Assembly (NCBI GenBank): GCA_029167225.1
Contig: JARFNK010000012.1
Location: 62,001 to 126,000 of the forward strand
Source of the DNA: Sphingobium arseniciresistens
Lineage (GTDB): Bacteria; Pseudomonadota; Alphaproteobacteria; Sphingomonadales; Sphingomonadaceae
DNA: 64,000 nucleotides
Reading direction: 5' to 3'
Of the stretch, positions 1-64,000 are shown piece by piece (the stretch's first letter is position 1; the number at the start of each line of letters is the position of its first letter). The position numbers and the translations under genes were made by a program. The notes beneath the pieces were generated by a model, which saw nothing but the letters and a program-made list of their open reading frames with translations, made no database searches and was not told where the DNA came from.

Positions 1-154
1 CCAGCATCAGCCCGCCGAACAGGCACGCCCATCCCTGTTTGAAGCCGAACATCAGAAATTCGAAGGCATGGCCGGGCAGGCCGGGCGCGACCGCGGCGGC
101 TTCCAGCGCGAGCCGGATGCGCCCGAAACGGGTATGACGTTCATTCCCGGTCAT
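1..154 (-). CDS. DUF817 family membrane protein (5' part only)
   Basis: Only the first 51 codons are inside the window; the gene runs off the left edge. The N-terminus reads MTGNERHTRFGRI and later contains FGFKQGWACLFGGLML, which resembles the start of DUF817 proteins, a family of predicted multi-pass inner membrane proteins of unknown function. The start ATG at 154 lies 30 bp after the stop codon of the upstream VWA gene on the same strand, so the two may be co-transcribed. A hexanucleotide repeat fills most of that gap. The family call rests on one short segment. Confidence 0.6.
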   Translation of the reverse strand, partial: MTGNERHTRFGRIRLALEAAAVAPGLPGHAFEFLMFGFKQGWACLFGGLML

Positions 155-164
155 GGTGGCCTGA

Positions 165-192
165 CGCTATCGCTATCGCTATCGCTATCGCT
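165..192. repeat. CGCTAT hexanucleotide tandem repeat (4.7 copies)
   Basis: Four perfect CGCTAT units plus CGCT occupy 165-192. On the minus strand the first TAG inside the array is the stop codon of the VWA gene (185-187), and the rest of the array fills the leader of the DUF817 gene. Changes in copy number would alter the spacing between the two genes without changing either protein. Confidence 0.9.
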
Positions 193-1363
193 TGCGGGTG
201 AGTTCCCGCATCGCCTCGTCCAGCCCTTCGAGCGTCAGCGGATACATGCGGTCGGCCATCAGCTGGCGGATGAGCTGGGTCGACTGGCTGTAGCCCCAAT
301 GTTCCTTGGTCATCGGGTTGAGCCACACCGTCGCGGGATAGGTGTGGACGATCCGCTGGAGCCATGCCGCCCCCGCCTCCTCGTTGAAATGCTCGACCGA
401 TCCGCCGGGGTGGCTGATTTCATAGGGGCTCATCGCCGCGTCGCCGACGAACAAGACCTTATAGTCATGACCATATTTGTGGAGGATGTCCCAGGTCTGG
501 GTGCGCTCGGTGAAGCGGCGGCGGTTGTCCTTCCATACGCCTTCGTACAGGCAGTTGTGGAAGTAGAAGAACTCCATGTTCTTGAACTCGGCGGTGGCGG
601 CCGAAAACAGCTCCTCGCACAGCTTCACATAGGGATCCATCGATCCGCCGACGTCGAGAAACAGCAGCAGCTTGACCGCATTGTGCCGTTCGGGCCGCAT
701 ATGGATGTCCAGCCAGCCCTGCCGGGCGGTGCCGCGGATCGTCTCGTCCAGATCCAGCTCGTCGGCCGCGCCTTCCCGCGCGAAGCGGCGCAGGCGGCGC
801 AGCGCGATCTTGATGTTGCGCGTGCCAAGCTCGCGATCATTGTCGAGATTCTTGAAGGCGCGCTGTTCCCACACCTTCACGGCCCGCTTGTGCTTGCCCT
901 CGCCGCCGATCCGCACGCCCTCGGGATTATAGCCGCCATGGCCGAAGGGGGATGTGCCGCCGGTGCCGATCCACTTGTTCCCGCCCTGATGCCGGCCCTG
1001 CTGCTCCTCCAGCCGCTTCTTCAGTGTGTCCATGATCTCGTCCCAGCTGCCCAGCGACTTGATCTTTTCCATCTCTTCCGCGCTCAGGAACTTCTCCGCG
1101 ACGAGGCGCAGCCACTCCTCCGGGATCTCCTGCTGGTTGACGCCATAATGGGTCTCCATGCCCCTGAAGACCTTGGCGAACACCTGGTCGAAGCGGTCGA
1201 TCAGCCCCTCGTCCTTCACATAGGTCGCGCGGGCGAGAAAATAGAATTCCTCCGGCCGGCGCTCTATGGCATCCAGCTGGAGCGCCTCCAGCAGCACCAG
1301 ATGCTCCTTGATCCCCGCATTGATGCCGGCGGCGCGCAGTTCGTCGAGAAAGTTCAGCAGCAC
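185..1363 (-). CDS. VWA domain-containing protein (CoxE-like)
   Basis: A 392-residue soluble protein. The C-terminal half holds a von Willebrand factor A-like fold with a degenerate MIDAS motif, LLFLDVGGSMD (first Asp about residue 237), as in CoxE-like proteins. The N-terminal part is rich in charged helices (FLDELRAAGINAGIKEHL). CoxE-like proteins usually act with MoxR-type AAA ATPases as chaperones for metallocentre insertion or complex assembly. A MoxR ATPase is encoded on the same strand at 4491-5336, separated by two genes, which is consistent with partnership but does not prove it. The stop codon lies inside a hexanucleotide repeat. The substrate complex is unknown. Confidence 0.85.
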   Translation of the reverse strand: MLLNFLDELRAAGINAGIKEHLVLLEALQLDAIERRPEEFYFLARATYVKDEGLIDRFDQVFAKVFRGMETHYGVNQQEIPEEWLRLVAEKFLSAEEMEKIKSLGSWDEIMDTLKKRLEEQQGRHQGGNKWIGTGGTSPFGHGGYNPEGVRIGGEGKHKRAVKVWEQRAFKNLDNDRELGTRNIKIALRRLRRFAREGAADELDLDETIRGTARQGWLDIHMRPERHNAVKLLLFLDVGGSMDPYVKLCEELFSAATAEFKNMEFFYFHNCLYEGVWKDNRRRFTERTQTWDILHKYGHDYKVLFVGDAAMSPYEISHPGGSVEHFNEEAGAAWLQRIVHTYPATVWLNPMTKEHWGYSQSTQLIRQLMADRMYPLTLEGLDEAMRELTRKR

Positions 1364-1518
1364 GGTCGGTCCTCAAGGGCGGCGGGCGTTCCAATATGTT
1401 GACCAGTGCGCCTCGCGTTGCAAGGCGCCATCGCGGCATTGCAGTTATCGGAACATTAATTGTTGCAGTGCATGATTAATCCAGCACTGCTGCGGGTCGT
1501 TTCGGGGGCGCGATTTAA

Positions 1519-2898
1519 TTGGAAAAGCTGGATCTGCTGGCTGACCTTGGGGAAAGGTCGGGCGACATCGCATTGCAATGCAGCGAGACTGCGGGTTTCC
1601 TCGGGGAAGTCAACGAGCGAATCCGCAAGGATGCCGACAAGCTTGCTGGTCTTCATGCCGACATGGCTGTTCTGGGCAGCAGCCAGAGCGAAAGCGTGCG
1701 CGCGGCGCAGGAACTCGGCCTGACGGCCCGGCGTGCCGGCACGATCATTACCGAGGGGCATGAAGCGGCGGCACTTTCGCTGGAGGAAGTGGCCGGCCTG
1801 ATCGCCCATGTCACGGGGCTGGAGGGGCATTTGCGCAGCTTCCTGGCGGTGATCGAGGCTGTTGGCGGCATTTCCGACGAACTGGCGGCAATCGCGTGGC
1901 AGACCCGGATGCTCGGCATCAATGCCGCGATCGAGGCGGCGCGGGGTGGGGACGAGGCGCGGGGCTTTGCGGTCGTGGCGGACGAGATCCGCCGGCTGGC
2001 GGAGCAATCGGCCGGATCGGCGGCGTCCGTAAGCGAGAAGCTGGCGCAGCTGGATGGCGATGCCAGGGCATTGATCGGCGGGGTCGAGGCGAACATCGCG
2101 CGCGGGCGCGGGGTCAGCGCGCATATCGATTCGCTGCGCAATGCTCTGATGGAAATCGCGTCGCTGGTGGGGCAGTTCCGCGATCGCTCGGACGCGATCG
2201 CGCGGCGGACGGATGCGGCCGACGAGGCGGTCGAGGCGCTGCGCACCGGGCTGGAGGGCTTCACGCGATCCGCGACGCAAAGCGCCGGGCAGGTCAACGA
2301 AGCGCGACTTCGGTTGGACGGTCTGGAAGGCATGGCGAACGACATGCTCAACAGGACTGCGCGCAGCGGCCAGCGTACCCGCAACAGCCGCTACATCGCC
2401 CTGGCCGAAGAAGGCGCGGAGGAGGTCTCCGCCCTGATCGAGGCCGGGTTGCGCGAGGCGCGGCTGGCGCGCAGCGCCTTGTTCGACACCCATTATCAGG
2501 CCATCGAGGGATCGGACCCCCGGCAATATCTGACCGGGTTCACCGATTTCGCCGACGCGCTCATCCGGCCCTTGCTGGATCGGCGGACGGCGCAGGATCC
2601 GGCCATCGTCGGATGTTGCCTCATCGATATGAACGGCTATCTGCCCACCCACATCGGCGCGCGCAGCCAGCCGCCGCGCAGTGGCGAGCGGCTGTGGAAC
2701 ATGGAGCACGCCCGCAACCGGCAGATCTTCATGGACGCCCAGACACGCCGCGCGCTGGACGGGGAAGGCGACTTCTTCCTGTTCACCTATCGGCAGGATC
2801 TGGGCGAGGGGCGCTACCGGGCGCTGCGCAGCGTCTTCGTGCCGCTTATCTTCGACGGGCAGCGCTGGGGCGCGTACGAGGTCGGCTATCTGATCTGA
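1519..2898 (+). CDS. Soluble methyl-accepting chemotaxis-type signalling protein
   Basis: A 459-residue protein without membrane segments. Residues 118-145 carry the receptor hairpin tip (IAWQTRMLGINAAIEAARGG), followed by FAVVADEIRRLAEQSA, which binds CheA/CheW in chemoreceptors. The second half (about 290-459) is a predicted sensor-like domain (FFLFTYRQDLGEG, VFVPLIFDGQRWGAYEVGYL), so the usual order is reversed: signalling module first and sensing module last. TTG at 1519 is taken as start because an in-frame TAA sits immediately upstream and GGGGGCG lies about 9 nt before it; a later ATG cannot be excluded. It stands alone, with no che genes nearby, so the input and the partner kinase are unknown. 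Confidence 0.8.
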   Translation: MEKLDLLADLGERSGDIALQCSETAGFLGEVNERIRKDADKLAGLHADMAVLGSSQSESVRAAQELGLTARRAGTIITEGHEAAALSLEEVAGLIAHVTGLEGHLRSFLAVIEAVGGISDELAAIAWQTRMLGINAAIEAARGGDEARGFAVVADEIRRLAEQSAGSAASVSEKLAQLDGDARALIGGVEANIARGRGVSAHIDSLRNALMEIASLVGQFRDRSDAIARRTDAADEAVEALRTGLEGFTRSATQSAGQVNEARLRLDGLEGMANDMLNRTARSGQRTRNSRYIALAEEGAEEVSALIEAGLREARLARSALFDTHYQAIEGSDPRQYLTGFTDFADALIRPLLDRRTAQDPAIVGCCLIDMNGYLPTHIGARSQPPRSGERLWNMEHARNRQIFMDAQTRRALDGEGDFFLFTYRQDLGEGRYRALRSVFVPLIFDGQRWGAYEVGYLI

Positions 2899-2922
2899 GC
2901 GATCCGAAAGCGCACGCCAGGA

Positions 2923-3948
2923 TCAGCGGGCGGCCGTCACCTGCTGCCGGCCATCGGCATTATAGGCCGTGGACATGCGCGGTGTGGCGCCGGCGACATC
3001 GCTGCCGTCGAGGATGGCGGCGATCTGCTCGGCCGAGGGGACGCGGTCATAGACATTGTACATGTCCGTCCGGCCGACCTCATGCATGCTGACCTGGTAG
3101 CCTTCCGCGCCACTGCGCTTCTCGATCATCAGCATCCGTCCGGCATCGTCGAGCGGGACGAACACCGTGTCGGCATTCGCCACCGACTGCAGCATCTGCA
3201 CCTTGCCGTCCGCAAGGGTGACATTGCCGCGCACGCACAGCCGCGAAGCCGGGGCGCGAGATACTGTGTCGCTGGCTTCCGGTGCGGCCTTTCCTTCAAG
3301 GATCTGCGCCTTGCCTTCCATCGGCGCCGGGCAATCGCCTATGGCAACCGCTGTAGCCTTTTCCACCTTTGCGTTGGGTGCGAAGCGGATGCTCGACAGC
3401 ATGGCGTCGAGGCCGGCCTTGACGTCGCGGGCACGTTCGGTCGGGCCAGTGACGCGCAGCTTGACCATCCAGCGCCCTGCCTGGACGAAGGCCGCGCCCG
3501 TCACCAATGCGCCATCGGCGGCATTTTCATAGAAGGCACGGATCGCGCCATCGGCATGGCCGCCGGCGGTGACGGCCGAAAAGGCCGTGCGACGGGTGGC
3601 CGGGCCGAAGCGCTCATGGATCGCCTGATCGGTCATATGCGCGGCAATGGCCGTATCGGCATAGCTGGGCAGATAGATATAGGCCGTGGCCTGCACCACG
3701 CCGTCGGCTGACACGAACTGGGCGTAATTGTCGATCCCGCTGCCGCCTTCCGAAATCTCGCCAGACTTCACCAGCGCGAGTTCGCCCATCTGCAGGGGGA
3801 AACTGATACCGGCGGCGTCGAGCGCGGCGATATCGCCATCGACGCGCCAGGCTTCACGCGCGGCATCGGGTTCTGCCGCCTGCGCCTGCAGGCAGATCAT
3901 CGACAGGGGAAGAAGAGTCAGGGCAGCCCAACGACGCATCACATCCAT
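2923..3948 (-). CDS. Secreted hypothetical protein
   Basis: 341 residues. The N-terminus MDVMRRWAALTLLPLSMICLQAQA is a clear signal peptide ending in AQA, so the product is probably periplasmic. The mature part has no motif that I recognise; it contains two parts that read like small alpha/beta domains (VQATAYIYLPSYADTAIAAHM and later VTLADGKVQMLQSVANAD) joined by a Lys/Ala-rich linker. Convergent with the chemoreceptor-type gene (24 bp gap). Function unknown. Confidence 0.75.
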   Translation of the reverse strand: MDVMRRWAALTLLPLSMICLQAQAAEPDAAREAWRVDGDIAALDAAGISFPLQMGELALVKSGEISEGGSGIDNYAQFVSADGVVQATAYIYLPSYADTAIAAHMTDQAIHERFGPATRRTAFSAVTAGGHADGAIRAFYENAADGALVTGAAFVQAGRWMVKLRVTGPTERARDVKAGLDAMLSSIRFAPNAKVEKATAVAIGDCPAPMEGKAQILEGKAAPEASDTVSRAPASRLCVRGNVTLADGKVQMLQSVANADTVFVPLDDAGRMLMIEKRSGAEGYQVSMHEVGRTDMYNVYDRVPSAEQIAAILDGSDVAGATPRMSTAYNADGRQQVTAAR

Positions 3949-4065
3949 CTCCTAAGCGACGGCCGTTCAGGCTCTTGTCTTGGGAGGAAGATCACATGCA
4001 ATGTTTAGCCGCGCAAGCTGCCATTTGCGTTAACGGCGATGATTATGCGCCTCTGGCCGTGTTTT

Positions 4066-4491
4066 TCAGGGCGCTGGAGGTATTTGCCCGTCATACCGGG
4101 GAAGATCCGGGTCGATATGCGCCCAAACCGGCGCCTCCTTCGTCCAGATCGTCGCCTGTGGCGCGATCAGATTCGGATCGTCCAGCGCGCCGGCCCGGAT
4201 GATCGTCAGGTGCGGGCGTGATTCGGCCAGGCTCATCAGCGGCGTGCCGCACTCGGGGCAGAAGCCGCGCCGCATGTGGTTGCCGCTGTCGGCAACGCTC
4301 TCATACCATCGCACCTCGCCGCTGGTCCTGACCTCCTCTGTCGGGAACACGACGTTCACCGTGCCGCTGCCCGCGCTCAGATATTGGCAGAGGCGACACA
4401 GGCAGAGGCGGGCGCCCATGGGCTCGGCGGCGATGGTAATGCGCACCGCCCCGCACAGGCAGCCGGCGCCATGAATCGGCCGCTCGGCCAT
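4066..4491 (-). CDS. GFA family zinc-binding protein
   Basis: 141 residues with the Mss4-like zinc site of the GFA (glutathione-dependent formaldehyde-activating enzyme-like) family: CLCGAV near the start, CLCRLCQ at about 30-36 and CPECGTP at about 78-84. Most family members are of unknown function. The ATG at 4491 shares one base with the MoxR stop codon (TGATG), so translation is coupled to the ATPase gene upstream. The reading frame stays open further upstream but that part is only the other frame of moxR. Confidence 0.85.
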   Translation of the reverse strand: MAERPIHGAGCLCGAVRITIAAEPMGARLCLCRLCQYLSAGSGTVNVVFPTEEVRTSGEVRWYESVADSGNHMRRGFCPECGTPLMSLAESRPHLTIIRAGALDDPNLIAPQATIWTKEAPVWAHIDPDLPRYDGQIPPAP

Positions 4492-5336
4492 CACTGCGTC
4501 TTCCGGCGGCTCATGAAGGCCAGCCGTTCGAACATCATAATGTCCTGCTCGTTCTTCAGAAGCGCCCCGTGCAGCGGCGGGATCGCCTTGCTGCTGTCGG
4601 CCGACTGCAGCACGTCGAGCGGCATGTCCTCGGCCAGCAGCAACTTCAGCCAGTCGATCAGTTCGCTTGTGGACGGCTTTTTCTTGAGGCCCGGCACATC
4701 GCGAATGTCGTAGAAGATGTCCATCGCGCGGTTGACCAGGATCTTCTGGATGCCAGGAAAATGGACATCGACGATCCGCTGCATCGTCTCCCGCTCGGGA
4801 AAGCGGATATAGTGGAAGAAACAGCGGCGCAGGAAGGCGTCGGGCAGTTCCTTCTCGTTGTTCGACGTGATGATGACGATGGGGCGCTCGGCCGCCCTGA
4901 TGGTCTCGCCAGTCTCGTAGACATGGAACTCCATGCGGTCGAGTTCCTGCAGCAGGTCGTTGGGAAACTCGATGTCGGCCTTGTCGATCTCGTCGATCAG
5001 CAGCACGGGCAGGACGGGGGAGGTGAACGCCTCCCACAGCTTGCCCTTGCGGATATAGTTGGAGATGTCGTGGACACGCGGATCGCCCAGCTGCCCGTCG
5101 CGGAGCCGCGCCACCGCGTCATATTCGTAAAGCCCCTGATGGGCGCGGGTGGTGGACTTGACGTTCCATTCGATGAGCGGGGCGCCGAGCGCGGTCGCGA
5201 TCTGCTGCGCGAGCACGGTCTTGCCGGTGCCCGGTTCCCCCTTCACCAGCAGCGGGCGGCGGAGCAGGACGGCGGCATTGACTGCGACCTTCAGGTCGTC
5301 CGTTGCGACATAATCCTCGGTGCCTTCAAAGCGCAT
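4491..5336 (-). CDS. MoxR-type AAA+ ATPase
   Basis: 281 residues. The Walker A motif GEPGTGKT is at 33-40 and Walker B VLLIDEIDKAD at 111-121, followed by a sensor 1 region (VIITSNNEKELPDAFLRRC). MoxR ATPases work as chaperones that insert cofactors or assemble complexes, usually together with VWA proteins; a CoxE-like VWA gene lies downstream on the same strand at 185-1363. The gene begins 89 bp from the preceding gene and overlaps the GFA gene by one base. Confidence 0.9.
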   Translation of the reverse strand: MRFEGTEDYVATDDLKVAVNAAVLLRRPLLVKGEPGTGKTVLAQQIATALGAPLIEWNVKSTTRAHQGLYEYDAVARLRDGQLGDPRVHDISNYIRKGKLWEAFTSPVLPVLLIDEIDKADIEFPNDLLQELDRMEFHVYETGETIRAAERPIVIITSNNEKELPDAFLRRCFFHYIRFPERETMQRIVDVHFPGIQKILVNRAMDIFYDIRDVPGLKKKPSTSELIDWLKLLLAEDMPLDVLQSADSSKAIPPLHGALLKNEQDIMMFERLAFMSRRKTQ

Positions 5337-5425
5337 CGGCCGCTCGTCCTCTTCCCGTTGCGGATAACTACGGGAGTAGGGTCGCCTTCGTGCGGGCGCA
5401 AGGCTTTAGAGGATCGGGCTCGCGA

Positions 5426-6106
5426 TCACTCTGCCGCGCGGATGGCGGCGCGGGCCTGCAGCAGATCCCAAAGGCCGCGATGCTGGCGCATCAGCTGTCC
5501 AGCACCGAACAGGACGGCGCGCATCACGCTGGGCTCGACTGCGACCGCATCGGCCACGGCGAGGGTGTCCTCGCGTGCCGGCAACAGGGATCCGCGCGGA
5601 TCAATGTCCAGCCGCAGCGCGACGCGGTCCAGCATCGGGCGGATCGCGCTCCAATCCAGCACCAGCGCCACGGCCGCGCCGATGGCGCAGCCCCGGCGAT
5701 CGGACTGGGCGAGCATTTCGAGGGCATGGCGCTGGCCAAGGACGGTGGCGTCGCAATTGCTTTGCCCGACCATGCTGGGCACCGGCCCTGCGGCAACGGC
5801 GATCCGGGTCAGATAGGCGCGCTCCGCCGCAAAGCCTTCCATCGCCTGCAACAGCCAGCGGCGCGAGGCATTGTCGGCGCTGCGGATGGCGGCATAGTCG
5901 ATGACGCCGGGATGGCGGCCGTGGAGCACGCACAGATAATGGATGGCGTCGGTCAGGCTGGCCGGGGTCACGCTCGCGGGCGTTCCCGCCATGAAATCTC
6001 GGGCATAACGATGTTCGGCCGTCCCTTCCGCCAGAACCAGCCGCGAAAGCACCTCGGATGTGCCCGGGCCATCATTATGCAATTCAACCGTCTCGCCCAT
6101 GCTCAT
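5426..6106 (-). CDS. Conserved hypothetical protein (possibly DUF6975)
   Basis: 226 residues, predicted cytoplasmic and mostly helical, starting MSMGETVELHNDG. It has a segment ESPVMRAVLF-like near the C-terminus (VEPSVMRAVLFGAGQLMRQH). From memory it resembles proteins found widely in Sphingomonadales and labelled DUF6975; this is not verified. No catalytic motif is visible. It sits between the rpoD terminator and the moxR gene on the same strand. Confidence 0.65.
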   Translation of the reverse strand: MSMGETVELHNDGPGTSEVLSRLVLAEGTAEHRYARDFMAGTPASVTPASLTDAIHYLCVLHGRHPGVIDYAAIRSADNASRRWLLQAMEGFAAERAYLTRIAVAAGPVPSMVGQSNCDATVLGQRHALEMLAQSDRRGCAIGAAVALVLDWSAIRPMLDRVALRLDIDPRGSLLPAREDTLAVADAVAVEPSVMRAVLFGAGQLMRQHRGLWDLLQARAAIRAAE

Positions 6107-6295
6107 ATTCCCTCAAATTGCGCGGCAAGACGCTCGCGTCGCTGGATCGGGTTATGGCGGGGTTGCGTAAACGGAGGGTTTATGTCGGAAAATTTTCGCT
6201 CCGGGCCGACCCATGATGGTTAATATTTGATGTGCGAAAATACGCATAACGCATATTTTGCCGGGTGCGCTGGCGAGCAACGCGCGCCAGACGCA

Positions 6296-6330
6296 AGAAT
6301 GCCGGCCGAACAAGGCCCGGCCGGCATTCT
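6296..6330 (-). terminator. Intrinsic terminator downstream of rpoD
   Basis: A perfect 12-bp inverted repeat (AGAATGCCGGCC at 6296-6307 and GGCCGGCATTCT at 6319-6330) with an 11-nt loop lies 19 bp beyond the rpoD stop. The following T tract on the minus strand is weak, so termination may be incomplete. Confidence 0.75.
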
Positions 6331-6349
6331 GGAGCGATGAGAATCGCCT

Positions 6350-8392
<2,043 letters not shown>

Positions 8393-8430
8393 CTATTCGC
8401 CTTGACCCCAGTGGCCCATGAACGGGCCGA

Positions 8431-10338
8431 TCACATCATGTCTTCCGGCTGCATCAGGTCAGCGAGTCGCTGCTGATGCTGAGCCTTCATCTTCAACAGC
8501 CTCTGCTGTTGCAGAAGGCTCTCTTCATCGAGCGCGGCCATTGCCTGCCTCGTGGCCTGCGCCAGCGCGGCTTCGATCTCCGGTCCCGCCGCCATCACCC
8601 GAATCGCTTCCCTCAGATCGCGCCGCGCACGATCAGGATCAGCCTGTTTTCGGGTAAAAGTGAAGGTAAGCGCATCGGCCCGGAGTAGCCCTTTCGCCAT
8701 ATTATACACATCACCTTGGCCCAATATGGTAAGGAGTGTGTCTATTTCAACAATTTCTTCTGCTGCAGCCGCTGATAATAGTGATCCAAGCAGCAGCGCC
8801 AGCCCTTCATCAGCGATCGAGAGCGACGCAAGTTCCTCCCGGTTGCGCCTGATTTCGTCGGGATAGCGCACGAGTCCTCCCAGCACGGCGCGCAGGAGCC
8901 GGCCTTCCAGGCCCGTCGCCTTGATCGCGTGCGCGTCCTCGGTGGCCGGGGGCAGGGGCGGGGTCCACTTGCCCTTGTTGCCGCCGCCGCCGCGCTGCGG
9001 AGTCCAGGGGCGCTGGGGGCGATTGCCCTGCGGGGTGAAGGGCGCGCGCTGCCGGCGGGCAAAGAACAGCTCGTCGTAGCGCTCGCGGAAGATCTGCTGA
9101 TAATGCGCGCGAATGTCCGGGTGGGCGATCTGCTCGGTGATCGCCGCCAGTCGCTGCTTGAGGCCCGCGCGCTGTTCGGGCGTGTCGAGCGGCGCTGCAG
9201 CCAGTTCGTGCGACCACAGCCGTTCCACCAGCGCCTCCGCGCCACCAAGCACGCTCTCAAACGCTGCCGGGCCTTCGGCGCGGATCAGGTCGTCGGGGTC
9301 CTTGCCCGCCGGCAGGGTGGCAAAGGCAAGGCTGTGGCCGGGGCGCAGCAGGGGCAGGGCGCGCATCGCCGCGCGAATCGCCGCCTTCTGTCCGGCGCTG
9401 TCGCCATCGAAGCAGAGGATGGGCACCTCCACCATTTTCCACAGCCGCTCGATCTGGTGCTCGGTCAGCGCGGTGCCGAGCGGCGCGACGCCTTCGCCAA
9501 AGCCCGCCTGGGCGAGCGCGATCACGTCCATATAGCCCTCGACCACGATCACCCGGCCGCTCTGGCGCGATGCGGGCGAGGCCTTGTCGAGATTGTAGAG
9601 CGTGCGTCCCTTGTCGAAGAGGGGGGTGTCGGGCGAGTTCAGATATTTGGGTTCGCCCGCGCCGAGGATGCGGCCGCCAAAGGCGATCACCCGGCCGCGT
9701 GCGTCGCGTATGGGGATCATCAGCCGGCCACGGAAGCGATCATAGCTTTCGCGCTTTCGGCTGTTCTCGCTCTCGCCTGCCTCGGGGTCGATGAGCATAC
9801 CGGTTTCGACGAGCATCGCTTCGCCAAAGTCGCGCAATGCTGTCTTCAGCTTGCCTCGAGAATCGGGTGAATAGCCAAAGCCAAAGGCCCGGCGCGTGGC
9901 ATCGCTGATCTGGCGGCGGACGAGATAGTCGCGCGCCTCGCTCCCATCGATTCCGCCCAATTGATCTTCGAAAAAGCTCTGCGCCGCCGCCATGACATCA
10001 TGCAGGCCCTTGGTCTGCTCCGCCCGCTTCGCCGCGCGCGGGTCTGCCGCTGGCACCTCCATGCCGGCGGTGGAGGCGAGTTCCTTCACCGCCTCCATGA
10101 AGGGAAGCCCGCGCTGGTCGGTCATCCAGCGGATCGCGTCGCCATGCGCGCCGCAGCCGAAGCAGTGGTAGAAGCCCTTCTCGTCGTTGATCGTGAAGCT
10201 GGGCGTCTTCTCGTTATGGAACGGGCAGCAGGCCTTATATTCGCGGCCGGCCTTCTGGACCTTTACCGTCTTGCCGATCAGCGTGGACAGCGAGGTGCGC
10301 GCACGCAACTCGTCCAGCCATTGCGGGGAAAGGCTCAT
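8431..10338 (-). CDS. dnaG: DNA primase DnaG
   Basis: 635 residues. The N-terminal CHC2 zinc ribbon is visible (CPFHNEKTPSF with Cys38/His41, and YHCFGCG with Cys59/Cys62), followed by the catalytic core and the TOPRIM segment VIVVEGYMDVIALAQAG at about 265-280, which binds metal and makes the RNA primer. A Gln/Pro/Gly-rich linker at about 420-450 precedes the C-terminal helical domain that contacts DnaB. The gene follows yqeY with a 10-bp gap and precedes rpoD. Confidence 0.98.
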   Translation of the reverse strand: MSLSPQWLDELRARTSLSTLIGKTVKVQKAGREYKACCPFHNEKTPSFTINDEKGFYHCFGCGAHGDAIRWMTDQRGLPFMEAVKELASTAGMEVPAADPRAAKRAEQTKGLHDVMAAAQSFFEDQLGGIDGSEARDYLVRRQISDATRRAFGFGYSPDSRGKLKTALRDFGEAMLVETGMLIDPEAGESENSRKRESYDRFRGRLMIPIRDARGRVIAFGGRILGAGEPKYLNSPDTPLFDKGRTLYNLDKASPASRQSGRVIVVEGYMDVIALAQAGFGEGVAPLGTALTEHQIERLWKMVEVPILCFDGDSAGQKAAIRAAMRALPLLRPGHSLAFATLPAGKDPDDLIRAEGPAAFESVLGGAEALVERLWSHELAAAPLDTPEQRAGLKQRLAAITEQIAHPDIRAHYQQIFRERYDELFFARRQRAPFTPQGNRPQRPWTPQRGGGGNKGKWTPPLPPATEDAHAIKATGLEGRLLRAVLGGLVRYPDEIRRNREELASLSIADEGLALLLGSLLSAAAAEEIVEIDTLLTILGQGDVYNMAKGLLRADALTFTFTRKQADPDRARRDLREAIRVMAAGPEIEAALAQATRQAMAALDEESLLQQQRLLKMKAQHQQRLADLMQPEDMM

Positions 10339-10348
10339 CCCCGAATCA

Positions 10349-10801
10349 TCAGGACAAGGCGGCCTTCACCAGCGCGCTCGCCTTGCTCATGTCGATGACG
10401 GTGCCGTGGCGCTCCTTGAGCAGCGCCATCACCTTGCCCATTTCCTTCAGGCTGCCGGCGCCGATCTCTGCCTTGATCGCCTCGATCGCGGCGGTGGTTT
10501 CCGCCTCGCTCAGCTGGCCGGGCAGGAAGCTTTCGATGACGGCCAGCTCGGCCTGTTCTTTCGCGGCAAGTTCCATGCGGCCGCCGCTTTCGAACATGGT
10601 GATGGATTCGCGGCGCTGTTTCGCCATCTTCTGAAGCACTTCCACGACCACGGCATCATCGTCGGGCACGGCGGATGCGGTGCGCAGCTCGATGTCGCGA
10701 TCCTTCAGCTTGGCCAGGATCAGGCGGACCGCGGCGAGGCGATCCTTGTCTCCCGCCTTCATCGCCTCGATCTGGGCACTTTTGATGGCGTCGCGAATCA
10801 T
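10349..10801 (-). CDS. GatB/YqeY domain protein
   Basis: 150 residues starting MIRDAIKSAQIEAMKAGD. This is the usual start and length of YqeY proteins, which share the tRNA-tail domain of GatB and are often found beside dnaG/rpoD. The frame is open further upstream, but the ATG at 10801 matches the family. First gene of the operon with dnaG and rpoD; transcribed divergently from carA. The biochemical role is not settled in the family. Confidence 0.93.
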   Translation of the reverse strand: MIRDAIKSAQIEAMKAGDKDRLAAVRLILAKLKDRDIELRTASAVPDDDAVVVEVLQKMAKQRRESITMFESGGRMELAAKEQAELAVIESFLPGQLSEAETTAAIEAIKAEIGAGSLKEMGKVMALLKERHGTVIDMSKASALVKAALS

Positions 10802-10860
10802 GGGCGAATGGATCCTTATGTTTTCGGAAAGGGAGCAATATAAGGACAAAGAAGATTTTT

Positions 10861-10932
10861 AACAGGAGTTGACCTGTTTTGATCTGGAGCCTAGGTCGCG
10901 GGCCGTTTAACCCGTCGAAAACGGGCCCCCGC
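10861..10932 (+). promoter_or_regulatory. carA leader with two hairpins and a possible promoter
   Basis: Between the divergent yqeY and carA genes are an inverted repeat AACAGG-N6-CCTGTT (10861-10878), which includes a -35-like TTGACC at 10869-10874, and a second imperfect GC-rich hairpin (10898-10909 with 10918-10932). The latter is 23 bp before the carA ATG at 10956 and could act in attenuation or mRNA folding. No clear -10 element was seen. Confidence 0.35.
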
Positions 10933-10955
10933 AAAAGCATAAAGGACCGCATGCC

Positions 10956-12133
<1,178 letters not shown>

Positions 12134-12137
<4 letters not shown>

Positions 12138-12502
12138 GCATCAAGCTGCCCGAAGTCGATCCCGCCCGGCTGGAAGCGGAATGGCAGGCGGACAAGGATG
12201 TCCTCGCCAATCTCGCCGCCAATGGCGACAAGGCCCGCGTGAAGCGTCCCGTGGACGTCAGCTTCCGCGGCAGCGAGAAGGATTTCGAGCGGTTGCTGGT
12301 CGTCGCCAGCCAGTTCGGCTTCGTCGAGCTTGACCGCGAGCAGGACGAGGAGGGCGAACTCTACCTCTTCCTAGAATGCGAAATACCGGTGGACGAAGCC
12401 TCCATCCGCGCGCTGACCAAGGTGTGCGTGCAACTGGAGACGCTGTTCGACCTGGAATATGACGGCTGGGGCTGCGAAGCGGTCACGGGGGCGGTGCATT
12501 GA
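12134..12502 (+). CDS. rraB: RraB family protein (ribonuclease E inhibitor-like)
   Basis: 122 residues, acidic. DVLANLAANGDKARVKRPVD and the ensuing RGSEKDFERLLVVASQFGF match the RraB fold (regulator of RNase E activity B). In Escherichia coli RraB binds RNase E and changes the composition of the degradosome; that the same holds here is inference. It overlaps carA by 4 bp (ATGA) and is 79 bp from carB, so it sits inside the carAB operon. Confidence 0.8.
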
Positions 12503-12581
12503 GCGCTCTCCGACCAGACCAGTACGCAACGATTGACGGCCATTTCGGCGACGAAGAACAATCCAAGGCTGATAAGAACTA

Positions 12582-15920
<3,339 letters not shown>

Positions 15921-16001
15921 TCCCCCACATTCATCACGCTGCGAGTGTCCCCGTACAGGGCGGGGCCACTATATGGGGCTTATTGACGAAGGATTCGCAT
16001 A

Positions 16002-16478
16002 ATGGCGACCGTGGAAAAGATGCCGATGCTGCAGGCGGGCTATGAAAAGCTCTCTGCCCAACTCCGCGAGCTGAAGGCTGAGCGTCCGCAAATCGTGGAT
16101 GCCATCGAGGAAGCGCGCGCGCATGGCGACCTTTCGGAAAACGCCGAATATCACGCCGCGAAAGAGCGCCAGGGTCAGGTCGAAGCGACCATCGCCGACC
16201 TGGAGGACAAGCTGTCGCGTGCGCAGATCATCGATCCCAAGACGCTTTCGGGCGACAAGATCGTGTTCGGCGCGACCGTGAAGCTGATGGACGAGGACGA
16301 CAAGCCCGTCACCTACCAGATCGTGGGCCAGGCCGAAGCCGACGCCCGGCTGGGCATGATCAGCTATAACAGCCCGCTGGGCCGCGCGCTGATCGGCCGT
16401 CAGGTCGGTGAAGAGGTGGAAGTCACGGTGCCATCGGGCGACAAGTTCTATCTCGTCGACAAGATCGAGTTCATCTGA
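16002..16478 (+). CDS. greA: Transcription elongation factor GreA
   Basis: 158 residues, the family's standard length. An N-terminal coiled coil ([20 protein letters not shown], with the tip acidic residues near [14 protein letters not shown]) inserts into the RNA polymerase secondary channel, and a C-terminal FKBP-like domain binds polymerase ([18 protein letters not shown]). It rescues backtracked complexes. Its own start lies 81 bp after carB, and the rhomboid gene follows after 24 bp. Confidence 0.97.
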
Positions 16479-16502
16479 TCCCCTGAGAGGAAGCCGGGAG
16501 CC

Positions 16503-17177
16503 ATGCGTATCCCCCGTGGCCGCATGACTGACTGGTTGGCGGCAGTCACCGCGGCGGTCTTCGTCATCATCTGGCTTGCCGGGCAGGTGGATTACGCCGC
16601 GCTCGTCGGCGGCTTCATCCCCGCACGGGTGACGGATACGGCGATGGTCGCTCAGGACGCACCGGAATTCATGCTGCCCGTGTGGCTGACGCCGCTGAGC
16701 GCGACGTTGGTGCATGCCAACTGGCTCCATATCGGGTTCAACATGCTGATGCTGTTCTTCTGCGGCCGGCATGTCGAGCATGTGACGGGGCCGTGGCTGC
16801 TGCTCGCCCTCTATGCCATCGGCGCCTATGCCGCCGCGGGAGCGGAGTGGCTGTTCACGATGCATGGCACCAATCCGATGGTCGGGGCGAGCGGCGCCAT
16901 TTCCGCGCTGCTCGGCACTTATGCGCTGCTCTACAGCCAGCAGAAGGTGAAGGCCGTTGGCCCCCTTTCGGCCAATGTCGTGCGGATTATCTGGCTGGCG
17001 GCAGGCTGGACGGCGATCCAGGTGATGATCGGCCTGGCGACGCGCGGCGATGGGCTGGGCGTAGGGCAGGTGGCGATCGCGGCCCATGTCGGCGGGTTTG
17101 TCGCCGGCCTGCTGGTCACGCGGCCGCTGCTTCACCTGCGGTTTCGCAAAGGGCTGAAAGGCTTGGCCAAGCGTTAG
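16503..17177 (+). CDS. Rhomboid family intramembrane serine protease
   Basis: 224 residues with about six hydrophobic segments. The catalytic serine is in VGASGAIS (Ser130) on the fourth segment, and the partner histidine is His195 in AAHVGGF. The HIGFN motif (His76, Asn80) that builds the oxyanion site is also present, so the enzyme should be active. Substrates are unknown. Located 24 bp after greA on the same strand. Confidence 0.92.
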   Translation: MRIPRGRMTDWLAAVTAAVFVIIWLAGQVDYAALVGGFIPARVTDTAMVAQDAPEFMLPVWLTPLSATLVHANWLHIGFNMLMLFFCGRHVEHVTGPWLLLALYAIGAYAAAGAEWLFTMHGTNPMVGASGAISALLGTYALLYSQQKVKAVGPLSANVVRIIWLAAGWTAIQVMIGLATRGDGLGVGQVAIAAHVGGFVAGLLVTRPLLHLRFRKGLKGLAKR

Positions 17178-17575
17178 ACCGTCTCGCTGGCTATCGCGAT
17201 GATTTCCCCCGTTCGCCCTGAGCTTGTCGAAGGGCCGTACTTTTCTGGGCGTGACGCAAAAAGGAAGAGCAGCACTTCGGCAAGCTCAGGGCAAACACCG
17301 TGTAAACGGCACTTCCTGATGAATTGCCGATAAGACGGAATTTGTCCACGCTGCCCAGAAAATACAGAGGTTCGACATTGGCGCGAGGCACGTCAACCGT
17401 GTCAGCGCGCGGGACGGTTCCGATCGATGCTTCGAGCACCGACGTCGGAATCAGGCACATGGAGCGCGCGCATCCAAGTGTCGCAGGTGCGCTTCTTTCC
17501 GGTGTCGCGAAGCAAGCCGTGCCGCTCGCCTCAAGCCCGCCGGGTCAAGCCTGTCCTGACCCGGCAATCCGCTGC
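17178..17575. other. Intergenic region carrying a REP pair
   Basis: No gene was identified in this 398-bp gap. It holds the inverted REP pair at 17211-17298. The short open frames on both strands have no recognisable product. Confidence 0.6.
17211..17298. repeat. Inverted pair of REP-like palindromic units
   Basis: Unit 1 (17211-17236) contains CCCTGAGCTTGTCGAAGGG. Unit 2 (17273-17298) holds the same core in opposite orientation with one change (CTTCGGCAAGCTCAGGG). The pair resembles the REP/BIME elements scattered through sphingomonad genomes. A hairpin between the two units could form in transcripts running past the rhomboid gene. Confidence 0.7.
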
Positions 17576-17794
17576 TCAATGCCCTGCGTCGGGCTCCATC
17601 AGGCGGTGGAGATGGACCACCACATATTTCATCTCGGCATCGTCCACCGTGCGCTGCGCGGCCGCGCGCCAGGCCTTTTCAGCCGAAGCAAAATCGGGGA
17701 ACACGCCGACGAAATCGATGGCGGAGAGATCTTCGAATTCCAGTGTCTGGGGATCCTTGACGCGACCGCCCATCACCAGATGCATCTTGCTCAT
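17576..17794 (-). CDS. DUF4170 domain-containing protein
   Basis: 72 residues: MSKMHLVMGGRV followed by LSAIDFVGVFPDFASAEKAW and YVVVHLHRLMEPD, the pattern of the small DUF4170 family of Alphaproteobacteria. The function is unknown. The ATG at 17794 is preceded by AAAGGG about 6 nt upstream; the longer open frame has no family support. Confidence 0.88.
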   Translation of the reverse strand: MSKMHLVMGGRVKDPQTLEFEDLSAIDFVGVFPDFASAEKAWRAAAQRTVDDAEMKYVVVHLHRLMEPDAGH

Positions 17795-17881
17795 GGCGAA
17801 CCCTTTTTGCCTGTTGTGAAATGGTGGAACCAAAAAATGGCCTAGCAGCGGCCGCCCCCTATTCCAAGGGCAGTTGCACAA

Positions 17882-17907
17882 AAAAGCCCGGACTGAGCCG
17901 GGCTTTT
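17882..17907 (-). terminator. Intrinsic terminator after the Ala-rich stress-type operon
   Basis: AAAAGCCCGG (17882-17891), a 6-nt loop and CCGGGCTTTT (17898-17907) form a perfect 10-bp stem. On the minus strand it is followed by a T run, so it ends transcripts coming from 17936-19373. It could also work on the plus strand. Confidence 0.88.
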
Positions 17908-17935
17908 CCTGTCATTTGGTGTGCGCTGTTCCCGA

Positions 17936-18658
17936 TTATTGCGGGTCTAGCTTTTCGCGGACCATCTTGCCTGCCGCGATCACGGCTTCACCAGTGCGGT
18001 TGGCGGCGCTTTCGGCAATGCGGGAGGCCTTCTGCGGAATACGTGCCTTTTCGATCGCGACGCGGGCCGCTTCGGCCGCCTCGGCGCTCTTTGCGCGGAC
18101 AAGACCCGGAAGATCCGCATCCTCGATGGCGACGCGCGCCGCATGGGCTGCCTCGCCCGCCTTTTCCAGTGCGATCCCAGCGACACCGGCGGCCTTGGTC
18201 TTCGTTGCCGAAGCGGCTTCAACGGCCTTCTCGCGAGCGGTTGTTGAGAGTTCCTCGGCCTTGGCGATTACGCCGGCCGCAAATTCGCTTTCCAGAGCGG
18301 AATGGCCAAGCGCTTTGGTGCGGGCCAGAGCCTCGCTGGCGATCGCTGGCGTGCCCTTGGCGGCGGACTTCACCGCGCCACGGAATTTCGGGAACAGCAT
18401 CGCGATCGCCGCGCCCGCTGCAACCGCTGCCGCCGTCGCGGCGAAGGGGTGCTCGTTGATGAGGCGATTGGCGGCGTCGGCGGCGCGGAACGTCTTGTCC
18501 TTGGCACCCGCATAGGCTTCACCGGCCTTCTTGCGCGCCTCTGACGCGCTGGTGCGGGCGGTCGATCCACCTTCCTTCAGCCGGTCTGCCGCATTTGCCG
18601 CCTTTTCCCGAGCAAAGTGACGCGCACGCTCGATCTGGTCATAGATATCGTTGCTCAT
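17936..18658 (-). CDS. Ala-rich helical protein with one hydrophobic segment
   Basis: 240 residues, very rich in Ala, Lys and Glu, with repeated helical heptad-like units (AREKAVEAASATKTKAAG, RAKSAEAAEAARVAIEKARI). One hydrophobic stretch lies at about 72-90 (FAATAAAVAAGAAIAMLF). The build recalls DUF883/ElaB- or LEA-like proteins linked to stress, but no family assignment is secure. It overlaps the next gene upstream by 4 bp (ATGA), placing it third in a three-gene operon with a DUF1469-like protein. Confidence 0.7.
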   Translation of the reverse strand: MSNDIYDQIERARHFAREKAANAADRLKEGGSTARTSASEARKKAGEAYAGAKDKTFRAADAANRLINEHPFAATAAAVAAGAAIAMLFPKFRGAVKSAAKGTPAIASEALARTKALGHSALESEFAAGVIAKAEELSTTAREKAVEAASATKTKAAGVAGIALEKAGEAAHAARVAIEDADLPGLVRAKSAEAAEAARVAIEKARIPQKASRIAESAANRTGEAVIAAGKMVREKLDPQ

Positions 18659-19005
18659 GTCCGTTCCTCTTGACTGTTCGTGCCTGACCGTCGCCTACGA
18701 TAGCGGGCGATCCTATCCCTCGCCTGAACGAACAGGCTGGAGGAAAGTGCCGCGATCGGGCGACGGAAAATCAATCCGAGAAGCGCCAGGGCAGCCGCGC
18801 CGACCGCCCAGCGATGCGTGCGCGCGCCACGGCCGGCGCCTTGCGCGACGGCCCGCGCATAATCGGAAACCTGTGCCATCATGTCCGATTTCAGCCGATC
18901 CGGCGCCAGCCGTTCCCGCGCGTCCGCGACATCCGCAAGCAGGGTCGCCTTGGCGGCCTTGGCGCGGGCGGTCGCGGCCATATAGTCTTCGCGGAGCAGG
19001 GTCAT
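18655..19005 (-). CDS. Small membrane-anchored hypothetical protein
   Basis: 116 residues with a helical N-terminal part (YMAATARAKAAKATLLADVAD) and one predicted membrane segment at about 67-85 (WAVGAAALALLGLIF), ending in an Arg-rich tail. The arrangement resembles DUF3618-type proteins, but this is a guess. It overlaps both neighbours by 4 bp, so the three proteins are probably made together at the inner membrane. Confidence 0.65.
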   Translation of the reverse strand: MTLLREDYMAATARAKAAKATLLADVADARERLAPDRLKSDMMAQVSDYARAVAQGAGRGARTHRWAVGAAALALLGLIFRRPIAALSSSLFVQARDRIARYRRRRSGTNSQEERT

Positions 19006-19373
19006 GAACGGATATCCGATAGCATCCGTCGCACATGCCCGCGGGCGACGAGCGCGAGGATGATGCTGACGAGAATGGCGCCCACCGAAACGGCCGCCGT
19101 CGCGCCGAGCGGGGTCAGGAGCGGGGCGAGGGCGATCACAAGCCCGATCAGCAATGTGACGAGCGCTGCGAAAAGCAGGATGAGCGCCACGACGAGCAGG
19201 AGGACGGCAGACTTCACGCCCGCAGCGATCATCGCCGCGCGCAGCTTCTGCCGGTCGATTTCCGCTTCGGCATAGCCGCGCCCGGATGCGATCAGCCTGG
19301 CGATCACATCGCGCAGCGGCTCCTGTTCGCCTTGCTCGGGCAAAGCGGTGTCATTGTTGTCTTGGTCTGTCAC
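19002..19373 (-). CDS. Phage holin superfamily-like (DUF1469) membrane protein
   Basis: 123 residues with two strongly hydrophobic segments (about 52-80 and 84-108; AVLLLVVALILLFAALVTLL), the layout of the putative actinobacterial holin-X/DUF1469 family. Despite the family name these proteins are common in chromosomal stress-type clusters with DUF883-like genes; there is no phage gene nearby. First gene of the operon 19373 to 17936. Confidence 0.75.
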   Translation of the reverse strand: MTDQDNNDTALPEQGEQEPLRDVIARLIASGRGYAEAEIDRQKLRAAMIAAGVKSAVLLLVVALILLFAALVTLLIGLVIALAPLLTPLGATAAVSVGAILVSIILALVARGHVRRMLSDIRS

Positions 19374-19407
19374 GCTTGCCTGTTCCGTGCGTCAGGGGAG
19401 GGGGCGG

Positions 19408-21409
<2,002 letters not shown>

Positions 21410-21499
21410 TTTATTACGGGAGCGCAAGGGAAATGGACGGAGTGCAACATTTCGTCACATTTCCCTTGCATCCTTAATTAGGCTGTGATTCAACGGGCC

Positions 21500-21811
21500 A
21501 TGGCGCATATTGCAAAGCTCAGGATGTTGCTTTTCTCGGCCTTTGGCCCTGCGTTCGCCATTTTCCTGCTTTTGTTGTTCGCCGGCTATGCTGTGCTCGG
21601 CCCCAGCGGTATCCTGGCATGGGGCGATTATACCCGCCAGTTGCATGACAGTCGCGCCGAGCTTGCCGTCGTCCAGGCGGAACGTGCGCGGCTTCGCAAC
21701 CGCGTCAATCTCCTCAATCCGCGCCATGCCGATCCCGACCTTGTCGAGGAGCTCGTGCGCCGCGATCTCAATGTCTATCACCCCGACGAAGTGATCGTTC
21801 CACTGAACTGA
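21500..21811 (+). CDS. ftsB: Septum formation initiator (FtsB/DivIC family)
   Basis: 103 residues if started at ATG 21500, or 108 from GTG 21485. One N-terminal membrane segment (FAIFLLLLFAGYAVLG) is followed by a coiled coil (LHDSRAELAVVQAERARLRNRVNLL) and the short conserved DPDLVEELVRRDL region. It is the small bitopic FtsB-like division protein that pairs with FtsL and FtsQ. The eno-ftsB-pdhA order is typical for Alphaproteobacteria. Confidence 0.88.
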   Translation: MAHIAKLRMLLFSAFGPAFAIFLLLLFAGYAVLGPSGILAWGDYTRQLHDSRAELAVVQAERARLRNRVNLLNPRHADPDLVEELVRRDLNVYHPDEVIVPLN

Positions 21812-21936
21812 TTTACCGATATGGTTCAAGGCTTGGAGAAGTTTCGCTTTTCCGGGCGGCAGTGGATTGCATTTCATGCAACTAAGCTTCTATATCGGGC
21901 TCCGTTCTCCCAATCTTGAACAGAAGGATTCCGGCT

Positions 21937-22998
21937 TTGGCAAAAGCAGCTCCCGCGCGGACGCCCCGGGCTAAAGCGGCAGTACCGCCGACCCCCAATC
22001 GTGAACGTCCCGCGCAGCCCGAAAGCTACGATGCGAGCAAGGAAGAACTGCTAGAGTTCTACCGCCAGATGGTGCTCATCCGCCGTTTCGAAGAAAAGGC
22101 AGGCCAGCTCTACGGCCTTGGCCTCATCGGCGGCTTCTGCCACCTCTATATCGGCCAGGAAGCCGTTGCCGTCGGCATCCAGTCCGCCCTTGAGGTCGGC
22201 AAGGATAGCGTGATCACCGGCTATCGCGACCATGGCCACATGCTGGCCTATGGCATCGATCCCAAGGTGATCATGGCGGAGCTGACCGGCCGCGAGGCCG
22301 GTATCTCGCGCGGCAAGGGCGGGTCCATGCACATGTTCAGCGTGGAGCATAAGTTCTACGGCGGCCATGGCATCGTCGGCGCGCAGGTGTCGCTCGGCAC
22401 CGGCCTCGGCTTCGCGCACAAATATCGCGGCGATGGCGGCGTGTGCGTCGCCTATTTCGGCGATGGCGCGGCCAACCAGGGTCAGGTGTACGAGAGCTTC
22501 AACATGGCCGAACTGTGGAAGCTGCCGATCATCTTCGTGATCGAAAACAACCAATATGCCATGGGCACCTCGGTCAACCGCTCTTCGGCTGAAGATCAGT
22601 TGTACCGTCGCGGTGAAAGCTTCCGCATTCCCGGCCTCCAGGTTGACGGCATGGACGTGCTCGCCGTGCGCGGCGCCACCCAGGAAGCGCTGGAGTGGGT
22701 GCGTTCGGGCAAGGGCCCGATCCTGCTCGAGATGAAGACGTACCGTTATCGTGGCCACTCCATGTCCGACCCGGCGAAATATCGCTCGCGTGAGGAAGTG
22801 CAGGAGATGCGCGACAAGTCCGACCCGATCGAGGGCGTGAAGAAATATCTCGAGGAAGCGGGCGTTTCCGCTGAAGAGATCAAGAAGATCGACCAGGATA
22901 TCCGCAAGATCGTTGGGGAGTCGGCTGATTTCGCTGAATCCTCGCCTCTGCCGGAGCCGGCCGAATTGTACACAGATGTTCTGGTGGAGCAGTATTGA
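21937..22998 (+). CDS. pdhA: Pyruvate dehydrogenase E1 component alpha subunit
   Basis: 353 residues from TTG 21937, chosen because AGAAGGA lies 8 nt upstream; TTG at 21916 is an alternative. The thiamine diphosphate motif runs from GDGAANQGQ to ENNQYAMGT, and the phosphorylation-loop-like region [16 protein letters not shown] is present. Together with PdhB it decarboxylates pyruvate. A Lys/Ala/Pro-rich N-terminal extension of about 35 residues precedes the catalytic part. It shares the bases TGATG with pdhB. Confidence 0.96.
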
Positions 22999-24383
22999 TG
23001 GCAATCGACATCAAGATGCCGGCCCTTTCCCCAACGATGGAAGAGGGCACGCTGGCCAAGTGGCTGGTGAAGGAAGGCGATGAAGTGAAGTCCGGCGACC
23101 TGCTTGCCGAAATCGAGACCGACAAGGCCACGATGGAATTCGAGGCCGTGGACGAAGGCACGATCACGAAGATCCTGATCGCGGAGGGCTCCGAAGGCGT
23201 GAAGGTCGGCACCGTCATCGCGACGATCGCCGGTGAGGGCGAAAGCGCGGCCGATGCGGCTCCTGCTGCTGAAGCTGCGCCGGCGCCGGCAGCGGCAGAG
23301 CCTGCTGCGGAAGCACCGAAGAAGGCCGAGACCGGTACGTCCCAGCTGGCCTCGCAGGCCAAGCCCCGCGTTGCGGACCCGGACCTGCCCGAAGGCACGG
23401 AGTATGAAAGCATCACCGTCCGCGAAGCACTGCGCGATGCGATGGCGGAAGAGATGCGCAAGGATGACCGCATCTTCGTGATGGGCGAGGAAGTCGCCGA
23501 ATATCAGGGTGCCTACAAGGTCACGCAGGGCCTGCTGCAGGAGTTCGGTCCGCAGCGCGTCATCGACACGCCGATCACCGAATATGGCTTTGCCGGCGTC
23601 GGCACCGGCGCCGCCATGGGCGGTCTACGGCCGATCGTCGAGTTCATGACGTTCAACTTCGCCATGCAGGCGATCGACCACATCATCAACTCGGCGGCCA
23701 AGACCAACTATATGTCCGGTGGCCAGATGCGCTGCCCGATCGTCTTCCGTGGCCCGAACGGCGCGGCGAGCCGCGTGGGCGCGCAGCACAGCCAGAATTA
23801 CGGCCCGTGGTATGCGTCGGTACCCGGCCTGATCGTCATCGCGCCCTATGACGCGGCGGACGCAAAGGGCCTGATGAAGGCGGCGATCCGCTCCGAGGAT
23901 CCGGTCGTGTTCCTGGAGAACGAGCTGCTTTACGGCCGCAGCTTCGACATCCCCAAGGTCGACGACTATGTCCTGCCGATCGGCAAGGCGCGGATCATGC
24001 GGTCCGGCAAGGACGTCACCATCGTCAGCTACTCCATCGGCGTCGGCCTGGCGCTGGATGCAGCCGAAACGCTGGCCGCTGAAGGCATCGATGCCGAGGT
24101 GATCGATCTGCGTACCCTGCGTCCGCTCGACACCGCCACCGTGCTTGAGAGCCTGAAGAAGACCAACCGCATGGTCGTGGTGGAAGAGGGCTGGCCAACC
24201 TGCTCGATCGCCAGCGAGCTCATGGCCGTGGCCATGGAGCAGGGCTTCGACGATCTCGATGCGCCGGTCCTGCGCGTGGCCAATGAGGATGTGCCGCTGC
24301 CCTATGCGGCCAATCTTGAGAAGGCAGCGCTGATCGACGCGCCGCGCGTCGTCGCGGCGGTCAAGAAGGTTTGCTATCGCTAG
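22998..24383 (+). CDS. pdhB: Pyruvate dehydrogenase E1 beta subunit with N-terminal lipoyl domain
   Basis: 461 residues. Residues 1-80 are a complete biotinyl/lipoyl domain ([16 protein letters not shown], lipoyl Lys43 in [11 protein letters not shown]), then comes an Ala/Pro-rich linker (about 85-125), then the E1 beta catalytic domain ([18 protein letters not shown], with [18 protein letters not shown]). A lipoyl domain on E1 beta, in addition to E2, is a known alphaproteobacterial arrangement. The genes for E2 and E3 are not adjacent here. Confidence 0.96.
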
Positions 24384-24389
24384 GGGCTG

Positions 24390-24416
24390 GGTGCTCCGAT
24401 GTTTTGTCGGAGCACC
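24390..24416 (+). terminator. Hairpin downstream of pdhB
   Basis: GGTGCTCCGA (24390-24399) and TCGGAGCACC (24407-24416) form a perfect 10-bp stem with a 7-nt loop, starting 7 bp after the pdhB stop. The T tract is poor (AATCGTTTAG). Confidence 0.65.
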
Positions 24417-24466
24417 AATCGTTTAGATTGATCGCTTAAAGTCGCCGCTTTGACGGCCTGTCATTC

Positions 24467-24504
24467 AAGAGCGCGCTCCGTCCGAATAGACTGAGCGCGC
24501 TCTT
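24467..24504. terminator. Second terminator between convergent pdhB and tad genes
   Basis: AAGAGCGCGCTC (24467-24478) pairs perfectly with GAGCGCGCTCTT (24493-24504), followed by TTGTTTT on the plus strand. It separates pdhAB from the convergent tadE-like gene. Confidence 0.82.
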
Positions 24505-24632
24505 TGTTTTCGGTTCTGGCGCGGGACAGGCTTCCCGGATGAATGATCTGAATGCCATAAGACTGGCGCGCGCAAACTATGGCGATTTCATGTGGTTCGC
24601 CTGCCGGGCGATCCCCGAATGCTGTCCTCTCC

Positions 24633-25307
24633 TCAAGCTGCGAAGGTCGAGCAAGGGGAAGCTGTACCCACTGTCTGAATGTCATTGGAGCTACGTTCGC
24701 GCACAACCATGCTGGCTACTGCGGAAAGGTTCTGGGTGCCCAGGAAGCTGTTGCTGATAAGCGGCTGGTATGTGTAGCGAACCTCCACGAAAATGACTTC
24801 CGTATCCGGGCTTGCCGCAATCTTGCGTCCGGTGGGCCCCATTCCTGCCGTTCCCAGCAACGCGCTTTCCGCGCCATAGCTTGAGGTGACATTCATCGCG
24901 CCGCTGCATCTTTGCCAGCGAATCTTCTCGTTGGTCACATTGCCGCTGCTATCGACGATCGGCTGCAGGCTGGACACGATGATGCGGCCATTGGCTCTGA
25001 ACCTGATGGTGTCGCCCATGAGCTTGATGCCCGCGAGCGCGTCGGTCACATCGCCCTCGCCAATGCCAACGCGCACGCGTGACACGCTGTCTGCGGCAAG
25101 GGTGGCCATGTTGCCCAGCTTCTGGTGCGCAAACGCCAGGTTCGCCGCCTCCGCGCCGCCCATGGTCAGGGCGACAAGAAAGGGCAGTGACAGGGCGAAT
25201 TCCACCATGGCCATGCCTGATTGATCCGCGACCATCCCATGGAGCTGCTTTGAGAGAAAGGCGCCGGCCCTCGTCGGGCGCATGTTGCCGAAGATCATGT
25301 CTTGCAC
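24633..25307 (-). CDS. TadE/TadG-type pseudopilin (distal copy)
   Basis: 224 residues. The N-terminal region has the TadE pattern: a Gly-Met-Ala-Met-Val-Glu-Phe stretch followed by a hydrophobic segment (MVEFALSLPFLVALTMGGAEAANL, Glu five residues into it). Such minor pseudopilins are cleaved by TadV and help assemble Flp pili. The last gene of a three-gene Tad block; it overlaps its upstream neighbour by 13 bp. ATG 25298 is an alternative start. Confidence 0.85.
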   Translation of the reverse strand: MQDMIFGNMRPTRAGAFLSKQLHGMVADQSGMAMVEFALSLPFLVALTMGGAEAANLAFAHQKLGNMATLAADSVSRVRVGIGEGDVTDALAGIKLMGDTIRFRANGRIIVSSLQPIVDSSGNVTNEKIRWQRCSGAMNVTSSYGAESALLGTAGMGPTGRKIAASPDTEVIFVEVRYTYQPLISNSFLGTQNLSAVASMVVRERSSNDIQTVGTASPCSTFAA

Positions 25308-25909
25308 CTTTCGACAGGAGGAGTCTGGCCCTGGTAAGGCTGGCGCTTCGTCATTGCGACGGTGGTAAGTTGCGCTTGCTGGGGAATGCCGATGAAGCGG
25401 TAGATCGGCAGCAGGCGCTTATAGGTTACGACGATCGTATAGCGAACCACGTCATCGGCAGCGCCGATGCCATCCTTGCCGGCCGCAACGACGTTGCGTT
25501 CACCATTGTCGTCAATGTCTTCCCAGCAATCGCCCGGCGTCGTGCCGACGGGACCGTCCAATGTGCCGTTGCTGTTGCGATCGACCGTGATCCGTTCCAT
25601 CGTATTGATATTGCTGAACTGGTAGAAGCTGCCCTTGGTGATGGATATCGTGGCCGCCGGTGCGATCTTCTTGATCTGCGCGCGAATGGCGTCTTCCACG
25701 GCCGTGCTGTCCGCCGTCTGCAACGTGGTCATGCGAGAGGCATATTCCACAGCCCCTTGCATCACCGAACGGACATAGATCTGATAGCCCATGTCCATGC
25801 CGCCGAGCAGCATGATGCAGAGCGGAATGATGACGAGTCCGAATTCGGGCAAGGCTGCGCCGCTCACATCACCAATCATGGGCCGGAAGGATCTGGGGCG
25901 CGGGATCAC
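25295..25909 (-). CDS. TadE-like pseudopilin
   Basis: 204 residues. The segment ALPEFGLVIIPLCIMLLGGMDMGYQIYV shows the Glu-containing pseudopilin helix of TadE proteins. The remainder is a periplasmic beta-rich part with CWEDIDDNGERNV. It overlaps the TadG-like gene by 4 bp (ATGA). Other tad genes (tadA, cpaB, cpaC and so on) are not in this window, so this block is either an accessory part of a pilus locus elsewhere or an independent surface system. Confidence 0.85.
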   Translation of the reverse strand: MIPRPRSFRPMIGDVSGAALPEFGLVIIPLCIMLLGGMDMGYQIYVRSVMQGAVEYASRMTTLQTADSTAVEDAIRAQIKKIAPAATISITKGSFYQFSNINTMERITVDRNSNGTLDGPVGTTPGDCWEDIDDNGERNVVAAGKDGIGAADDVVRYTIVVTYKRLLPIYRFIGIPQQAQLTTVAMTKRQPYQGQTPPVERCKT

Positions 25910-27567
25910 TGCGAGAGCCTCAGCGAGCCGATATTGTCGCCGATGTCGCGGAACGCCTTGTTCAACTCGTCCGCATTCGCCGCGCGATAGCCATAGCCGG
26001 CGCCGGAAGAACAGCCTTGCATGTCCGAATTGAGACTGGAGCCAGCACCGAAGGAAATGGCGTAGATGCGCGCATCGGCATTCTTGATGGCCGTGCAGAT
26101 CATGGACAAGCGTTTGCTGTGATTGTCATTGCTGGTCGCCACCGCGCCGTCGCTTGCAACTCGCTTCCAGAATTTTTCCTGGGCATAGGCCGCATAGCCA
26201 TATTGCCCGGTATCCATTTCGCCATCGGTCATGAAAATGACGAACCGGGCGACAGGGAAACTGTGAAAATATTTCGGATTGTCATCCTTCCACAGCCCGG
26301 TGCGGGACAAGAGCCGGCCACCCCAGAGCATGCCGATGTCCAGGAAGGTGCCGCCATTGGCGATGAAGCCATTGTTGAAGGAGAAATAGCTGCTGAATTC
26401 GCTGGCGGACATCTGGTCAAGTTCGCGCATGAATTTGGGGCAGGCATATTGTGCGTCCCCCGTTGCGCTGTCGTCTGCGACGGTCCAGCGGGTTTGGCTG
26501 CTGTTCGGCACGGTATCGAAATTCAGGTCGTTCGTGCCGCTGGGAAGGTTGTTGGGAATGGAATATGATGATGAGGTGGTGATGAGGTTGCTCGTCTGGG
26601 TTTCCTCCACGCAGCCGTCCCAGGTGCTGCCCATCCATGTGCTGTCATGTGAAACGCTGGTGGCCGATGCTGCGCTCGTGCCTGATGATTTGCGATAGGA
26701 ACCGGTGGTGTTGAACCAGTCGCTATGCCGGCTGTAGAGCGTCGTGTCCGCCGGGCCGATGGCTCGGCCGGCATTGACCATTTGCGAAAAAGGCACGATC
26801 GCCCAGCGGATGCGCTTGCGGCTTGCCTCGGTCGCGGTGTTGAACTGCGCTTCGATGACAGACATGGTCGCGTGCAGCGACGTCAATGCGTCGCGTAGCG
26901 CTTGCATACGCGACACGTTCACGCTGTTGCTGGTTTCCTCCTGTACATAGGAAACGACGCGGCCATCGGGCAGCGTCAGTGACTTGCCGGACTTGACCTT
27001 CTTGTCTTCAATCTGGCCGTTGATCCATTGGGAGCAATTGGTTCCGTCGCGTTCGGGCTTGCACGCCATCGACCCGGTATTGTCGAGCACAAGTACGATG
27101 TCGATGTTGGAATAGTCGTCGCGTGCAGTACAGGAAACTCCGATGTCGATTGCCCTCTTGCCGAACAGCTTCATGATCGCCGTAGGGATCGTCGTGGACA
27201 GCGAGAGGTTGATCTGGTCGTTCGTACCAAGCGTAGGGACGACGGTATAGTTCGCCGTTCCCTGATATCCTTGGGGGAAGTTGAACTCGACATATTTTTT
27301 GACTTCGTTGGTGATCTCGGTCGTCACCGTTCCGCCCGCCGGCATTTTCTTGCGACCGGCGAGTACGCCGGCGTCGCATGCCTGCTGCAAGCGGGTTTTG
27401 GTAAGGTAAGCACGACTGAGGTCAAGCCCGCCGCCGATCATTCCGGCCAGTGGAAACATGGCTGCGGCGACGATCACCATGGTATTACCCGTCTGGCTGG
27501 CCAGCAACCGGGCCAGAAACCCCTTTGTTTGTCTTGGCAATTTCGCCATATCGCTGTTCGTCCCCAT
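25906..27567 (-). CDS. TadG-like protein with VWA domain
   Basis: 553 residues from ATG 27567, chosen because a GGGGGGG tract lies about 9 nt upstream; TTG 27585 and ATG 27576 are alternatives. An N-terminal pseudopilin-like membrane segment (GNTMVIVAAAMFPLAGMIGGGLDLSRAYL) is followed by a periplasmic VWA domain with a complete MIDAS motif DNTGSMAC and a later TDGEMDTG. TadG proteins are envelope components of Flp pilus systems. Transcribed first in the three-gene block. Confidence 0.88.
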   Translation of the reverse strand: MGTNSDMAKLPRQTKGFLARLLASQTGNTMVIVAAAMFPLAGMIGGGLDLSRAYLTKTRLQQACDAGVLAGRKKMPAGGTVTTEITNEVKKYVEFNFPQGYQGTANYTVVPTLGTNDQINLSLSTTIPTAIMKLFGKRAIDIGVSCTARDDYSNIDIVLVLDNTGSMACKPERDGTNCSQWINGQIEDKKVKSGKSLTLPDGRVVSYVQEETSNSVNVSRMQALRDALTSLHATMSVIEAQFNTATEASRKRIRWAIVPFSQMVNAGRAIGPADTTLYSRHSDWFNTTGSYRKSSGTSAASATSVSHDSTWMGSTWDGCVEETQTSNLITTSSSYSIPNNLPSGTNDLNFDTVPNSSQTRWTVADDSATGDAQYACPKFMRELDQMSASEFSSYFSFNNGFIANGGTFLDIGMLWGGRLLSRTGLWKDDNPKYFHSFPVARFVIFMTDGEMDTGQYGYAAYAQEKFWKRVASDGAVATSNDNHSKRLSMICTAIKNADARIYAISFGAGSSLNSDMQGCSSGAGYGYRAANADELNKAFRDIGDNIGSLRLSQ

Positions 27568-27693
27568 GATCGGCATCCCCCCCAAGGGACAAGATCAAGT
27601 TTCTCCATGCGCCTGTGATGCTTAGGATGGTTGTAAGAATGATGGTAAACAGGTCGTTTACTGTGGTTGGTAAGGCGTTCTGCGGCTTTCCTG

Positions 27694-28368
27694 ATGTTTG
27701 ACGATGTGACTCCGCTGCAGCGGCTCCTGATCGCCCATGCCGGCCGGGACCGAGATCGCCACATGCTGCTATGGGCCTATGACCGGCGGCTTGCTGACAT
27801 CGTGCGGACCACCAGCGAGCCGATGATCGGCCAGATGCGCCTGACCTGGTGGCATGACGTGATCACCGATCCGCAGAGCGTAAAGGGGCGGGGCGATCCA
27901 CTGATCGAGGCGATGCGGGCAGGCGCTGGCGGCCGCGCGATCGTGGAGGGTCAGGCGCCGCTCATCGCGATGATCGACGGATGGGATGCGATGCTGGAGC
28001 CCATGCCGCTGGATGATGAAGCGCTGGGGGCCTATGCATCGGGTCGGGGCGGCGGGCTGTTCCGCCTGCTGGCCGGAGGGAGTGCCGATGAGGCGTCTGG
28101 CAAATGGCTGGACGATGCCGGCGCGCTATGGGCGCTGTGGGATCTCTCGGCCCATGTGAGTGATGAACGCATAGCGGCGAGGGCGATTGCGCTGGCGCAG
28201 TCCCGTCACGCTGCGCTGGTGGGCGGGCTCTGGCCTCGCGTGCCGGCGCCGCTGCGGATCGTCACGAAGCTGGCGGCAGCGGATGTGATGCGCGGGCGGC
28301 GGGCTCCGGAGGGCATGACTCCGGGCTTGCATGCCCGTTTCCTGCGGATCGCGCTCTTTGGTCGATAA
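27694..28368 (+). CDS. Squalene/phytoene synthase family protein
   Basis: 224 residues from ATG 27694. IGQMRLTWWHDVITD matches the conserved R-x-x-WW region of the trans-isoprenyl diphosphate synthase head-to-head family, but the DxxxD motifs that bind diphosphate-magnesium are not obvious. This fits the divergent alphaproteobacterial members related to the mitochondrial complex I assembly factor NDUFAF6 rather than a true squalene synthase. Divergent from the Tad block. Confidence 0.78.
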   Translation: MFDDVTPLQRLLIAHAGRDRDRHMLLWAYDRRLADIVRTTSEPMIGQMRLTWWHDVITDPQSVKGRGDPLIEAMRAGAGGRAIVEGQAPLIAMIDGWDAMLEPMPLDDEALGAYASGRGGGLFRLLAGGSADEASGKWLDDAGALWALWDLSAHVSDERIAARAIALAQSRHAALVGGLWPRVPAPLRIVTKLAAADVMRGRRAPEGMTPGLHARFLRIALFGR

Positions 28369-28449
28369 GCCCCCTTCGCGCCGAGACATTGTTGGCAGGC
28401 GGGTGATAAGCGGCTAGCTTTGCAGTGTTTTTCAAGGGGGAGGGGCGCC

Positions 28450-28902
28450 ATGGGCAGATCCGTGCTGGGGGCGATCGCGGCCTTGCTGCTCGCAGGTGCG
28501 GGGCTGTTCTGGTGGCAGGGGCGGGCATCCGTCGAGGAACGGCCGCCGGCCAATGCCTTCACCCCGCCGCCGCCCGAAGACCTACCGGAGGGTGATGCCG
28601 ATGCGATAGGCGACGCGCCGCCGATGCCGCCCGAAGCCTCGCCGCAGGACCGGGAGGCGCGGCGCTTCGCCCGCTATGATCGCAACCGGGACGGTGCGAT
28701 CACCCGGATCGAGATGATGGGCAGCCGCGCCCGCGCCTTCAAGAAGCTGGATACCGACGGCAACAACCTGCTCTCCTTCGAGGAGTGGGCCGTTGCGACG
28801 TCGGATCGGTTTTCCGGCGCCGACGCCAATGGCGATGGCCGCCTGACACCAGCGGAGTTCGCGACGACGGCGCCGCCGCGCAAGCCCGCCTGCAAATGCT
28901 GA
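28450..28902 (+). CDS. EF-hand calcium-binding protein, membrane-anchored or secreted
   Basis: 150 residues from ATG 28450, preceded by GGGGGAGGGG. An N-terminal hydrophobic segment (SVLGAIAALLLAGAGLFWW) is followed by a Pro/Glu-rich spacer and three EF-hand loops: DRNRDGAITRIE, DTDGNNLLSFEE and DANGDGRLTPAE. All loops have acidic residues at positions 1, 3, 5 and 12 or close equivalents, so calcium binding is likely. The C-terminus ends CKC. Role unknown; periplasmic location inferred. Confidence 0.85.
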   Translation: MGRSVLGAIAALLLAGAGLFWWQGRASVEERPPANAFTPPPPEDLPEGDADAIGDAPPMPPEASPQDREARRFARYDRNRDGAITRIEMMGSRARAFKKLDTDGNNLLSFEEWAVATSDRFSGADANGDGRLTPAEFATTAPPRKPACKC

Positions 28903-28929
28903 CCGCCCAGGCGTCGGTCAGGCATTGGC

Positions 28930-30273
28930 TCAGGCGTCAGTAAGCGCCGCGCCAGCCATCCAATGACGCAGGTCATCGCGGGCTCGGGACGTCATCGCCT
29001 CCTTGCGCTGCTTCTTGCGCACGTCGCCCATGGGCGGGAACAGGCCGAAATTGACGTTCATCGGCTGGTATGATGCCGCGTCCGCTCCGCCGGTGACATG
29101 GCCCAGCAAAGCGCCGAGCGCGGTCGTGGGCGGCGGGGATGGCAGGGCGGTGCCGGTCAGTTCCGCTACGGCAAAGCGCGCGGCCATCAGCCCGATGGCG
29201 CTGCTTTCCACATAGCCCTCGCACCCGGTGATCTGCCCGGCAAAGCGGATATGCGGCGCGCTCTTCAGGCGCAGTTCCTGGTCCAGCAGCTTGGGGCTCT
29301 GGATGAAGGTATTGCGATGGAGGCCGCCGAGCCGCGCGAACTCCGCCTTTTCAAGGCCGGGGATGGTACGGAACAGTTCAACCTGCGCGGCATGCTTCAG
29401 CTTGGTCTGAAAGCCCACCATGTTCCACAGCGTGCCCAGCGCATTGTCCTGCCGCAGCTGCACCACGGCATAGGGCCAACGGCCAGTGCGCGGATTGTCG
29501 AGGCCGGTCGGCTTCATCGGGCCGAAGCGCAGCGTCTCCGGTCCGCGCGAGGCCATCACCTCGATCGGCATGCAGCCCTCGAAATAGGGGGTATCCTTTT
29601 CCCACTGCTTGAACTCGGTCTTCTCGCCGTCGAGCAGCCCTTGGATGAACGCCTGATATTGCGGCTTGTCCATCGGGCAGTTGATATAGTCCTTGCCGTC
29701 GCCTTCCGGTCCGACCTTGTCCCAGCGGCTCGCCATCCAGCAGATGTCCATGTCGATGCTGTCGCGATGGACGATGGGTGCGATGGCATCGAAAAAGGCG
29801 AGCGCGTCCATGCCGGTGGCGGCGCCGATGCTGCCGGCGAGCGACATGGCGGTGAGCGGCCCCGTCGCCACGATCGTCAGCCCCTCGGTCGGCAGGGTGT
29901 CGATGCGCTCGCGGACGAGGGTGATGTTGGGATGGTCGGCGATGGCCTGCGTCACCCCCGCCGAGAAGATGTCGCGGTCGACCGCGAGCGCCGACCCGGC
30001 CGGCACCTTGGCCTTGTTCGCCTCCGCCATGATGAGCGAGCCGAGGTCGCGCATTTCCTGATGGAGCAGGCCGACGGCATTCTTCTCCGCATCGTCGGAG
30101 CGAAAGCTGTTGGAGCAGACCATTTCGGCAAGCCCGTCGGTCTGGTGCGCGGGTGTCATGTCGCCGCCGCCCCTCATTTCGGAGAGGCGGACTTGGATGC
30201 CGGCCTGCGCCAGCTGCCATGCCGCTTCTGACCCCGCAAGGCCGCCGCCGATGATATGGACCTGATGGCTCAT
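28930..30273 (-). CDS. trmFO: tRNA m5U54 methyltransferase, folate-dependent (TrmFO)
   Basis: 447 residues. The FAD-binding motif [19 protein letters not shown] opens the protein, followed by [11 protein letters not shown] and [14 protein letters not shown], typical of TrmFO (formerly Gid). It transfers a methylene group from 5,10-methylenetetrahydrofolate to U54 of tRNA. Overlaps the upstream DUF952 gene by 4 bp and is convergent with the EF-hand gene. Confidence 0.97.
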
Positions 30274-30626
30274 GCCCGGAAACCCGCCGGGAACAGATGC
30301 TGGTCATCGTCGCCGAGGCGCAGCACCGTATGGCTTGTCACCGCCGAAAGCGGCAGCGGAGCGTAGAGATGGGGGAAGAGTTGGCCACCGCGCGAAGTCT
30401 CCCAGCGGACCTCGCCCTCGGCGAAGGTGGCAAGGTCGACCATCGCCAGCACCAGCCGGTCCTGCCCGGCGAAATGCTTGGCCGCGGTCTCGGCGGTCTG
30501 GGCGCGGGTGGACATGTGGATGTAGCCATCCTGCAGGTCGATGGGCGCACCGGCGAAGCTGCCCTCGGCACGCAGCTGTTTCCATTGGGCTTCGGTCAGG
30601 ATCTTGTAGGCGAATAGTTCTGTCAT
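30270..30626 (-). CDS. DUF952 domain-containing protein
   Basis: 118 residues. [41 protein letters not shown] and [13 protein letters not shown] match DUF952, a small cytosolic family that recalls glutathione S-transferase partners but has no proven activity. It precedes trmFO and shares ATGA with it. Confidence 0.9.
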
Positions 30627-30709
30627 GCAGACCCGTTAGCCCAAGCGCCGGGGGATGGCCAGTTCCTTGCCCTACGCTTCACCGGTGAACAGGGGCGTGT
30701 CGGGGCACA

Positions 30710-30744
30710 TCGGGGCTGGTGCCGGTGAAAGGCGCCAGCCCCGA
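30710..30744 (-). terminator. Hairpin downstream of gyrA
   Basis: TCGGGGCTGG (30710-30719) and CCAGCCCCGA (30735-30744) form a perfect 10-bp stem just beyond the gyrA stop at 30753. No T tract follows on the minus strand, so it may end transcription inefficiently or protect the 3' end. Confidence 0.6.
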
Positions 30745-30752
30745 CCGAAATA

Positions 30753-33440
30753 TCAGCCCTCGGCGGTCTCGACCGCTTCGGTTTCCTCGCCCTCGTCGCT
30801 TTCCTCGATCCGCGCGGCGCTGACCACATGTTCCTGATCGGCGACGTTGAAGAGACGCACGCCGGCGGAATTGCGGCCGATGACGCGCATCGAGCTGAGC
30901 CCCATGCGGATCAGCTTCGCCTGATCCGTGACCAGCATCAGATGGTCTTCATGCGCCACGGCGAAACTCGCAACGACCGGGCCGTTGCGCCCGATATTGT
31001 CGATATTGGTGATGCCCTGTCCGCCACGCCCGGTCTGGCGATATTCATAGGCGGAGGAGAGCTTGCCATAGCCATTGGCGCAGACGGTGAGGATGAACTG
31101 CTCGGCTTCCTCGAACTGCTTCATCCGTTCCGGGCCGTTGATCGCAGGCGTGTTCTCATTCTCCTTCCACGGCGCAGCGCGCAGATAGTCGTCGCGCTCC
31201 TCCGTGGTCGCCTCGAAGCCACCGAGAATGGAGAGCGAGATCACCTCGTCGCCGTCCTTCAGCGTCATGCCGCGCACGCCGGTCGAGGTGCGGCTCTGGA
31301 ACTCGCGGACGTCGGTGGCGGAGAAGCGGATCGCCTTGCCCTGGCGGGTGGCGAGCAGCACGTCATCGGTCTCGGTGAGCAGTGCCACGCCGACCAGGCG
31401 ATCGGTCGCGTCCTCGTCGAAGCGCATCGCGAACTTGCCGTTGGACGGGATGTTGGCGAAGGCATCCATGCTGTTGCGGCGGACATTGCCATGCGCGGTC
31501 GCGAATACGACGGACAGATCCTTCCAGCTGTCCTCGTCCTCCGGCAGCGCCAGGATCGTACGGATGGTCTCGCCCGGTGCCAGCGGCAGCAGGTTCACCA
31601 TGGGGCGTCCGCGCGTTGCGGGGCCGCCCTCAGGCAGGCGCCACACCTTCAGGCGATAGACCTTGCCATGGGTCGAGAAGAACAGCACCGGCGTATGGGT
31701 GCTGGTGACGAACATCTCGGTGATGGCGTCCTCGTCCTTGGTCGTCATGCCCGAGCGGCCCTTGCCGCCGCGCGCCTGCGCCCGGAAGGTCTCAAGCGGG
31801 GTGCGCTTGATATAGCCCTGATGGGTGACGGTGACGACCATCTCTTCCCGCTCGATCAGGTCTTCGTCGTCGATGCCGTCGGCGGCGGCGGTGATCGTCG
31901 AGCGGCGCGGCGTGGCGAACTCGCTCTCGATCGCCTCGAACTCCTCGCGCATCACGGCGTAGAGCTTCGCGCGGTCGGCCAGGATGGCAAGATATTCGGC
32001 GATGTTGGCGGCAAGGCCGGCCAGCTCGTTGCCGATCTCGTCGCGGCCCAGCGCGGTCAGGCGGTGCAGGCGCAGGTCGAGGATGGCGCGGACCTGCGTG
32101 TCGGACAGGCGATAGATGTCGCCCTCGACCTCGGTTTCGATCGCTTCGACAAGGCGGATGTAGGACACGATCTCCGCGATCGGCCATTCCCGCGCGATGA
32201 GCGCCTCGCGCGCCTCGGCAGGGCTGGACGAGGCACGGATGATCCGCACCACCTCGTCCAGGTTCGTCACCGCGATGACGAGGCCCAGCAAGATGTGCGC
32301 CCGCTCGCGTGCCTTGTTCAGCTCGAACTTGGTGCGGCGGGTGATGACCTCTTCGCGGAACTTGACGAACGCCTCGATGATGTCGCGCAGCGACAGCGTT
32401 TCGGGGCGGCCACCGCGAATGGCGAGCATGTTCGCGGGGAAGCTGCTCTGCGCGGGCGTATGGCGCCACAGCTGGTTGAGCACCACCTCGGGCGTCGCAT
32501 CGCGCTTCAGGTCGATGACGATGCGGACGCCCTCGCGGTTCGATTCGTCGCGAATGTCGCTGACGCCCTCGATCCGCTTGTCCTTGGCGGCCTCGGCGAT
32601 CTTCTCGACCAGGTTGTTCTTGCCGGTCTGATAGGGGATTTCGGTCAGCACGATCGATCGGCGGTCGCCCCGGCCTTCCTCCACCACATGGCGCGAGCGC
32701 ATGATGATGGAGCCGCGCCCGGTATGATAGGCGCTGCGCACGCCCGACTGGCCCAGGATCAGCGCGCCGGTCGGGAAGTCCGGGCCGGGCACGATCTGCA
32801 TCAGTTCTTCAACGGTGATGCCGCCATTGTCCATATAGGCCAGGCAGGCGCGGATCACTTCGCCAAGATTGTGGGGCGGAATGTTGGTCGCCATGCCGAC
32901 GGCGATGCCGCCCGCGCCATTGACCAACAGGTTCGGGAAGCGCGCGGGCAGCACCTGCGGCTCGCTTTCCGACGCGTCATAGTTGGGCGTGAAGTCGACC
33001 GTGTCCTTGTCCAGGTCTTCCAGCAGGGCGTTGGAGACCTTGGCGAGGCGCGCTTCGGTGTAACGCATGGCGGCCGGCATGTCCGGGTCCATCGACCCGA
33101 AATTGCCCTGGCCGTCGATCAGCATGACGCGCATCGACCAGTCCTGCGCCAGGCGGGCGAGGGCCATGTAGATCGCGCTGTCGCCATGCGGGTGATATTT
33201 ACCCATGACATCGCCGACGATGCGGCTGCACTTGCGATAGGGGCGGCCGGCGACATAGCCCGCTTCCTGGCAGGCGAAGAGAATGCGACGGTGTACCGGC
33301 TTCAGCCCGTCGCGGACATCGGGCAGCGCGCGGCTGACGATGACGGACATGGCATAGTCCAGATAGCTCGTCTTCATTTCATCGACGATGCTGATCGGAC
33401 TGATATCAGAAGGGTCGGCGAGGGCGATCTCGTCGGTCAA
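30753..33440 (-). CDS. gyrA: DNA gyrase subunit A
   Basis: 895 residues from TTG 33440, which gives [12 protein letters not shown] and follows AAAGAGAG by 5 nt; GTG 33515 would add 25 unsupported residues. The active-site Tyr is in MRYTEARL (Tyr127), and the C-terminal domain has the GyrA-box ARGGKG, which distinguishes it from ParC. At the quinolone-resistance site the sequence is [12 protein letters not shown]: Ser88 (E. coli Ser83) is kept, but Met92 replaces the E. coli Asp87. A conserved acidic C-terminal tail is present. Confidence 0.97.
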
Positions 33441-33770
33441 AGCGACTCTCTTTTCGGGTGATGGTTTGCGTGATCCTGCACTAGCGGAGCGAAAGAGTGA
33501 TGTCACCCCTCGCACGCGCGCACGCGCGCGCAGTTCATGCGGCAGGGGACGGGGCGGGACGGAAGCCGGCGCTGGGCCTGGCTATGCCACCTGGCGTCTG
33601 AAGCGATGCGATAACGCCTTGCAATCTTCAAACTGCCATGACAGCACCTGCAACCGCATCTATATGGCCGTTCAACAGTTATTCACGCGGATATCCTTAG
33701 GCATCGGCAAACGCCGGACCGAGGGGTGCGCTTGTCGGCCTTCCCCCATGGCCCTGTCAGGAGAATGAAT
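33441..33770. other. gyrA / TPR gene divergent intergenic region
   Basis: About 330 bp without a gene between divergent gyrA and the TPR gene. It contains an alternating purine-pyrimidine tract at 33511-33531 (CGCACGCGCGCACGCGCGCG), which can adopt Z-DNA. AGGAG at 33758-33762 is the ribosome binding site of the TPR gene. Confidence 0.6.
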
Positions 33771-35069
33771 ATGCGTTTTGTTTCCCCCGTCGCACTCGGA
33801 TTGATGCTGGGCCTTGCCGGCACCACGATGCTGGCGGCGCCGGCTGCCGTGGCGAAAGAAAAGGAAAAGGCGCCGGCGGAAGCCAAGCGCAACTACAGCA
33901 AGGAACTGATCGCGGCTGTTCAGCCTGTACAGAAGGCGGCGCAGGCCAAGGATTATGCGGGAATGACAGCCGGCATGCCTGCCGTGGAAGCGGCGGTGAA
34001 GACGCCCGACGACAAGTTCATGCTCGGCAATCTCCAGCTGAACCTGGGCATCGGCCAGAATGACAAGGCGATGCAGCGCAAGGGCCTGGAGACGATGCTG
34101 GCGAGCGGTGCCGACCTTGGCGCCGACGGCGCGAAATTCGCCTTTTTCGCGGGCCAGCTTGCGCTTGATGCCAAGGATTATGATCCGGCGATCGCCAACC
34201 TGACCAAGGCGACGGAACAGAACTATCCCGGCAGCAGCACGCCGCTGTTGCTGGCGGAAGCCTATTTCCAGAAGGCGATCTCGCTGTCGGAAAGCGCCAA
34301 GGGCCAGCTGGTGCCCGCGGCCAAGCCCGTCGCGGCGCAGGGACTGCCCTACCTCAAGAAGGCGATCGAGATGGAGAAGGCGGCGGGCACCGCCGTGCCG
34401 GCCACCTGGTACAATCGCGGCTTCACCATGTCCTATCTTGCCGGCACGCCTGACGCGGCCGAATGGAGCAGGCTGAACCTGGCGGCCGACCCGAGCCCGC
34501 GCAACTGGCGGATCATGGTCCGCGGCTATCAGGATTCGCATCCCCAGCTGACCCGCCCTGAATCGCTCGACCTGATGCGCCTGGCGCTGGCGACGGGATC
34601 GCTCGAAAGCGAATATGACTTTGCCGAATATGCCGATGCCGCGCAGCGCTCCGGCCTTCTCGGAGAGGTGAAGGCGGTGATCGAGAAGGGGCGTGCCACC
34701 GGCAAGCTCGCGCCGACCAAGCTGAATGACATCTACACCATCGCTGCCGATGGCGTGGGGCGTGACAAGGCATCGCTGCCGGCGTCGGAAGCGGCGGCCG
34801 GCAAGGCCGCCAATGGCAAGCTCGCATCGACGACGGGCGACGCCTATCTTGGCTATGGCGACTATGCGAAGGCGATCAGCCTCTATCGCCTGGCCCTGCA
34901 GAAGGGCGCGCCCGATGCCAATGAAACCAACACCCATCTGGGTATCGCGCTGGCCCTGAGCGGCGATACGGCCGGTGCGAAGGCGGCGTTCGGCACGGTC
35001 TCGGGCACCGGCGCCCGCAAGGATATCGCCGACATGTGGCTGACCTGGCTGGACCTGAAGAAGTCCTGA
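33771..35069 (+). CDS. Secreted TPR-like repeat protein (paralog 1)
   Basis: 432 residues from ATG 33771, with AGGAG 8 nt upstream. A signal peptide (VALGLMLGLAGTTMLAAPAAVA) precedes a Lys/Glu-rich segment and then about eight tetratricopeptide-like helical pairs (for example LGIGQNDKAMQRKGLETML, YGDYAKAISLYRLALQKG). TPR proteins bind partner proteins; none is indicated. The product is 40 percent or so alike in layout to the next gene, so the two arose by tandem duplication. Confidence 0.82.
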   Translation: MRFVSPVALGLMLGLAGTTMLAAPAAVAKEKEKAPAEAKRNYSKELIAAVQPVQKAAQAKDYAGMTAGMPAVEAAVKTPDDKFMLGNLQLNLGIGQNDKAMQRKGLETMLASGADLGADGAKFAFFAGQLALDAKDYDPAIANLTKATEQNYPGSSTPLLLAEAYFQKAISLSESAKGQLVPAAKPVAAQGLPYLKKAIEMEKAAGTAVPATWYNRGFTMSYLAGTPDAAEWSRLNLAADPSPRNWRIMVRGYQDSHPQLTRPESLDLMRLALATGSLESEYDFAEYADAAQRSGLLGEVKAVIEKGRATGKLAPTKLNDIYTIAADGVGRDKASLPASEAAAGKAANGKLASTTGDAYLGYGDYAKAISLYRLALQKGAPDANETNTHLGIALALSGDTAGAKAAFGTVSGTGARKDIADMWLTWLDLKKS

Positions 35070-35152
35070 GGCGTTTGATTATGGGTGCGCGGGAGCCTAG
35101 CTCCCGCGCACAGTGATTCTGGGTGATGAAAAGCATGAACAGGGGAAGCGGG

Positions 35153-36430
35153 ATGAGGCTCGGTCAGGCACGCAATTTGCTGGTGCTGCCCATGCTGGCA
35201 ACGGCATTGATGGCAGCGCCCGCAGCGCAGGCGAGGAAGGAAAAGGAAAAGGACAGCGGGGTCGTGATGAGCGACACCTTCCGCACGCAGGCGCGAAGCG
35301 CGCGCGGGGCGATCACGTCCGGTGACATCAACGGCGCCAATGCGGCGATCGCGGGTCTCGTGCCGTCCAATGACGTCGAGAAATATGTCGTCGGCAGCCT
35401 GCGTATGGAATTGGCCTCGCGCCGCGGCGATCCGCAGGCGCAGCGCCGTGCGCTGACCGACATTCTGGAGAGCAAGGCCGCCCCCGAAAAGGACGTGCCC
35501 TATCTGCGATTCTTGGCCGGCTATTATTCCTATTTTCTGGGTGAGTTCGACGATGCGATCGCGCAGGTCAACTATGCCCGGCAGCTAGGCTATACCGGCA
35601 TTGATTCGACGATGCTGCTGGCCGACGCGACGCTCAAGAAGGGCAGGCGCGCGGAAGGCATGAAGATCGTCGACCAGGCCTTCGAGCAGCAGCGCGCGAG
35701 CGGCAAGCCCGTTCCGGCTCCGTGGTTCGACAAGGCGGCTGCGTTTTCCTACCAGCTGGGCAGCTGGCCCGATGTCACGCGCTGGTATCAGCAGAAGCTG
35801 GCGCTCTATCCCAGTGCCGGCAACTGGCGCAGCGCGCTGGCCAATACGCTGGCCAACGCCGCGCTCGATCAGCAGGTGAAGCTCGATCTCTACCGACTTC
35901 AGGCCGCGAACGGCGCGATGGCGAGCGAGCGCGATTATCAGGCCTATGCGGTGCTCGCCGCTGGCGCCGGATACAATGCCGAGGCCAAGGCCGTGATCGA
36001 ATCGGGCCGCGCCGATGGTGCGCTCACGCCCACGGAAACGGTGACGGCGGCACTGTTCAAGACTGCGTCGCCCAAGGCCGTGAAGGAAATGGCCGCGCTG
36101 CCCGCACAGGCCGCCAAGGCCGCCAAGGCCGCCAATGGCACCGCCGCGCTTGAGGCTGCGGACGGCTATTTCTCGCTTGGCCAGTATCCCAAGGCGGTCG
36201 AGCAGTACCGGCTTGCCTTGTCGAAGGGTGGGGTGGATGCGGATCGCACCAACAACCGGCTCGGCATCGCGCTGGCGCGGTCTGGCGATCTTGCGGGCGC
36301 GCGCGCCGCACTGGCAGAAGTGAAGGGCGGCCAGTGGGCCGACGTGTCGCGCTTCTGGGCCGTGTGGGTAGACCAGCAGGCGCAGAAGAGCGCCAGCGTC
36401 TCGCCGGTGGCTGCGCCGCCGCAAAGCTGA
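35153..36430 (+). CDS. Secreted TPR-like repeat protein (paralog 2)
   Basis: 425 residues from ATG 35153 (GGGGAAGCGGG upstream); ATG 35135 is an alternative. A signal peptide (LLVLPMLATALMAAPAAQA) is followed by KEKEKD and TPR-like units such as LGQYPKAVEQYRLALSKGGV, which is nearly identical in pattern to the last unit of paralog 1. It starts 84 bp after paralog 1 and is followed by a strong terminator, so the pair forms an operon. Confidence 0.82.
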   Translation: MRLGQARNLLVLPMLATALMAAPAAQARKEKEKDSGVVMSDTFRTQARSARGAITSGDINGANAAIAGLVPSNDVEKYVVGSLRMELASRRGDPQAQRRALTDILESKAAPEKDVPYLRFLAGYYSYFLGEFDDAIAQVNYARQLGYTGIDSTMLLADATLKKGRRAEGMKIVDQAFEQQRASGKPVPAPWFDKAAAFSYQLGSWPDVTRWYQQKLALYPSAGNWRSALANTLANAALDQQVKLDLYRLQAANGAMASERDYQAYAVLAAGAGYNAEAKAVIESGRADGALTPTETVTAALFKTASPKAVKEMAALPAQAAKAAKAANGTAALEAADGYFSLGQYPKAVEQYRLALSKGGVDADRTNNRLGIALARSGDLAGARAALAEVKGGQWADVSRFWAVWVDQQAQKSASVSPVAAPPQS

Positions 36431-36435
36431 ACATG

Positions 36436-36474
36436 AACATGGCGGCGCGCAGGATGTCCGCGCGCCGCCATGTT
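36436..36474 (+). terminator. Terminator of the TPR gene pair
   Basis: AACATGGCGGCGCGC (36436-36450) pairs perfectly over 15 bp with GCGCGCCGCCATGTT (36460-36474) around a 9-nt loop, starting 6 bp after the stop. It also lies at the 3' side of the convergent Lrp-type gene. Confidence 0.85.
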
Positions 36475-36501
36475 TCCGTCGATCGGTCTATCTGGCGCCG
36501 C

Positions 36502-36981
36502 TCAACCCTGGCTGCGCAACGGCACGCCCGGCTCGTTCTTCGACGTCCGAATCGTCAATGACGTCTTGACGCTTGCGACGTTGGGCGCCGGCGTAAGCCG
36601 CGATGTCAGGAACTGCTGGAAGCTCTGCAGATCCTTCGCCACGACCTTCAGAATGAAGTCGATCTCGCCATTCAGCATATGGCATTCGCGCACTTCGGGC
36701 AGCTTGGCCACATGGTCCTCGAACGCCTTGAGATCGGCTTCCGCCTGGCTCCGCAGGCTCACCATCGCAAAGACCGTGATCGTATAGCCGAGCGTGCCGG
36801 GATCGACCACGGCATGATAGGATTTGATCGCGCCATTTTCCTCCAGCGCGCGGACCCGGCGCAGGCAGGGCGGCGCGGTGAGGCCGACCCGGCGGGCCAG
36901 ATCGACGTTCGTCATGCGGCCGTCGTCCTGCAGCTCCGCCAGAATCTGAAGGTCTATATCATCAATGCTTGTTGCAGCCAT
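36502..36981 (-). CDS. Lrp/AsnC family transcriptional regulator
   Basis: 159 residues: an N-terminal helix-turn-helix (ILAELQDDGRMTNVDLARRV, RVRALEENGAI) and a C-terminal RAM ligand-binding domain (VRECHMLNGEIDFILKVVAKD). Family members bind an amino acid or related effector and oligomerise into octamers. It is divergent from the histidine kinase gene with a 188-bp AT-richer gap. No target operon is apparent from the context. Confidence 0.93.
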   Translation of the reverse strand: MAATSIDDIDLQILAELQDDGRMTNVDLARRVGLTAPPCLRRVRALEENGAIKSYHAVVDPGTLGYTITVFAMVSLRSQAEADLKAFEDHVAKLPEVRECHMLNGEIDFILKVVAKDLQSFQQFLTSRLTPAPNVASVKTSLTIRTSKNEPGVPLRSQG

Positions 36982-37169
36982 GAACTAACAATTTCCGTTC
37001 CCGTGTGTGCGCAACATACTAATAATATTTCAGTGCTTTGCAATTGTCCCACAATGCAACGTTGCAATTCCCTTGCGGATCAGCCCTTTTCCTTCTGCCG
37101 CTCTGGCCTTAATCCATCCGGGTGGCGCGCTCTTGCGCTGCAGTTGCAGCTTATGATCGAGGGAACGGC

Positions 37170-38930
37170 TTGCGCTTCAACGATATCATGCAGACGGTTT
37201 TGGCCGCCGAGGGCCAGGGCAATGGCGCGGTGACGCTTTGGCGTCAATGCGTTGATCTGCTTGCGCAATATGACCGGGTAGGCCGTCCGCCGCTCGACCA
37301 GAACGACCGCGAAGCGCTGCTGAAGCGGATGGAGGAACTACGCGCGCGCCTGAGCGAAACGCAGCGGATCGCCACCGTCGTTGAACTGGGCAGCCGTCTG
37401 CGCTCGCCCGCGCTGGTCCGATTCTTTGCGCAAGATCGCCCGGCGATCTGCGCCGCGGCGATGTCCCGCGCGCAATTGCCCGAAGCCGCGTGGATCGATC
37501 TGCTGCCAAAACTGGGCCCGACCGGGCGCGGCGTGCTGCGTGGCCGGCGCGACCTGAGCGAGGATGTGCGGCGCGCGCTGGAGAGTTTCGGCCAGGTCGA
37601 CCTCGTCCTGCCGATGGCGGATACGGCCTGGCAGGCACTTGAGGACGCGCCAGCCGACAGCCCGCTGCTGCTCGACACGCCCTCGACGGATGGCGAGGAC
37701 GCCCCCGCCGAAATCGCCGAGGATGGCAACCAGATCCGCCGGCTGGTCGATCGGATCGAGCGGTTTACGGCCGCGTACAAGCCTTCGCCCATCGGCGTCG
37801 TCGAAGAGGAGGTGCTGTCCGATGCGGAGATCGAGAGTCTTGGCGGGGAGCCGCGGCCGCTGGTCCTGCCGCGCGCATTCGCGTTCGAGACCGATGCCAG
37901 CGGCACGATCACATGGGTCGGCCATGGCCCCCGCGCGGCGTTGATCGGCCTCAGCGTCGCCGAGCCGGCGGCTGCGGGCGGCAGCGGGCCTGACGGCAAT
38001 GTCGCGGGCGCCTTTGCCCGGCGCAGCGCCTTCCAGAACGGGCGCTTCATCATCGCCGGCGGGCCGCTTGGCGGCGAATGGCGCATATCGGCGATCCCCT
38101 TCTTCGATCCGCGTTCCGGCCGCTTCCAGGGGTTTCGCGGTCAGGCGCGCAGGCCCTATTTGCATGAGGTGCCCTCAACGCCGCCCGCGTCGGACATCCT
38201 GGCGCTGGGCGGCCTGTCCGCGGATTCGATCCGGCAGCTGGTGCATGAACTGCGCACGCCGCTCAATGCGATCATGGGCTTTGCCGAGATTATCGAGCAG
38301 CAGCTCTTCGGCCCCGCAGGCGACCAGTATCGCGACATGGCGCAGCAGATCATGGGGGACGCGCGGCACCTGCTCGCCGCCTTCGACGATCTTGATCTTG
38401 CCGCCCGGGTCTCTCGCGGGGAGGAACCGTCCAGGCCCAAGGTGATCGACCCGGCGGTGATCGTCGCGCGGGTGGCGATGCGCTTTCGCGAGGGACGGGC
38501 CGAGGGCGTCACCCCGATCGACATCGCCATGGCCCCCGATCTTCCCGCCGCCAGTGCCGATCCTGCGCAGGCCGAGCGCATGATCCAGCACCTGCTGCGC
38601 ACGCTGGTATCGGTTTGCGGCAAGGATGAAGGTCTGACGGGTGCGTGCTGGCATCGCGCGGGCAAGGATGGCGGCACGGTTCTGCTCGGGATCGACCGGC
38701 CCGCCGCGCTTGCGGGCATCGAGGAAGCGCAGCTCCTGGATCCGGGCTATGACGAGGATGGCGATTGGCCCGACGCGCCGCTGCTGGGACTGGGCTTTTC
38801 GATGCGCCTCATCCGCAGCCTTGCCACCAGCGTGGGCGGCGGGCTGGACGTGACGGCCAAGCGCTTCATCCTGTCGATGCCGGCGACGGCACGGCAGGTT
38901 CGCGACGAGGATGAAAGCGCGTCACATTGA
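37170..38930 (+). CDS. Sensor histidine kinase with degenerate ATP-binding domain
   Basis: 586 residues from TTG 37170 (GAGGGAA 5 nt upstream). There are no membrane segments. An N-terminal helical part and a PAS-like middle (FAFETDASGTITWVGHGP, FRGQARRPY) lead to an H-box HELRTPLNAIMGFAEII with phosphoacceptor His at about residue 371. In the expected ATPase region the N-box Asn is missing (IQHLLRTLVSVCGK), and the G1 box is reduced to GIDRPAALAG, while a G2-like GLGFSMRLIRSLATSVGGGL remains. It is divergent from the Lrp regulator, and no response regulator is adjacent. Confidence 0.8.
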   Translation: MRFNDIMQTVLAAEGQGNGAVTLWRQCVDLLAQYDRVGRPPLDQNDREALLKRMEELRARLSETQRIATVVELGSRLRSPALVRFFAQDRPAICAAAMSRAQLPEAAWIDLLPKLGPTGRGVLRGRRDLSEDVRRALESFGQVDLVLPMADTAWQALEDAPADSPLLLDTPSTDGEDAPAEIAEDGNQIRRLVDRIERFTAAYKPSPIGVVEEEVLSDAEIESLGGEPRPLVLPRAFAFETDASGTITWVGHGPRAALIGLSVAEPAAAGGSGPDGNVAGAFARRSAFQNGRFIIAGGPLGGEWRISAIPFFDPRSGRFQGFRGQARRPYLHEVPSTPPASDILALGGLSADSIRQLVHELRTPLNAIMGFAEIIEQQLFGPAGDQYRDMAQQIMGDARHLLAAFDDLDLAARVSRGEEPSRPKVIDPAVIVARVAMRFREGRAEGVTPIDIAMAPDLPAASADPAQAERMIQHLLRTLVSVCGKDEGLTGACWHRAGKDGGTVLLGIDRPAALAGIEEAQLLDPGYDEDGDWPDAPLLGLGFSMRLIRSLATSVGGGLDVTAKRFILSMPATARQVRDEDESASH

Positions 38931-39006
38931 AGGCATGATATGGCTGACGGCGGCAAAGGGCGATGGCGCAAACCGGATCGCAACCTTTGTCCGGTAGCGC
39001 GACGTC

Positions 39007-40050
39007 ATGACCGATGCTGCAGGACATGATGGCAATTTGCTGAAAGCGCCGTTGCCGGCGGACATGATCGCGCTCGCTCCCGACTTCGGCACACGCTTCA
39101 CGCTCTTCGTCGATACCGAGGAAGAATTCGATTGGAACGCGCCATTCTCTCGCACCTGCCATGGCGTGACCGTGCTGGACGGCATGGCAAAGGGGCAGGC
39201 GTGGTTCGCCGCTGCCGGGATCACTCCAGTCTATGTCACGGACTGGCCGGTGCTGGAAAGTGACGCGGCCGTCGCGATGATGGCGCAGTGGGTGGCGGAC
39301 GACACCGCCGAGATCGGCGCGCACCTGCACCCCTGGGTCAACCCGCCGCATGTGGAAGAGGTGAACGCGGCCAACAGCTATGTGGGTTTCCTGCCCGAGG
39401 CGGTGGAACGTGCTAAGCTGACCGCGCTGCGCGACCGGATCGCGGAGCGGTTCGGCACCCCGCCGCGCGCCTATCGTGCCGGACGCTATGGCGTTGGCCC
39501 GAACAGCGGGCGAGTACTGGAAGAACTCGGCTTTCTGCTCGACAGCTCGGTGCGCAGCCGCTTCGATTATTCGGCGCAGCATGGCCCGGACTTTACCGGC
39601 ATGCCCGTCAATCCCTGGCGCGCGGGGCCGGGGAGGGCGCTGATCGAACTGCCGCTCTCCACCGCCTTCATCGGTCTGCTCAGGGGCAAGGGCGAGAGGC
39701 TTTTCCGCGCGGCTCAGGGCTTCGGGCCGTTGGGTGGCGCCTTGGCGCGCGGTGGGCTCCTCAGCCGCGTACCGCTGACCCCCGAAGGCGTGCCGCTTGC
39801 CGACGCGATCCGGGCGATCGACGCGCTGCTGGAAGAGGGCGTGCGCGTGCTGAACTTCAGCTTCCACTCGCCCACGCTGGGGATCGGCCATACGCCCTAT
39901 GTCCGCAGTGAAGCAGACCTCGCGCAGTTTTTCCATTGGTGGGAGGGGGTGGTCGACCATCTCGCCCGCCGCGGGGTTGCTCCCGCTTCGCTCGACGAGT
40001 TGATCCGCGCAGCCTCGCCCGCCGCCGCGAGAGCTTGCCAAGCGGCCTGA
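39007..40050 (+). CDS. Polysaccharide deacetylase family protein
   Basis: 347 residues with the NodB-like layout: the first motif LFVDTEEEFDW holds the acidic metal/base residues, and GAHLHPWVNPP holds the metal-binding histidines. PPRAYRAGRYGVGPN matches the third conserved region. The enzyme probably removes acetyl or similar groups from a glycan; the substrate is not evident. No signal peptide, so the active site is probably cytoplasmic. It ends 33 bp before the tRNA gene and is the last clear core gene before the island. Confidence 0.88.
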   Translation: MTDAAGHDGNLLKAPLPADMIALAPDFGTRFTLFVDTEEEFDWNAPFSRTCHGVTVLDGMAKGQAWFAAAGITPVYVTDWPVLESDAAVAMMAQWVADDTAEIGAHLHPWVNPPHVEEVNAANSYVGFLPEAVERAKLTALRDRIAERFGTPPRAYRAGRYGVGPNSGRVLEELGFLLDSSVRSRFDYSAQHGPDFTGMPVNPWRAGPGRALIELPLSTAFIGLLRGKGERLFRAAQGFGPLGGALARGGLLSRVPLTPEGVPLADAIRAIDALLEEGVRVLNFSFHSPTLGIGHTPYVRSEADLAQFFHWWEGVVDHLARRGVAPASLDELIRAASPAAARACQAA

Positions 40051-40083
40051 CCCTCGGCTATCGGGCGATCATCGATATAGGTG

Positions 40084-40159
40084 GGGCCTGTAGCTCAATG
40101 GTTAGAGCTGGCCGCTCATAACGGCTAGGTTGCGGGTTCGAGTCCTGCCGGGCCCACCA
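40084..40159 (+). tRNA. tRNA-Ile2 (anticodon CAT, lysidine type)
   Basis: 76 nt folding into a cloverleaf: acceptor GGGCCTG pairs with CGGGCCC, D arm GCTC/GAGC, anticodon stem GGCCG/CGGCT with loop CTCATAA, T arm GCGGG/CCTGC with TTCGAGT. CCA is encoded. The CAT anticodon with flanking features like the E. coli ileX-type tRNA points to tRNA-Ile2, in which TilS converts C34 to lysidine, rather than elongator Met. An integrase gene follows 161 bp downstream. Confidence 0.92.
40131..40159 (+). mobile_element. Predicted attL core at the tRNA 3' end
   Basis: P4-type integrases usually recombine in the T-arm and 3' end of tRNA genes and restore an intact tRNA on one side. The tRNA here is intact and the integrase lies immediately downstream, so its 3' end is the expected left junction. 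I found no second copy of this segment (TTCGAGTCCTGCCGGGCCC) to the right within the window. Confidence 0.6.
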
Positions 40160-40320
40160 AATATCCTTTTCAAGACAGCTCAAATGCTTTAATAAAGCAT
40201 TGGAAAATAAAGGTTTATTGAGCTTTTGCTGGTCAGAACAGGTCGTGACAGACCAGGACAGTTCAGCGAATTTGCGGGCATATTTGCGGGCATGGCGGGC
40301 CGATTTGAGGGTATAATCTC

Positions 40321-41652
40321 ATGTCGCTCACCATCATCGAAGTTAAGAATGCCAAGCCTGCCGCCAGCGATTACCGGCTTGCTGATTCTCACGGTCTGTT
40401 CCTCCACATAACCACAGCCGGCGGTAAAATCTGGCGATACAGATATCGCGTCGGACCGAGGGAAAAGACCCTTACGCTTGGTCGATACCCCGAGATGGGC
40501 CTCGTGGCCGCGCGCGAGGCGCATCACGAAGCGCGCAAGATGGTCTCCGAAGGCAAAGATCCAGCCCTTGAAAAGCAGAAATCGAAAATCTCGAGAATCG
40601 AGGCGGCGAAGATAACTTTCAGAAAGGTCGCAGAAGACTGGCTGGCGGACCAGGAGCCGATCTGGTCGATCTCGAATGCAAAGCGGGTTCGCAACCGGTT
40701 CGAGCGCGACCTCTATCCGCTGTTCGGCAATCTGCCTATCGGACAAGTCGAGAGCACGGCGATCCTGCGGGCACTGCGAAAAATAGAAGCTAGAGGATCG
40801 ATCGAAACCGCCAAGCGGGTGCGCGGCTATGTAAGAAGTGTCTTCCGCCGCGCGAAAGGGGAGCGCCTCGTCGACCATGCACTCCTGTTGGAGATCGACG
40901 AGATCAAAGATGCGCTCAAGCCGGCACGCCGCGGCTCGAAGCAGCCTGCCCTTACAGAGGTACCTGAACTCCTGGAATTCCAGAATGTCGTGGATCGTTC
41001 GACCTCAAGCCTGGTCGTCAAGCTCGCTTCAAGGCTTCTGGCCCTGACGCTCGTCAGGATAGGCGTGCTGCGTGCCGCCCTCTGGACCGAGATCGAAGGC
41101 ATCGACTGGGATAGTCCAAACTCAGTTCCAAATGCACCCATCTGGCGCATCCCTGCCAGTCGGATGAAGCTCGACGTTGAAGATAAAGGCAATCCGGCCT
41201 TTGGGCATGACGTGCCGCTACCGCATCAGGCGGTTGAGGTACTTCGTGCGCTGCGCCCGCTAACCGGCTGCTTTGATCTGCTCTTTCCAAGCACAAAATC
41301 TTGGCGCGAGCCCATGTCCGATGCTGCTCTCAGCACCGTTTACAAACGCATGGGTGGAGGCCGCTACAAGAACGTGATGGTGCCACATGGCTGGCGATCG
41401 TCATTTTCGACCATCATGAACGAACGAGCTGCCGAACTTGAGCGGGACGGTGATCGGATGGTGATCGACATGGTTCTCGCGCATGTTCCGCCAGGGGTGT
41501 CTGCATCGGAATGGTCATACAACCGCTCCCGCTACCGCAAGCCACGTGGCACGCTCATTCAGATATGGGCAGACATGATCACACGGGGTTTACTCCCCGC
41601 CGAGGAGATGGTCACATGCTATCTGAGCGGTAACCAGAGGGATCGGCAATGA
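40321..41652 (+). CDS. P4-type tyrosine site-specific integrase
   Basis: 443 residues. The N-terminal DUF4102 arm-binding domain (LADSHGLFLHITTAGGKIWR) is followed by a core-binding domain (WSISNAKRVRNRFERDLYPLF) and a catalytic domain. Visible catalytic elements are Arg in LVRIGVLRAALW, His356/Arg359 in PHGWRSS, a His in LAHVPPG and the presumed Tyr in SYNRSRY near residue 400. It presumably mediates integration and excision at the tRNA-Ile2 gene. The 3' end overlaps the convergent alpA-like gene by 41 bp. Confidence 0.93.
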   Translation: MSLTIIEVKNAKPAASDYRLADSHGLFLHITTAGGKIWRYRYRVGPREKTLTLGRYPEMGLVAAREAHHEARKMVSEGKDPALEKQKSKISRIEAAKITFRKVAEDWLADQEPIWSISNAKRVRNRFERDLYPLFGNLPIGQVESTAILRALRKIEARGSIETAKRVRGYVRSVFRRAKGERLVDHALLLEIDEIKDALKPARRGSKQPALTEVPELLEFQNVVDRSTSSLVVKLASRLLALTLVRIGVLRAALWTEIEGIDWDSPNSVPNAPIWRIPASRMKLDVEDKGNPAFGHDVPLPHQAVEVLRALRPLTGCFDLLFPSTKSWREPMSDAALSTVYKRMGGGRYKNVMVPHGWRSSFSTIMNERAAELERDGDRMVIDMVLAHVPPGVSASEWSYNRSRYRKPRGTLIQIWADMITRGLLPAEEMVTCYLSGNQRDRQ

Positions 41653-41884
41653 AGTCATCAATGTCGCTCTCATACCAGGCAACCGCCCGCAATCCGATCT
41701 GAAAGCGACGAGGAAAGCGTCCGGCCCTCTCCAGCCTGTAAATGGCCGAGACGGACAGCCCGGTTTTTGCGGTGACAGAAGGTTTCCGCAACAGGCGGTC
41801 TGTCCGGCGGTCTTTTCCGTGTGAAGTTTGCTCGTCGACCATAGCGGTTGCGGCGGATTGATTTTCGAATGTGTCAAACTTCAT
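41612..41884 (-). CDS. AlpA family excisionase-like regulator (copy 1)
   Basis: 90 residues with a MerR/excisionase-type winged helix (LLRKPSVTAKTGLSVSAIYR and FPRRFQIGLRAVAWYESDID). AlpA proteins regulate the adjacent integrase and island excision. It is encoded opposite the integrase and overlaps its 3' end by 41 bp. Its 5' end has an extra N-terminal tail of about 30 residues. Confidence 0.85.
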   Translation of the reverse strand: MKFDTFENQSAATAMVDEQTSHGKDRRTDRLLRKPSVTAKTGLSVSAIYRLERAGRFPRRFQIGLRAVAWYESDIDDFIADPSGYRSDSM

Positions 41885-41976
41885 GGCGAACCTTCATTTC
41901 AAAAGGTCTGCCCGCCGGACACGACTAAGCAGCAATCACTTTTCGTTCGCAACCTGATCGCATTGCACTGCGAAAC

Positions 41977-42609
41977 AAGCTTGCCTCTCGACTTCTTGCT
42001 CTCACCCTTGTTCGCGTGGGTGTGCTGCGGACGGCGCTATGGTCAGAGCTTGAAGGGATCGACTGGGCTAACCCTGGTTCGACACCGAACGCGCCAATCT
42101 GGCGAATTCCGGCGAACCGCATGAAGCTAGATGTGGAGGATAAGGAAAATCCCGCCTTCGGTCACGACGTGCCGTTGCCGCATCAGGCAGTCCAGGTGCT
42201 GCGGGCATTGCGGCCTTTGACCGGACATTTCGATCTACTCTTCCCAAGTGCGAAGAGCTGGCGCGAGCCCATGTCCGACGGAGCCATTAGCACCATGTAC
42301 AAGCGCATGGAGCAAGGCCGCTACAAGAATCGGATGGTACCGCACGGTTGGCGCTCTTCATTTTCCACGATCATGAACGAGCGTGCCGCCGAGTTGGGCA
42401 GAGATGGCGACCGGATGATCATCGACATGATCTTGTCCCACGTCCCGCAGGGCGTTTCGGCCTCCGAGTGGTCCTATAATCGTTCTCGTTACCGGAGCCC
42501 TCGAGCCACTTTACTCCAAATCTGGGCAGATCTGATTTCAGAAGGCATCATGTCAGTGGATGAAATGGTCAGTCATTTCTTGAACGGTAGCCTAAGGGAT
42601 CGGCAATGA
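41977..42609 (+). pseudogene. Beheaded second integrase (catalytic part only)
   Basis: The reading frame from about 41977 (KLASRLLALTLVRVGVLRTALW) to the stop at 42609 aligns to residues 234-443 of the intact integrase at a constant 957-bp offset, with about 80 percent identity judged by eye. The arm-binding and core-binding domains are missing. Catalytic HGWR, the second His and SYNRSRY are intact. A GTG at 42016 could start a 197-residue protein, but no ribosome binding site is clear, so I treat it as a remnant. Confidence 0.8.
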
Positions 42610-42841
42610 ATTCATCGATATCGCTTTCGTACCAGGCGACAGAGCGCAGTCCGATCTGGAACCGGCGCGGAAACCGGCCAGCCACTTCGCGACGATAAAT
42701 CGATGAAATGGACATTCCCGTCCTTGCTGCGACCGCAGGTTTGCGCAAAAGGCGGTCCGTACGTCGGTCCTTTGCTAACGAAGCAACTTCATCGGCGCTC
42801 TTATGGGGGCCCAACGGATATCCGGCAGTATCAAGTTTCAT
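42569..42841 (-). CDS. AlpA family excisionase-like regulator (copy 2)
   Basis: 90 residues, the same length as copy 1, with the same overlap to the 3' end of its integrase. The helix-turn-helix core is conserved (LLRKPAVAARTGMSISSIYR, FQIGLRSVAWYESDIDEFI), whereas the N-terminal tail differs. It is offset exactly 957 bp from copy 1, so both belong to the duplicated int-alpA module. It looks intact and could still act on the first integrase. Confidence 0.8.
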   Translation of the reverse strand: MKLDTAGYPLGPHKSADEVASLAKDRRTDRLLRKPAVAARTGMSISSIYRREVAGRFPRRFQIGLRSVAWYESDIDEFIADPLGYRSRND

Positions 42842-42958
42842 GGCGAACCTTCATCGTGAAGGTCTGCCCGCCAAGGGCAAATATGCCCAATCTTCAGCAA
42901 CTTTGCAACCGGTGCCGCGTTCGGGCGGAGCTTTAGTCCTGGGTTCAAAGGTTTATTG

Positions 42959-42993
42959 GATGCCAGCAGGCCGCTGTCCCGCCTGCTGGCATC
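42959..42993. terminator. Hairpin after the second alpA leader
   Basis: GATGCCAGCAGG (42959-42970) and CCTGCTGGCATC (42982-42993) form a perfect 12-bp stem followed by AATTTTA on the plus strand. It may be a terminator or the end of a lost element. Confidence 0.5.
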
Positions 42994-43214
42994 AATTTTA
43001 TGATCATGGTGATGCTTGAACTGCTTCAGAGGCTGGCTGCACGCTGCCAGTGGCATCGCAATCGGCCTTTGCCACCCCGTAACGCCCAATATCTGCAGCA
43101 TTTTGCATTTCTTCCCATCTCGCTCACGTGATCACGTTAGCGTCCGCGCTCGTGGTGTAATTTTCGATCTCGATAGCCACTGTGCTCATCGATAAGGTGG
43201 AGGTTGACACTTCA
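42994..43214. other. Stretch without recognisable gene
   Basis: Together with the preceding leader this gives about 370 bp (42842-43214) in which I see only the hairpin at 42959-42993. It ends where the IS110 remnant begins. Confidence 0.5.
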
Positions 43215-43615
43215 CACGCCCACCGAGCTTCTCATGTCGGTGCCTAGCGCTGGAACTGTTACTGCACGGCCTTCGCCACTGCTGTCGAAGACCCTGCCAA
43301 TTTCAAGAACTCACGTTCCGTGGGAGCGTGGACCGGCTTGACCACGAAACGCTACCAGTCCTGCGAGGACGATTATGATGGGCATATATTCCGCCGTGGG
43401 GACGGACATCTGCGTACGGTACTCCATGAGGCCGCCGCTATCCTGACACGATCCATCTCGGATAGCAGTTTGCGGAGTTGGGACCTCGAATTGCGCGCGC
43501 AGTCTATCTTGGTGGAGAATGCTACAGTTTCGATGCGCGTCATCGCATACCACGCATCGGACGTATCTTGATGGCGTGTGGTCGCGATGCAGCCGACACG
43601 GCATTGACAACCGCT
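43215..43615 (+). pseudogene. IS110-family transposase remnant (C-terminal domain, frameshifted)
   Basis: Pieces in three frames together resemble the C-terminal (transposase_20) domain of IS110 enzymes: LLMSVPSAGTVTA, then FATAVEDPANFKNSRSVG, WTGLTTKRYQSCEDDYDG, HIFRRGDGHLRTVLHEAAAI, and after further frame changes ATVSMRVIAY and RTYLDGVW. At least two frameshifts separate them. The N-terminal DEDD domain is absent, so it is a dead 3' fragment. Confidence 0.7.
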
Positions 43616-44101
43616 TTCGGACCATCGGAACTCGTAGGGTTCAAAGTCCATACAGATGAAATCACCGCGGAGTTTGAGCATCTTAGCCATCGCATGGCGG
43701 CCTGAACCTCGGGTATCACAGGCACAGCGGCACTCAATTGCTTCAGCTAGGGCCGGAACGGGGCTGCATCCGCCCCTGAGTCCGGGAGACGATCGGCAAT
43801 CGCGGATATGAAGACATGCCCGGCGCGGTATCGGAAGACTCCAAGCCTTGGCGATAAGCATGATAGCTTTTTGCTGTGGCCGTAGCACTGAGCCGCATTT
43901 ATAAACTCATTAGAGCGAAACTGCGGGGCGATGCCCAGCGCTAAGCAGGATGCGGGAGTGGAAAAGCCTGGGTGAGAGAATGGGGCCACCTTGTCGCTAC
44001 CTCTAAAAGACTGTTTCCATGATCGAGGTTAGTGAGAAAAAGCGGCTGGTTCACTATGCTATTTTACAGGGATGGGAGTCGAAAACGGAAGGACAGTTGA
44101 C
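43616..44101. other. Stretch without recognisable gene
   Basis: About 490 bp between the IS110 remnant and the small gene at 44102. Short open frames exist on both strands, but I could not match any to a family, and codon use looks degraded. Confidence 0.5.
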
Positions 44102-44284
44102 ATGACGCGGGAAAATGATTGTGCTTACTATCAAATGCGGAATGCTCAGGAACTTCGTGCTTCAGAAGGTGCCGCCGATAATTTGATCAAGCGTCTTCAT
44201 TGGGAAATGGCCCAGCGTTATGCGTTTTTGGCAAAGGAGAAAGAAGGGGCGTCGGTTGGCGACAAGCCAAACGTACGACCGTAG
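44102..44284 (+). CDS. Small hypothetical protein, 60 residues
   Basis: MTRENDCAYYQMRNAQELRA followed by helical IKRLHWEMAQRYAFLAKEKEG. GGAAGGACA lies about 8 nt before ATG 44102, which supports translation. The pattern of a short acidic start and one long helix recalls small sphingomonad proteins of unknown function. It stands alone within the decay zone, so it may be a survivor of a lost module. Confidence 0.5.
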   Translation: MTRENDCAYYQMRNAQELRASEGAADNLIKRLHWEMAQRYAFLAKEKEGASVGDKPNVRP

Positions 44285-44394
44285 CGCGGCGTTTCAGGTC
44301 GCCCTTCGGGCACTGCGATATCGTAAGCTGTCAGGTGCAGGACCCATTAATGTGAGAAGCGCAATCTGATTCAGGCTCCGTAAGGAGACGGAAG

Positions 44395-44480
44395 ATGAGC
44401 GACCTGTACTGGCTAACAGAAGAGGAGAGGGTGCGTCTTCGGCCCTGTTTCCCCAAAGCTTCTGGATCATGCGATAGACG
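44395..44480 (+). pseudogene. IS5-type transposase 5' remnant
   Basis: MSDLYWLTEEERVRLRPCFPKASG matches the first residues of IS5-family transposases (usually M-S-D-L-F/Y-W-L-T-x-E-Q/E with FPK later). The ribosome binding site TAAGGAGACGGAAG is intact, but homology stops after about 25 residues and the frame ends at 44541. Confidence 0.65.
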
Positions 44481-44559
44481 CCGGAACATCATCCTGCAGG
44501 TCCGCCATGCCGATATGAACGCCCTTATGGTCGGCCAGTAGATTGAAGGCGCGTCATGC

Positions 44560-44770
44560 ATCCGAGCATCCCCATCCGAGGGTGTCGACCTTCATGAATT
44601 TGAGCGCTTGTCCCATTCGATGATCTGGCGGTCCTCCATCCGCGACGGCTCGATCGGCACGAGACCCTCGAGACGGTCCTGTACCAACACGAAGCCGCCG
44701 GGTGCTGGCTGAGATGCAGGGCGTCCTGATCAGTTGCCTCGAGGTCGAGCGTCAGCGTAACCTGAAACAT
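44560..44770 (-). pseudogene. Ghost fragment of dnaE2
   Basis: On the minus strand, segments in different frames ([20 protein letters not shown], then [31 protein letters not shown], then FMKVDTL and GMLGCMTR) align to the [20 protein letters not shown] to GMLSCMRR part of the intact dnaE2 at 46573-49890. A frameshift after the Pro and loss of the DDIDLMG codons break it. It is a remnant of another error-prone polymerase gene. Confidence 0.75.
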
Positions 44771-44834
44771 TGCCGTGTTCCGTAAAACTTGAATGGCAGT
44801 TCTTTAAAAGGGTCTGTTGCATCGCACTCGAAAT

Positions 44835-44858
44835 ACTGTATTATTAAAACAATACAGT
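44835..44858 (+). promoter_or_regulatory. Palindromic operator with embedded -10 before DUF6326 gene
   Basis: ACTGTATT-N8-AATACAGT (44835-44842 and 44851-44858) is a perfect 8-bp inverted repeat ending 14 bp before ATG 44872. It includes TATTAT, a plausible -10, and abuts the TAGGAG ribosome binding site. Such sites are typical for TetR-type repressors, but no regulator gene is adjacent. Confidence 0.6.
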
Positions 44859-44871
44859 TAGGAGTTTCGCC

Positions 44872-45300
44872 ATGCCGCGCCCTGTGCCAGGCTTCGAGGA
44901 TCCACCGGTATCCACCCGCGTCAAGCTGTCGGCGCTTTGGGCGTCGTTGATGTTCTGTTATGTTTATGGCGATTATTTCGGGCTTTATGTTCCGGGTAAG
45001 CTCATGGAGATGAACATGGGCCGCATGAACTTCGGCCAACTCACGCCAAGCACGCATGTCGCTGTCGCTGCCATGATGGCAGTTCCCAGCCTGATGGTCG
45101 TTTTGGCTTTACTCTTGCCCCCCAGTTTCCGATGGCTCCATGCATCGCTGGCTGTCGCTTATACCGCGATCATGTTGCTCACCATGGCTGGCGGCGCACC
45201 TGCATTCTACGTGATGCTGGGCATTATAGAGATCATGTTGTCTCTTGGCATTTTCTGGACCGCAGTCCGATGGCCCCGCCTCTCGGCGGCAAGTCTGTGA
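44872..45300 (+). CDS. DUF6326 family membrane protein
   Basis: 142 residues with about four hydrophobic segments (VKLSALWASLMFCYVYGDYF, VAVAAMMAVPSLMVVLALLL, SLAVAYTAIMLLTMAGG, FYVMLGIIEIMLSLGIFW). The pattern GDYFGLYVPGKL is typical of DUF6326 proteins, small inner membrane proteins of unknown function. TAGGAG precedes the start. It is the first gene of a two-gene operon with a DUF4386 protein. Confidence 0.82.
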   Translation: MPRPVPGFEDPPVSTRVKLSALWASLMFCYVYGDYFGLYVPGKLMEMNMGRMNFGQLTPSTHVAVAAMMAVPSLMVVLALLLPPSFRWLHASLAVAYTAIMLLTMAGGAPAFYVMLGIIEIMLSLGIFWTAVRWPRLSAASL

Positions 45301-46061
45301 GTTCCGCATGCTCGCAGGTCAAACCGCGCCTCGCCGGCTTCTTTTACGCGGTCACCATTGCCGCCGGATTGTTTGCGGAGGTCGGCGTCCGCTCGGCGTT
45401 CCGCGGCACCAATGCGCTTTCCGTCACCGGCAATGAAACATTCTACCGTGTGGCAGAGATTGCCGACGTTGTCATGTTGTGCTGCTATCTCGCTGTAACG
45501 ACTTTGCTTTACGAGCTATTTCGGCCCGCAGGCCGGCAGCTGTCGCTACTGGCGGCTGCCTTCAGCATGATGGGTATTGCGGTTCTAGCCGGCAACGGCC
45601 TCCTCCACATGGCGCCGCTTGCGCTGGTCAAAGGGATGGAGGAGGGCCCCATCTGCGCTGACGGGTGCAAAATTGTCATCACGACCCTGCTGGACCTTCA
45701 TGGGACGGTCTATGGAATCAGCCTGATCTTTTTCGGCATATACTGTGTGGTGATTGGCTGGCTGATAGTTCGATCTCGTGCCATGCCTCCCTTGGTTGGG
45801 ATCGCGATGATGATCGGCGGAGCCGCCCACCTGATCACAAAGTTTGTCGGGCTCGTCGAACCTGATCTTGCATTTCCAAGACTGGTGAACACGCTTCCCC
45901 TTTTGGCTGAAGCGATGCTGGCCCTCTGGCTTCTGGTTTTCGGGATGCGACGGCCCTTTCAGATTACCCCCCCTCGAGCGGACGAGACAAGTCCGGCGCA
46001 TTGTCCCAGTCTGCTTCCACAATCGGCACGTAAGCGACGCCAACGGTCTCCAGCACCTTGA
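45270..46061 (+). CDS. DUF4386 family membrane protein
   Basis: 263 residues from ATG 45270; GTG 45297, giving a 4-bp GTGA overlap with DUF6326, is an equally good start. About six membrane segments (LAGFFYAVTIAAGLFAEVGV, LSLLAAAFSMMGIAVLAGNG, LHGTVYGISLIFFGIYCVVI and others) follow the DUF4386 pattern. The last 35 residues after LWLLVFGMRRPFQ (Pro/Ser/Arg-rich, ending QRSPAP) are read out of the antisense of an oxidoreductase ghost, so the natural C-terminus was probably lost in a rearrangement. Confidence 0.8.
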   Translation: MAPPLGGKSVSSACSQVKPRLAGFFYAVTIAAGLFAEVGVRSAFRGTNALSVTGNETFYRVAEIADVVMLCCYLAVTTLLYELFRPAGRQLSLLAAAFSMMGIAVLAGNGLLHMAPLALVKGMEEGPICADGCKIVITTLLDLHGTVYGISLIFFGIYCVVIGWLIVRSRAMPPLVGIAMMIGGAAHLITKFVGLVEPDLAFPRLVNTLPLLAEAMLALWLLVFGMRRPFQITPPRADETSPAHCPSLLPQSARKRRQRSPAP

Positions 46062-46262
46062 CCGCTTCCAGATAGGTGGCGTGCGGGTCCCTTTCGACCA
46101 GCCCGATGTATACGCAATCCTGATCGATGCTTTCGAATAGCGGCGTGAAGCGCACGGCCATCCGCTCGGGCCGACCACCGCCGCGACCGCGGCGGCGATC
46201 TCGCGAAGTATGCGCAGCCGGTTGTACAGCGAGCCGCCATAGACCTCGAGACCAACCAAGTC
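45964..46262 (-). pseudogene. Old Yellow Enzyme-type alkene reductase remnant
   Basis: On the minus strand, VYGGSLYNRLRILREIAAAV in one frame continues, after a frameshift near 46165, as MAVRFTPLFESIDQDCVY and AYVPIVEADWDNAPDL in another. This is the middle of an OYE/N-ethylmaleimide reductase barrel (YGGSxxNRxRxLxE, then R-x-S/T-P). The first half with the FMN and His-Asn sites and the C-terminus are missing. Confidence 0.7.
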
Positions 46263-46572
46263 GTTGACCGCTGCCGGACCGGGAGAATGGCCGGTCGAAG
46301 GTAAGATCGATAAGCTCAAGCTCATTAAGCGTTCCATGTACGGCCGGGGCGGGGCTCTAGCTACTCCGGGCGCGTATCATGGCATGACACCTGCACCGAA
46401 ATTGCGCGAGAGCCCACTTTTGAGGGATCTTCGGTGTCCGTTGACAGCAGGGCTGTCAGCGACGGTCTTTTCCTATGCCCTTCGACACGGCTCCAGGGGG
46501 ATGCAAGCTAGTCTTCCGATCCGATCGATCGCAGCGCTTCACAATACTTCAGTCGTCATGATCGTTGATGCG
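46263..46572. other. Stretch without recognisable gene
   Basis: About 310 bp between the oxidoreductase ghost and the end of dnaE2. I see no conserved product or strong hairpin. Confidence 0.5.
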
Positions 46573-49500
46573 TCATTTGAAGTTACGAGGCTTGATTTTT
46601 ATCCCCTCCGTCGGACGGCCAGGCACGATGCCGGACCCAAGGCGCAGATCGGGGATATAAATCTCGCGTGCCTTGCGCCCTAGCAGCTTGGCTCCTGGAT
46701 CGCGAGGATCAGGGCCTCCGCCGCTTTTTGCGCCGTCGCCGCGAGCCGGACGAAAGACGGTGGCCGGATCGCTCCTCTCACCCACGCTTGCGAGCAGTCC
46801 CGACAGATTTTCCAGCCGCTGGGCGATGACATGAATGACCTCGCCTTCCTTCTGAACCTGCCCCCGCACGCCAAGCATGGATGCACCCAGGACAGTCGCC
46901 CGATTGGATTCGAATATTTTGGTCCAGACCACAAGATTTGCGATACCGGTCTCGTCCTCGATGGTGATGAACATGATCCCCTTGGCGGAGCCGGGTCGCT
47001 GCCGCACCATAATGATCCCTGCCAGATTGACCCAGCGGCCATCGCGGATATCGGCAAGCGCCGAACAAGGGACTATCCTTCTTGCCGTCAGATCTTCCCG
47101 GAGAAAGGCAACTGGATGGGCGCGAAGCGACAGGGCAAAGCTGCGATAATCTTCCACCACCTCCTGGCCTTGCGCCATCCGTGGGAGCGCAACCTCCGGC
47201 TCGACCGCTTCGGCGCGTAGTTTCCCCTCGCGCTCGTCTGCTGCGGCAAAAAGCGGGAGGGGGACGTCACGCAACCCCTTCACATCCCAAAGACCGGCGC
47301 GACGGCTGCGCTGAAGCGAGCCAAAGCCATCGGCGTCGCCGATCCGGTCGAGGGCACCAGCACCAACGCCGGCCCGCCGCTGGATGTCTTCGATCGAGCA
47401 ATAGGCCTGCGCGCCGCGCGCCGAAATGATTGCCGCGCCATCCGGATTGGCAAGGTCGCGGACCATGCGCAGGCCAAGGCGCACGGCCTTGTACCGTCGG
47501 TTCCCATCTTCAAGCGTGCAGTCCCAGCGGCTGTGGTTCACATCGATGGGGCGGACCTCGACGCCATGCTCGCGGGCATCCCGTACGATCTGCGCAGGTC
47601 CATAAAAGCCCATCGGCTGAGCGTTCAGCAGCGCGGCACAAAACACGTCCGGATGATGGCATTTGAGCCAGGACGAGGCATAGGCGATGAGGGCAAAACT
47701 TGCCGCATGGCTTTCAGGAAAACCATAGGACCCAAAGCCCTCGATCTGCTTGAAGGTCTGTTCGGCAAATGCCTGCTCATAGCCGCGCTCGACCATGCCG
47801 CCGATAAGCTTGTCCCGAAAATGACTGACCCCGCCGGTTAGCTTGAACGTTGCCATCGCGCGCCTTAGCAGATCCGCCTCGCTGGCCGTGAACCCAGCAC
47901 ATTCGATCGCCACGCGCATGGCCTGCTCCTGAAAGAGCGGGACGCCGAGTGTCTTCTCCAGCACACGGCGCAGCTCAGGCTTGGGATAGCTCACCTCTTC
48001 CTTGCCTTCACGGCGCCTGAGATACGGATGGACCATATCTCCCTGAATGGGGCCGGGCCGCACGATCGCCACCTCGACGACCAGGTCATAAAAGGTGGTT
48101 GGCTTGATCCGCGGCAGCATCGCCATCTGCGCTCGGCTCTCGATCTGGAACACGCCAAGCGTGTCCGCTTTGCGGATCATCGCATAGGTTGCCGGATCCT
48201 CCGGCGGGATCGTGGCAAGGTCGAGATGGATGCCCTTCTCCGCCCGTAGGAGATCAAAGCCGCGCCGCATGCAGCTCAGCATGCCTAGCGCCAGCACATC
48301 GACCTTCATGAATCCCATGAGGTCGATATCGTCCTTGTCCCATTCGATGATCTGCCGATCATCCATGCGGGCCGGCTCGATCGGCACCAGCTCGTCAAGC
48401 CGGTCGCGCGTCAGAACAAAGCCGCCAGGATGCTGGGATGAATGGCGGGGTGTATCCATGAGGATGCGCGAGAGTTCCAGCGTCAGCGCCAGGCGACGAT
48501 CTGTCAGATCGAGGTTGAGTTCGGCGACATGCTTTTCCTGTACGCCCTCGCGGCTCCAACCCCAGACCTGCCCTGACACGGCATCGGTGATGTCGGTCGA
48601 AAGGCCAAGCGCCTTGCCGACCTCGCGGATCGCCCCTTTGGTACGGAAGCGGGAGATGACTGCTGTGAGCGCGCTATGGTTGCGGCCATAGGTCTGGTAA
48701 ATCCACTGGATCACTTCCTCTCGCCGCTCATGCTCGAAATCGACGTCGATATCGGGCGGTTCGCGCCGCTCTGCACTCACAAAGCGCTCGAACAGGAGTT
48801 CGGTGCGCACCGGATCGATCGAGGTGATGCCAAGGCAATAGCAGACCGCCGAATTGGCTGCCGATCCGCGACCCTGGCACAAAATATCTTTCGAGCGCGC
48901 AAAATTGACGATTGCGTGGACTGTCAGAAAATAGGGTGCGTAATCGAGCTGGGCGATGAGGCGCAACTCATGCTCCAGCTGCGCTCTCGTCTTGGCATCG
49001 ATGCCGTCAGGATAGCGGGCAGGGGCTTTTTCCCAGGTAAGCCGCTCAAGTTCCTGCTGCGGTGTGCGTCCGCATTCTCCAATTTCATCGGGATACTGAT
49101 AACGCAGTTCCTCAAGGTTGAAGCTGCATTGTTCGGCAATGGCGACGCTTCGCCTGACCGGGCCGACGTCCCCAAGATAACGCTGGAAGAGGCGGTCCAT
49201 CTCGTCGGCATCCTTAAGATGCCGGTCGGCGATATGCTCGCGCCGCTCGCCCAGATCGTCAATCGTGCACTTCTCGCGGATACAGGTCACAATATCCTGC
49301 AGCATCCGACGCTCGGGTATGTGGTAGAGGACATTACCCGTCGCAACGGTCGCTACGCCTGCGTTCTGCGCCATGGCGACCAGCCGTCGCAGCCGCAACG
49401 CATCCCCGGGCTGCCGCTGCAGGGTCAGCGCAACATGGCCTCGGTCCCCAAATATCGATGCGACGCTCGCAAGGTTCGTCTGCGTTCTTGTGTCGTCGCC

Positions 49501-49890
49501 ATCGGGGATGAGGATGGCGATCAGCCCTGCGTTCCATGTCGCGATATCATCCCAGTGAAGCTCGCAGCCCCCTTTTCCGGCGCGAGATTTGCCGAGCGTC
49601 AGCAGTCGGCAGAGACGGCCATAGGCTGTCCGGTCTGTCGGATAGACGAGCAGGCCAGTGCCGCAGGAAAGATCCAGTCTGCAGCCGTTGATGACGCGCA
49701 CACCTGTCGAACGGCCAGCATCCCAGGCGCGCACCAAACCAGCCAGGCTGTTGCGATCCACGATGCCGATAGCAGACATGCCCAGCATGGCGGCGACCGA
49801 GAGGAGCTCTTGGGGGGAGGATGCACCACGCAGGAAGCTGAAATGGCTCGTCGCCTGCAACTCGACATAGCGCTGATCGAGCGCACTCAT
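46573..49890 (-). CDS. dnaE2: Error-prone DNA polymerase DnaE2 (ImuC)
   Basis: 1105 residues from ATG 49890, which overlaps the imuB stop (ATGA). An N-terminal PHP domain ([19 protein letters not shown]) is followed by the polymerase III alpha-type catalytic domain with [16 protein letters not shown] and [14 protein letters not shown], a helix-hairpin-helix region and an OB-fold ([18 protein letters not shown]). DnaE2 performs translesion synthesis together with ImuA and ImuB. The upstream genes, overlap and SOS box point to expression as a single damage-induced operon. Confidence 0.96.
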
Positions 49891-51440
49891 GCAAAGGCAC
49901 CGTGGATGAACCAGGCCATCGGTCCGGTCGGTGACCATTGGCCATCACCCAGGCGAAATAGCCAGTAGCGCCCGCCGCCCTCGACCTCGACCTGGAAATA
50001 GTCGCGGACAAGATAGGGGATGTCGGCCTCCTGGCCCTTGGCGCGCCACCATTCGCCCTGAAGCCGTTCCGGGCCGTCGGCCTGGATGACCTTGCGGCGC
50101 TTGCCGCGCCAGACAAACTGAGCAGGCGGATGGTCTGGCATCATCGCAATCACCTGGATCGGTTCGGGCGGTTCAATCATGCGGCCTGGGCGCGGCAAAG
50201 CTGCATTCCAGCGCCGATCCGCGCCCTCGCGCAATGCCGTTGTCCGCGCGATCGTGCGCTCGGGCATGGCGGATGATCGGGGCGTTGTGCCGTACAGCCG
50301 GTCGCGGCCGAAGCGGTTCGCGAGCGCGTCGATGAGCGCAGCAAGGTCGGGGCCGCGACGCTCATCGCCAGCAAGATCTGCCTGCGCGCTGCTGAGCTGT
50401 TCAACGATCGGCGCGATCAGGATCATGGTCTCGATCCCGAGGCCAGGGTCGATCCGCTCGATCCTGGGAATGAGAAGCTTTGTCAGATGACGGGCATTCC
50501 TGGTGGGAGACGCCATACCGATCCTGACAGACTGATATTGGCCATCGACCCTTTCGCAGTAAAGGTCGAGGCGTCGCGCACCGGTTCCGTCTCGCGTCAA
50601 CTGCATGCAAATGTCGTCGGTGAGATCGCCGATGACCCGGGCGATGGCATCGGCCGTGCCGATAGGTTCGAGCAGCGCGCGGCGCGCCTGAGGCAGCGCC
50701 TGCGGGAAAATCGGCGTCATCGCCTCGGGCGCATGGCCCAGGGCCTGGTCTAGGCGGCGGTAAAGCTCATGTCCGTAGCGGCGCGCGATGGGACCACGCG
50801 GCTCGGCGATGAGTTGCTCGATCCGTGTAAAGCCCATCCTGTGAAGATCGCTTGCCACCTTCGCCGGGATGCGCAGGGCGGCAAGGGGCAAAAGGCCGAC
50901 GGCCTTCTTCTGGTCGCCCGGCGGAATGATGACCGGGCGGCCGGCGGGGACATGACGCGCGACGGCATGCGCGCAGCCCGCCGTATCGGCGACAGCAATC
51001 TGGGCTGTAAGGCCCGAACCGTTTACCCGGCGGAACAGGTCCTTGACGAGCGCTTCCTCGCCGCCAAACAGGTCGCTGCATCCGCTGATATCGAGCCAGA
51101 CGCCATCTGATCGATCCACCGCTACGAAAGGGGCGTAGCGCTGGCCTGCCCACAGGGCGAGCCGCTCGAGCCCTTCGCCATCGGCCGCTTCGTCTGCATC
51201 CACGACATCAAGATCAGCCACCATGGTCCTTGCCTTGGTGAGGCTCATGCCGGCCACGATGCCGAGGCCGCGGGCAAGCGCGTCCACCGACGCGATCAGC
51301 TTGCGACCGTGCGTTTCGATGGCCGTGACGAGCGGCTGCCCGGATAGACCTGCGTTCGCCTCAGATGGCGATACGCCACGCTTCCTGCTGATCCGGTCGG
51401 TCGACCAGTATGGCAGGTAGAGCGAGACGACCCTGCGCAT
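49887..51440 (-). CDS. imuB: ImuB, catalytically inactive Y-family polymerase homolog
   Basis: 517 residues beginning [16 protein letters not shown]. The Y-family fold is evident ([38 protein letters not shown]), but the metal-binding D-x-D at the start is absent, as in known ImuB proteins, which act as a hub linking DnaE2 to the beta clamp. QADLAG near residue 360 may be the clamp-binding motif, weaker than the usual Q-x-x-L/D-L-F. The start overlaps imuA by 80 bp; the standard N-terminus argues that this is real. Confidence 0.93.
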
Positions 51441-52092
51441 CGCAGGCCTCCACTATCCAGCTTTTGGGTTGTGCGCCGCGCACGCGCTCAAGCGTGAGCG
51501 ACCAGCGCGGGCGGGCGAGGGCAGGGATGCCCAGGTCTTCGCTTGGCGCTGCCCTGACGCGCCAGCGGGTCTGCGCCGCCGAGCCCTCCAGAAGCGCATC
51601 GGCTTTGGCGGCACGGCGCAGAATGAACGCAGTCACTCCAGACCCTTCAGCAGCAAGCTGGAGCCTTTTCGATGCAGTGGTGGAAAGCCTGGAGACTTCG
51701 CCAACGACGCCGGCGATACCTGCAACGCGCAGGCAATCCTCCATTGCGATGAGCGCCCCCTTGTCATCGCCAGGCTCGACAATCGTCAGGCGATCGGGAT
51801 GAAGGCCGGCAAGGTCGAGCGCCGGCGTGAACAGATCGCGCCAGCGCAGGCACCAGAAAACCGGGCCGTCCATCCGCGCCAATATGCCCGCAATGAAGAC
51901 CGTCGCAGCCGCGTCGTCGCAAATGTCGGGAGAGCCCAGAACTTCATGCAGTGCACCTGTCGCAAGACCGCGTCTGGGCAGATAATCGTCGATTTCGGCA
52001 AGGCCAAAGGGATGGATGCCATGACCGCTTCCATCGCCCGTCACATGGGCGATCGAAGAACGCAAATCCTCGAGGATGGCATTGGGGGGCAT
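51361..52092 (-). CDS. imuA: ImuA, RecA-like mutasome accessory protein
   Basis: 243 residues with a RecA/SulA-like arrangement: PFGLAEIDDYLPRRGLATGALHEVLG, AATVFIAGILARMDGPVFWC and RLTIVEPGDDKGALIAMEDCLR. A canonical Walker A Lys is not visible. ImuA is required for DnaE2/ImuB-dependent mutagenesis in several bacteria. It is preceded by a perfect LexA box and a TTGACA -35 element, and its last 80 bp overlap imuB. Confidence 0.92.
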   Translation of the reverse strand: MPPNAILEDLRSSIAHVTGDGSGHGIHPFGLAEIDDYLPRRGLATGALHEVLGSPDICDDAAATVFIAGILARMDGPVFWCLRWRDLFTPALDLAGLHPDRLTIVEPGDDKGALIAMEDCLRVAGIAGVVGEVSRLSTTASKRLQLAAEGSGVTAFILRRAAKADALLEGSAAQTRWRVRAAPSEDLGIPALARPRWSLTLERVRGAQPKSWIVEACDAQGRLALPAILVDRPDQQEAWRIAI

Positions 52093-52119
52093 TCCTTGGT
52101 CTCATTGGGCTGACAGTGT

Positions 52120-52157
52120 GTTCTCTTTATGTTCTCTATCGCGCCCATGGCTGTCAA
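52120..52157 (-). promoter_or_regulatory. SOS (LexA) box and promoter of imuA-imuB-dnaE2
   Basis: GTTC-N7-GTTC at 52120-52134 is a perfect match to the alphaproteobacterial LexA operator, ending 28 bp upstream of the imuA ATG (52092). On the minus strand a perfect -35 TTGACA (52157-52152) is 17 nt upstream of the position covered by the box, so LexA would block the -10 region. Confidence 0.88.
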
Positions 52158-52446
52158 GGTCGCCGAGGGTCGGCATCGGCTGTGATCGCGGTGCGTTCCT
52201 GGCCTCCCAGGACCCAAGGCCATGGATTCCCAGCCTCGTTTCGCAGAGCGACTTTAGATCAAAAAAATAAGAGCGCCCAGGAAGCGACGGCAGTGCCCGG
52301 ATCGATATCGCCAAGGCATCGATCTCCGTTCGGGCCGCTCTCGCCCCGACTCGCGAAGGATCATCGCGAGACTGGCAGATGTTCATTCGTCCGTGCTTGC
52401 ATCAGGAGCAATGAGGTCGGTGGCCAATTCATGAGCCATTCCGAAC
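52158..52446. other. Stretch without recognisable gene
   Basis: The roughly 350-bp gap between imuA and the secreted protein holds the SOS box and promoter at its left end. Nothing else was identified in it; short frames in both directions have no known match. Confidence 0.5.
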
Positions 52447-52752
52447 CTAAGGGGTGGATGGGTCTAGTCGACAGTTCCGAAAATCGATATCGTCGTTCAG
52501 CACCAGAACGGCCGACTCGCCATCGATGATCAGGGCAGCGCCTGCAGATTCGAAACGCCGGCCGAGCGATGATGCTCTTGCCTTCAGCGCGACTTTGCGT
52601 GTCCCGATCGTCACGAGCGCGCCACCAGCGCCAATCTCCGCCAGGAAGGTGCGACTGCCCTCGCAATGAATGGCAAGGCGCTCGCTGCGTGAAGCACAGG
52701 CTGCGGTTGGAGCGGCAACGATAAGGAGGGCAGGGAGCAAAAGACGTCCCAT
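52447..52752 (-). CDS. Secreted small protein, possibly MliC-like
   Basis: 101 residues from ATG 52752. A signal peptide (MGRLLLPALLIVAAPTAACA, with a Cys that could be a lipobox) precedes LAIHCEGSRTFLAEIGAGGA, RKVALKARASSLGRRFESAG and DFRNC. The paired Cys at both ends and the beta pattern recall the MliC/PliC lysozyme-inhibitor fold, but the similarity is faint. Confidence 0.55.
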   Translation of the reverse strand: MGRLLLPALLIVAAPTAACASRSERLAIHCEGSRTFLAEIGAGGALVTIGTRKVALKARASSLGRRFESAGAALIIDGESAVLVLNDDIDFRNCRLDPSTP

Positions 52753-52786
52753 CGAAGATGCTCCATGGGAGGATCCCACGGGGTCT

Positions 52787-52957
52787 TTAACCTTCCGGTT
52801 CCTGCGGCGTTCCCTGAAGCGCATCGACGATCATGGCGGCGAGCGTGTCTTCTGCCCGTCCGCGGGCATTGAGATCCTTCGACGACAGGTCGTGGCGAAG
52901 CCATTGCGGCGCGCGCGCGATGACGCGGGCGATGAGTTCGGAAGTGTGTCGATCCAT
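52787..52957 (-). CDS. Small hypothetical protein, 56 residues
   Basis: MDRHTSELIARVIARAPQWL followed by RHDLSSKDLNARGRAEDTLA and AAMIVDALQ. It looks like a helical sphingomonad small protein with the pattern R-A-E-D/E-T-L-A-A-M-I; from memory this may be DUF6771, not verified. ATG 52957 is preferred over an upstream start because family-like similarity begins there. It is 34 bp before the MliC-like gene. Confidence 0.55.
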   Translation of the reverse strand: MDRHTSELIARVIARAPQWLRHDLSSKDLNARGRAEDTLAAMIVDALQGTPQEPEG

Positions 52958-53358
52958 GGAGCGCCTATGGGTGGTACGATGCCAAGAAGCAATCGTCAGC
53001 GAGCCGTCCTGAACAGCATATGGTTGACATCCGAGGACCAAAAGGAAGCCCTGCCGGGAGCCAGGCTCGCGGCAGGGCCGAAGTTCAGGGAGGTGTCGCT
53101 GAGGGGAAGCGACAGGGACAGCATAGGGCGTCGCGATGAACGGTGAGTGAAGTCGTTATTCATGCGGCCTGCAGTTCAATGCCTCTTGTACCAAGGGGCG
53201 CGGGTCATCGCATCGAGGGAGACTTTCCGGGCCAACTGGTCCTGCACGCATAGGCGGCGCAGCGCGTGGGAACCTCGCCGATGTCCATCTGTTCGATCTG
53301 CTGACTGGTCCGGCGATACGCGTCGGCGCCTATGGCCCGAGAGAGAAAGGATCCGTCC
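52958..53358. other. Stretch without confident gene
   Basis: About 400 bp. A strong imperfect hairpin lies at 53049-53077 (CCCTGCCG with CGGCAGGG, nested GAGCC with GGCTC). On the minus strand 53340-53200 reads AIGADAYRRTSQQIEQMDIG, which looks protein-like but has no start I trust. I cannot assign a gene here. Confidence 0.45.
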
Positions 53359-53649
53359 ATGGTTGACAGCGTCCGCGACAATGAAGGCGAGAGCCGCTAT
53401 GAACTGAAGGTCGAAGGCGGCATAGCGATTGCGGCCTATGACCGGCGCGCTGGCGCATTGGTTTTCACGCATACGCAGGTTCCTGAAGACCTCGACGGGC
53501 AGGGCTTTGGCAGTAAGCTTATCGCAGGCGCGCTGGCAGACGTGCGCGAGAAGGGGCTTAAAGTCGTGCCGCTATGCGCGTTCGTCGCTGACTATCTCGA
53601 TCGACATCCCGAGGATCAGGATTTGCTGGCGCTCGACGCGCCGGGCTGA
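53359..53649 (+). CDS. GNAT-like N-acetyltransferase (YjdJ/Gtf-type)
   Basis: 96 residues from ATG 53359, with AAAGGA 7 nt upstream. YELKVEGGIAIAAYDRRAGA, FTHTQVPEDLDGQGFGSKLI and VVPLCAFVADYLDRHPEDQD match the short GNAT family (Gcn5-related, YjdJ-like), in which QGxGSKL binds acetyl-CoA. The substrate is unknown. It is 67 bp before the exonuclease III gene on the same strand. Confidence 0.85.
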   Translation: MVDSVRDNEGESRYELKVEGGIAIAAYDRRAGALVFTHTQVPEDLDGQGFGSKLIAGALADVREKGLKVVPLCAFVADYLDRHPEDQDLLALDAPG

Positions 53650-53716
53650 GGAGCCAGGTTGTGTGTCAGCATGGCAAGCGCGGGGCCCTGCAAAGCCAAT
53701 TGCGGGAGCCGCGCAG

Positions 53717-54538
53717 ATGAAAATTGCCTCTTATAATGTGAACGGGGTCAACGGGCGCTTGCCCACCCTGCTGCGATGGCTCGGTGAGGCCGAGCCCGAT
53801 ATCGTCTGCCTCCAGGAATTGAAGGCGCCTCAGGAGAAGTTTCCGCAAGCGGCGATCCGCGACGCCGGCTATGAAGCGATCTGGCATGGGCAGAGCCGAT
53901 GGAACGGTGTCGCGATCCTGAGCCGGGTCGGCGAAATCCTTGAGACGCGTCGCGGGCTGCCGGGTGATCCTCACGATATGCAGAGCCGTTACATTGAAGC
54001 GGCGGTTGCAGGGGTTCTGATAGCAGGTCTTTATCTGCCCAACGGGAATCCACGCCCGGGGCCCAAATTTGACTTCAAGCTGCGCTGGTTCGACCGGCTA
54101 TATGACCACCTCGCCTCGCTTGTCGATCTTGACGCGCCGGTCGTGGTCGCCGGCGACTTCAACGTGATTCCCACGGATCTGGATGTCTATGCGCCGGAGC
54201 GGTGGCGAGATGATGCGCTCTTTGCGCCGGAAGTCAGAAAGGCCTATCGCCATGTGCTGGACCAGGGATGGAGCGACGCCCTGCGCGATTTGCATCCTGA
54301 TGAGACCGTCTACACCTTCTGGAAATATTGGCGCGGGGCGTTCGAGCGCGACGCGGGCCTTCGTATCGACCACATTCTGCTCAACGCGAATGCGCGCGCC
54401 CGGCTCAAGCGGGCTGAAGTCGATACAGCGCCGCGCAGATGGGAAAAGACAAGCGATCATGCTCCGGTCTGGATCGAGCTTGCAAACGAACCGCTGCGCA
54501 AAACGCGTCAGTCGCGCTGCGCAAACCAGTCGGCATAA
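53717..54538 (+). CDS. xth: Exodeoxyribonuclease III family protein (AP endonuclease)
   Basis: 273 residues with all exonuclease III motifs: SYNVNG (Asn7), CLQELK (catalytic Glu34), GDFNVIP (Asp/Asn), RIDHILL and SDHAPVW (catalytic His). It should cut DNA at abasic sites and trim 3' ends. The first residues MKIASYNVNGVNGRLP fit the family, so ATG 53717 is well supported. Its 3' end overlaps the convergent hypothetical gene by 31 bp. Confidence 0.93.
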   Translation: MKIASYNVNGVNGRLPTLLRWLGEAEPDIVCLQELKAPQEKFPQAAIRDAGYEAIWHGQSRWNGVAILSRVGEILETRRGLPGDPHDMQSRYIEAAVAGVLIAGLYLPNGNPRPGPKFDFKLRWFDRLYDHLASLVDLDAPVVVAGDFNVIPTDLDVYAPERWRDDALFAPEVRKAYRHVLDQGWSDALRDLHPDETVYTFWKYWRGAFERDAGLRIDHILLNANARARLKRAEVDTAPRRWEKTSDHAPVWIELANEPLRKTRQSRCANQSA

Positions 54539-54837
54539 GGCGTGTTGCACGCAAGTTGGCGACCATAGTCGGGGGCACCATCGCTCCACCAGACCGGGCC
54601 GCGCTCGCCAAGGGCGCGCTTGGCAATATCCACCGCCTCATGCGCCTTATGCTCGGCTGGCGCATCGCCGCTTTTGCGCGCTTCGCGCACCGTCCTGCGC
54701 GCCTGCATGAGATCGGATACCAGCCCTGCGCGGACGTCTTCATCAAGCGCGGGATTGGAGACACGCCACAGGCGTCCGCGCACGACGAAATAGCGACCAT
54801 CGGGCGTGACCGGGTGGGTGGTCGGCGGACGGCTCAC
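54508..54837 (-). CDS. Conserved hypothetical protein next to trxC
   Basis: 109 residues from GTG 54837, which overlaps the thioredoxin stop codon (GTGA). It has THPVTPDGRYFVVRGRLWRV, a helical middle rich in Ala, Arg and Glu, and a C-terminus with GPVWWSDGAPDYGRQL and NTPYADWF. I recall close relatives in many alphaproteobacterial plasmids and islands but no function. Translationally coupled to trxC. Confidence 0.75.
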   Translation of the reverse strand: MSRPPTTHPVTPDGRYFVVRGRLWRVSNPALDEDVRAGLVSDLMQARRTVREARKSGDAPAEHKAHEAVDIAKRALGERGPVWWSDGAPDYGRQLACNTPYADWFAQRD

Positions 54838-55304
54838 GCCGGCCTTGCCGCCTCGCGCGCCCACGCGACAATCGCCTGCTGCGACATTGCGCCAGACTGC
54901 CGCGCAATCTCGCGGCCGCCCCGGAAGAGGATCATCGTGGGAATGGATCGAATGGCATAGCGACCCGCGATCATTTGATGCGCCTCGGTATCAAGCTTGC
55001 CAAGCCGCATATAGGGTTCAAGTTGTCCAGCGGCACCGTTGAAGGCGGGCGCCATTTGGCGGCAGGGGCCGCACCAGCTTGCCCAGAAATCGACGAGCAG
55101 CGGAATGTCGGACCGCGCGGCATGGGCGTCGAAATTCGCATCCGTCAACATGACCGGCTCGCCGGAGAATAGGGGCTGCTTGCAGCGGCCGCAGGTCCCC
55201 CCCTTCGCCAGCCTTTCGCGAGGAAGGCGGTTCGCTGCCGAGCAGGCCGGGCAGATAAGAATGAGGCTATTTGCGAGGGCCGTAGTCATTCTGGTCTCCA
55301 TCAT
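54834..55304 (-). CDS. trxC: Thioredoxin 2 (TrxC)
   Basis: 156 residues from ATG 55304, which follows CAGGAG by 6 nt; ATG 55289 (after GGAGA) is an alternative. An N-terminal zinc finger (CPACSAANRLP and CGRCKQPLF) precedes a thioredoxin fold with the redox motif WASWCGPCRQM and cis-Pro region SIPTMILFRGG. TrxC is often induced by oxidative stress. Coupled to the following hypothetical gene. Confidence 0.93.
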   Translation of the reverse strand: MMETRMTTALANSLILICPACSAANRLPRERLAKGGTCGRCKQPLFSGEPVMLTDANFDAHAARSDIPLLVDFWASWCGPCRQMAPAFNGAAGQLEPYMRLGKLDTEAHQMIAGRYAIRSIPTMILFRGGREIARQSGAMSQQAIVAWAREAARPA

Positions 55305-55565
55305 ATGTCGCTCCTGGCATGCCATAGACACCGGAAATGGGATGCTGGCATCCAAGGCGGAGGTTACGCCATAGATGATGGATCCACAGGCCGCTCACAA
55401 GACGCATGGTCACGCACAGGCCGAAGCAAAAACCGCAACGCGTCCATCGGGCCATCGTCCAGATTGCCGCTCGCTCGAAATTCCGCTTCCCATCGGCCAA
55501 AGCGGTGAAAAGCACGCGATATGGCTGAATGTCATCAAAAAGCGTCTGTCAACAGGCGGTTCGAT

Positions 55566-55600
55566 CATTGTTGATTAACAATGTTGTTCGCTATATGTTC
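55566..55600 (+). promoter_or_regulatory. SOS (LexA) box and adjacent palindrome before the SRAP pair
   Basis: GTTC-N7-GTTC at 55586-55600 is a second perfect alphaproteobacterial LexA operator, 41 bp upstream of the first SRAP ATG (55641). Directly 5' lies CATTGTT-GATT-AACAATG (55566-55583), a perfect 7-bp palindrome that could be another operator. Confidence 0.85.
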
Positions 55601-55640
55601 CACTCCATGAATATCCTTCGAGTCTCCCCGGGAGCTATCG

Positions 55641-56303
55641 ATGTCCAGATTGCATACGACCCTTGCAAGCATCGGCGAAGTCGCCACATATTTTGGTGCG
55701 CAGCTGCCAGCGGGCGTAGTCCATTTTTCTGCCGAGACCACCGAGGGCACCGAGGGCCTGGTTGTCTTCGAAAGCCGGGGACGCCGGCTTGTGCGGTCGA
55801 TGGGCTGGGGGTTTCCACGCTTTACGCGCGAGATGCGGGAGCGGGGCGACGACCCGCAACGCCTTGGGCTGGTCGCCGATCTCACCAACCCCATGTGGGA
55901 CCATCTGGTCGTGGACCCGCGCTATCGCTGCCTGATCGTCCTTACCCATTTCGCCAATCCCGACGGCGTGCCCGGGCACAAGACAAGGACATGGTTCTCA
56001 GTCAAACAAGCGCCCATCATTGCCTGGGCCGGCTTCTGCCGGAATTTGCCCAATTACGGACCGGTCTACGCCGGCATGACGATGGAGGCCAACGCTGCGG
56101 TCATGCCGACCAATGACAGGATGCCGGTTCTTCTCGATCCGCATGAATATGACGCCTGGTTGCATGGCAGCATCAGGGACATCATCGGCTTTCAGCATCG
56201 CGCGCCTTTCGCTGCCGAACGCATGGTCGTCGAGAAAACGGAAGATTTGTGGCGCAGCGGAAAATTGCCCGCCAAAGCGCAGCCTCAGCTTGCCTTGCTT
56301 TGA
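55641..56303 (+). CDS. SRAP (HMCES/YedK-like) domain protein lacking catalytic residues
   Basis: 220 residues, 5' of a SOS box and GGGAG. It is collinear with the next gene (SMGWGFPRF, TNPMWDHLV, HKTRTWFSVKQAPIIAWAGF, NDRMPVLLDPHEYDAWL), so the SRAP fold is clear. SRAP proteins cover abasic sites by a thiazolidine link through Cys2, assisted by Asn, Glu and His. Here those positions are Ser2, Gly76, Asn106 and Asn158. The initiator is followed by Ser, so no crosslink can form. It may bind DNA without crosslinking, or be a partner of the active paralog. Confidence 0.88.
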   Translation: MSRLHTTLASIGEVATYFGAQLPAGVVHFSAETTEGTEGLVVFESRGRRLVRSMGWGFPRFTREMRERGDDPQRLGLVADLTNPMWDHLVVDPRYRCLIVLTHFANPDGVPGHKTRTWFSVKQAPIIAWAGFCRNLPNYGPVYAGMTMEANAAVMPTNDRMPVLLDPHEYDAWLHGSIRDIIGFQHRAPFAAERMVVEKTEDLWRSGKLPAKAQPQLALL

Positions 56304-56352
56304 GCGCTGCGCAACATTCTCGGTCGGACGACGCGATGAGGCAGGGGCGACA

Positions 56353-57003
56353 ATGTGCAACCTCTATACCCAGCGATTAAGTGCTGCCGAGATTGCTGCG
56401 CATTTCGGGGTCGAAGCGCCCGACATCGCCGCCATGAACGTGCCAGAGGAGGTATATCCCGGCTATCCTGGGATGGTGGTGCGCACGTGGGAAGGCAGGC
56501 GCGTCCTGCAATCCATGGTCTGGGGTTTTCCGCTGGTCCTGCGCGGCATGAAGCCGGGATCCAAGCCAAAGCCCGTCAACAATATTGCCGACCTGCACAA
56601 GCCCATGTGGACCGGGCTTGCACGAAAGCCCCAGTGGCGTTGCCTCATTCCGCTGACCGCCTTTGCAGAAGCAGAGGGAGAGAAGGGAAAGAAAACCCGC
56701 ACCTGGTTCACTCTCAAGGACCGCCCCGTTTTTGCCTGGGCCGGTCTTTGGCGCGAAAGTCAGGAATGGGGCGCGGTCTATTCGGGCGTCATGACGGGCT
56801 GCAACGAAACCATCCGGCCGGTGCATGACCGTATGCCTGTGCTGCTGCATGAGGACGAATATGATGAATGGCTAGGCGGTTCATTTGAGGAAGCGGTCGC
56901 CTACCAGGCTCGCTGCTTCCCCGACGATCAGATCGAAATGAAGCGCACCAGCGATCCCTGGAACAAACCCAGCCTGTCGGCGCCTTCGCCTTTGCTTTTG
57001 TGA
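56353..57003 (+). CDS. SRAP domain protein (HMCES/YedK-like), catalytically intact
   Basis: 216 residues starting MCNLYTQRLSAAEIAAHFGV, with Cys2 exposed after Met removal. The other active-site residues are present: Asn76 in PVNNIAD, Glu106 in AFAEAEG and His158 in PVHDRMPVLL. It should form a DNA-protein crosslink at abasic sites in single-stranded DNA and later release it. ATG 56353 follows AGGGGC. It lies 49 bp after the degenerate paralog, in the same LexA-controlled transcript. Confidence 0.93.
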   Translation: MCNLYTQRLSAAEIAAHFGVEAPDIAAMNVPEEVYPGYPGMVVRTWEGRRVLQSMVWGFPLVLRGMKPGSKPKPVNNIADLHKPMWTGLARKPQWRCLIPLTAFAEAEGEKGKKTRTWFTLKDRPVFAWAGLWRESQEWGAVYSGVMTGCNETIRPVHDRMPVLLHEDEYDEWLGGSFEEAVAYQARCFPDDQIEMKRTSDPWNKPSLSAPSPLLL

Positions 57004-57191
57004 GGGCCGATCTTGAACGTTGGGCTGAAGCGCTGGCTGTAGAGCGGCAGCAGGGGGCGGAGGCCCCCCGGTTCATTGCAGACAAGGTCAGAACGCTGGC
57101 GCTGGCGGGAGATCATGCGGGCGTGGCGCGGTGGCTCGACATCGCAACCCGTCTGGATCAACTGCAAAATCGCGGCACCATCGGGCATTGA
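57000..57191 (+). CDS. Small hypothetical protein coupled to SRAP
   Basis: 63 residues from GTG 57000, overlapping the SRAP stop by GTGA. MRADLERWAEALAVERQQGA, then PRFIADKVRTLALAGDHAGV and ARWLDIATRLDQL, a helical protein that I have seen beside similar genes in sphingomonads (perhaps DUF6961, unverified). The tight coupling suggests a shared expression and possibly a shared role. Confidence 0.65.
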   Translation: MRADLERWAEALAVERQQGAEAPRFIADKVRTLALAGDHAGVARWLDIATRLDQLQNRGTIGH

Positions 57192-57201
57192 AAGGCTCGC
57201 G

Positions 57202-57876
57202 CTACCTGCGCCTATTTTGGTCGATCATTTTCTTAGCGATCGTGCGAAAAGTGATCGACCAACGGGTTTCCTCCATGTCGGCGATGCTATGCTCCCAGTG
57301 GTGCCGCGCGTCACCGTAGAGATGATAGATGGAACGCGGTGCAAGCGGAACGGTGACGCGATCGAACCCGTCCTCTCTGCGACGGCGAAAGCGTAAGGGA
57401 GCGGATGCGCCCAGCGAAATGCCCACGACATGGCCGAAGACCGGGCGATCGCGATGCCAGCCAATGCCGGCGCCAGGATCATATCGGATGAGCAATGCCT
57501 GGGCGAGGCTGCTGGGACGAAGGCCAGCAAAAGCGGCGGCCTTTGCACGTACAGGCAGCAACCAGCCAGGGATGGGCTCGGCCGGCCCGAAGCGCGCATC
57601 ATCAAAATCATAGCGCCATCCGAAGGAAGAAGTCAGGCGCTTGCCGAGCCAGCCCTGGAAACGGAACGGCTCAAGCGCTGTCGCGTCAATTGCGGCGATC
57701 AGTCTCAATTCCTCCTCGCATGAAATGCGCTCTTCACGATAGGAAAGACCCGGGATTTTCGGGGGGCGAACAGATCGGGAAACAGGCTGGCCATTCACGA
57801 TGAGATTGGGAGGCTGGGCGCGATACGCAACCGCAAAGCGGATTTTTCGACAAAGCAGATGTCGGGATGGCACCAA
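57202..57876 (-). CDS. alkB: AlkB-type alpha-ketoglutarate-dependent dioxygenase
   Basis: 224 residues at most; the start is uncertain (TTG 57876, or GTG 57798 which would remove 26 residues). The 2-oxoglutarate/iron core is visible: GWHRDRP (His, Asp), HHWEHSI (second His) and RWSITFR (2-OG-binding Arg). It should directly reverse alkylated DNA bases or RNA. Convergent with the SRAP operon, divergent from the flavoprotein gene. I did not find a SOS box immediately in front of it. Confidence 0.9.
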   Translation of the reverse strand: MVPSRHLLCRKIRFAVAYRAQPPNLIVNGQPVSRSVRPPKIPGLSYREERISCEEELRLIAAIDATALEPFRFQGWLGKRLTSSFGWRYDFDDARFGPAEPIPGWLLPVRAKAAAFAGLRPSSLAQALLIRYDPGAGIGWHRDRPVFGHVVGISLGASAPLRFRRRREDGFDRVTVPLAPRSIYHLYGDARHHWEHSIADMEETRWSITFRTIAKKMIDQNRRR

Positions 57877-57901
57877 TATACCCTGTAAGCATTTCTACTC
57901 G

Positions 57902-59548
57902 ATGACCGCATCAGTAGCATTTGTCGGGGCTGGACCGACTACCCTCTATACATTCAAGGCCTTGGTTGAGAAGGCAGAAGCTTCCGCAAGAATTACGATC
58001 TTTGAGCAACAGGCGCGCGCCGGTCTCGGCACGCCGTATCGGCCGGGGTGGAACGATCCAGCAATGCTTTCGAACATTGCGAGCGTGGAAATCCCGCCGC
58101 TGTGCGAGACGCTTGTCTCCTGGCTCGGACGTCAAAGCCGCAAGCGTCTTATTGCCTTGGGGATCGATCCCCGAGAAGTTGATGATCGCGCTTTCTACCC
58201 GCGCGTTGCATTGGGCCGATACTTTCTCGACCAGTTCGACATGCTCGTGAGCGAGGCGCGCGCCAAGGGGTTGACTGTCGAAATTCGAACCGGCTGCCGC
58301 GTTCTCGACATGTCTGTCGATGGCCATGGCGTACAGCTTGAGATCGAAGGGAAGGGCGAGGAAGCAGCCGACAATCGGTTCGACTTCGTCGTCATGGCGA
58401 CCGGACATCAGTGGCCGGAAGATCCTGAAGCGCGGCCGGGCTACTTTCTCAGCCCGTGGCCAGCCTCAGCGCTCAAGCGAATAAACGCCGTCAATGTCGG
58501 CATTCGCGGGAGCTCCCTTACCGCGATCGACGCGGTCGTCGCGCTGGCAACAGCGCACGGTTCCTTCATCGATGGCCGCGATGGCCGGGTTGAATATCGG
58601 ATCGGGGCGGGTTCGGAAGGCCTCCGGCTGACCATGATGTCGCGAAAGGGGTTGCTGCCGGAAGCGGATTTCTACCATCCGATCCCCTATGAACCGCTGG
58701 CGATCTGTACAGAAGCGGCCATCGAAGCGCTGATCGCCGCGCAGCCGGACAATCTTCTTGAACAGGCCTACAGGTTGTTCAAGAAGGAGCTGGCGCATGC
58801 AGATCCCGTCTATGCCGACCATGTTGGGCTGGCGGGTCTGCCTCTCGAGGGTTTCGCGGAGCGCTTCTTTGCCGACCGCGCGCAAGCTGATCCCTTTGAA
58901 TGGGCCGCCGCCAATCTCCAGGAGGCGCAAGCGAATTTCGAGAAGGAGATAACCGTCCCGTGGCGCTACGCCATCCTGCGCATGCACGAGGTACTGGCAC
59001 TGGTCATCCCCCATCTCGACGAGGAGGCGCTGGACGCGTTCGCCAGAAATCTCAAGCCCGCCTTCGTCGATGAATATGCAAGCGTTCCCCACCTTTCCAT
59101 CGAACGGCTTCTCGCGCTGCATCGGGCAGGACATCTCCATGTCCTTGGTCTTGGCGACAAATATCGCATAGAGACGCATGGGGCTGATCCCGGCGTCAAC
59201 GTGATCATCGACGGCGAGGGGCGTCATTACGACGTGTTCATCGACGCCACAGGGCAACGTCCGCTGGAGGCCGACGACTTTCCGTTTCCAACCCTTTTGG
59301 AGCAAGGGATCGTTCTTGACGCTCAAGATGCCGAAGAGGGGAGCACCAAGGGTATCTCCGTCGACGAGACATTCCATCCCGCCTCGCCCGATCCGCGCGC
59401 GCGCCAAATATATTGTCTGAGCCTTCCCTTCATCCTGGGACGCCATCCATTTGTACAGGGGATCACAAGTTCACATGAAATGGGTGGCATCGTGGGGGAG
59501 GAGCTCGCACGCCTGATCGCGACGCCCACGCAGGCTGAAGCGGCATGA
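57902..59548 (+). CDS. FAD/NAD(P)-binding flavoprotein
   Basis: 548 residues. An N-terminal dinucleotide-binding motif (SVAFVGAGPTTLYTFKALVE) and internal FVVMATGHQWP and VFIDATGQRP show a flavin-dependent NAD(P)H-type oxidoreductase of the NAD_binding_9 (PF13454) or HI0933-like kind. The substrate is unknown. It overlaps the DUF1543 gene by 4 bp (ATGA), so the two are a coupled pair. Confidence 0.82.
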   Translation: MTASVAFVGAGPTTLYTFKALVEKAEASARITIFEQQARAGLGTPYRPGWNDPAMLSNIASVEIPPLCETLVSWLGRQSRKRLIALGIDPREVDDRAFYPRVALGRYFLDQFDMLVSEARAKGLTVEIRTGCRVLDMSVDGHGVQLEIEGKGEEAADNRFDFVVMATGHQWPEDPEARPGYFLSPWPASALKRINAVNVGIRGSSLTAIDAVVALATAHGSFIDGRDGRVEYRIGAGSEGLRLTMMSRKGLLPEADFYHPIPYEPLAICTEAAIEALIAAQPDNLLEQAYRLFKKELAHADPVYADHVGLAGLPLEGFAERFFADRAQADPFEWAAANLQEAQANFEKEITVPWRYAILRMHEVLALVIPHLDEEALDAFARNLKPAFVDEYASVPHLSIERLLALHRAGHLHVLGLGDKYRIETHGADPGVNVIIDGEGRHYDVFIDATGQRPLEADDFPFPTLLEQGIVLDAQDAEEGSTKGISVDETFHPASPDPRARQIYCLSLPFILGRHPFVQGITSSHEMGGIVGEELARLIATPTQAEAA

Positions 59549-60045
59549 AGCTGTTCGCGATCTATATCGGCGGCGAGCATCACGCTGCGCATATCGAGGT
59601 TCATGACGTCCGCTTTGTCGTGGCGCCATCCCTCAAAGCGACGCACGCAGAACTCCGCCGACAATGGTGGGGAACGCCTGGCACGCTGCATATCGACTGT
59701 TGGGCAGAGATCGACCATGTCGACGGTTATGATGTCCGATTGCGGCCGGAGGTCTACAAGGGGAGGGAGCGACTCTTCTTCGTAAATCTTGGCGGATATG
59801 ATCCGACGGATTTTGCCGAGCAGCATCGCAACATGTTCGTCGTCGCCGAAAATGCGACGCAGGCCAAGGCGCGCGCGATGGCGACAATCTCCACATGGAA
59901 GGATGGCCATCGCGACGATCTTTACGATGCTGAAAAAGCGTTCGCGCTTGATGCGGTCATCGGGGACAGACTTCACATCCACCTGGAGGCCACCGAACTG
60001 ATGCGGCCACCAAAGTTCACCTGTCGTTATATCCCGCTAAAATAA
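59545..60045 (+). CDS. DUF1543 domain-containing protein
   Basis: 166 residues: MKLFAIYIGGEHHAAHIEVH, FVVAPSLKATHAELRRQWW and LFFVNLGGYDPTDFAEQHRN match DUF1543, a family with two copies of a domain seen next to flavoproteins. Function unknown. A palindromic terminator lies 15 bp downstream. Confidence 0.87.
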   Translation: MKLFAIYIGGEHHAAHIEVHDVRFVVAPSLKATHAELRRQWWGTPGTLHIDCWAEIDHVDGYDVRLRPEVYKGRERLFFVNLGGYDPTDFAEQHRNMFVVAENATQAKARAMATISTWKDGHRDDLYDAEKAFALDAVIGDRLHIHLEATELMRPPKFTCRYIPLK

Positions 60046-60059
60046 TGCAGAAACGAAAA

Positions 60060-60081
60060 CGCCGCCCTTTAAAGGGCGGCG
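60060..60081. terminator. Perfect palindrome terminator between convergent genes
   Basis: CGCCGCCCTTT (60060-60070) immediately followed by AAAGGGCGGCG (60071-60081) forms an 11-bp stem in both directions, between the DUF1543 gene (+) and the CsbD-like gene (-). Confidence 0.8.
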
Positions 60082-60103
60082 GATCGCTTAGCTAAGAAAT
60101 ATT

Positions 60104-60283
60104 CTACTTCTCGCCCGTGCCTGGTTCAGCAGTTTTGGGCGCCTTACCGTCTTCGATACGGCCCTCATTGCGCAGGTCACGGCCTTCTTGGGCCTTCTTC
60201 TGGCTCTCACGCGACTTGCCATGTTCGAAAGCCTCTTCCTTAATGTAGCCAGCGGCCTCTTTCGCTTTTCCTTCGATGCTCAT
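60104..60283 (-). CDS. CsbD-like small stress protein (59 residues)
   Basis: MSIEGKAKEAAGYIKEEAFE, then HGKSRESQKKAQEGRDLRNE and GRIEDGKAPKTAEPGTGEK. It is hydrophilic and helical, like the CsbD-type proteins and the small conserved proteins with R-D-L-R-N-E-G found in stress regulons. AGGAGA lies 5 nt before ATG 60283. An EcfG-type promoter is placed 30 bp upstream, consistent with general stress control. Confidence 0.72.
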   Translation of the reverse strand: MSIEGKAKEAAGYIKEEAFEHGKSRESQKKAQEGRDLRNEGRIEDGKAPKTAEPGTGEK

Positions 60284-60312
60284 CAGTCTCTCCTGTGTAA
60301 TCCTACCATCAC

Positions 60313-60337
60313 AACGGACCGATCTAGCCCGTGTTCC
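60313..60337 (-). promoter_or_regulatory. EcfG-type (general stress) promoter of the CsbD-like gene
   Basis: On the minus strand GGAAC (60337-60333) and CGTT (60316-60313) are separated by 16 nt, a perfect EcfG consensus, 30 bp before the start codon at 60283. Confidence 0.75.
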
Positions 60338-60918
60338 CCCATTTTTTGAAAAGGTAACTGGTAGGCTTTGGTCATGCAGGATTGTGCATCGGTGTGAGAC
60401 ATGCGCGTCACGCGTATAAGTTTCCCGACGATGCGGCTAATCTTTCCTCAGAGCCAATTGTTGGCAAGCAAGATGTCCGAACCCTTAAGGCATCAAGACC
60501 AAGTTTGGTTATTCGGCTAAAGACCCAGCGTCGATCATTCTACCTCATGCCGTCTTGATCCCACGACAGCCTTTTTGCGTCCAGAGCTCTCTACCTTTAA
60601 GGCGTCGCATAGCATATGTTTCTCATGGGCTCTGGCGCATTTGCTGGCCTGTGGCGGCCCCGTACGCCGCAGTGAACGTAGATTTTTGCCTTAATCGATG
60701 GTCATCCTGCCTTACGGATTCGCGCTCCTGCCAGGCAGCCATTGGCTCGCGGTGCGCTTTGCCACCGGGCAGCCCGGCTGGCCCTGGGGCGAGTTTCGAA
60801 CATGACGATCGACTGCCGGCGAGGCTCATGCATTGACGGAAACCACAGTTGGGCAAATGCCGCGCTGGATACCCACCAGCGACATGCATGAGAAAACAGA
60901 CTTGATCAGCTGGTCTTT
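60338..60918. other. Stretch without recognisable gene
   Basis: The gap 60284-60974 (about 690 bp) has no gene I can support. Besides the two candidate EcfG promoters at its ends it contains only short frames without family matches. Confidence 0.5.
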
Positions 60919-60944
60919 GGGACCGTTTCCAAACGGGAATCGTT
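60919..60944 (+). promoter_or_regulatory. Candidate EcfG-type promoter of the PNPOx-like gene
   Basis: GGGAC (60919-60923) and CGTT (60941-60944) are separated by 17 nt. One mismatch in the -35 relative to GGAAC. Lies 30 bp before ATG 60975. Confidence 0.5.
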
Positions 60945-60974
60945 GAATGGACGAGCAAGACAGGAGAGGCCGAA

Positions 60975-61436
60975 ATGTCAAAGAAGAACTTGAAGCAACT
61001 CGCGGAGAAAATGAAAGACATCGATTTCGCGATGTTATCCACGCATAGCCCGAGCGGGACGATCGGCGCGCGGCCGATGAGCAATAATCGCGACGTCGAT
61101 TATGATGGCGACAGCTGGTTTTTCACCAAGCAAGACACGCAGATGGTAGCGGACATTGAAAGGGACCCGCAGGTGGGCCTCAGCTTGCAGGGAAAGGCCG
61201 GTCTTTTGGGTATGCGCCCTTTCTTCATCGCAATCGAGGGCCAGGCCGAACTGATCCGGGACAAGAGCGCTTTTGCCGAGCACTGGACCAAAGATCTCGA
61301 TCGCTGGTTTGAACAAGGCGTGGATACGCCGGGGCTGGTCCTCATCAACGTTCATGCAAAAAGTGCACATTACTGGGATGGGGAAGAAGAAGGCGAAGTT
61401 CTGATTGAGCGTGGGACCTTCGTGGGCGGGCCGTAA
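60975..61436 (+). CDS. Pyridoxamine 5'-phosphate oxidase family general stress protein
   Basis: 153 residues with a split-barrel flavin-binding pattern (LAEKMKDIDFAMLSTHSPSG, IGARPMSNN, WFFTKQDTQMVADIERDPQV). Relatives are annotated as general stress protein 26 and bind FMN or F420-like cofactors. CAGGAGA precedes ATG 60975. A candidate EcfG promoter lies upstream, so it probably belongs to the same stress regulon as the CsbD-like gene. Confidence 0.85.
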   Translation: MSKKNLKQLAEKMKDIDFAMLSTHSPSGTIGARPMSNNRDVDYDGDSWFFTKQDTQMVADIERDPQVGLSLQGKAGLLGMRPFFIAIEGQAELIRDKSAFAEHWTKDLDRWFEQGVDTPGLVLINVHAKSAHYWDGEEEGEVLIERGTFVGGP

Positions 61437-61600
61437 AACGGATTACATGACGGGATAAGGCGCGTCCGACGCTCTTATGGTTGCCAATATGCCGCATCCA
61501 GCGCCACCGTGCCTCCGAAAAAGCTAAGGCGCAGGAAAACTTTGTCCTTCGATTTGCCGAGATCATGACCGCGCGGGCGTCGGGTTAATTGCTTAGCCAA

Positions 61601-62002
61601 TCACGGGTCCTGAAAGCCGGTCGCGCGTAAGGCGAGCCTATGCTTGCGGGGATCCATGCTGAAGAAAAGGCCTCCGCTTGCCCGCCCGTGGCCCGGGACA
61701 TAGTCGATCGTTGAGCCGCTCTGTTCGACCAGCGAGGAGCCGGACATCAATGTGCCCTCGATTTCGACCGCGACCGCCGTCCCGTTCGTTTGGTTTAGCG
61801 CGTCGAATGCCACCACATACCCACTACCTGCCGAACTGATCGTGCCCACTCGGATCGCAATGGCAGGCGGGGTCGCCGCTCGCTCACGGATCGCTTCCCG
61901 GCCGATTACAAACACGACGCCGAGAATAAGGAACAAGCCAGTCAAAGCCGCGAGCCATTCAAGCAAGGGTGTTTTGCCCTGCAGGGAATCCTCCTTTGCC
62001 AT
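61601..62002 (-). CDS. TIGR02588 family protein
   Basis: 133 residues with one N-terminal membrane segment (LLEWLAALTGLFLILGVVFV) and a periplasmic beta-rich domain (SGYVVAFDALNQTNGTAVAV, IDYVPGHGRASGGLFFSMD). This is the TIGR02588 pattern, which always occurs beside TIGR02587. The second gene starts 2 bp after TIGR02587 ends. Function unknown. Confidence 0.82.
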   Translation of the reverse strand: MAKEDSLQGKTPLLEWLAALTGLFLILGVVFVIGREAIRERAATPPAIAIRVGTISSAGSGYVVAFDALNQTNGTAVAVEIEGTLMSGSSLVEQSGSTIDYVPGHGRASGGLFFSMDPRKHRLALRATGFQDP

Positions 62003-62004
62003 GC

Positions 62005-62838
62005 CTAAATCACCAGCCGGGCGATCGCGGCGCCGATGGCGGCGGGAAAGCCGAGAACGACCATGCTGCCGGCCAAAGCCTCAAGGTTCTGCCCATCAGT
62101 GCTGCCGAAGGTCCAGAGCACATAGAGGCTGACCAGCAATGCAATGCCGTAGCCCGGCACGCTAAAGGCAAAGAAAAGACGTCCGGTTCCATATCCTTCG
62201 GGTCGATTTTTTTGTCCTGACAGACCAATCGCAAAGACCAGCAGATGGAGCAACAGGAGTGAGGCCGCCATTAGCGCCAGACTGTGCCAGGGTGTCATTT
62301 TGAAGCCTATGAGGGACACCTCCTCGGTGGGCGCGACGTTGAAGGCAAGGAAAAGCGAACCGGCCAGCATCAGGAAGAGTTGGCCGCCATAGCCTTCAGC
62401 TCGCATTGCCTGATCCTCGGCCTTCTGGCTGTCACCGGTGCTCAGTTGCTTGCGTGCAAGCATTGCCCCGAAACTCGCCGGTACCGACTGGACGGCGACC
62501 ATGCCCACCCACTCGTTCAAGGGCGTATCGAAACGAAACAGGCCAAACAGTGCGAGGACCAATGCTGCCGCGATAATACCAACCGCATAGGCGGCAAGCG
62601 CATCAAGAAGATCTTCGGCCATGCTCCTCGTCGGTTCGAAACCGCCAAATCGCGAAAGCACGATCAGCACCCAGAAGTTGAGTGCCAGGAACAGGAGCAG
62701 CCGCAATGGATGGGTCGTAACGCCCAGCGACCACATTTCCATTGTCATCAGCAAAGGGAGGCCGAACAGGATGGCACCGCCAAAGGCCCGAGCGAGGCCC
62801 AGCGCATAGTCTCGATCAGCAGATGTCAACGCGGCCAT
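62005..62838 (-). CDS. TIGR02587 family integral membrane protein
   Basis: 277 residues with about seven membrane segments (AFGGAILFGLPLLMTMEMWS, LLLFLALNFWVLIVLSRFGG, YAVGIIAAALVLALFGLFRF and others). Matches the TIGR02587 family of putative integral membrane proteins. It precedes the TIGR02588 gene by 2 bp, and the two presumably act together at the inner membrane. No catalytic motif is visible. Confidence 0.85.
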   Translation of the reverse strand: MAALTSADRDYALGLARAFGGAILFGLPLLMTMEMWSLGVTTHPLRLLLFLALNFWVLIVLSRFGGFEPTRSMAEDLLDALAAYAVGIIAAALVLALFGLFRFDTPLNEWVGMVAVQSVPASFGAMLARKQLSTGDSQKAEDQAMRAEGYGGQLFLMLAGSLFLAFNVAPTEEVSLIGFKMTPWHSLALMAASLLLLHLLVFAIGLSGQKNRPEGYGTGRLFFAFSVPGYGIALLVSLYVLWTFGSTDGQNLEALAGSMVVLGFPAAIGAAIARLVI

Positions 62839-62915
62839 GACATCCCTGGCTCCACCCCCGGATGGTCATTACACATCGCGAGCAGCAGCGCAGATGAAAT
62901 GCCGCGATCGGGCAT

Positions 62916-63755
62916 CTAAAGGCGCCCAAGCAGATCAGTCTTCTTGGCCGCAAATTCCTCTGTGCTCAAAATGCCCTTATTATGCAGATCCGCCAGACCC
63001 TCGAGCTTGGCGAAAATCACGTTATGGTCGTCTGGGGGTATCGCAGGGGGCTCAGGCGTTTTGGACAGCGGCTCACTTCCTGGCTTCGCTTCATGCCGCG
63101 GCGCTGAAACGTCAGCTTCATCGCCCCTCGGGAGATCGCCACCTGCTGGAACTGGGATACCCTCGGGCGACAGGACATGAAGGCTCTCGAGACGGATCGG
63201 CCCGTGTTGGCTTGTAAATGTTATGCTTTGGTCGGCACCCTGCTGCTGACCCAATCCGCTGATGCGGTGATCGGCTGTATCGTAAACTGTAGTGCGACCG
63301 CCAACCTTGATCGCGAGGCGACGCGTGTCTGGGAAGACAGCATAGTGCATATCATTCTGGGAACCTGTGGAACTCGGCTTACCGAGCGCGGCAGGCCACC
63401 TGCCAGTGTCACCAGCAAGTTGCGAGGTCGCATCGGCATGGGCATGCAGGCTCGTCTCACGATCCGCCAGCATGGCGAGATCCTGAGCGAGCGCTCCAAC
63501 CTTAGCCTTGAGTCCATTGTTGAACATGTCGCCTACCATCACCATACCGCCTCGCGACCACTGGCCCATGCCGCCCAGTTCGGGATGGTTGAACTGCGCC
63601 TGGGACCCACCTCCTGCAATCATCGCTTCAAGCAATATCCTGACCGCCTCGGGGCTGACTTCGTAGTGTGACGCGAAATCGGCGAGGGCGTGCTCGACCT
63701 CGGGCATAAAAGGCCTTGGTGCGGCCCTGCTCTGTTGCTGAAATTGGCTGTCCAT
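62916..63755 (-). CDS. SHOCT domain-containing protein
   Basis: 279 residues from ATG 63755; the frame is open to 63965 and no strong ribosome binding site decides the start. The C-terminus LEGLADLHNKGILSTEEFAA KKTDLL is a SHOCT motif, a short oligomerisation/binding helix-pair. The middle has a Gly/Met-rich part (GGMGQWSRGGMVMVGDMFNN) and a beta region (RRLAIKVGGRTTVYDTADH). Role unknown. It lies upstream of TIGR02587 on the same strand. Confidence 0.7.
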   Translation of the reverse strand: MDSQFQQQSRAAPRPFMPEVEHALADFASHYEVSPEAVRILLEAMIAGGGSQAQFNHPELGGMGQWSRGGMVMVGDMFNNGLKAKVGALAQDLAMLADRETSLHAHADATSQLAGDTGRWPAALGKPSSTGSQNDMHYAVFPDTRRLAIKVGGRTTVYDTADHRISGLGQQQGADQSITFTSQHGPIRLESLHVLSPEGIPVPAGGDLPRGDEADVSAPRHEAKPGSEPLSKTPEPPAIPPDDHNVIFAKLEGLADLHNKGILSTEEFAAKKTDLLGRL

Positions 63756-64000
63756 CCTGGTGGGACGAACGGAGGACACTTCGGTTCCTTGGCAGGGACG
63801 GCCTTGCGCGATCGCGATGCTTGGAAGCTGGGCCGCTGCCTTGTCGATTGCTCGAAACTGCCATGCAGCCTCTGATGTACCTCCACGCCGCGCGCAGGCG
63901 ATCTCTTCTGAAATCGCCCGAGCATGCGCTGCGGGCTTGGAGCTGGCGCATGCCGGCCGCGGCACTTGATTCGATCGGCAGATCGCTGCTGCGGCCTATA
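63756..64000. other. Right edge without an assigned gene
   Basis: The last 245 bp may hold the true 5' end of the SHOCT gene or the start of another one; nothing can be assigned with confidence. Confidence 0.4.

Follow-up and report, generated by a model that had tools for sequence, protein, structure and literature searches.

The proteins of the SRAP superfamily (PF02586), which includes YedK and HMCES, carry a cysteine that is described in section 6 of PMC3765255 as absolutely conserved and always the second residue. The contribution of this and other catalytic residues has been dissected in YedK, where loss of the Cys2 thiol leaves the protein unable to form a stable crosslink and a lyase activity appears, which is suppressed by mutation of the glutamate; substitution H160A reduces the rate of crosslinking 10-fold or more, loss of Glu105 has a worse effect and N75A has little effect (available sections of PMC9436759). 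A search of the open literature, which covered titles and the openings of abstracts, found no catalytically dead SRAP paralogue or clade.

The window considered here is a 64,000-nucleotide stretch of the Sphingobium arseniciresistens genome (GCA_029167225.1, contig JARFNK010000012.1, positions 62,001 to 126,000 of the forward strand). It contains two adjacent SRAP genes, termed SRAP-1 and SRAP-2, near an imuA-imuB-dnaE2 cassette (46573-52092, minus strand), an Exo_endo_phos gene, a thioredoxin gene and an AlkB-like gene. The features that are relevant to the analysis are as follows:

46573..49938, minus strand: dnaE2-like error-prone polymerase (PF07733, PF17657, PF14579, PF02811, PF01336)
49887..51440, minus strand: imuB-like Y-family polymerase homologue (PF00817, PF11799)
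51361..52092, minus strand: imuA-like gene, without a Pfam match, 44% identical to an 'ImuA family protein' of a Rhizobium plasmid
52120..52134, strand not given: GTTC-N7-GTTC site upstream of imuA, the second such site
53705..54538, plus strand, start approximate: Exo_endo_phos protein, exonuclease III / AP endonuclease like (PF03372, E 3.4e-30)
54508..54864, minus strand: small protein without a Pfam match, recurring near SRAP-1 orthologues at many loci
55586..55600, plus strand: LexA-box-like GTTC-N7-GTTC site, 40 bp before the SRAP-1 ATG
55641..56303, plus strand: SRAP-1, dead SRAP of 220 amino acids, with Ser2, Leu77, Asn106 and Asn158 replacing Cys, Asn, Glu and His
56353..57003, plus strand: SRAP-2, active-type SRAP of 216 amino acids, with Cys2, Asn77, Glu106 and His158
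57202..57876, minus strand: AlkB-like 2OG-Fe(II) oxygenase (PF13532, E 1.4e-15)

Both SRAP reading frames are intact and lie 49 bp apart, and their products are 42% identical. The original prediction held that the two proteins align without gaps and that SRAP-1 has lost all four catalytic residues. A MAFFT alignment places a few gaps of one or two residues before residue 76, so that the alignment is not strictly ungapped, but because these gaps cancel, the residue numbering of the two proteins agrees. The four-residue loss itself stands, since Cys2, Glu106, His158 and the asparagine are all replaced, but the catalytic asparagine is more likely to occupy column 77 than column 76, to which it had been assigned. 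This follows from the aligned SRAPs with NNAR, NNTR or YNFR motifs, in which the equivalent of YedK N75 falls in column 77; the phmmer alignment to 2aeg agrees, whereas that to 1zn6 favours column 76. SRAP-1, with Gly76 and Leu77, lacks asparagine at both positions, and SRAP-2 has it at both. A misassigned start codon does not explain the absence of the cysteine from SRAP-1, as the MSRL start recurs among its relatives (Ser2 in 68, Arg3 in 71 and Leu4 in 72 of 75 rows).

Both proteins pass the PF02586 cut-off of 27.1 bits, SRAP-2 with a good match (E 2.3e-24, 86.6 bits) and SRAP-1 with a weak one (E 2.5e-11, 43.9 bits). NCBIfam gave no match for either, and a phmmer search of PDB sequences returned three matches for SRAP-2 and none for SRAP-1. 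In the AlphaFold models (pLDDT 93.2 and pTM 0.90 for SRAP-1, 91.7 and 0.88 for SRAP-2) the order of strands and helices is nearly identical, and all 21 PDB matches that Foldseek reports for SRAP-1 at E ≤0.001 are SRAP structures, including YedK and HMCES, with TM scores of up to 0.75. SRAP-1 is homologous in sequence to the family and, in its model, shares its fold, and it has none of the equivalents of the Cys2 nucleophile, Glu105, His160 and Asn75 of the YedK and HMCES enzymes. A phage origin was considered and rejected, with two weak matches among 50,697 phage records.

Scanning one genome per species with a profile yielded 82 relatives of SRAP-1, from which 80 loci were retained. These come from Sphingomonadales, Rhizobiales and a few other Alphaproteobacteria, with record names that include Sphingobium, Sphingomonas, Sphingopyxis, Rhizobium, Neorhizobium, Mesorhizobium, Phenylobacterium and Rhodospirillales, among others. 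Because the loci were ranked by similarity to SRAP-1, the sample favours dead forms, and basal and intermediate forms may be under-sampled. A sequence was counted as full length if 180 or more of its residues aligned in a single frame, and after removal of exact duplicates and of rows repeating a genome, 66 distinct full-length SRAP-1 sequences remained, the window's copy included. A larger alignment (74 and 73 rows), which holds seven rows (L007-L010 and three partners) repeating scanned genomes, supplied the thinned or unthinned sets used for the trees, the distance correlations and the tallies of basic residues.

All four catalytic residues are missing from 64 of the 66 distinct SRAP-1 orthologues and from none of the 65 distinct active partners, every one of which has Cys2, Asn77, Glu106 and His158. 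The replacements are themselves strongly conserved: residue 2 is Ser in 60 SRAP-1 sequences, Ala in four and Cys in two; residue 77 is Leu in 62 and Met in four; residue 106 is Asn in 62, Gln in two, Asp in one and Glu in one; and Asn158, Pro107 and Arg160 are invariant. Residue 133 is Cys in 62 and Ala in four, a count that is biased because this position sits inside one of the two patterns used in the scan. It had been anticipated that orthologues retaining the catalytic residues would count against the interpretation of SRAP-1 as a pseudoenzyme, and such retention is confined to Cys2 in two sequences, one of which also has Glu106, both being basal; at the remaining columns, Asn158 and either Leu77 or Met77 are found throughout. 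As judged from the alignment, a four-fold loss common to so many orthologues is not due to chance. Nor is the grouping circular, although BLAST scores against SRAP-1 and SRAP-2 were used to divide the loci, since trees built without the catalytic columns recover the same clade and the scan patterns, which span residues 80-87 and 128-135, include none of residues 2, 76, 77, 106 and 158. Taken together, the sequences show that SRAP-1 is a conserved SRAP that has been stripped of its catalytic residues. Three SRAPs that lack the four catalytic residues (L132 7001-7657, L133 7001-7666 and L135 6001-6666) carry the public annotation 'protein-DNA covalent cross-linking', which, to go by these residues, is probably wrong.

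In a maximum-likelihood tree of 64 rows, from which the five columns of interest had been removed, the 32 SRAP-1 sequences form one clade (bootstrap 100, SH-aLRT 99; recovered in 100% of 200 bootstrap trees), as expected for a pseudoenzyme paralogue, and repeated random decay is not indicated. Within this clade L104 and L108 pair (99/92) and L093 joins the other 29 rows (96/88), which, without L093, are also grouped by a quick tree (SH-aLRT 99). The early branches are informative, as L093 has Cys2, Leu77, Glu106 and Asn158, L104 has Cys2, Leu77, Gln106 and Asn158, and L108 has Ser2, Leu77, Gln106 and Asn158. The fewest changes on the tree are two each for Asn77, Glu106 and His158 and four for Cys2; the second change of Asn77 and of His158 falls on L012 (Gln77, Gln158), and two of the Cys2 changes would fall on rows outside the clade (L016 and L025), the starts of which may be misread. 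The distribution indicates that Asn77 and His158 were lost first, in the stem of the clade, and we read Glu106 and Cys2 as each having been lost twice, later and within it. Because the basal L093 and L104 retain Cys2, and L093 also Glu106, the loss appears to have been stepwise. Given this order of loss and the effects of the corresponding YedK mutations, the SRAP-1 clade probably began as a slow crosslinker in which the reaction was lost afterwards, and since Asn now takes the place of Glu, a lyase activity is also unlikely. L012 itself (about 1501-2112), a SRAP that retains Cys2 and Glu106 and lies outside the dead clade, may represent a further start of catalytic loss.

The possibility that SRAP-1 is simply a decaying duplicate is scarcely credible. 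The SRAP-1 copy is not a full-length frame in 10 of the 80 loci, near relatives of the window's gene among them, as decay would have it, but the active partner is likewise absent or not full length in 10 loci, leaving 70 full-length copies of each, and the characteristic residues are shared across orders. Moreover, dN/dS of SRAP-1 against its three nearest orthologues is 0.096, 0.125 and 0.161; the values for SRAP-2 are 0.075, 0.101 and 0.101. For the full set of pairs with dS between 0.05 and 1.2, median dN/dS is 0.32 for SRAP-1 (722 pairs) and 0.21 for the partner (402 pairs), so that constraint on SRAP-1, as measured in this way, is real but looser than on its partner. The frame decay that was named at the outset as a sign against SRAP-1 thus finds little support; the window's frame is intact, and the gene is under purifying selection. 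Residue loss across orthologues coupled with low dN/dS supports the original prediction of a maintained pseudoenzyme paralogue with a role of its own. The gene is nevertheless rare, being present at 60% identity or more in six of 149 family genomes, in one of which (G027) the frame is broken, and in one of 385 class genomes at E 1e-55, namely the window's own. Judged by record names, eight genomes have two SRAP-1 loci each (L036/L047, L044/L053, L045/L054, L040/L059, L049/L052, L072/L078, L084/L095 and L039/L055), and the second copy in Sphingobium terrigena (L047) is split over two frames.

An active SRAP accompanies SRAP-1 in 74 of the 80 loci. In 73 of these it lies downstream in the same orientation, and in 49 of the 73 no more than 150 bp away; no active SRAP is present at L041, L055, L082 (where 164 bp of contig remain), L086, L106 and L115. 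At least one of imuA, imuB and dnaE2 is found in 34 of the 80 loci. Of the 58 loci flanked on each side by 5.9 kb or more, 32 have such a gene and the other 26 have none. At least two plasmids carry the pair next to imu genes. In the Rhizobium rhizogenes CA75/95 plasmid, imuA, imuB, dnaE2, the dead SRAP and the active SRAP follow one another in this order on one strand, whereas the polymerase set of a Sphingopyxis fribergensis plasmid is divergent, and in Agrobacterium vitis the plasmid-borne pair adjoins a dnaE2 remnant and xth. On all three plasmids the dead protein has Ser, Leu, Asn and Asn beside Cys, Asn, Glu and His in the active one. In all, 40 plasmid records match SRAP-1 at E ≤1e-20, dead and active forms being unsorted, and 24 of the 40 are typed as conjugative. 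In the window, an open reading frame at 40321-41652 presumably encodes a tyrosine-type phage integrase, which it resembles, and the cassette may lie on an island. Plasmid imuABC cassettes are described in the available part of PMC4151985 as driving transient hypermutation after gene transfer.

The sequence GTTC-N7-GTTC found 40 bp before SRAP-1 and again upstream of imuA contains what we take to be the alphaproteobacterial LexA motif, which would place the window's SRAP-1 in the SOS regulon. Such sites recur, lying within 130 bp upstream of SRAP-1 in 41 of the 80 loci as against 108 of 8000 random windows (1.35%), and within 300 bp in 47 of 80 as against 139 of 4000; for broken SRAP-1 copies the distance was counted from the start of the aligned piece. 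The remaining 39 loci have no site within 130 bp, and five of these have a same-strand dnaE2 just upstream. The SRAP genes of Sphingopyxis granuli, taken without regard to dead or active type, are induced in anaerobic growth alongside lexA, recA and the two sets of imuAB-dnaE2 (PMC6472365, available part).

The constancy with which the two genes are paired raises the question of whether SRAP-1 is an obligate heteromeric subunit of SRAP-2, in which the dead half positions the DNA or controls the active half. The short gaps between the adjacent genes are in accord with this, as is a second dead/active pair in the same genome (see below), and in 32 adjacent pairs the distances among SRAP-1 sequences correlate with those among their partners (r 0.51, with none of 2000 permutations as high; Spearman 0.31). 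However, over the 56 loci left when near-duplicates are dropped, the correlation falls to r 0.11 (126 of 2000 permutations as high; Spearman 0.00), which does not support strict co-evolution; it is 0.31 (Spearman 0.12) in the 53 loci without exchanged partners and 0.16 (Spearman −0.24) in 22 distant pairs, so that co-divergence of the two genes appears weak to moderate. A fixed interface is also hard to reconcile with seven of the 64 scan loci in which both genes are full length (L060-L063, L067, L070 and L111, five of them named Sphingopyxis), where SRAP-1 is 64-66% identical to the window's copy and the active SRAP only 49-51% identical to SRAP-2; the partner from L063, the one of the seven placed in the tree, groups with another active lineage. 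Furthermore, at L041, L055 and L086 SRAP-1 is full length, yet the 6 kb downstream contain no active SRAP. SRAP-1 therefore seems to keep some active SRAP nearby, but no particular one, which favours a shared substrate or pathway over a fixed heterodimer and makes an obligate heteromer rather unlikely. It is similarly doubtful that SRAP-1 serves the ImuB/DnaE2 mutasome as a protein adaptor that has ceased to bind DNA, with the active SRAP a mere fellow traveller. This would fit the imu genes at more than half of the well-flanked loci and the description, in the available part of PMC12926913, of SRAP-like proteins linked to UmuC-like polymerases as putative PolY-binding subunits, but SRAP-1 is more tightly linked to an active SRAP (74 of 80) than to imu genes (34 of 80).

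Charge also bears on the adaptor proposal. Positions 8, 71, 73, 92, 111 and 199, all six of them basic in the active partner, are basic in only 0-24% of SRAP-1 rows, and the median net charge is −2 for SRAP-1 as against 0 for the partner. This suggests that SRAP-1 may have lost DNA binding in the manner of YedK, as an adaptor could have, and the six lost positions count against a plain DNA-shield role, although four basic positions have been gained in SRAP-1 (3, 52, 60 and 94) and six are common to both proteins. Alternatively, the residues that replaced the catalytic set could form a site for a new chemistry or ligand, made up of Asn158, Pro107, Asn106 and perhaps the free N-terminal amine of Ser2. 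Their conservation (Asn158 and Pro107 invariant in the 66 sequences, Asn106 present in 62 of them, and residue 2 limited to Ser, Ala and Cys) speaks for such a site, but it may be structural; we know of no precedent for new chemistry of this kind in the SRAP family and regard the proposal as improbable.

The S. arseniciresistens genome has a second pairing of this type. Contig C42 encodes a canonical active SRAP and a divergently oriented, shorter SRAP homologue (PF02586, E 9.5e-12), in which the N-terminal part with the Cys2 region is missing and Phe, Met and Gln stand in place of Asn, Glu and His:

L003 2102-2617, plus strand, and 1435-2049, minus strand: second dead/active SRAP pair, divergent, with a LexA-like site between the genes

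Relatives of this second dead SRAP occur at 70% identity or more in six of 149 family genomes and at 30-43% in four more, one of these as a partial frame only, and all ten genomes have an active SRAP within about 2.5 kb; two further family genomes were matched through active forms only. Each of seven divergent pairs (L116-L122) has a LexA-like site between the genes. When both kinds of dead SRAP are forced into one clade the AU test gives p 0.036, with divergent rows, one long branch and groups named post hoc, and a common origin is thus weakly rejected. Two separate origins of dead SRAPs are likely on this basis. Further divergent SRAP homologues, with Ile and Lys in the Glu and His columns, are found at L124 and L125, in each case directly adjoining a same-strand active SRAP.

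The interpretation that we tentatively prefer is that SRAP-1 is a maintained pseudoenzyme, probably a helper and not an enzyme, that modulates the active SRAP and the error-prone polymerase at abasic sites. According to this model SRAP-1 and SRAP-2 would act together at abasic sites in single-stranded DNA. SRAP-2 would crosslink the abasic site and thereby protect it, whereas SRAP-1, for which formation of a thiazolidine DNA-protein crosslink should be out of reach, would reversibly engage abasic sites as well, or else the proteins assembled around them, where it may contact SRAP-2, ImuB or DnaE2. In this manner it would tune the fate of the abasic site, between crosslinking and hand-over to DnaE2 for error-prone bypass. 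It is possible, though more speculative, that a two-part SRAP system, composed of a crosslinker and a dead controlling homologue and often found with a DnaE2 mutasome on plasmids or chromosomes, has been made at least twice in Alphaproteobacteria. If so, the dead homologue would determine how crosslink protection is weighed against mutagenic bypass, and would constitute a control step for a very stable DNA-protein bond. A clade without Cys2, maintained next to an active SRAP and in many cases next to imuA-imuB-dnaE2 as well, offers a natural tool for separating binding from crosslinking, and a means to ask how the choice is made in the cell between protection of an abasic site and its bypass by copying.

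In comparison with known systems, SRAP-1 has the fold and homology of the SRAP superfamily, and its locus has the SOS and imuA-imuB-dnaE2 gene context previously described for that superfamily, but it departs from the description given in the available part of PMC3765255 in that 64 of 66 distinct sequences retain none of Cys2, Asn, Glu and His. In this respect it resembles ImuB and ImuA, the inactive polymerase and RecA homologues of the DnaE2 mutasome, which are non-catalytic paralogues kept in SOS mutagenesis (PMC3765255; PMC12926913, which excepts one ImuA group; both in part). These have other folds, and the likeness drawn here is one of catalytic loss, not of membership of that complex. 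Also comparable are the SRAP-like proteins linked to UmuC-like polymerases, for which the available description mentions neither catalytic residues nor a paired active SRAP and which are considered putative regulatory subunits of an error-prone polymerase; in contrast to SRAP-1, their associations are described as independent of DnaE2 (PMC12926913, available part).
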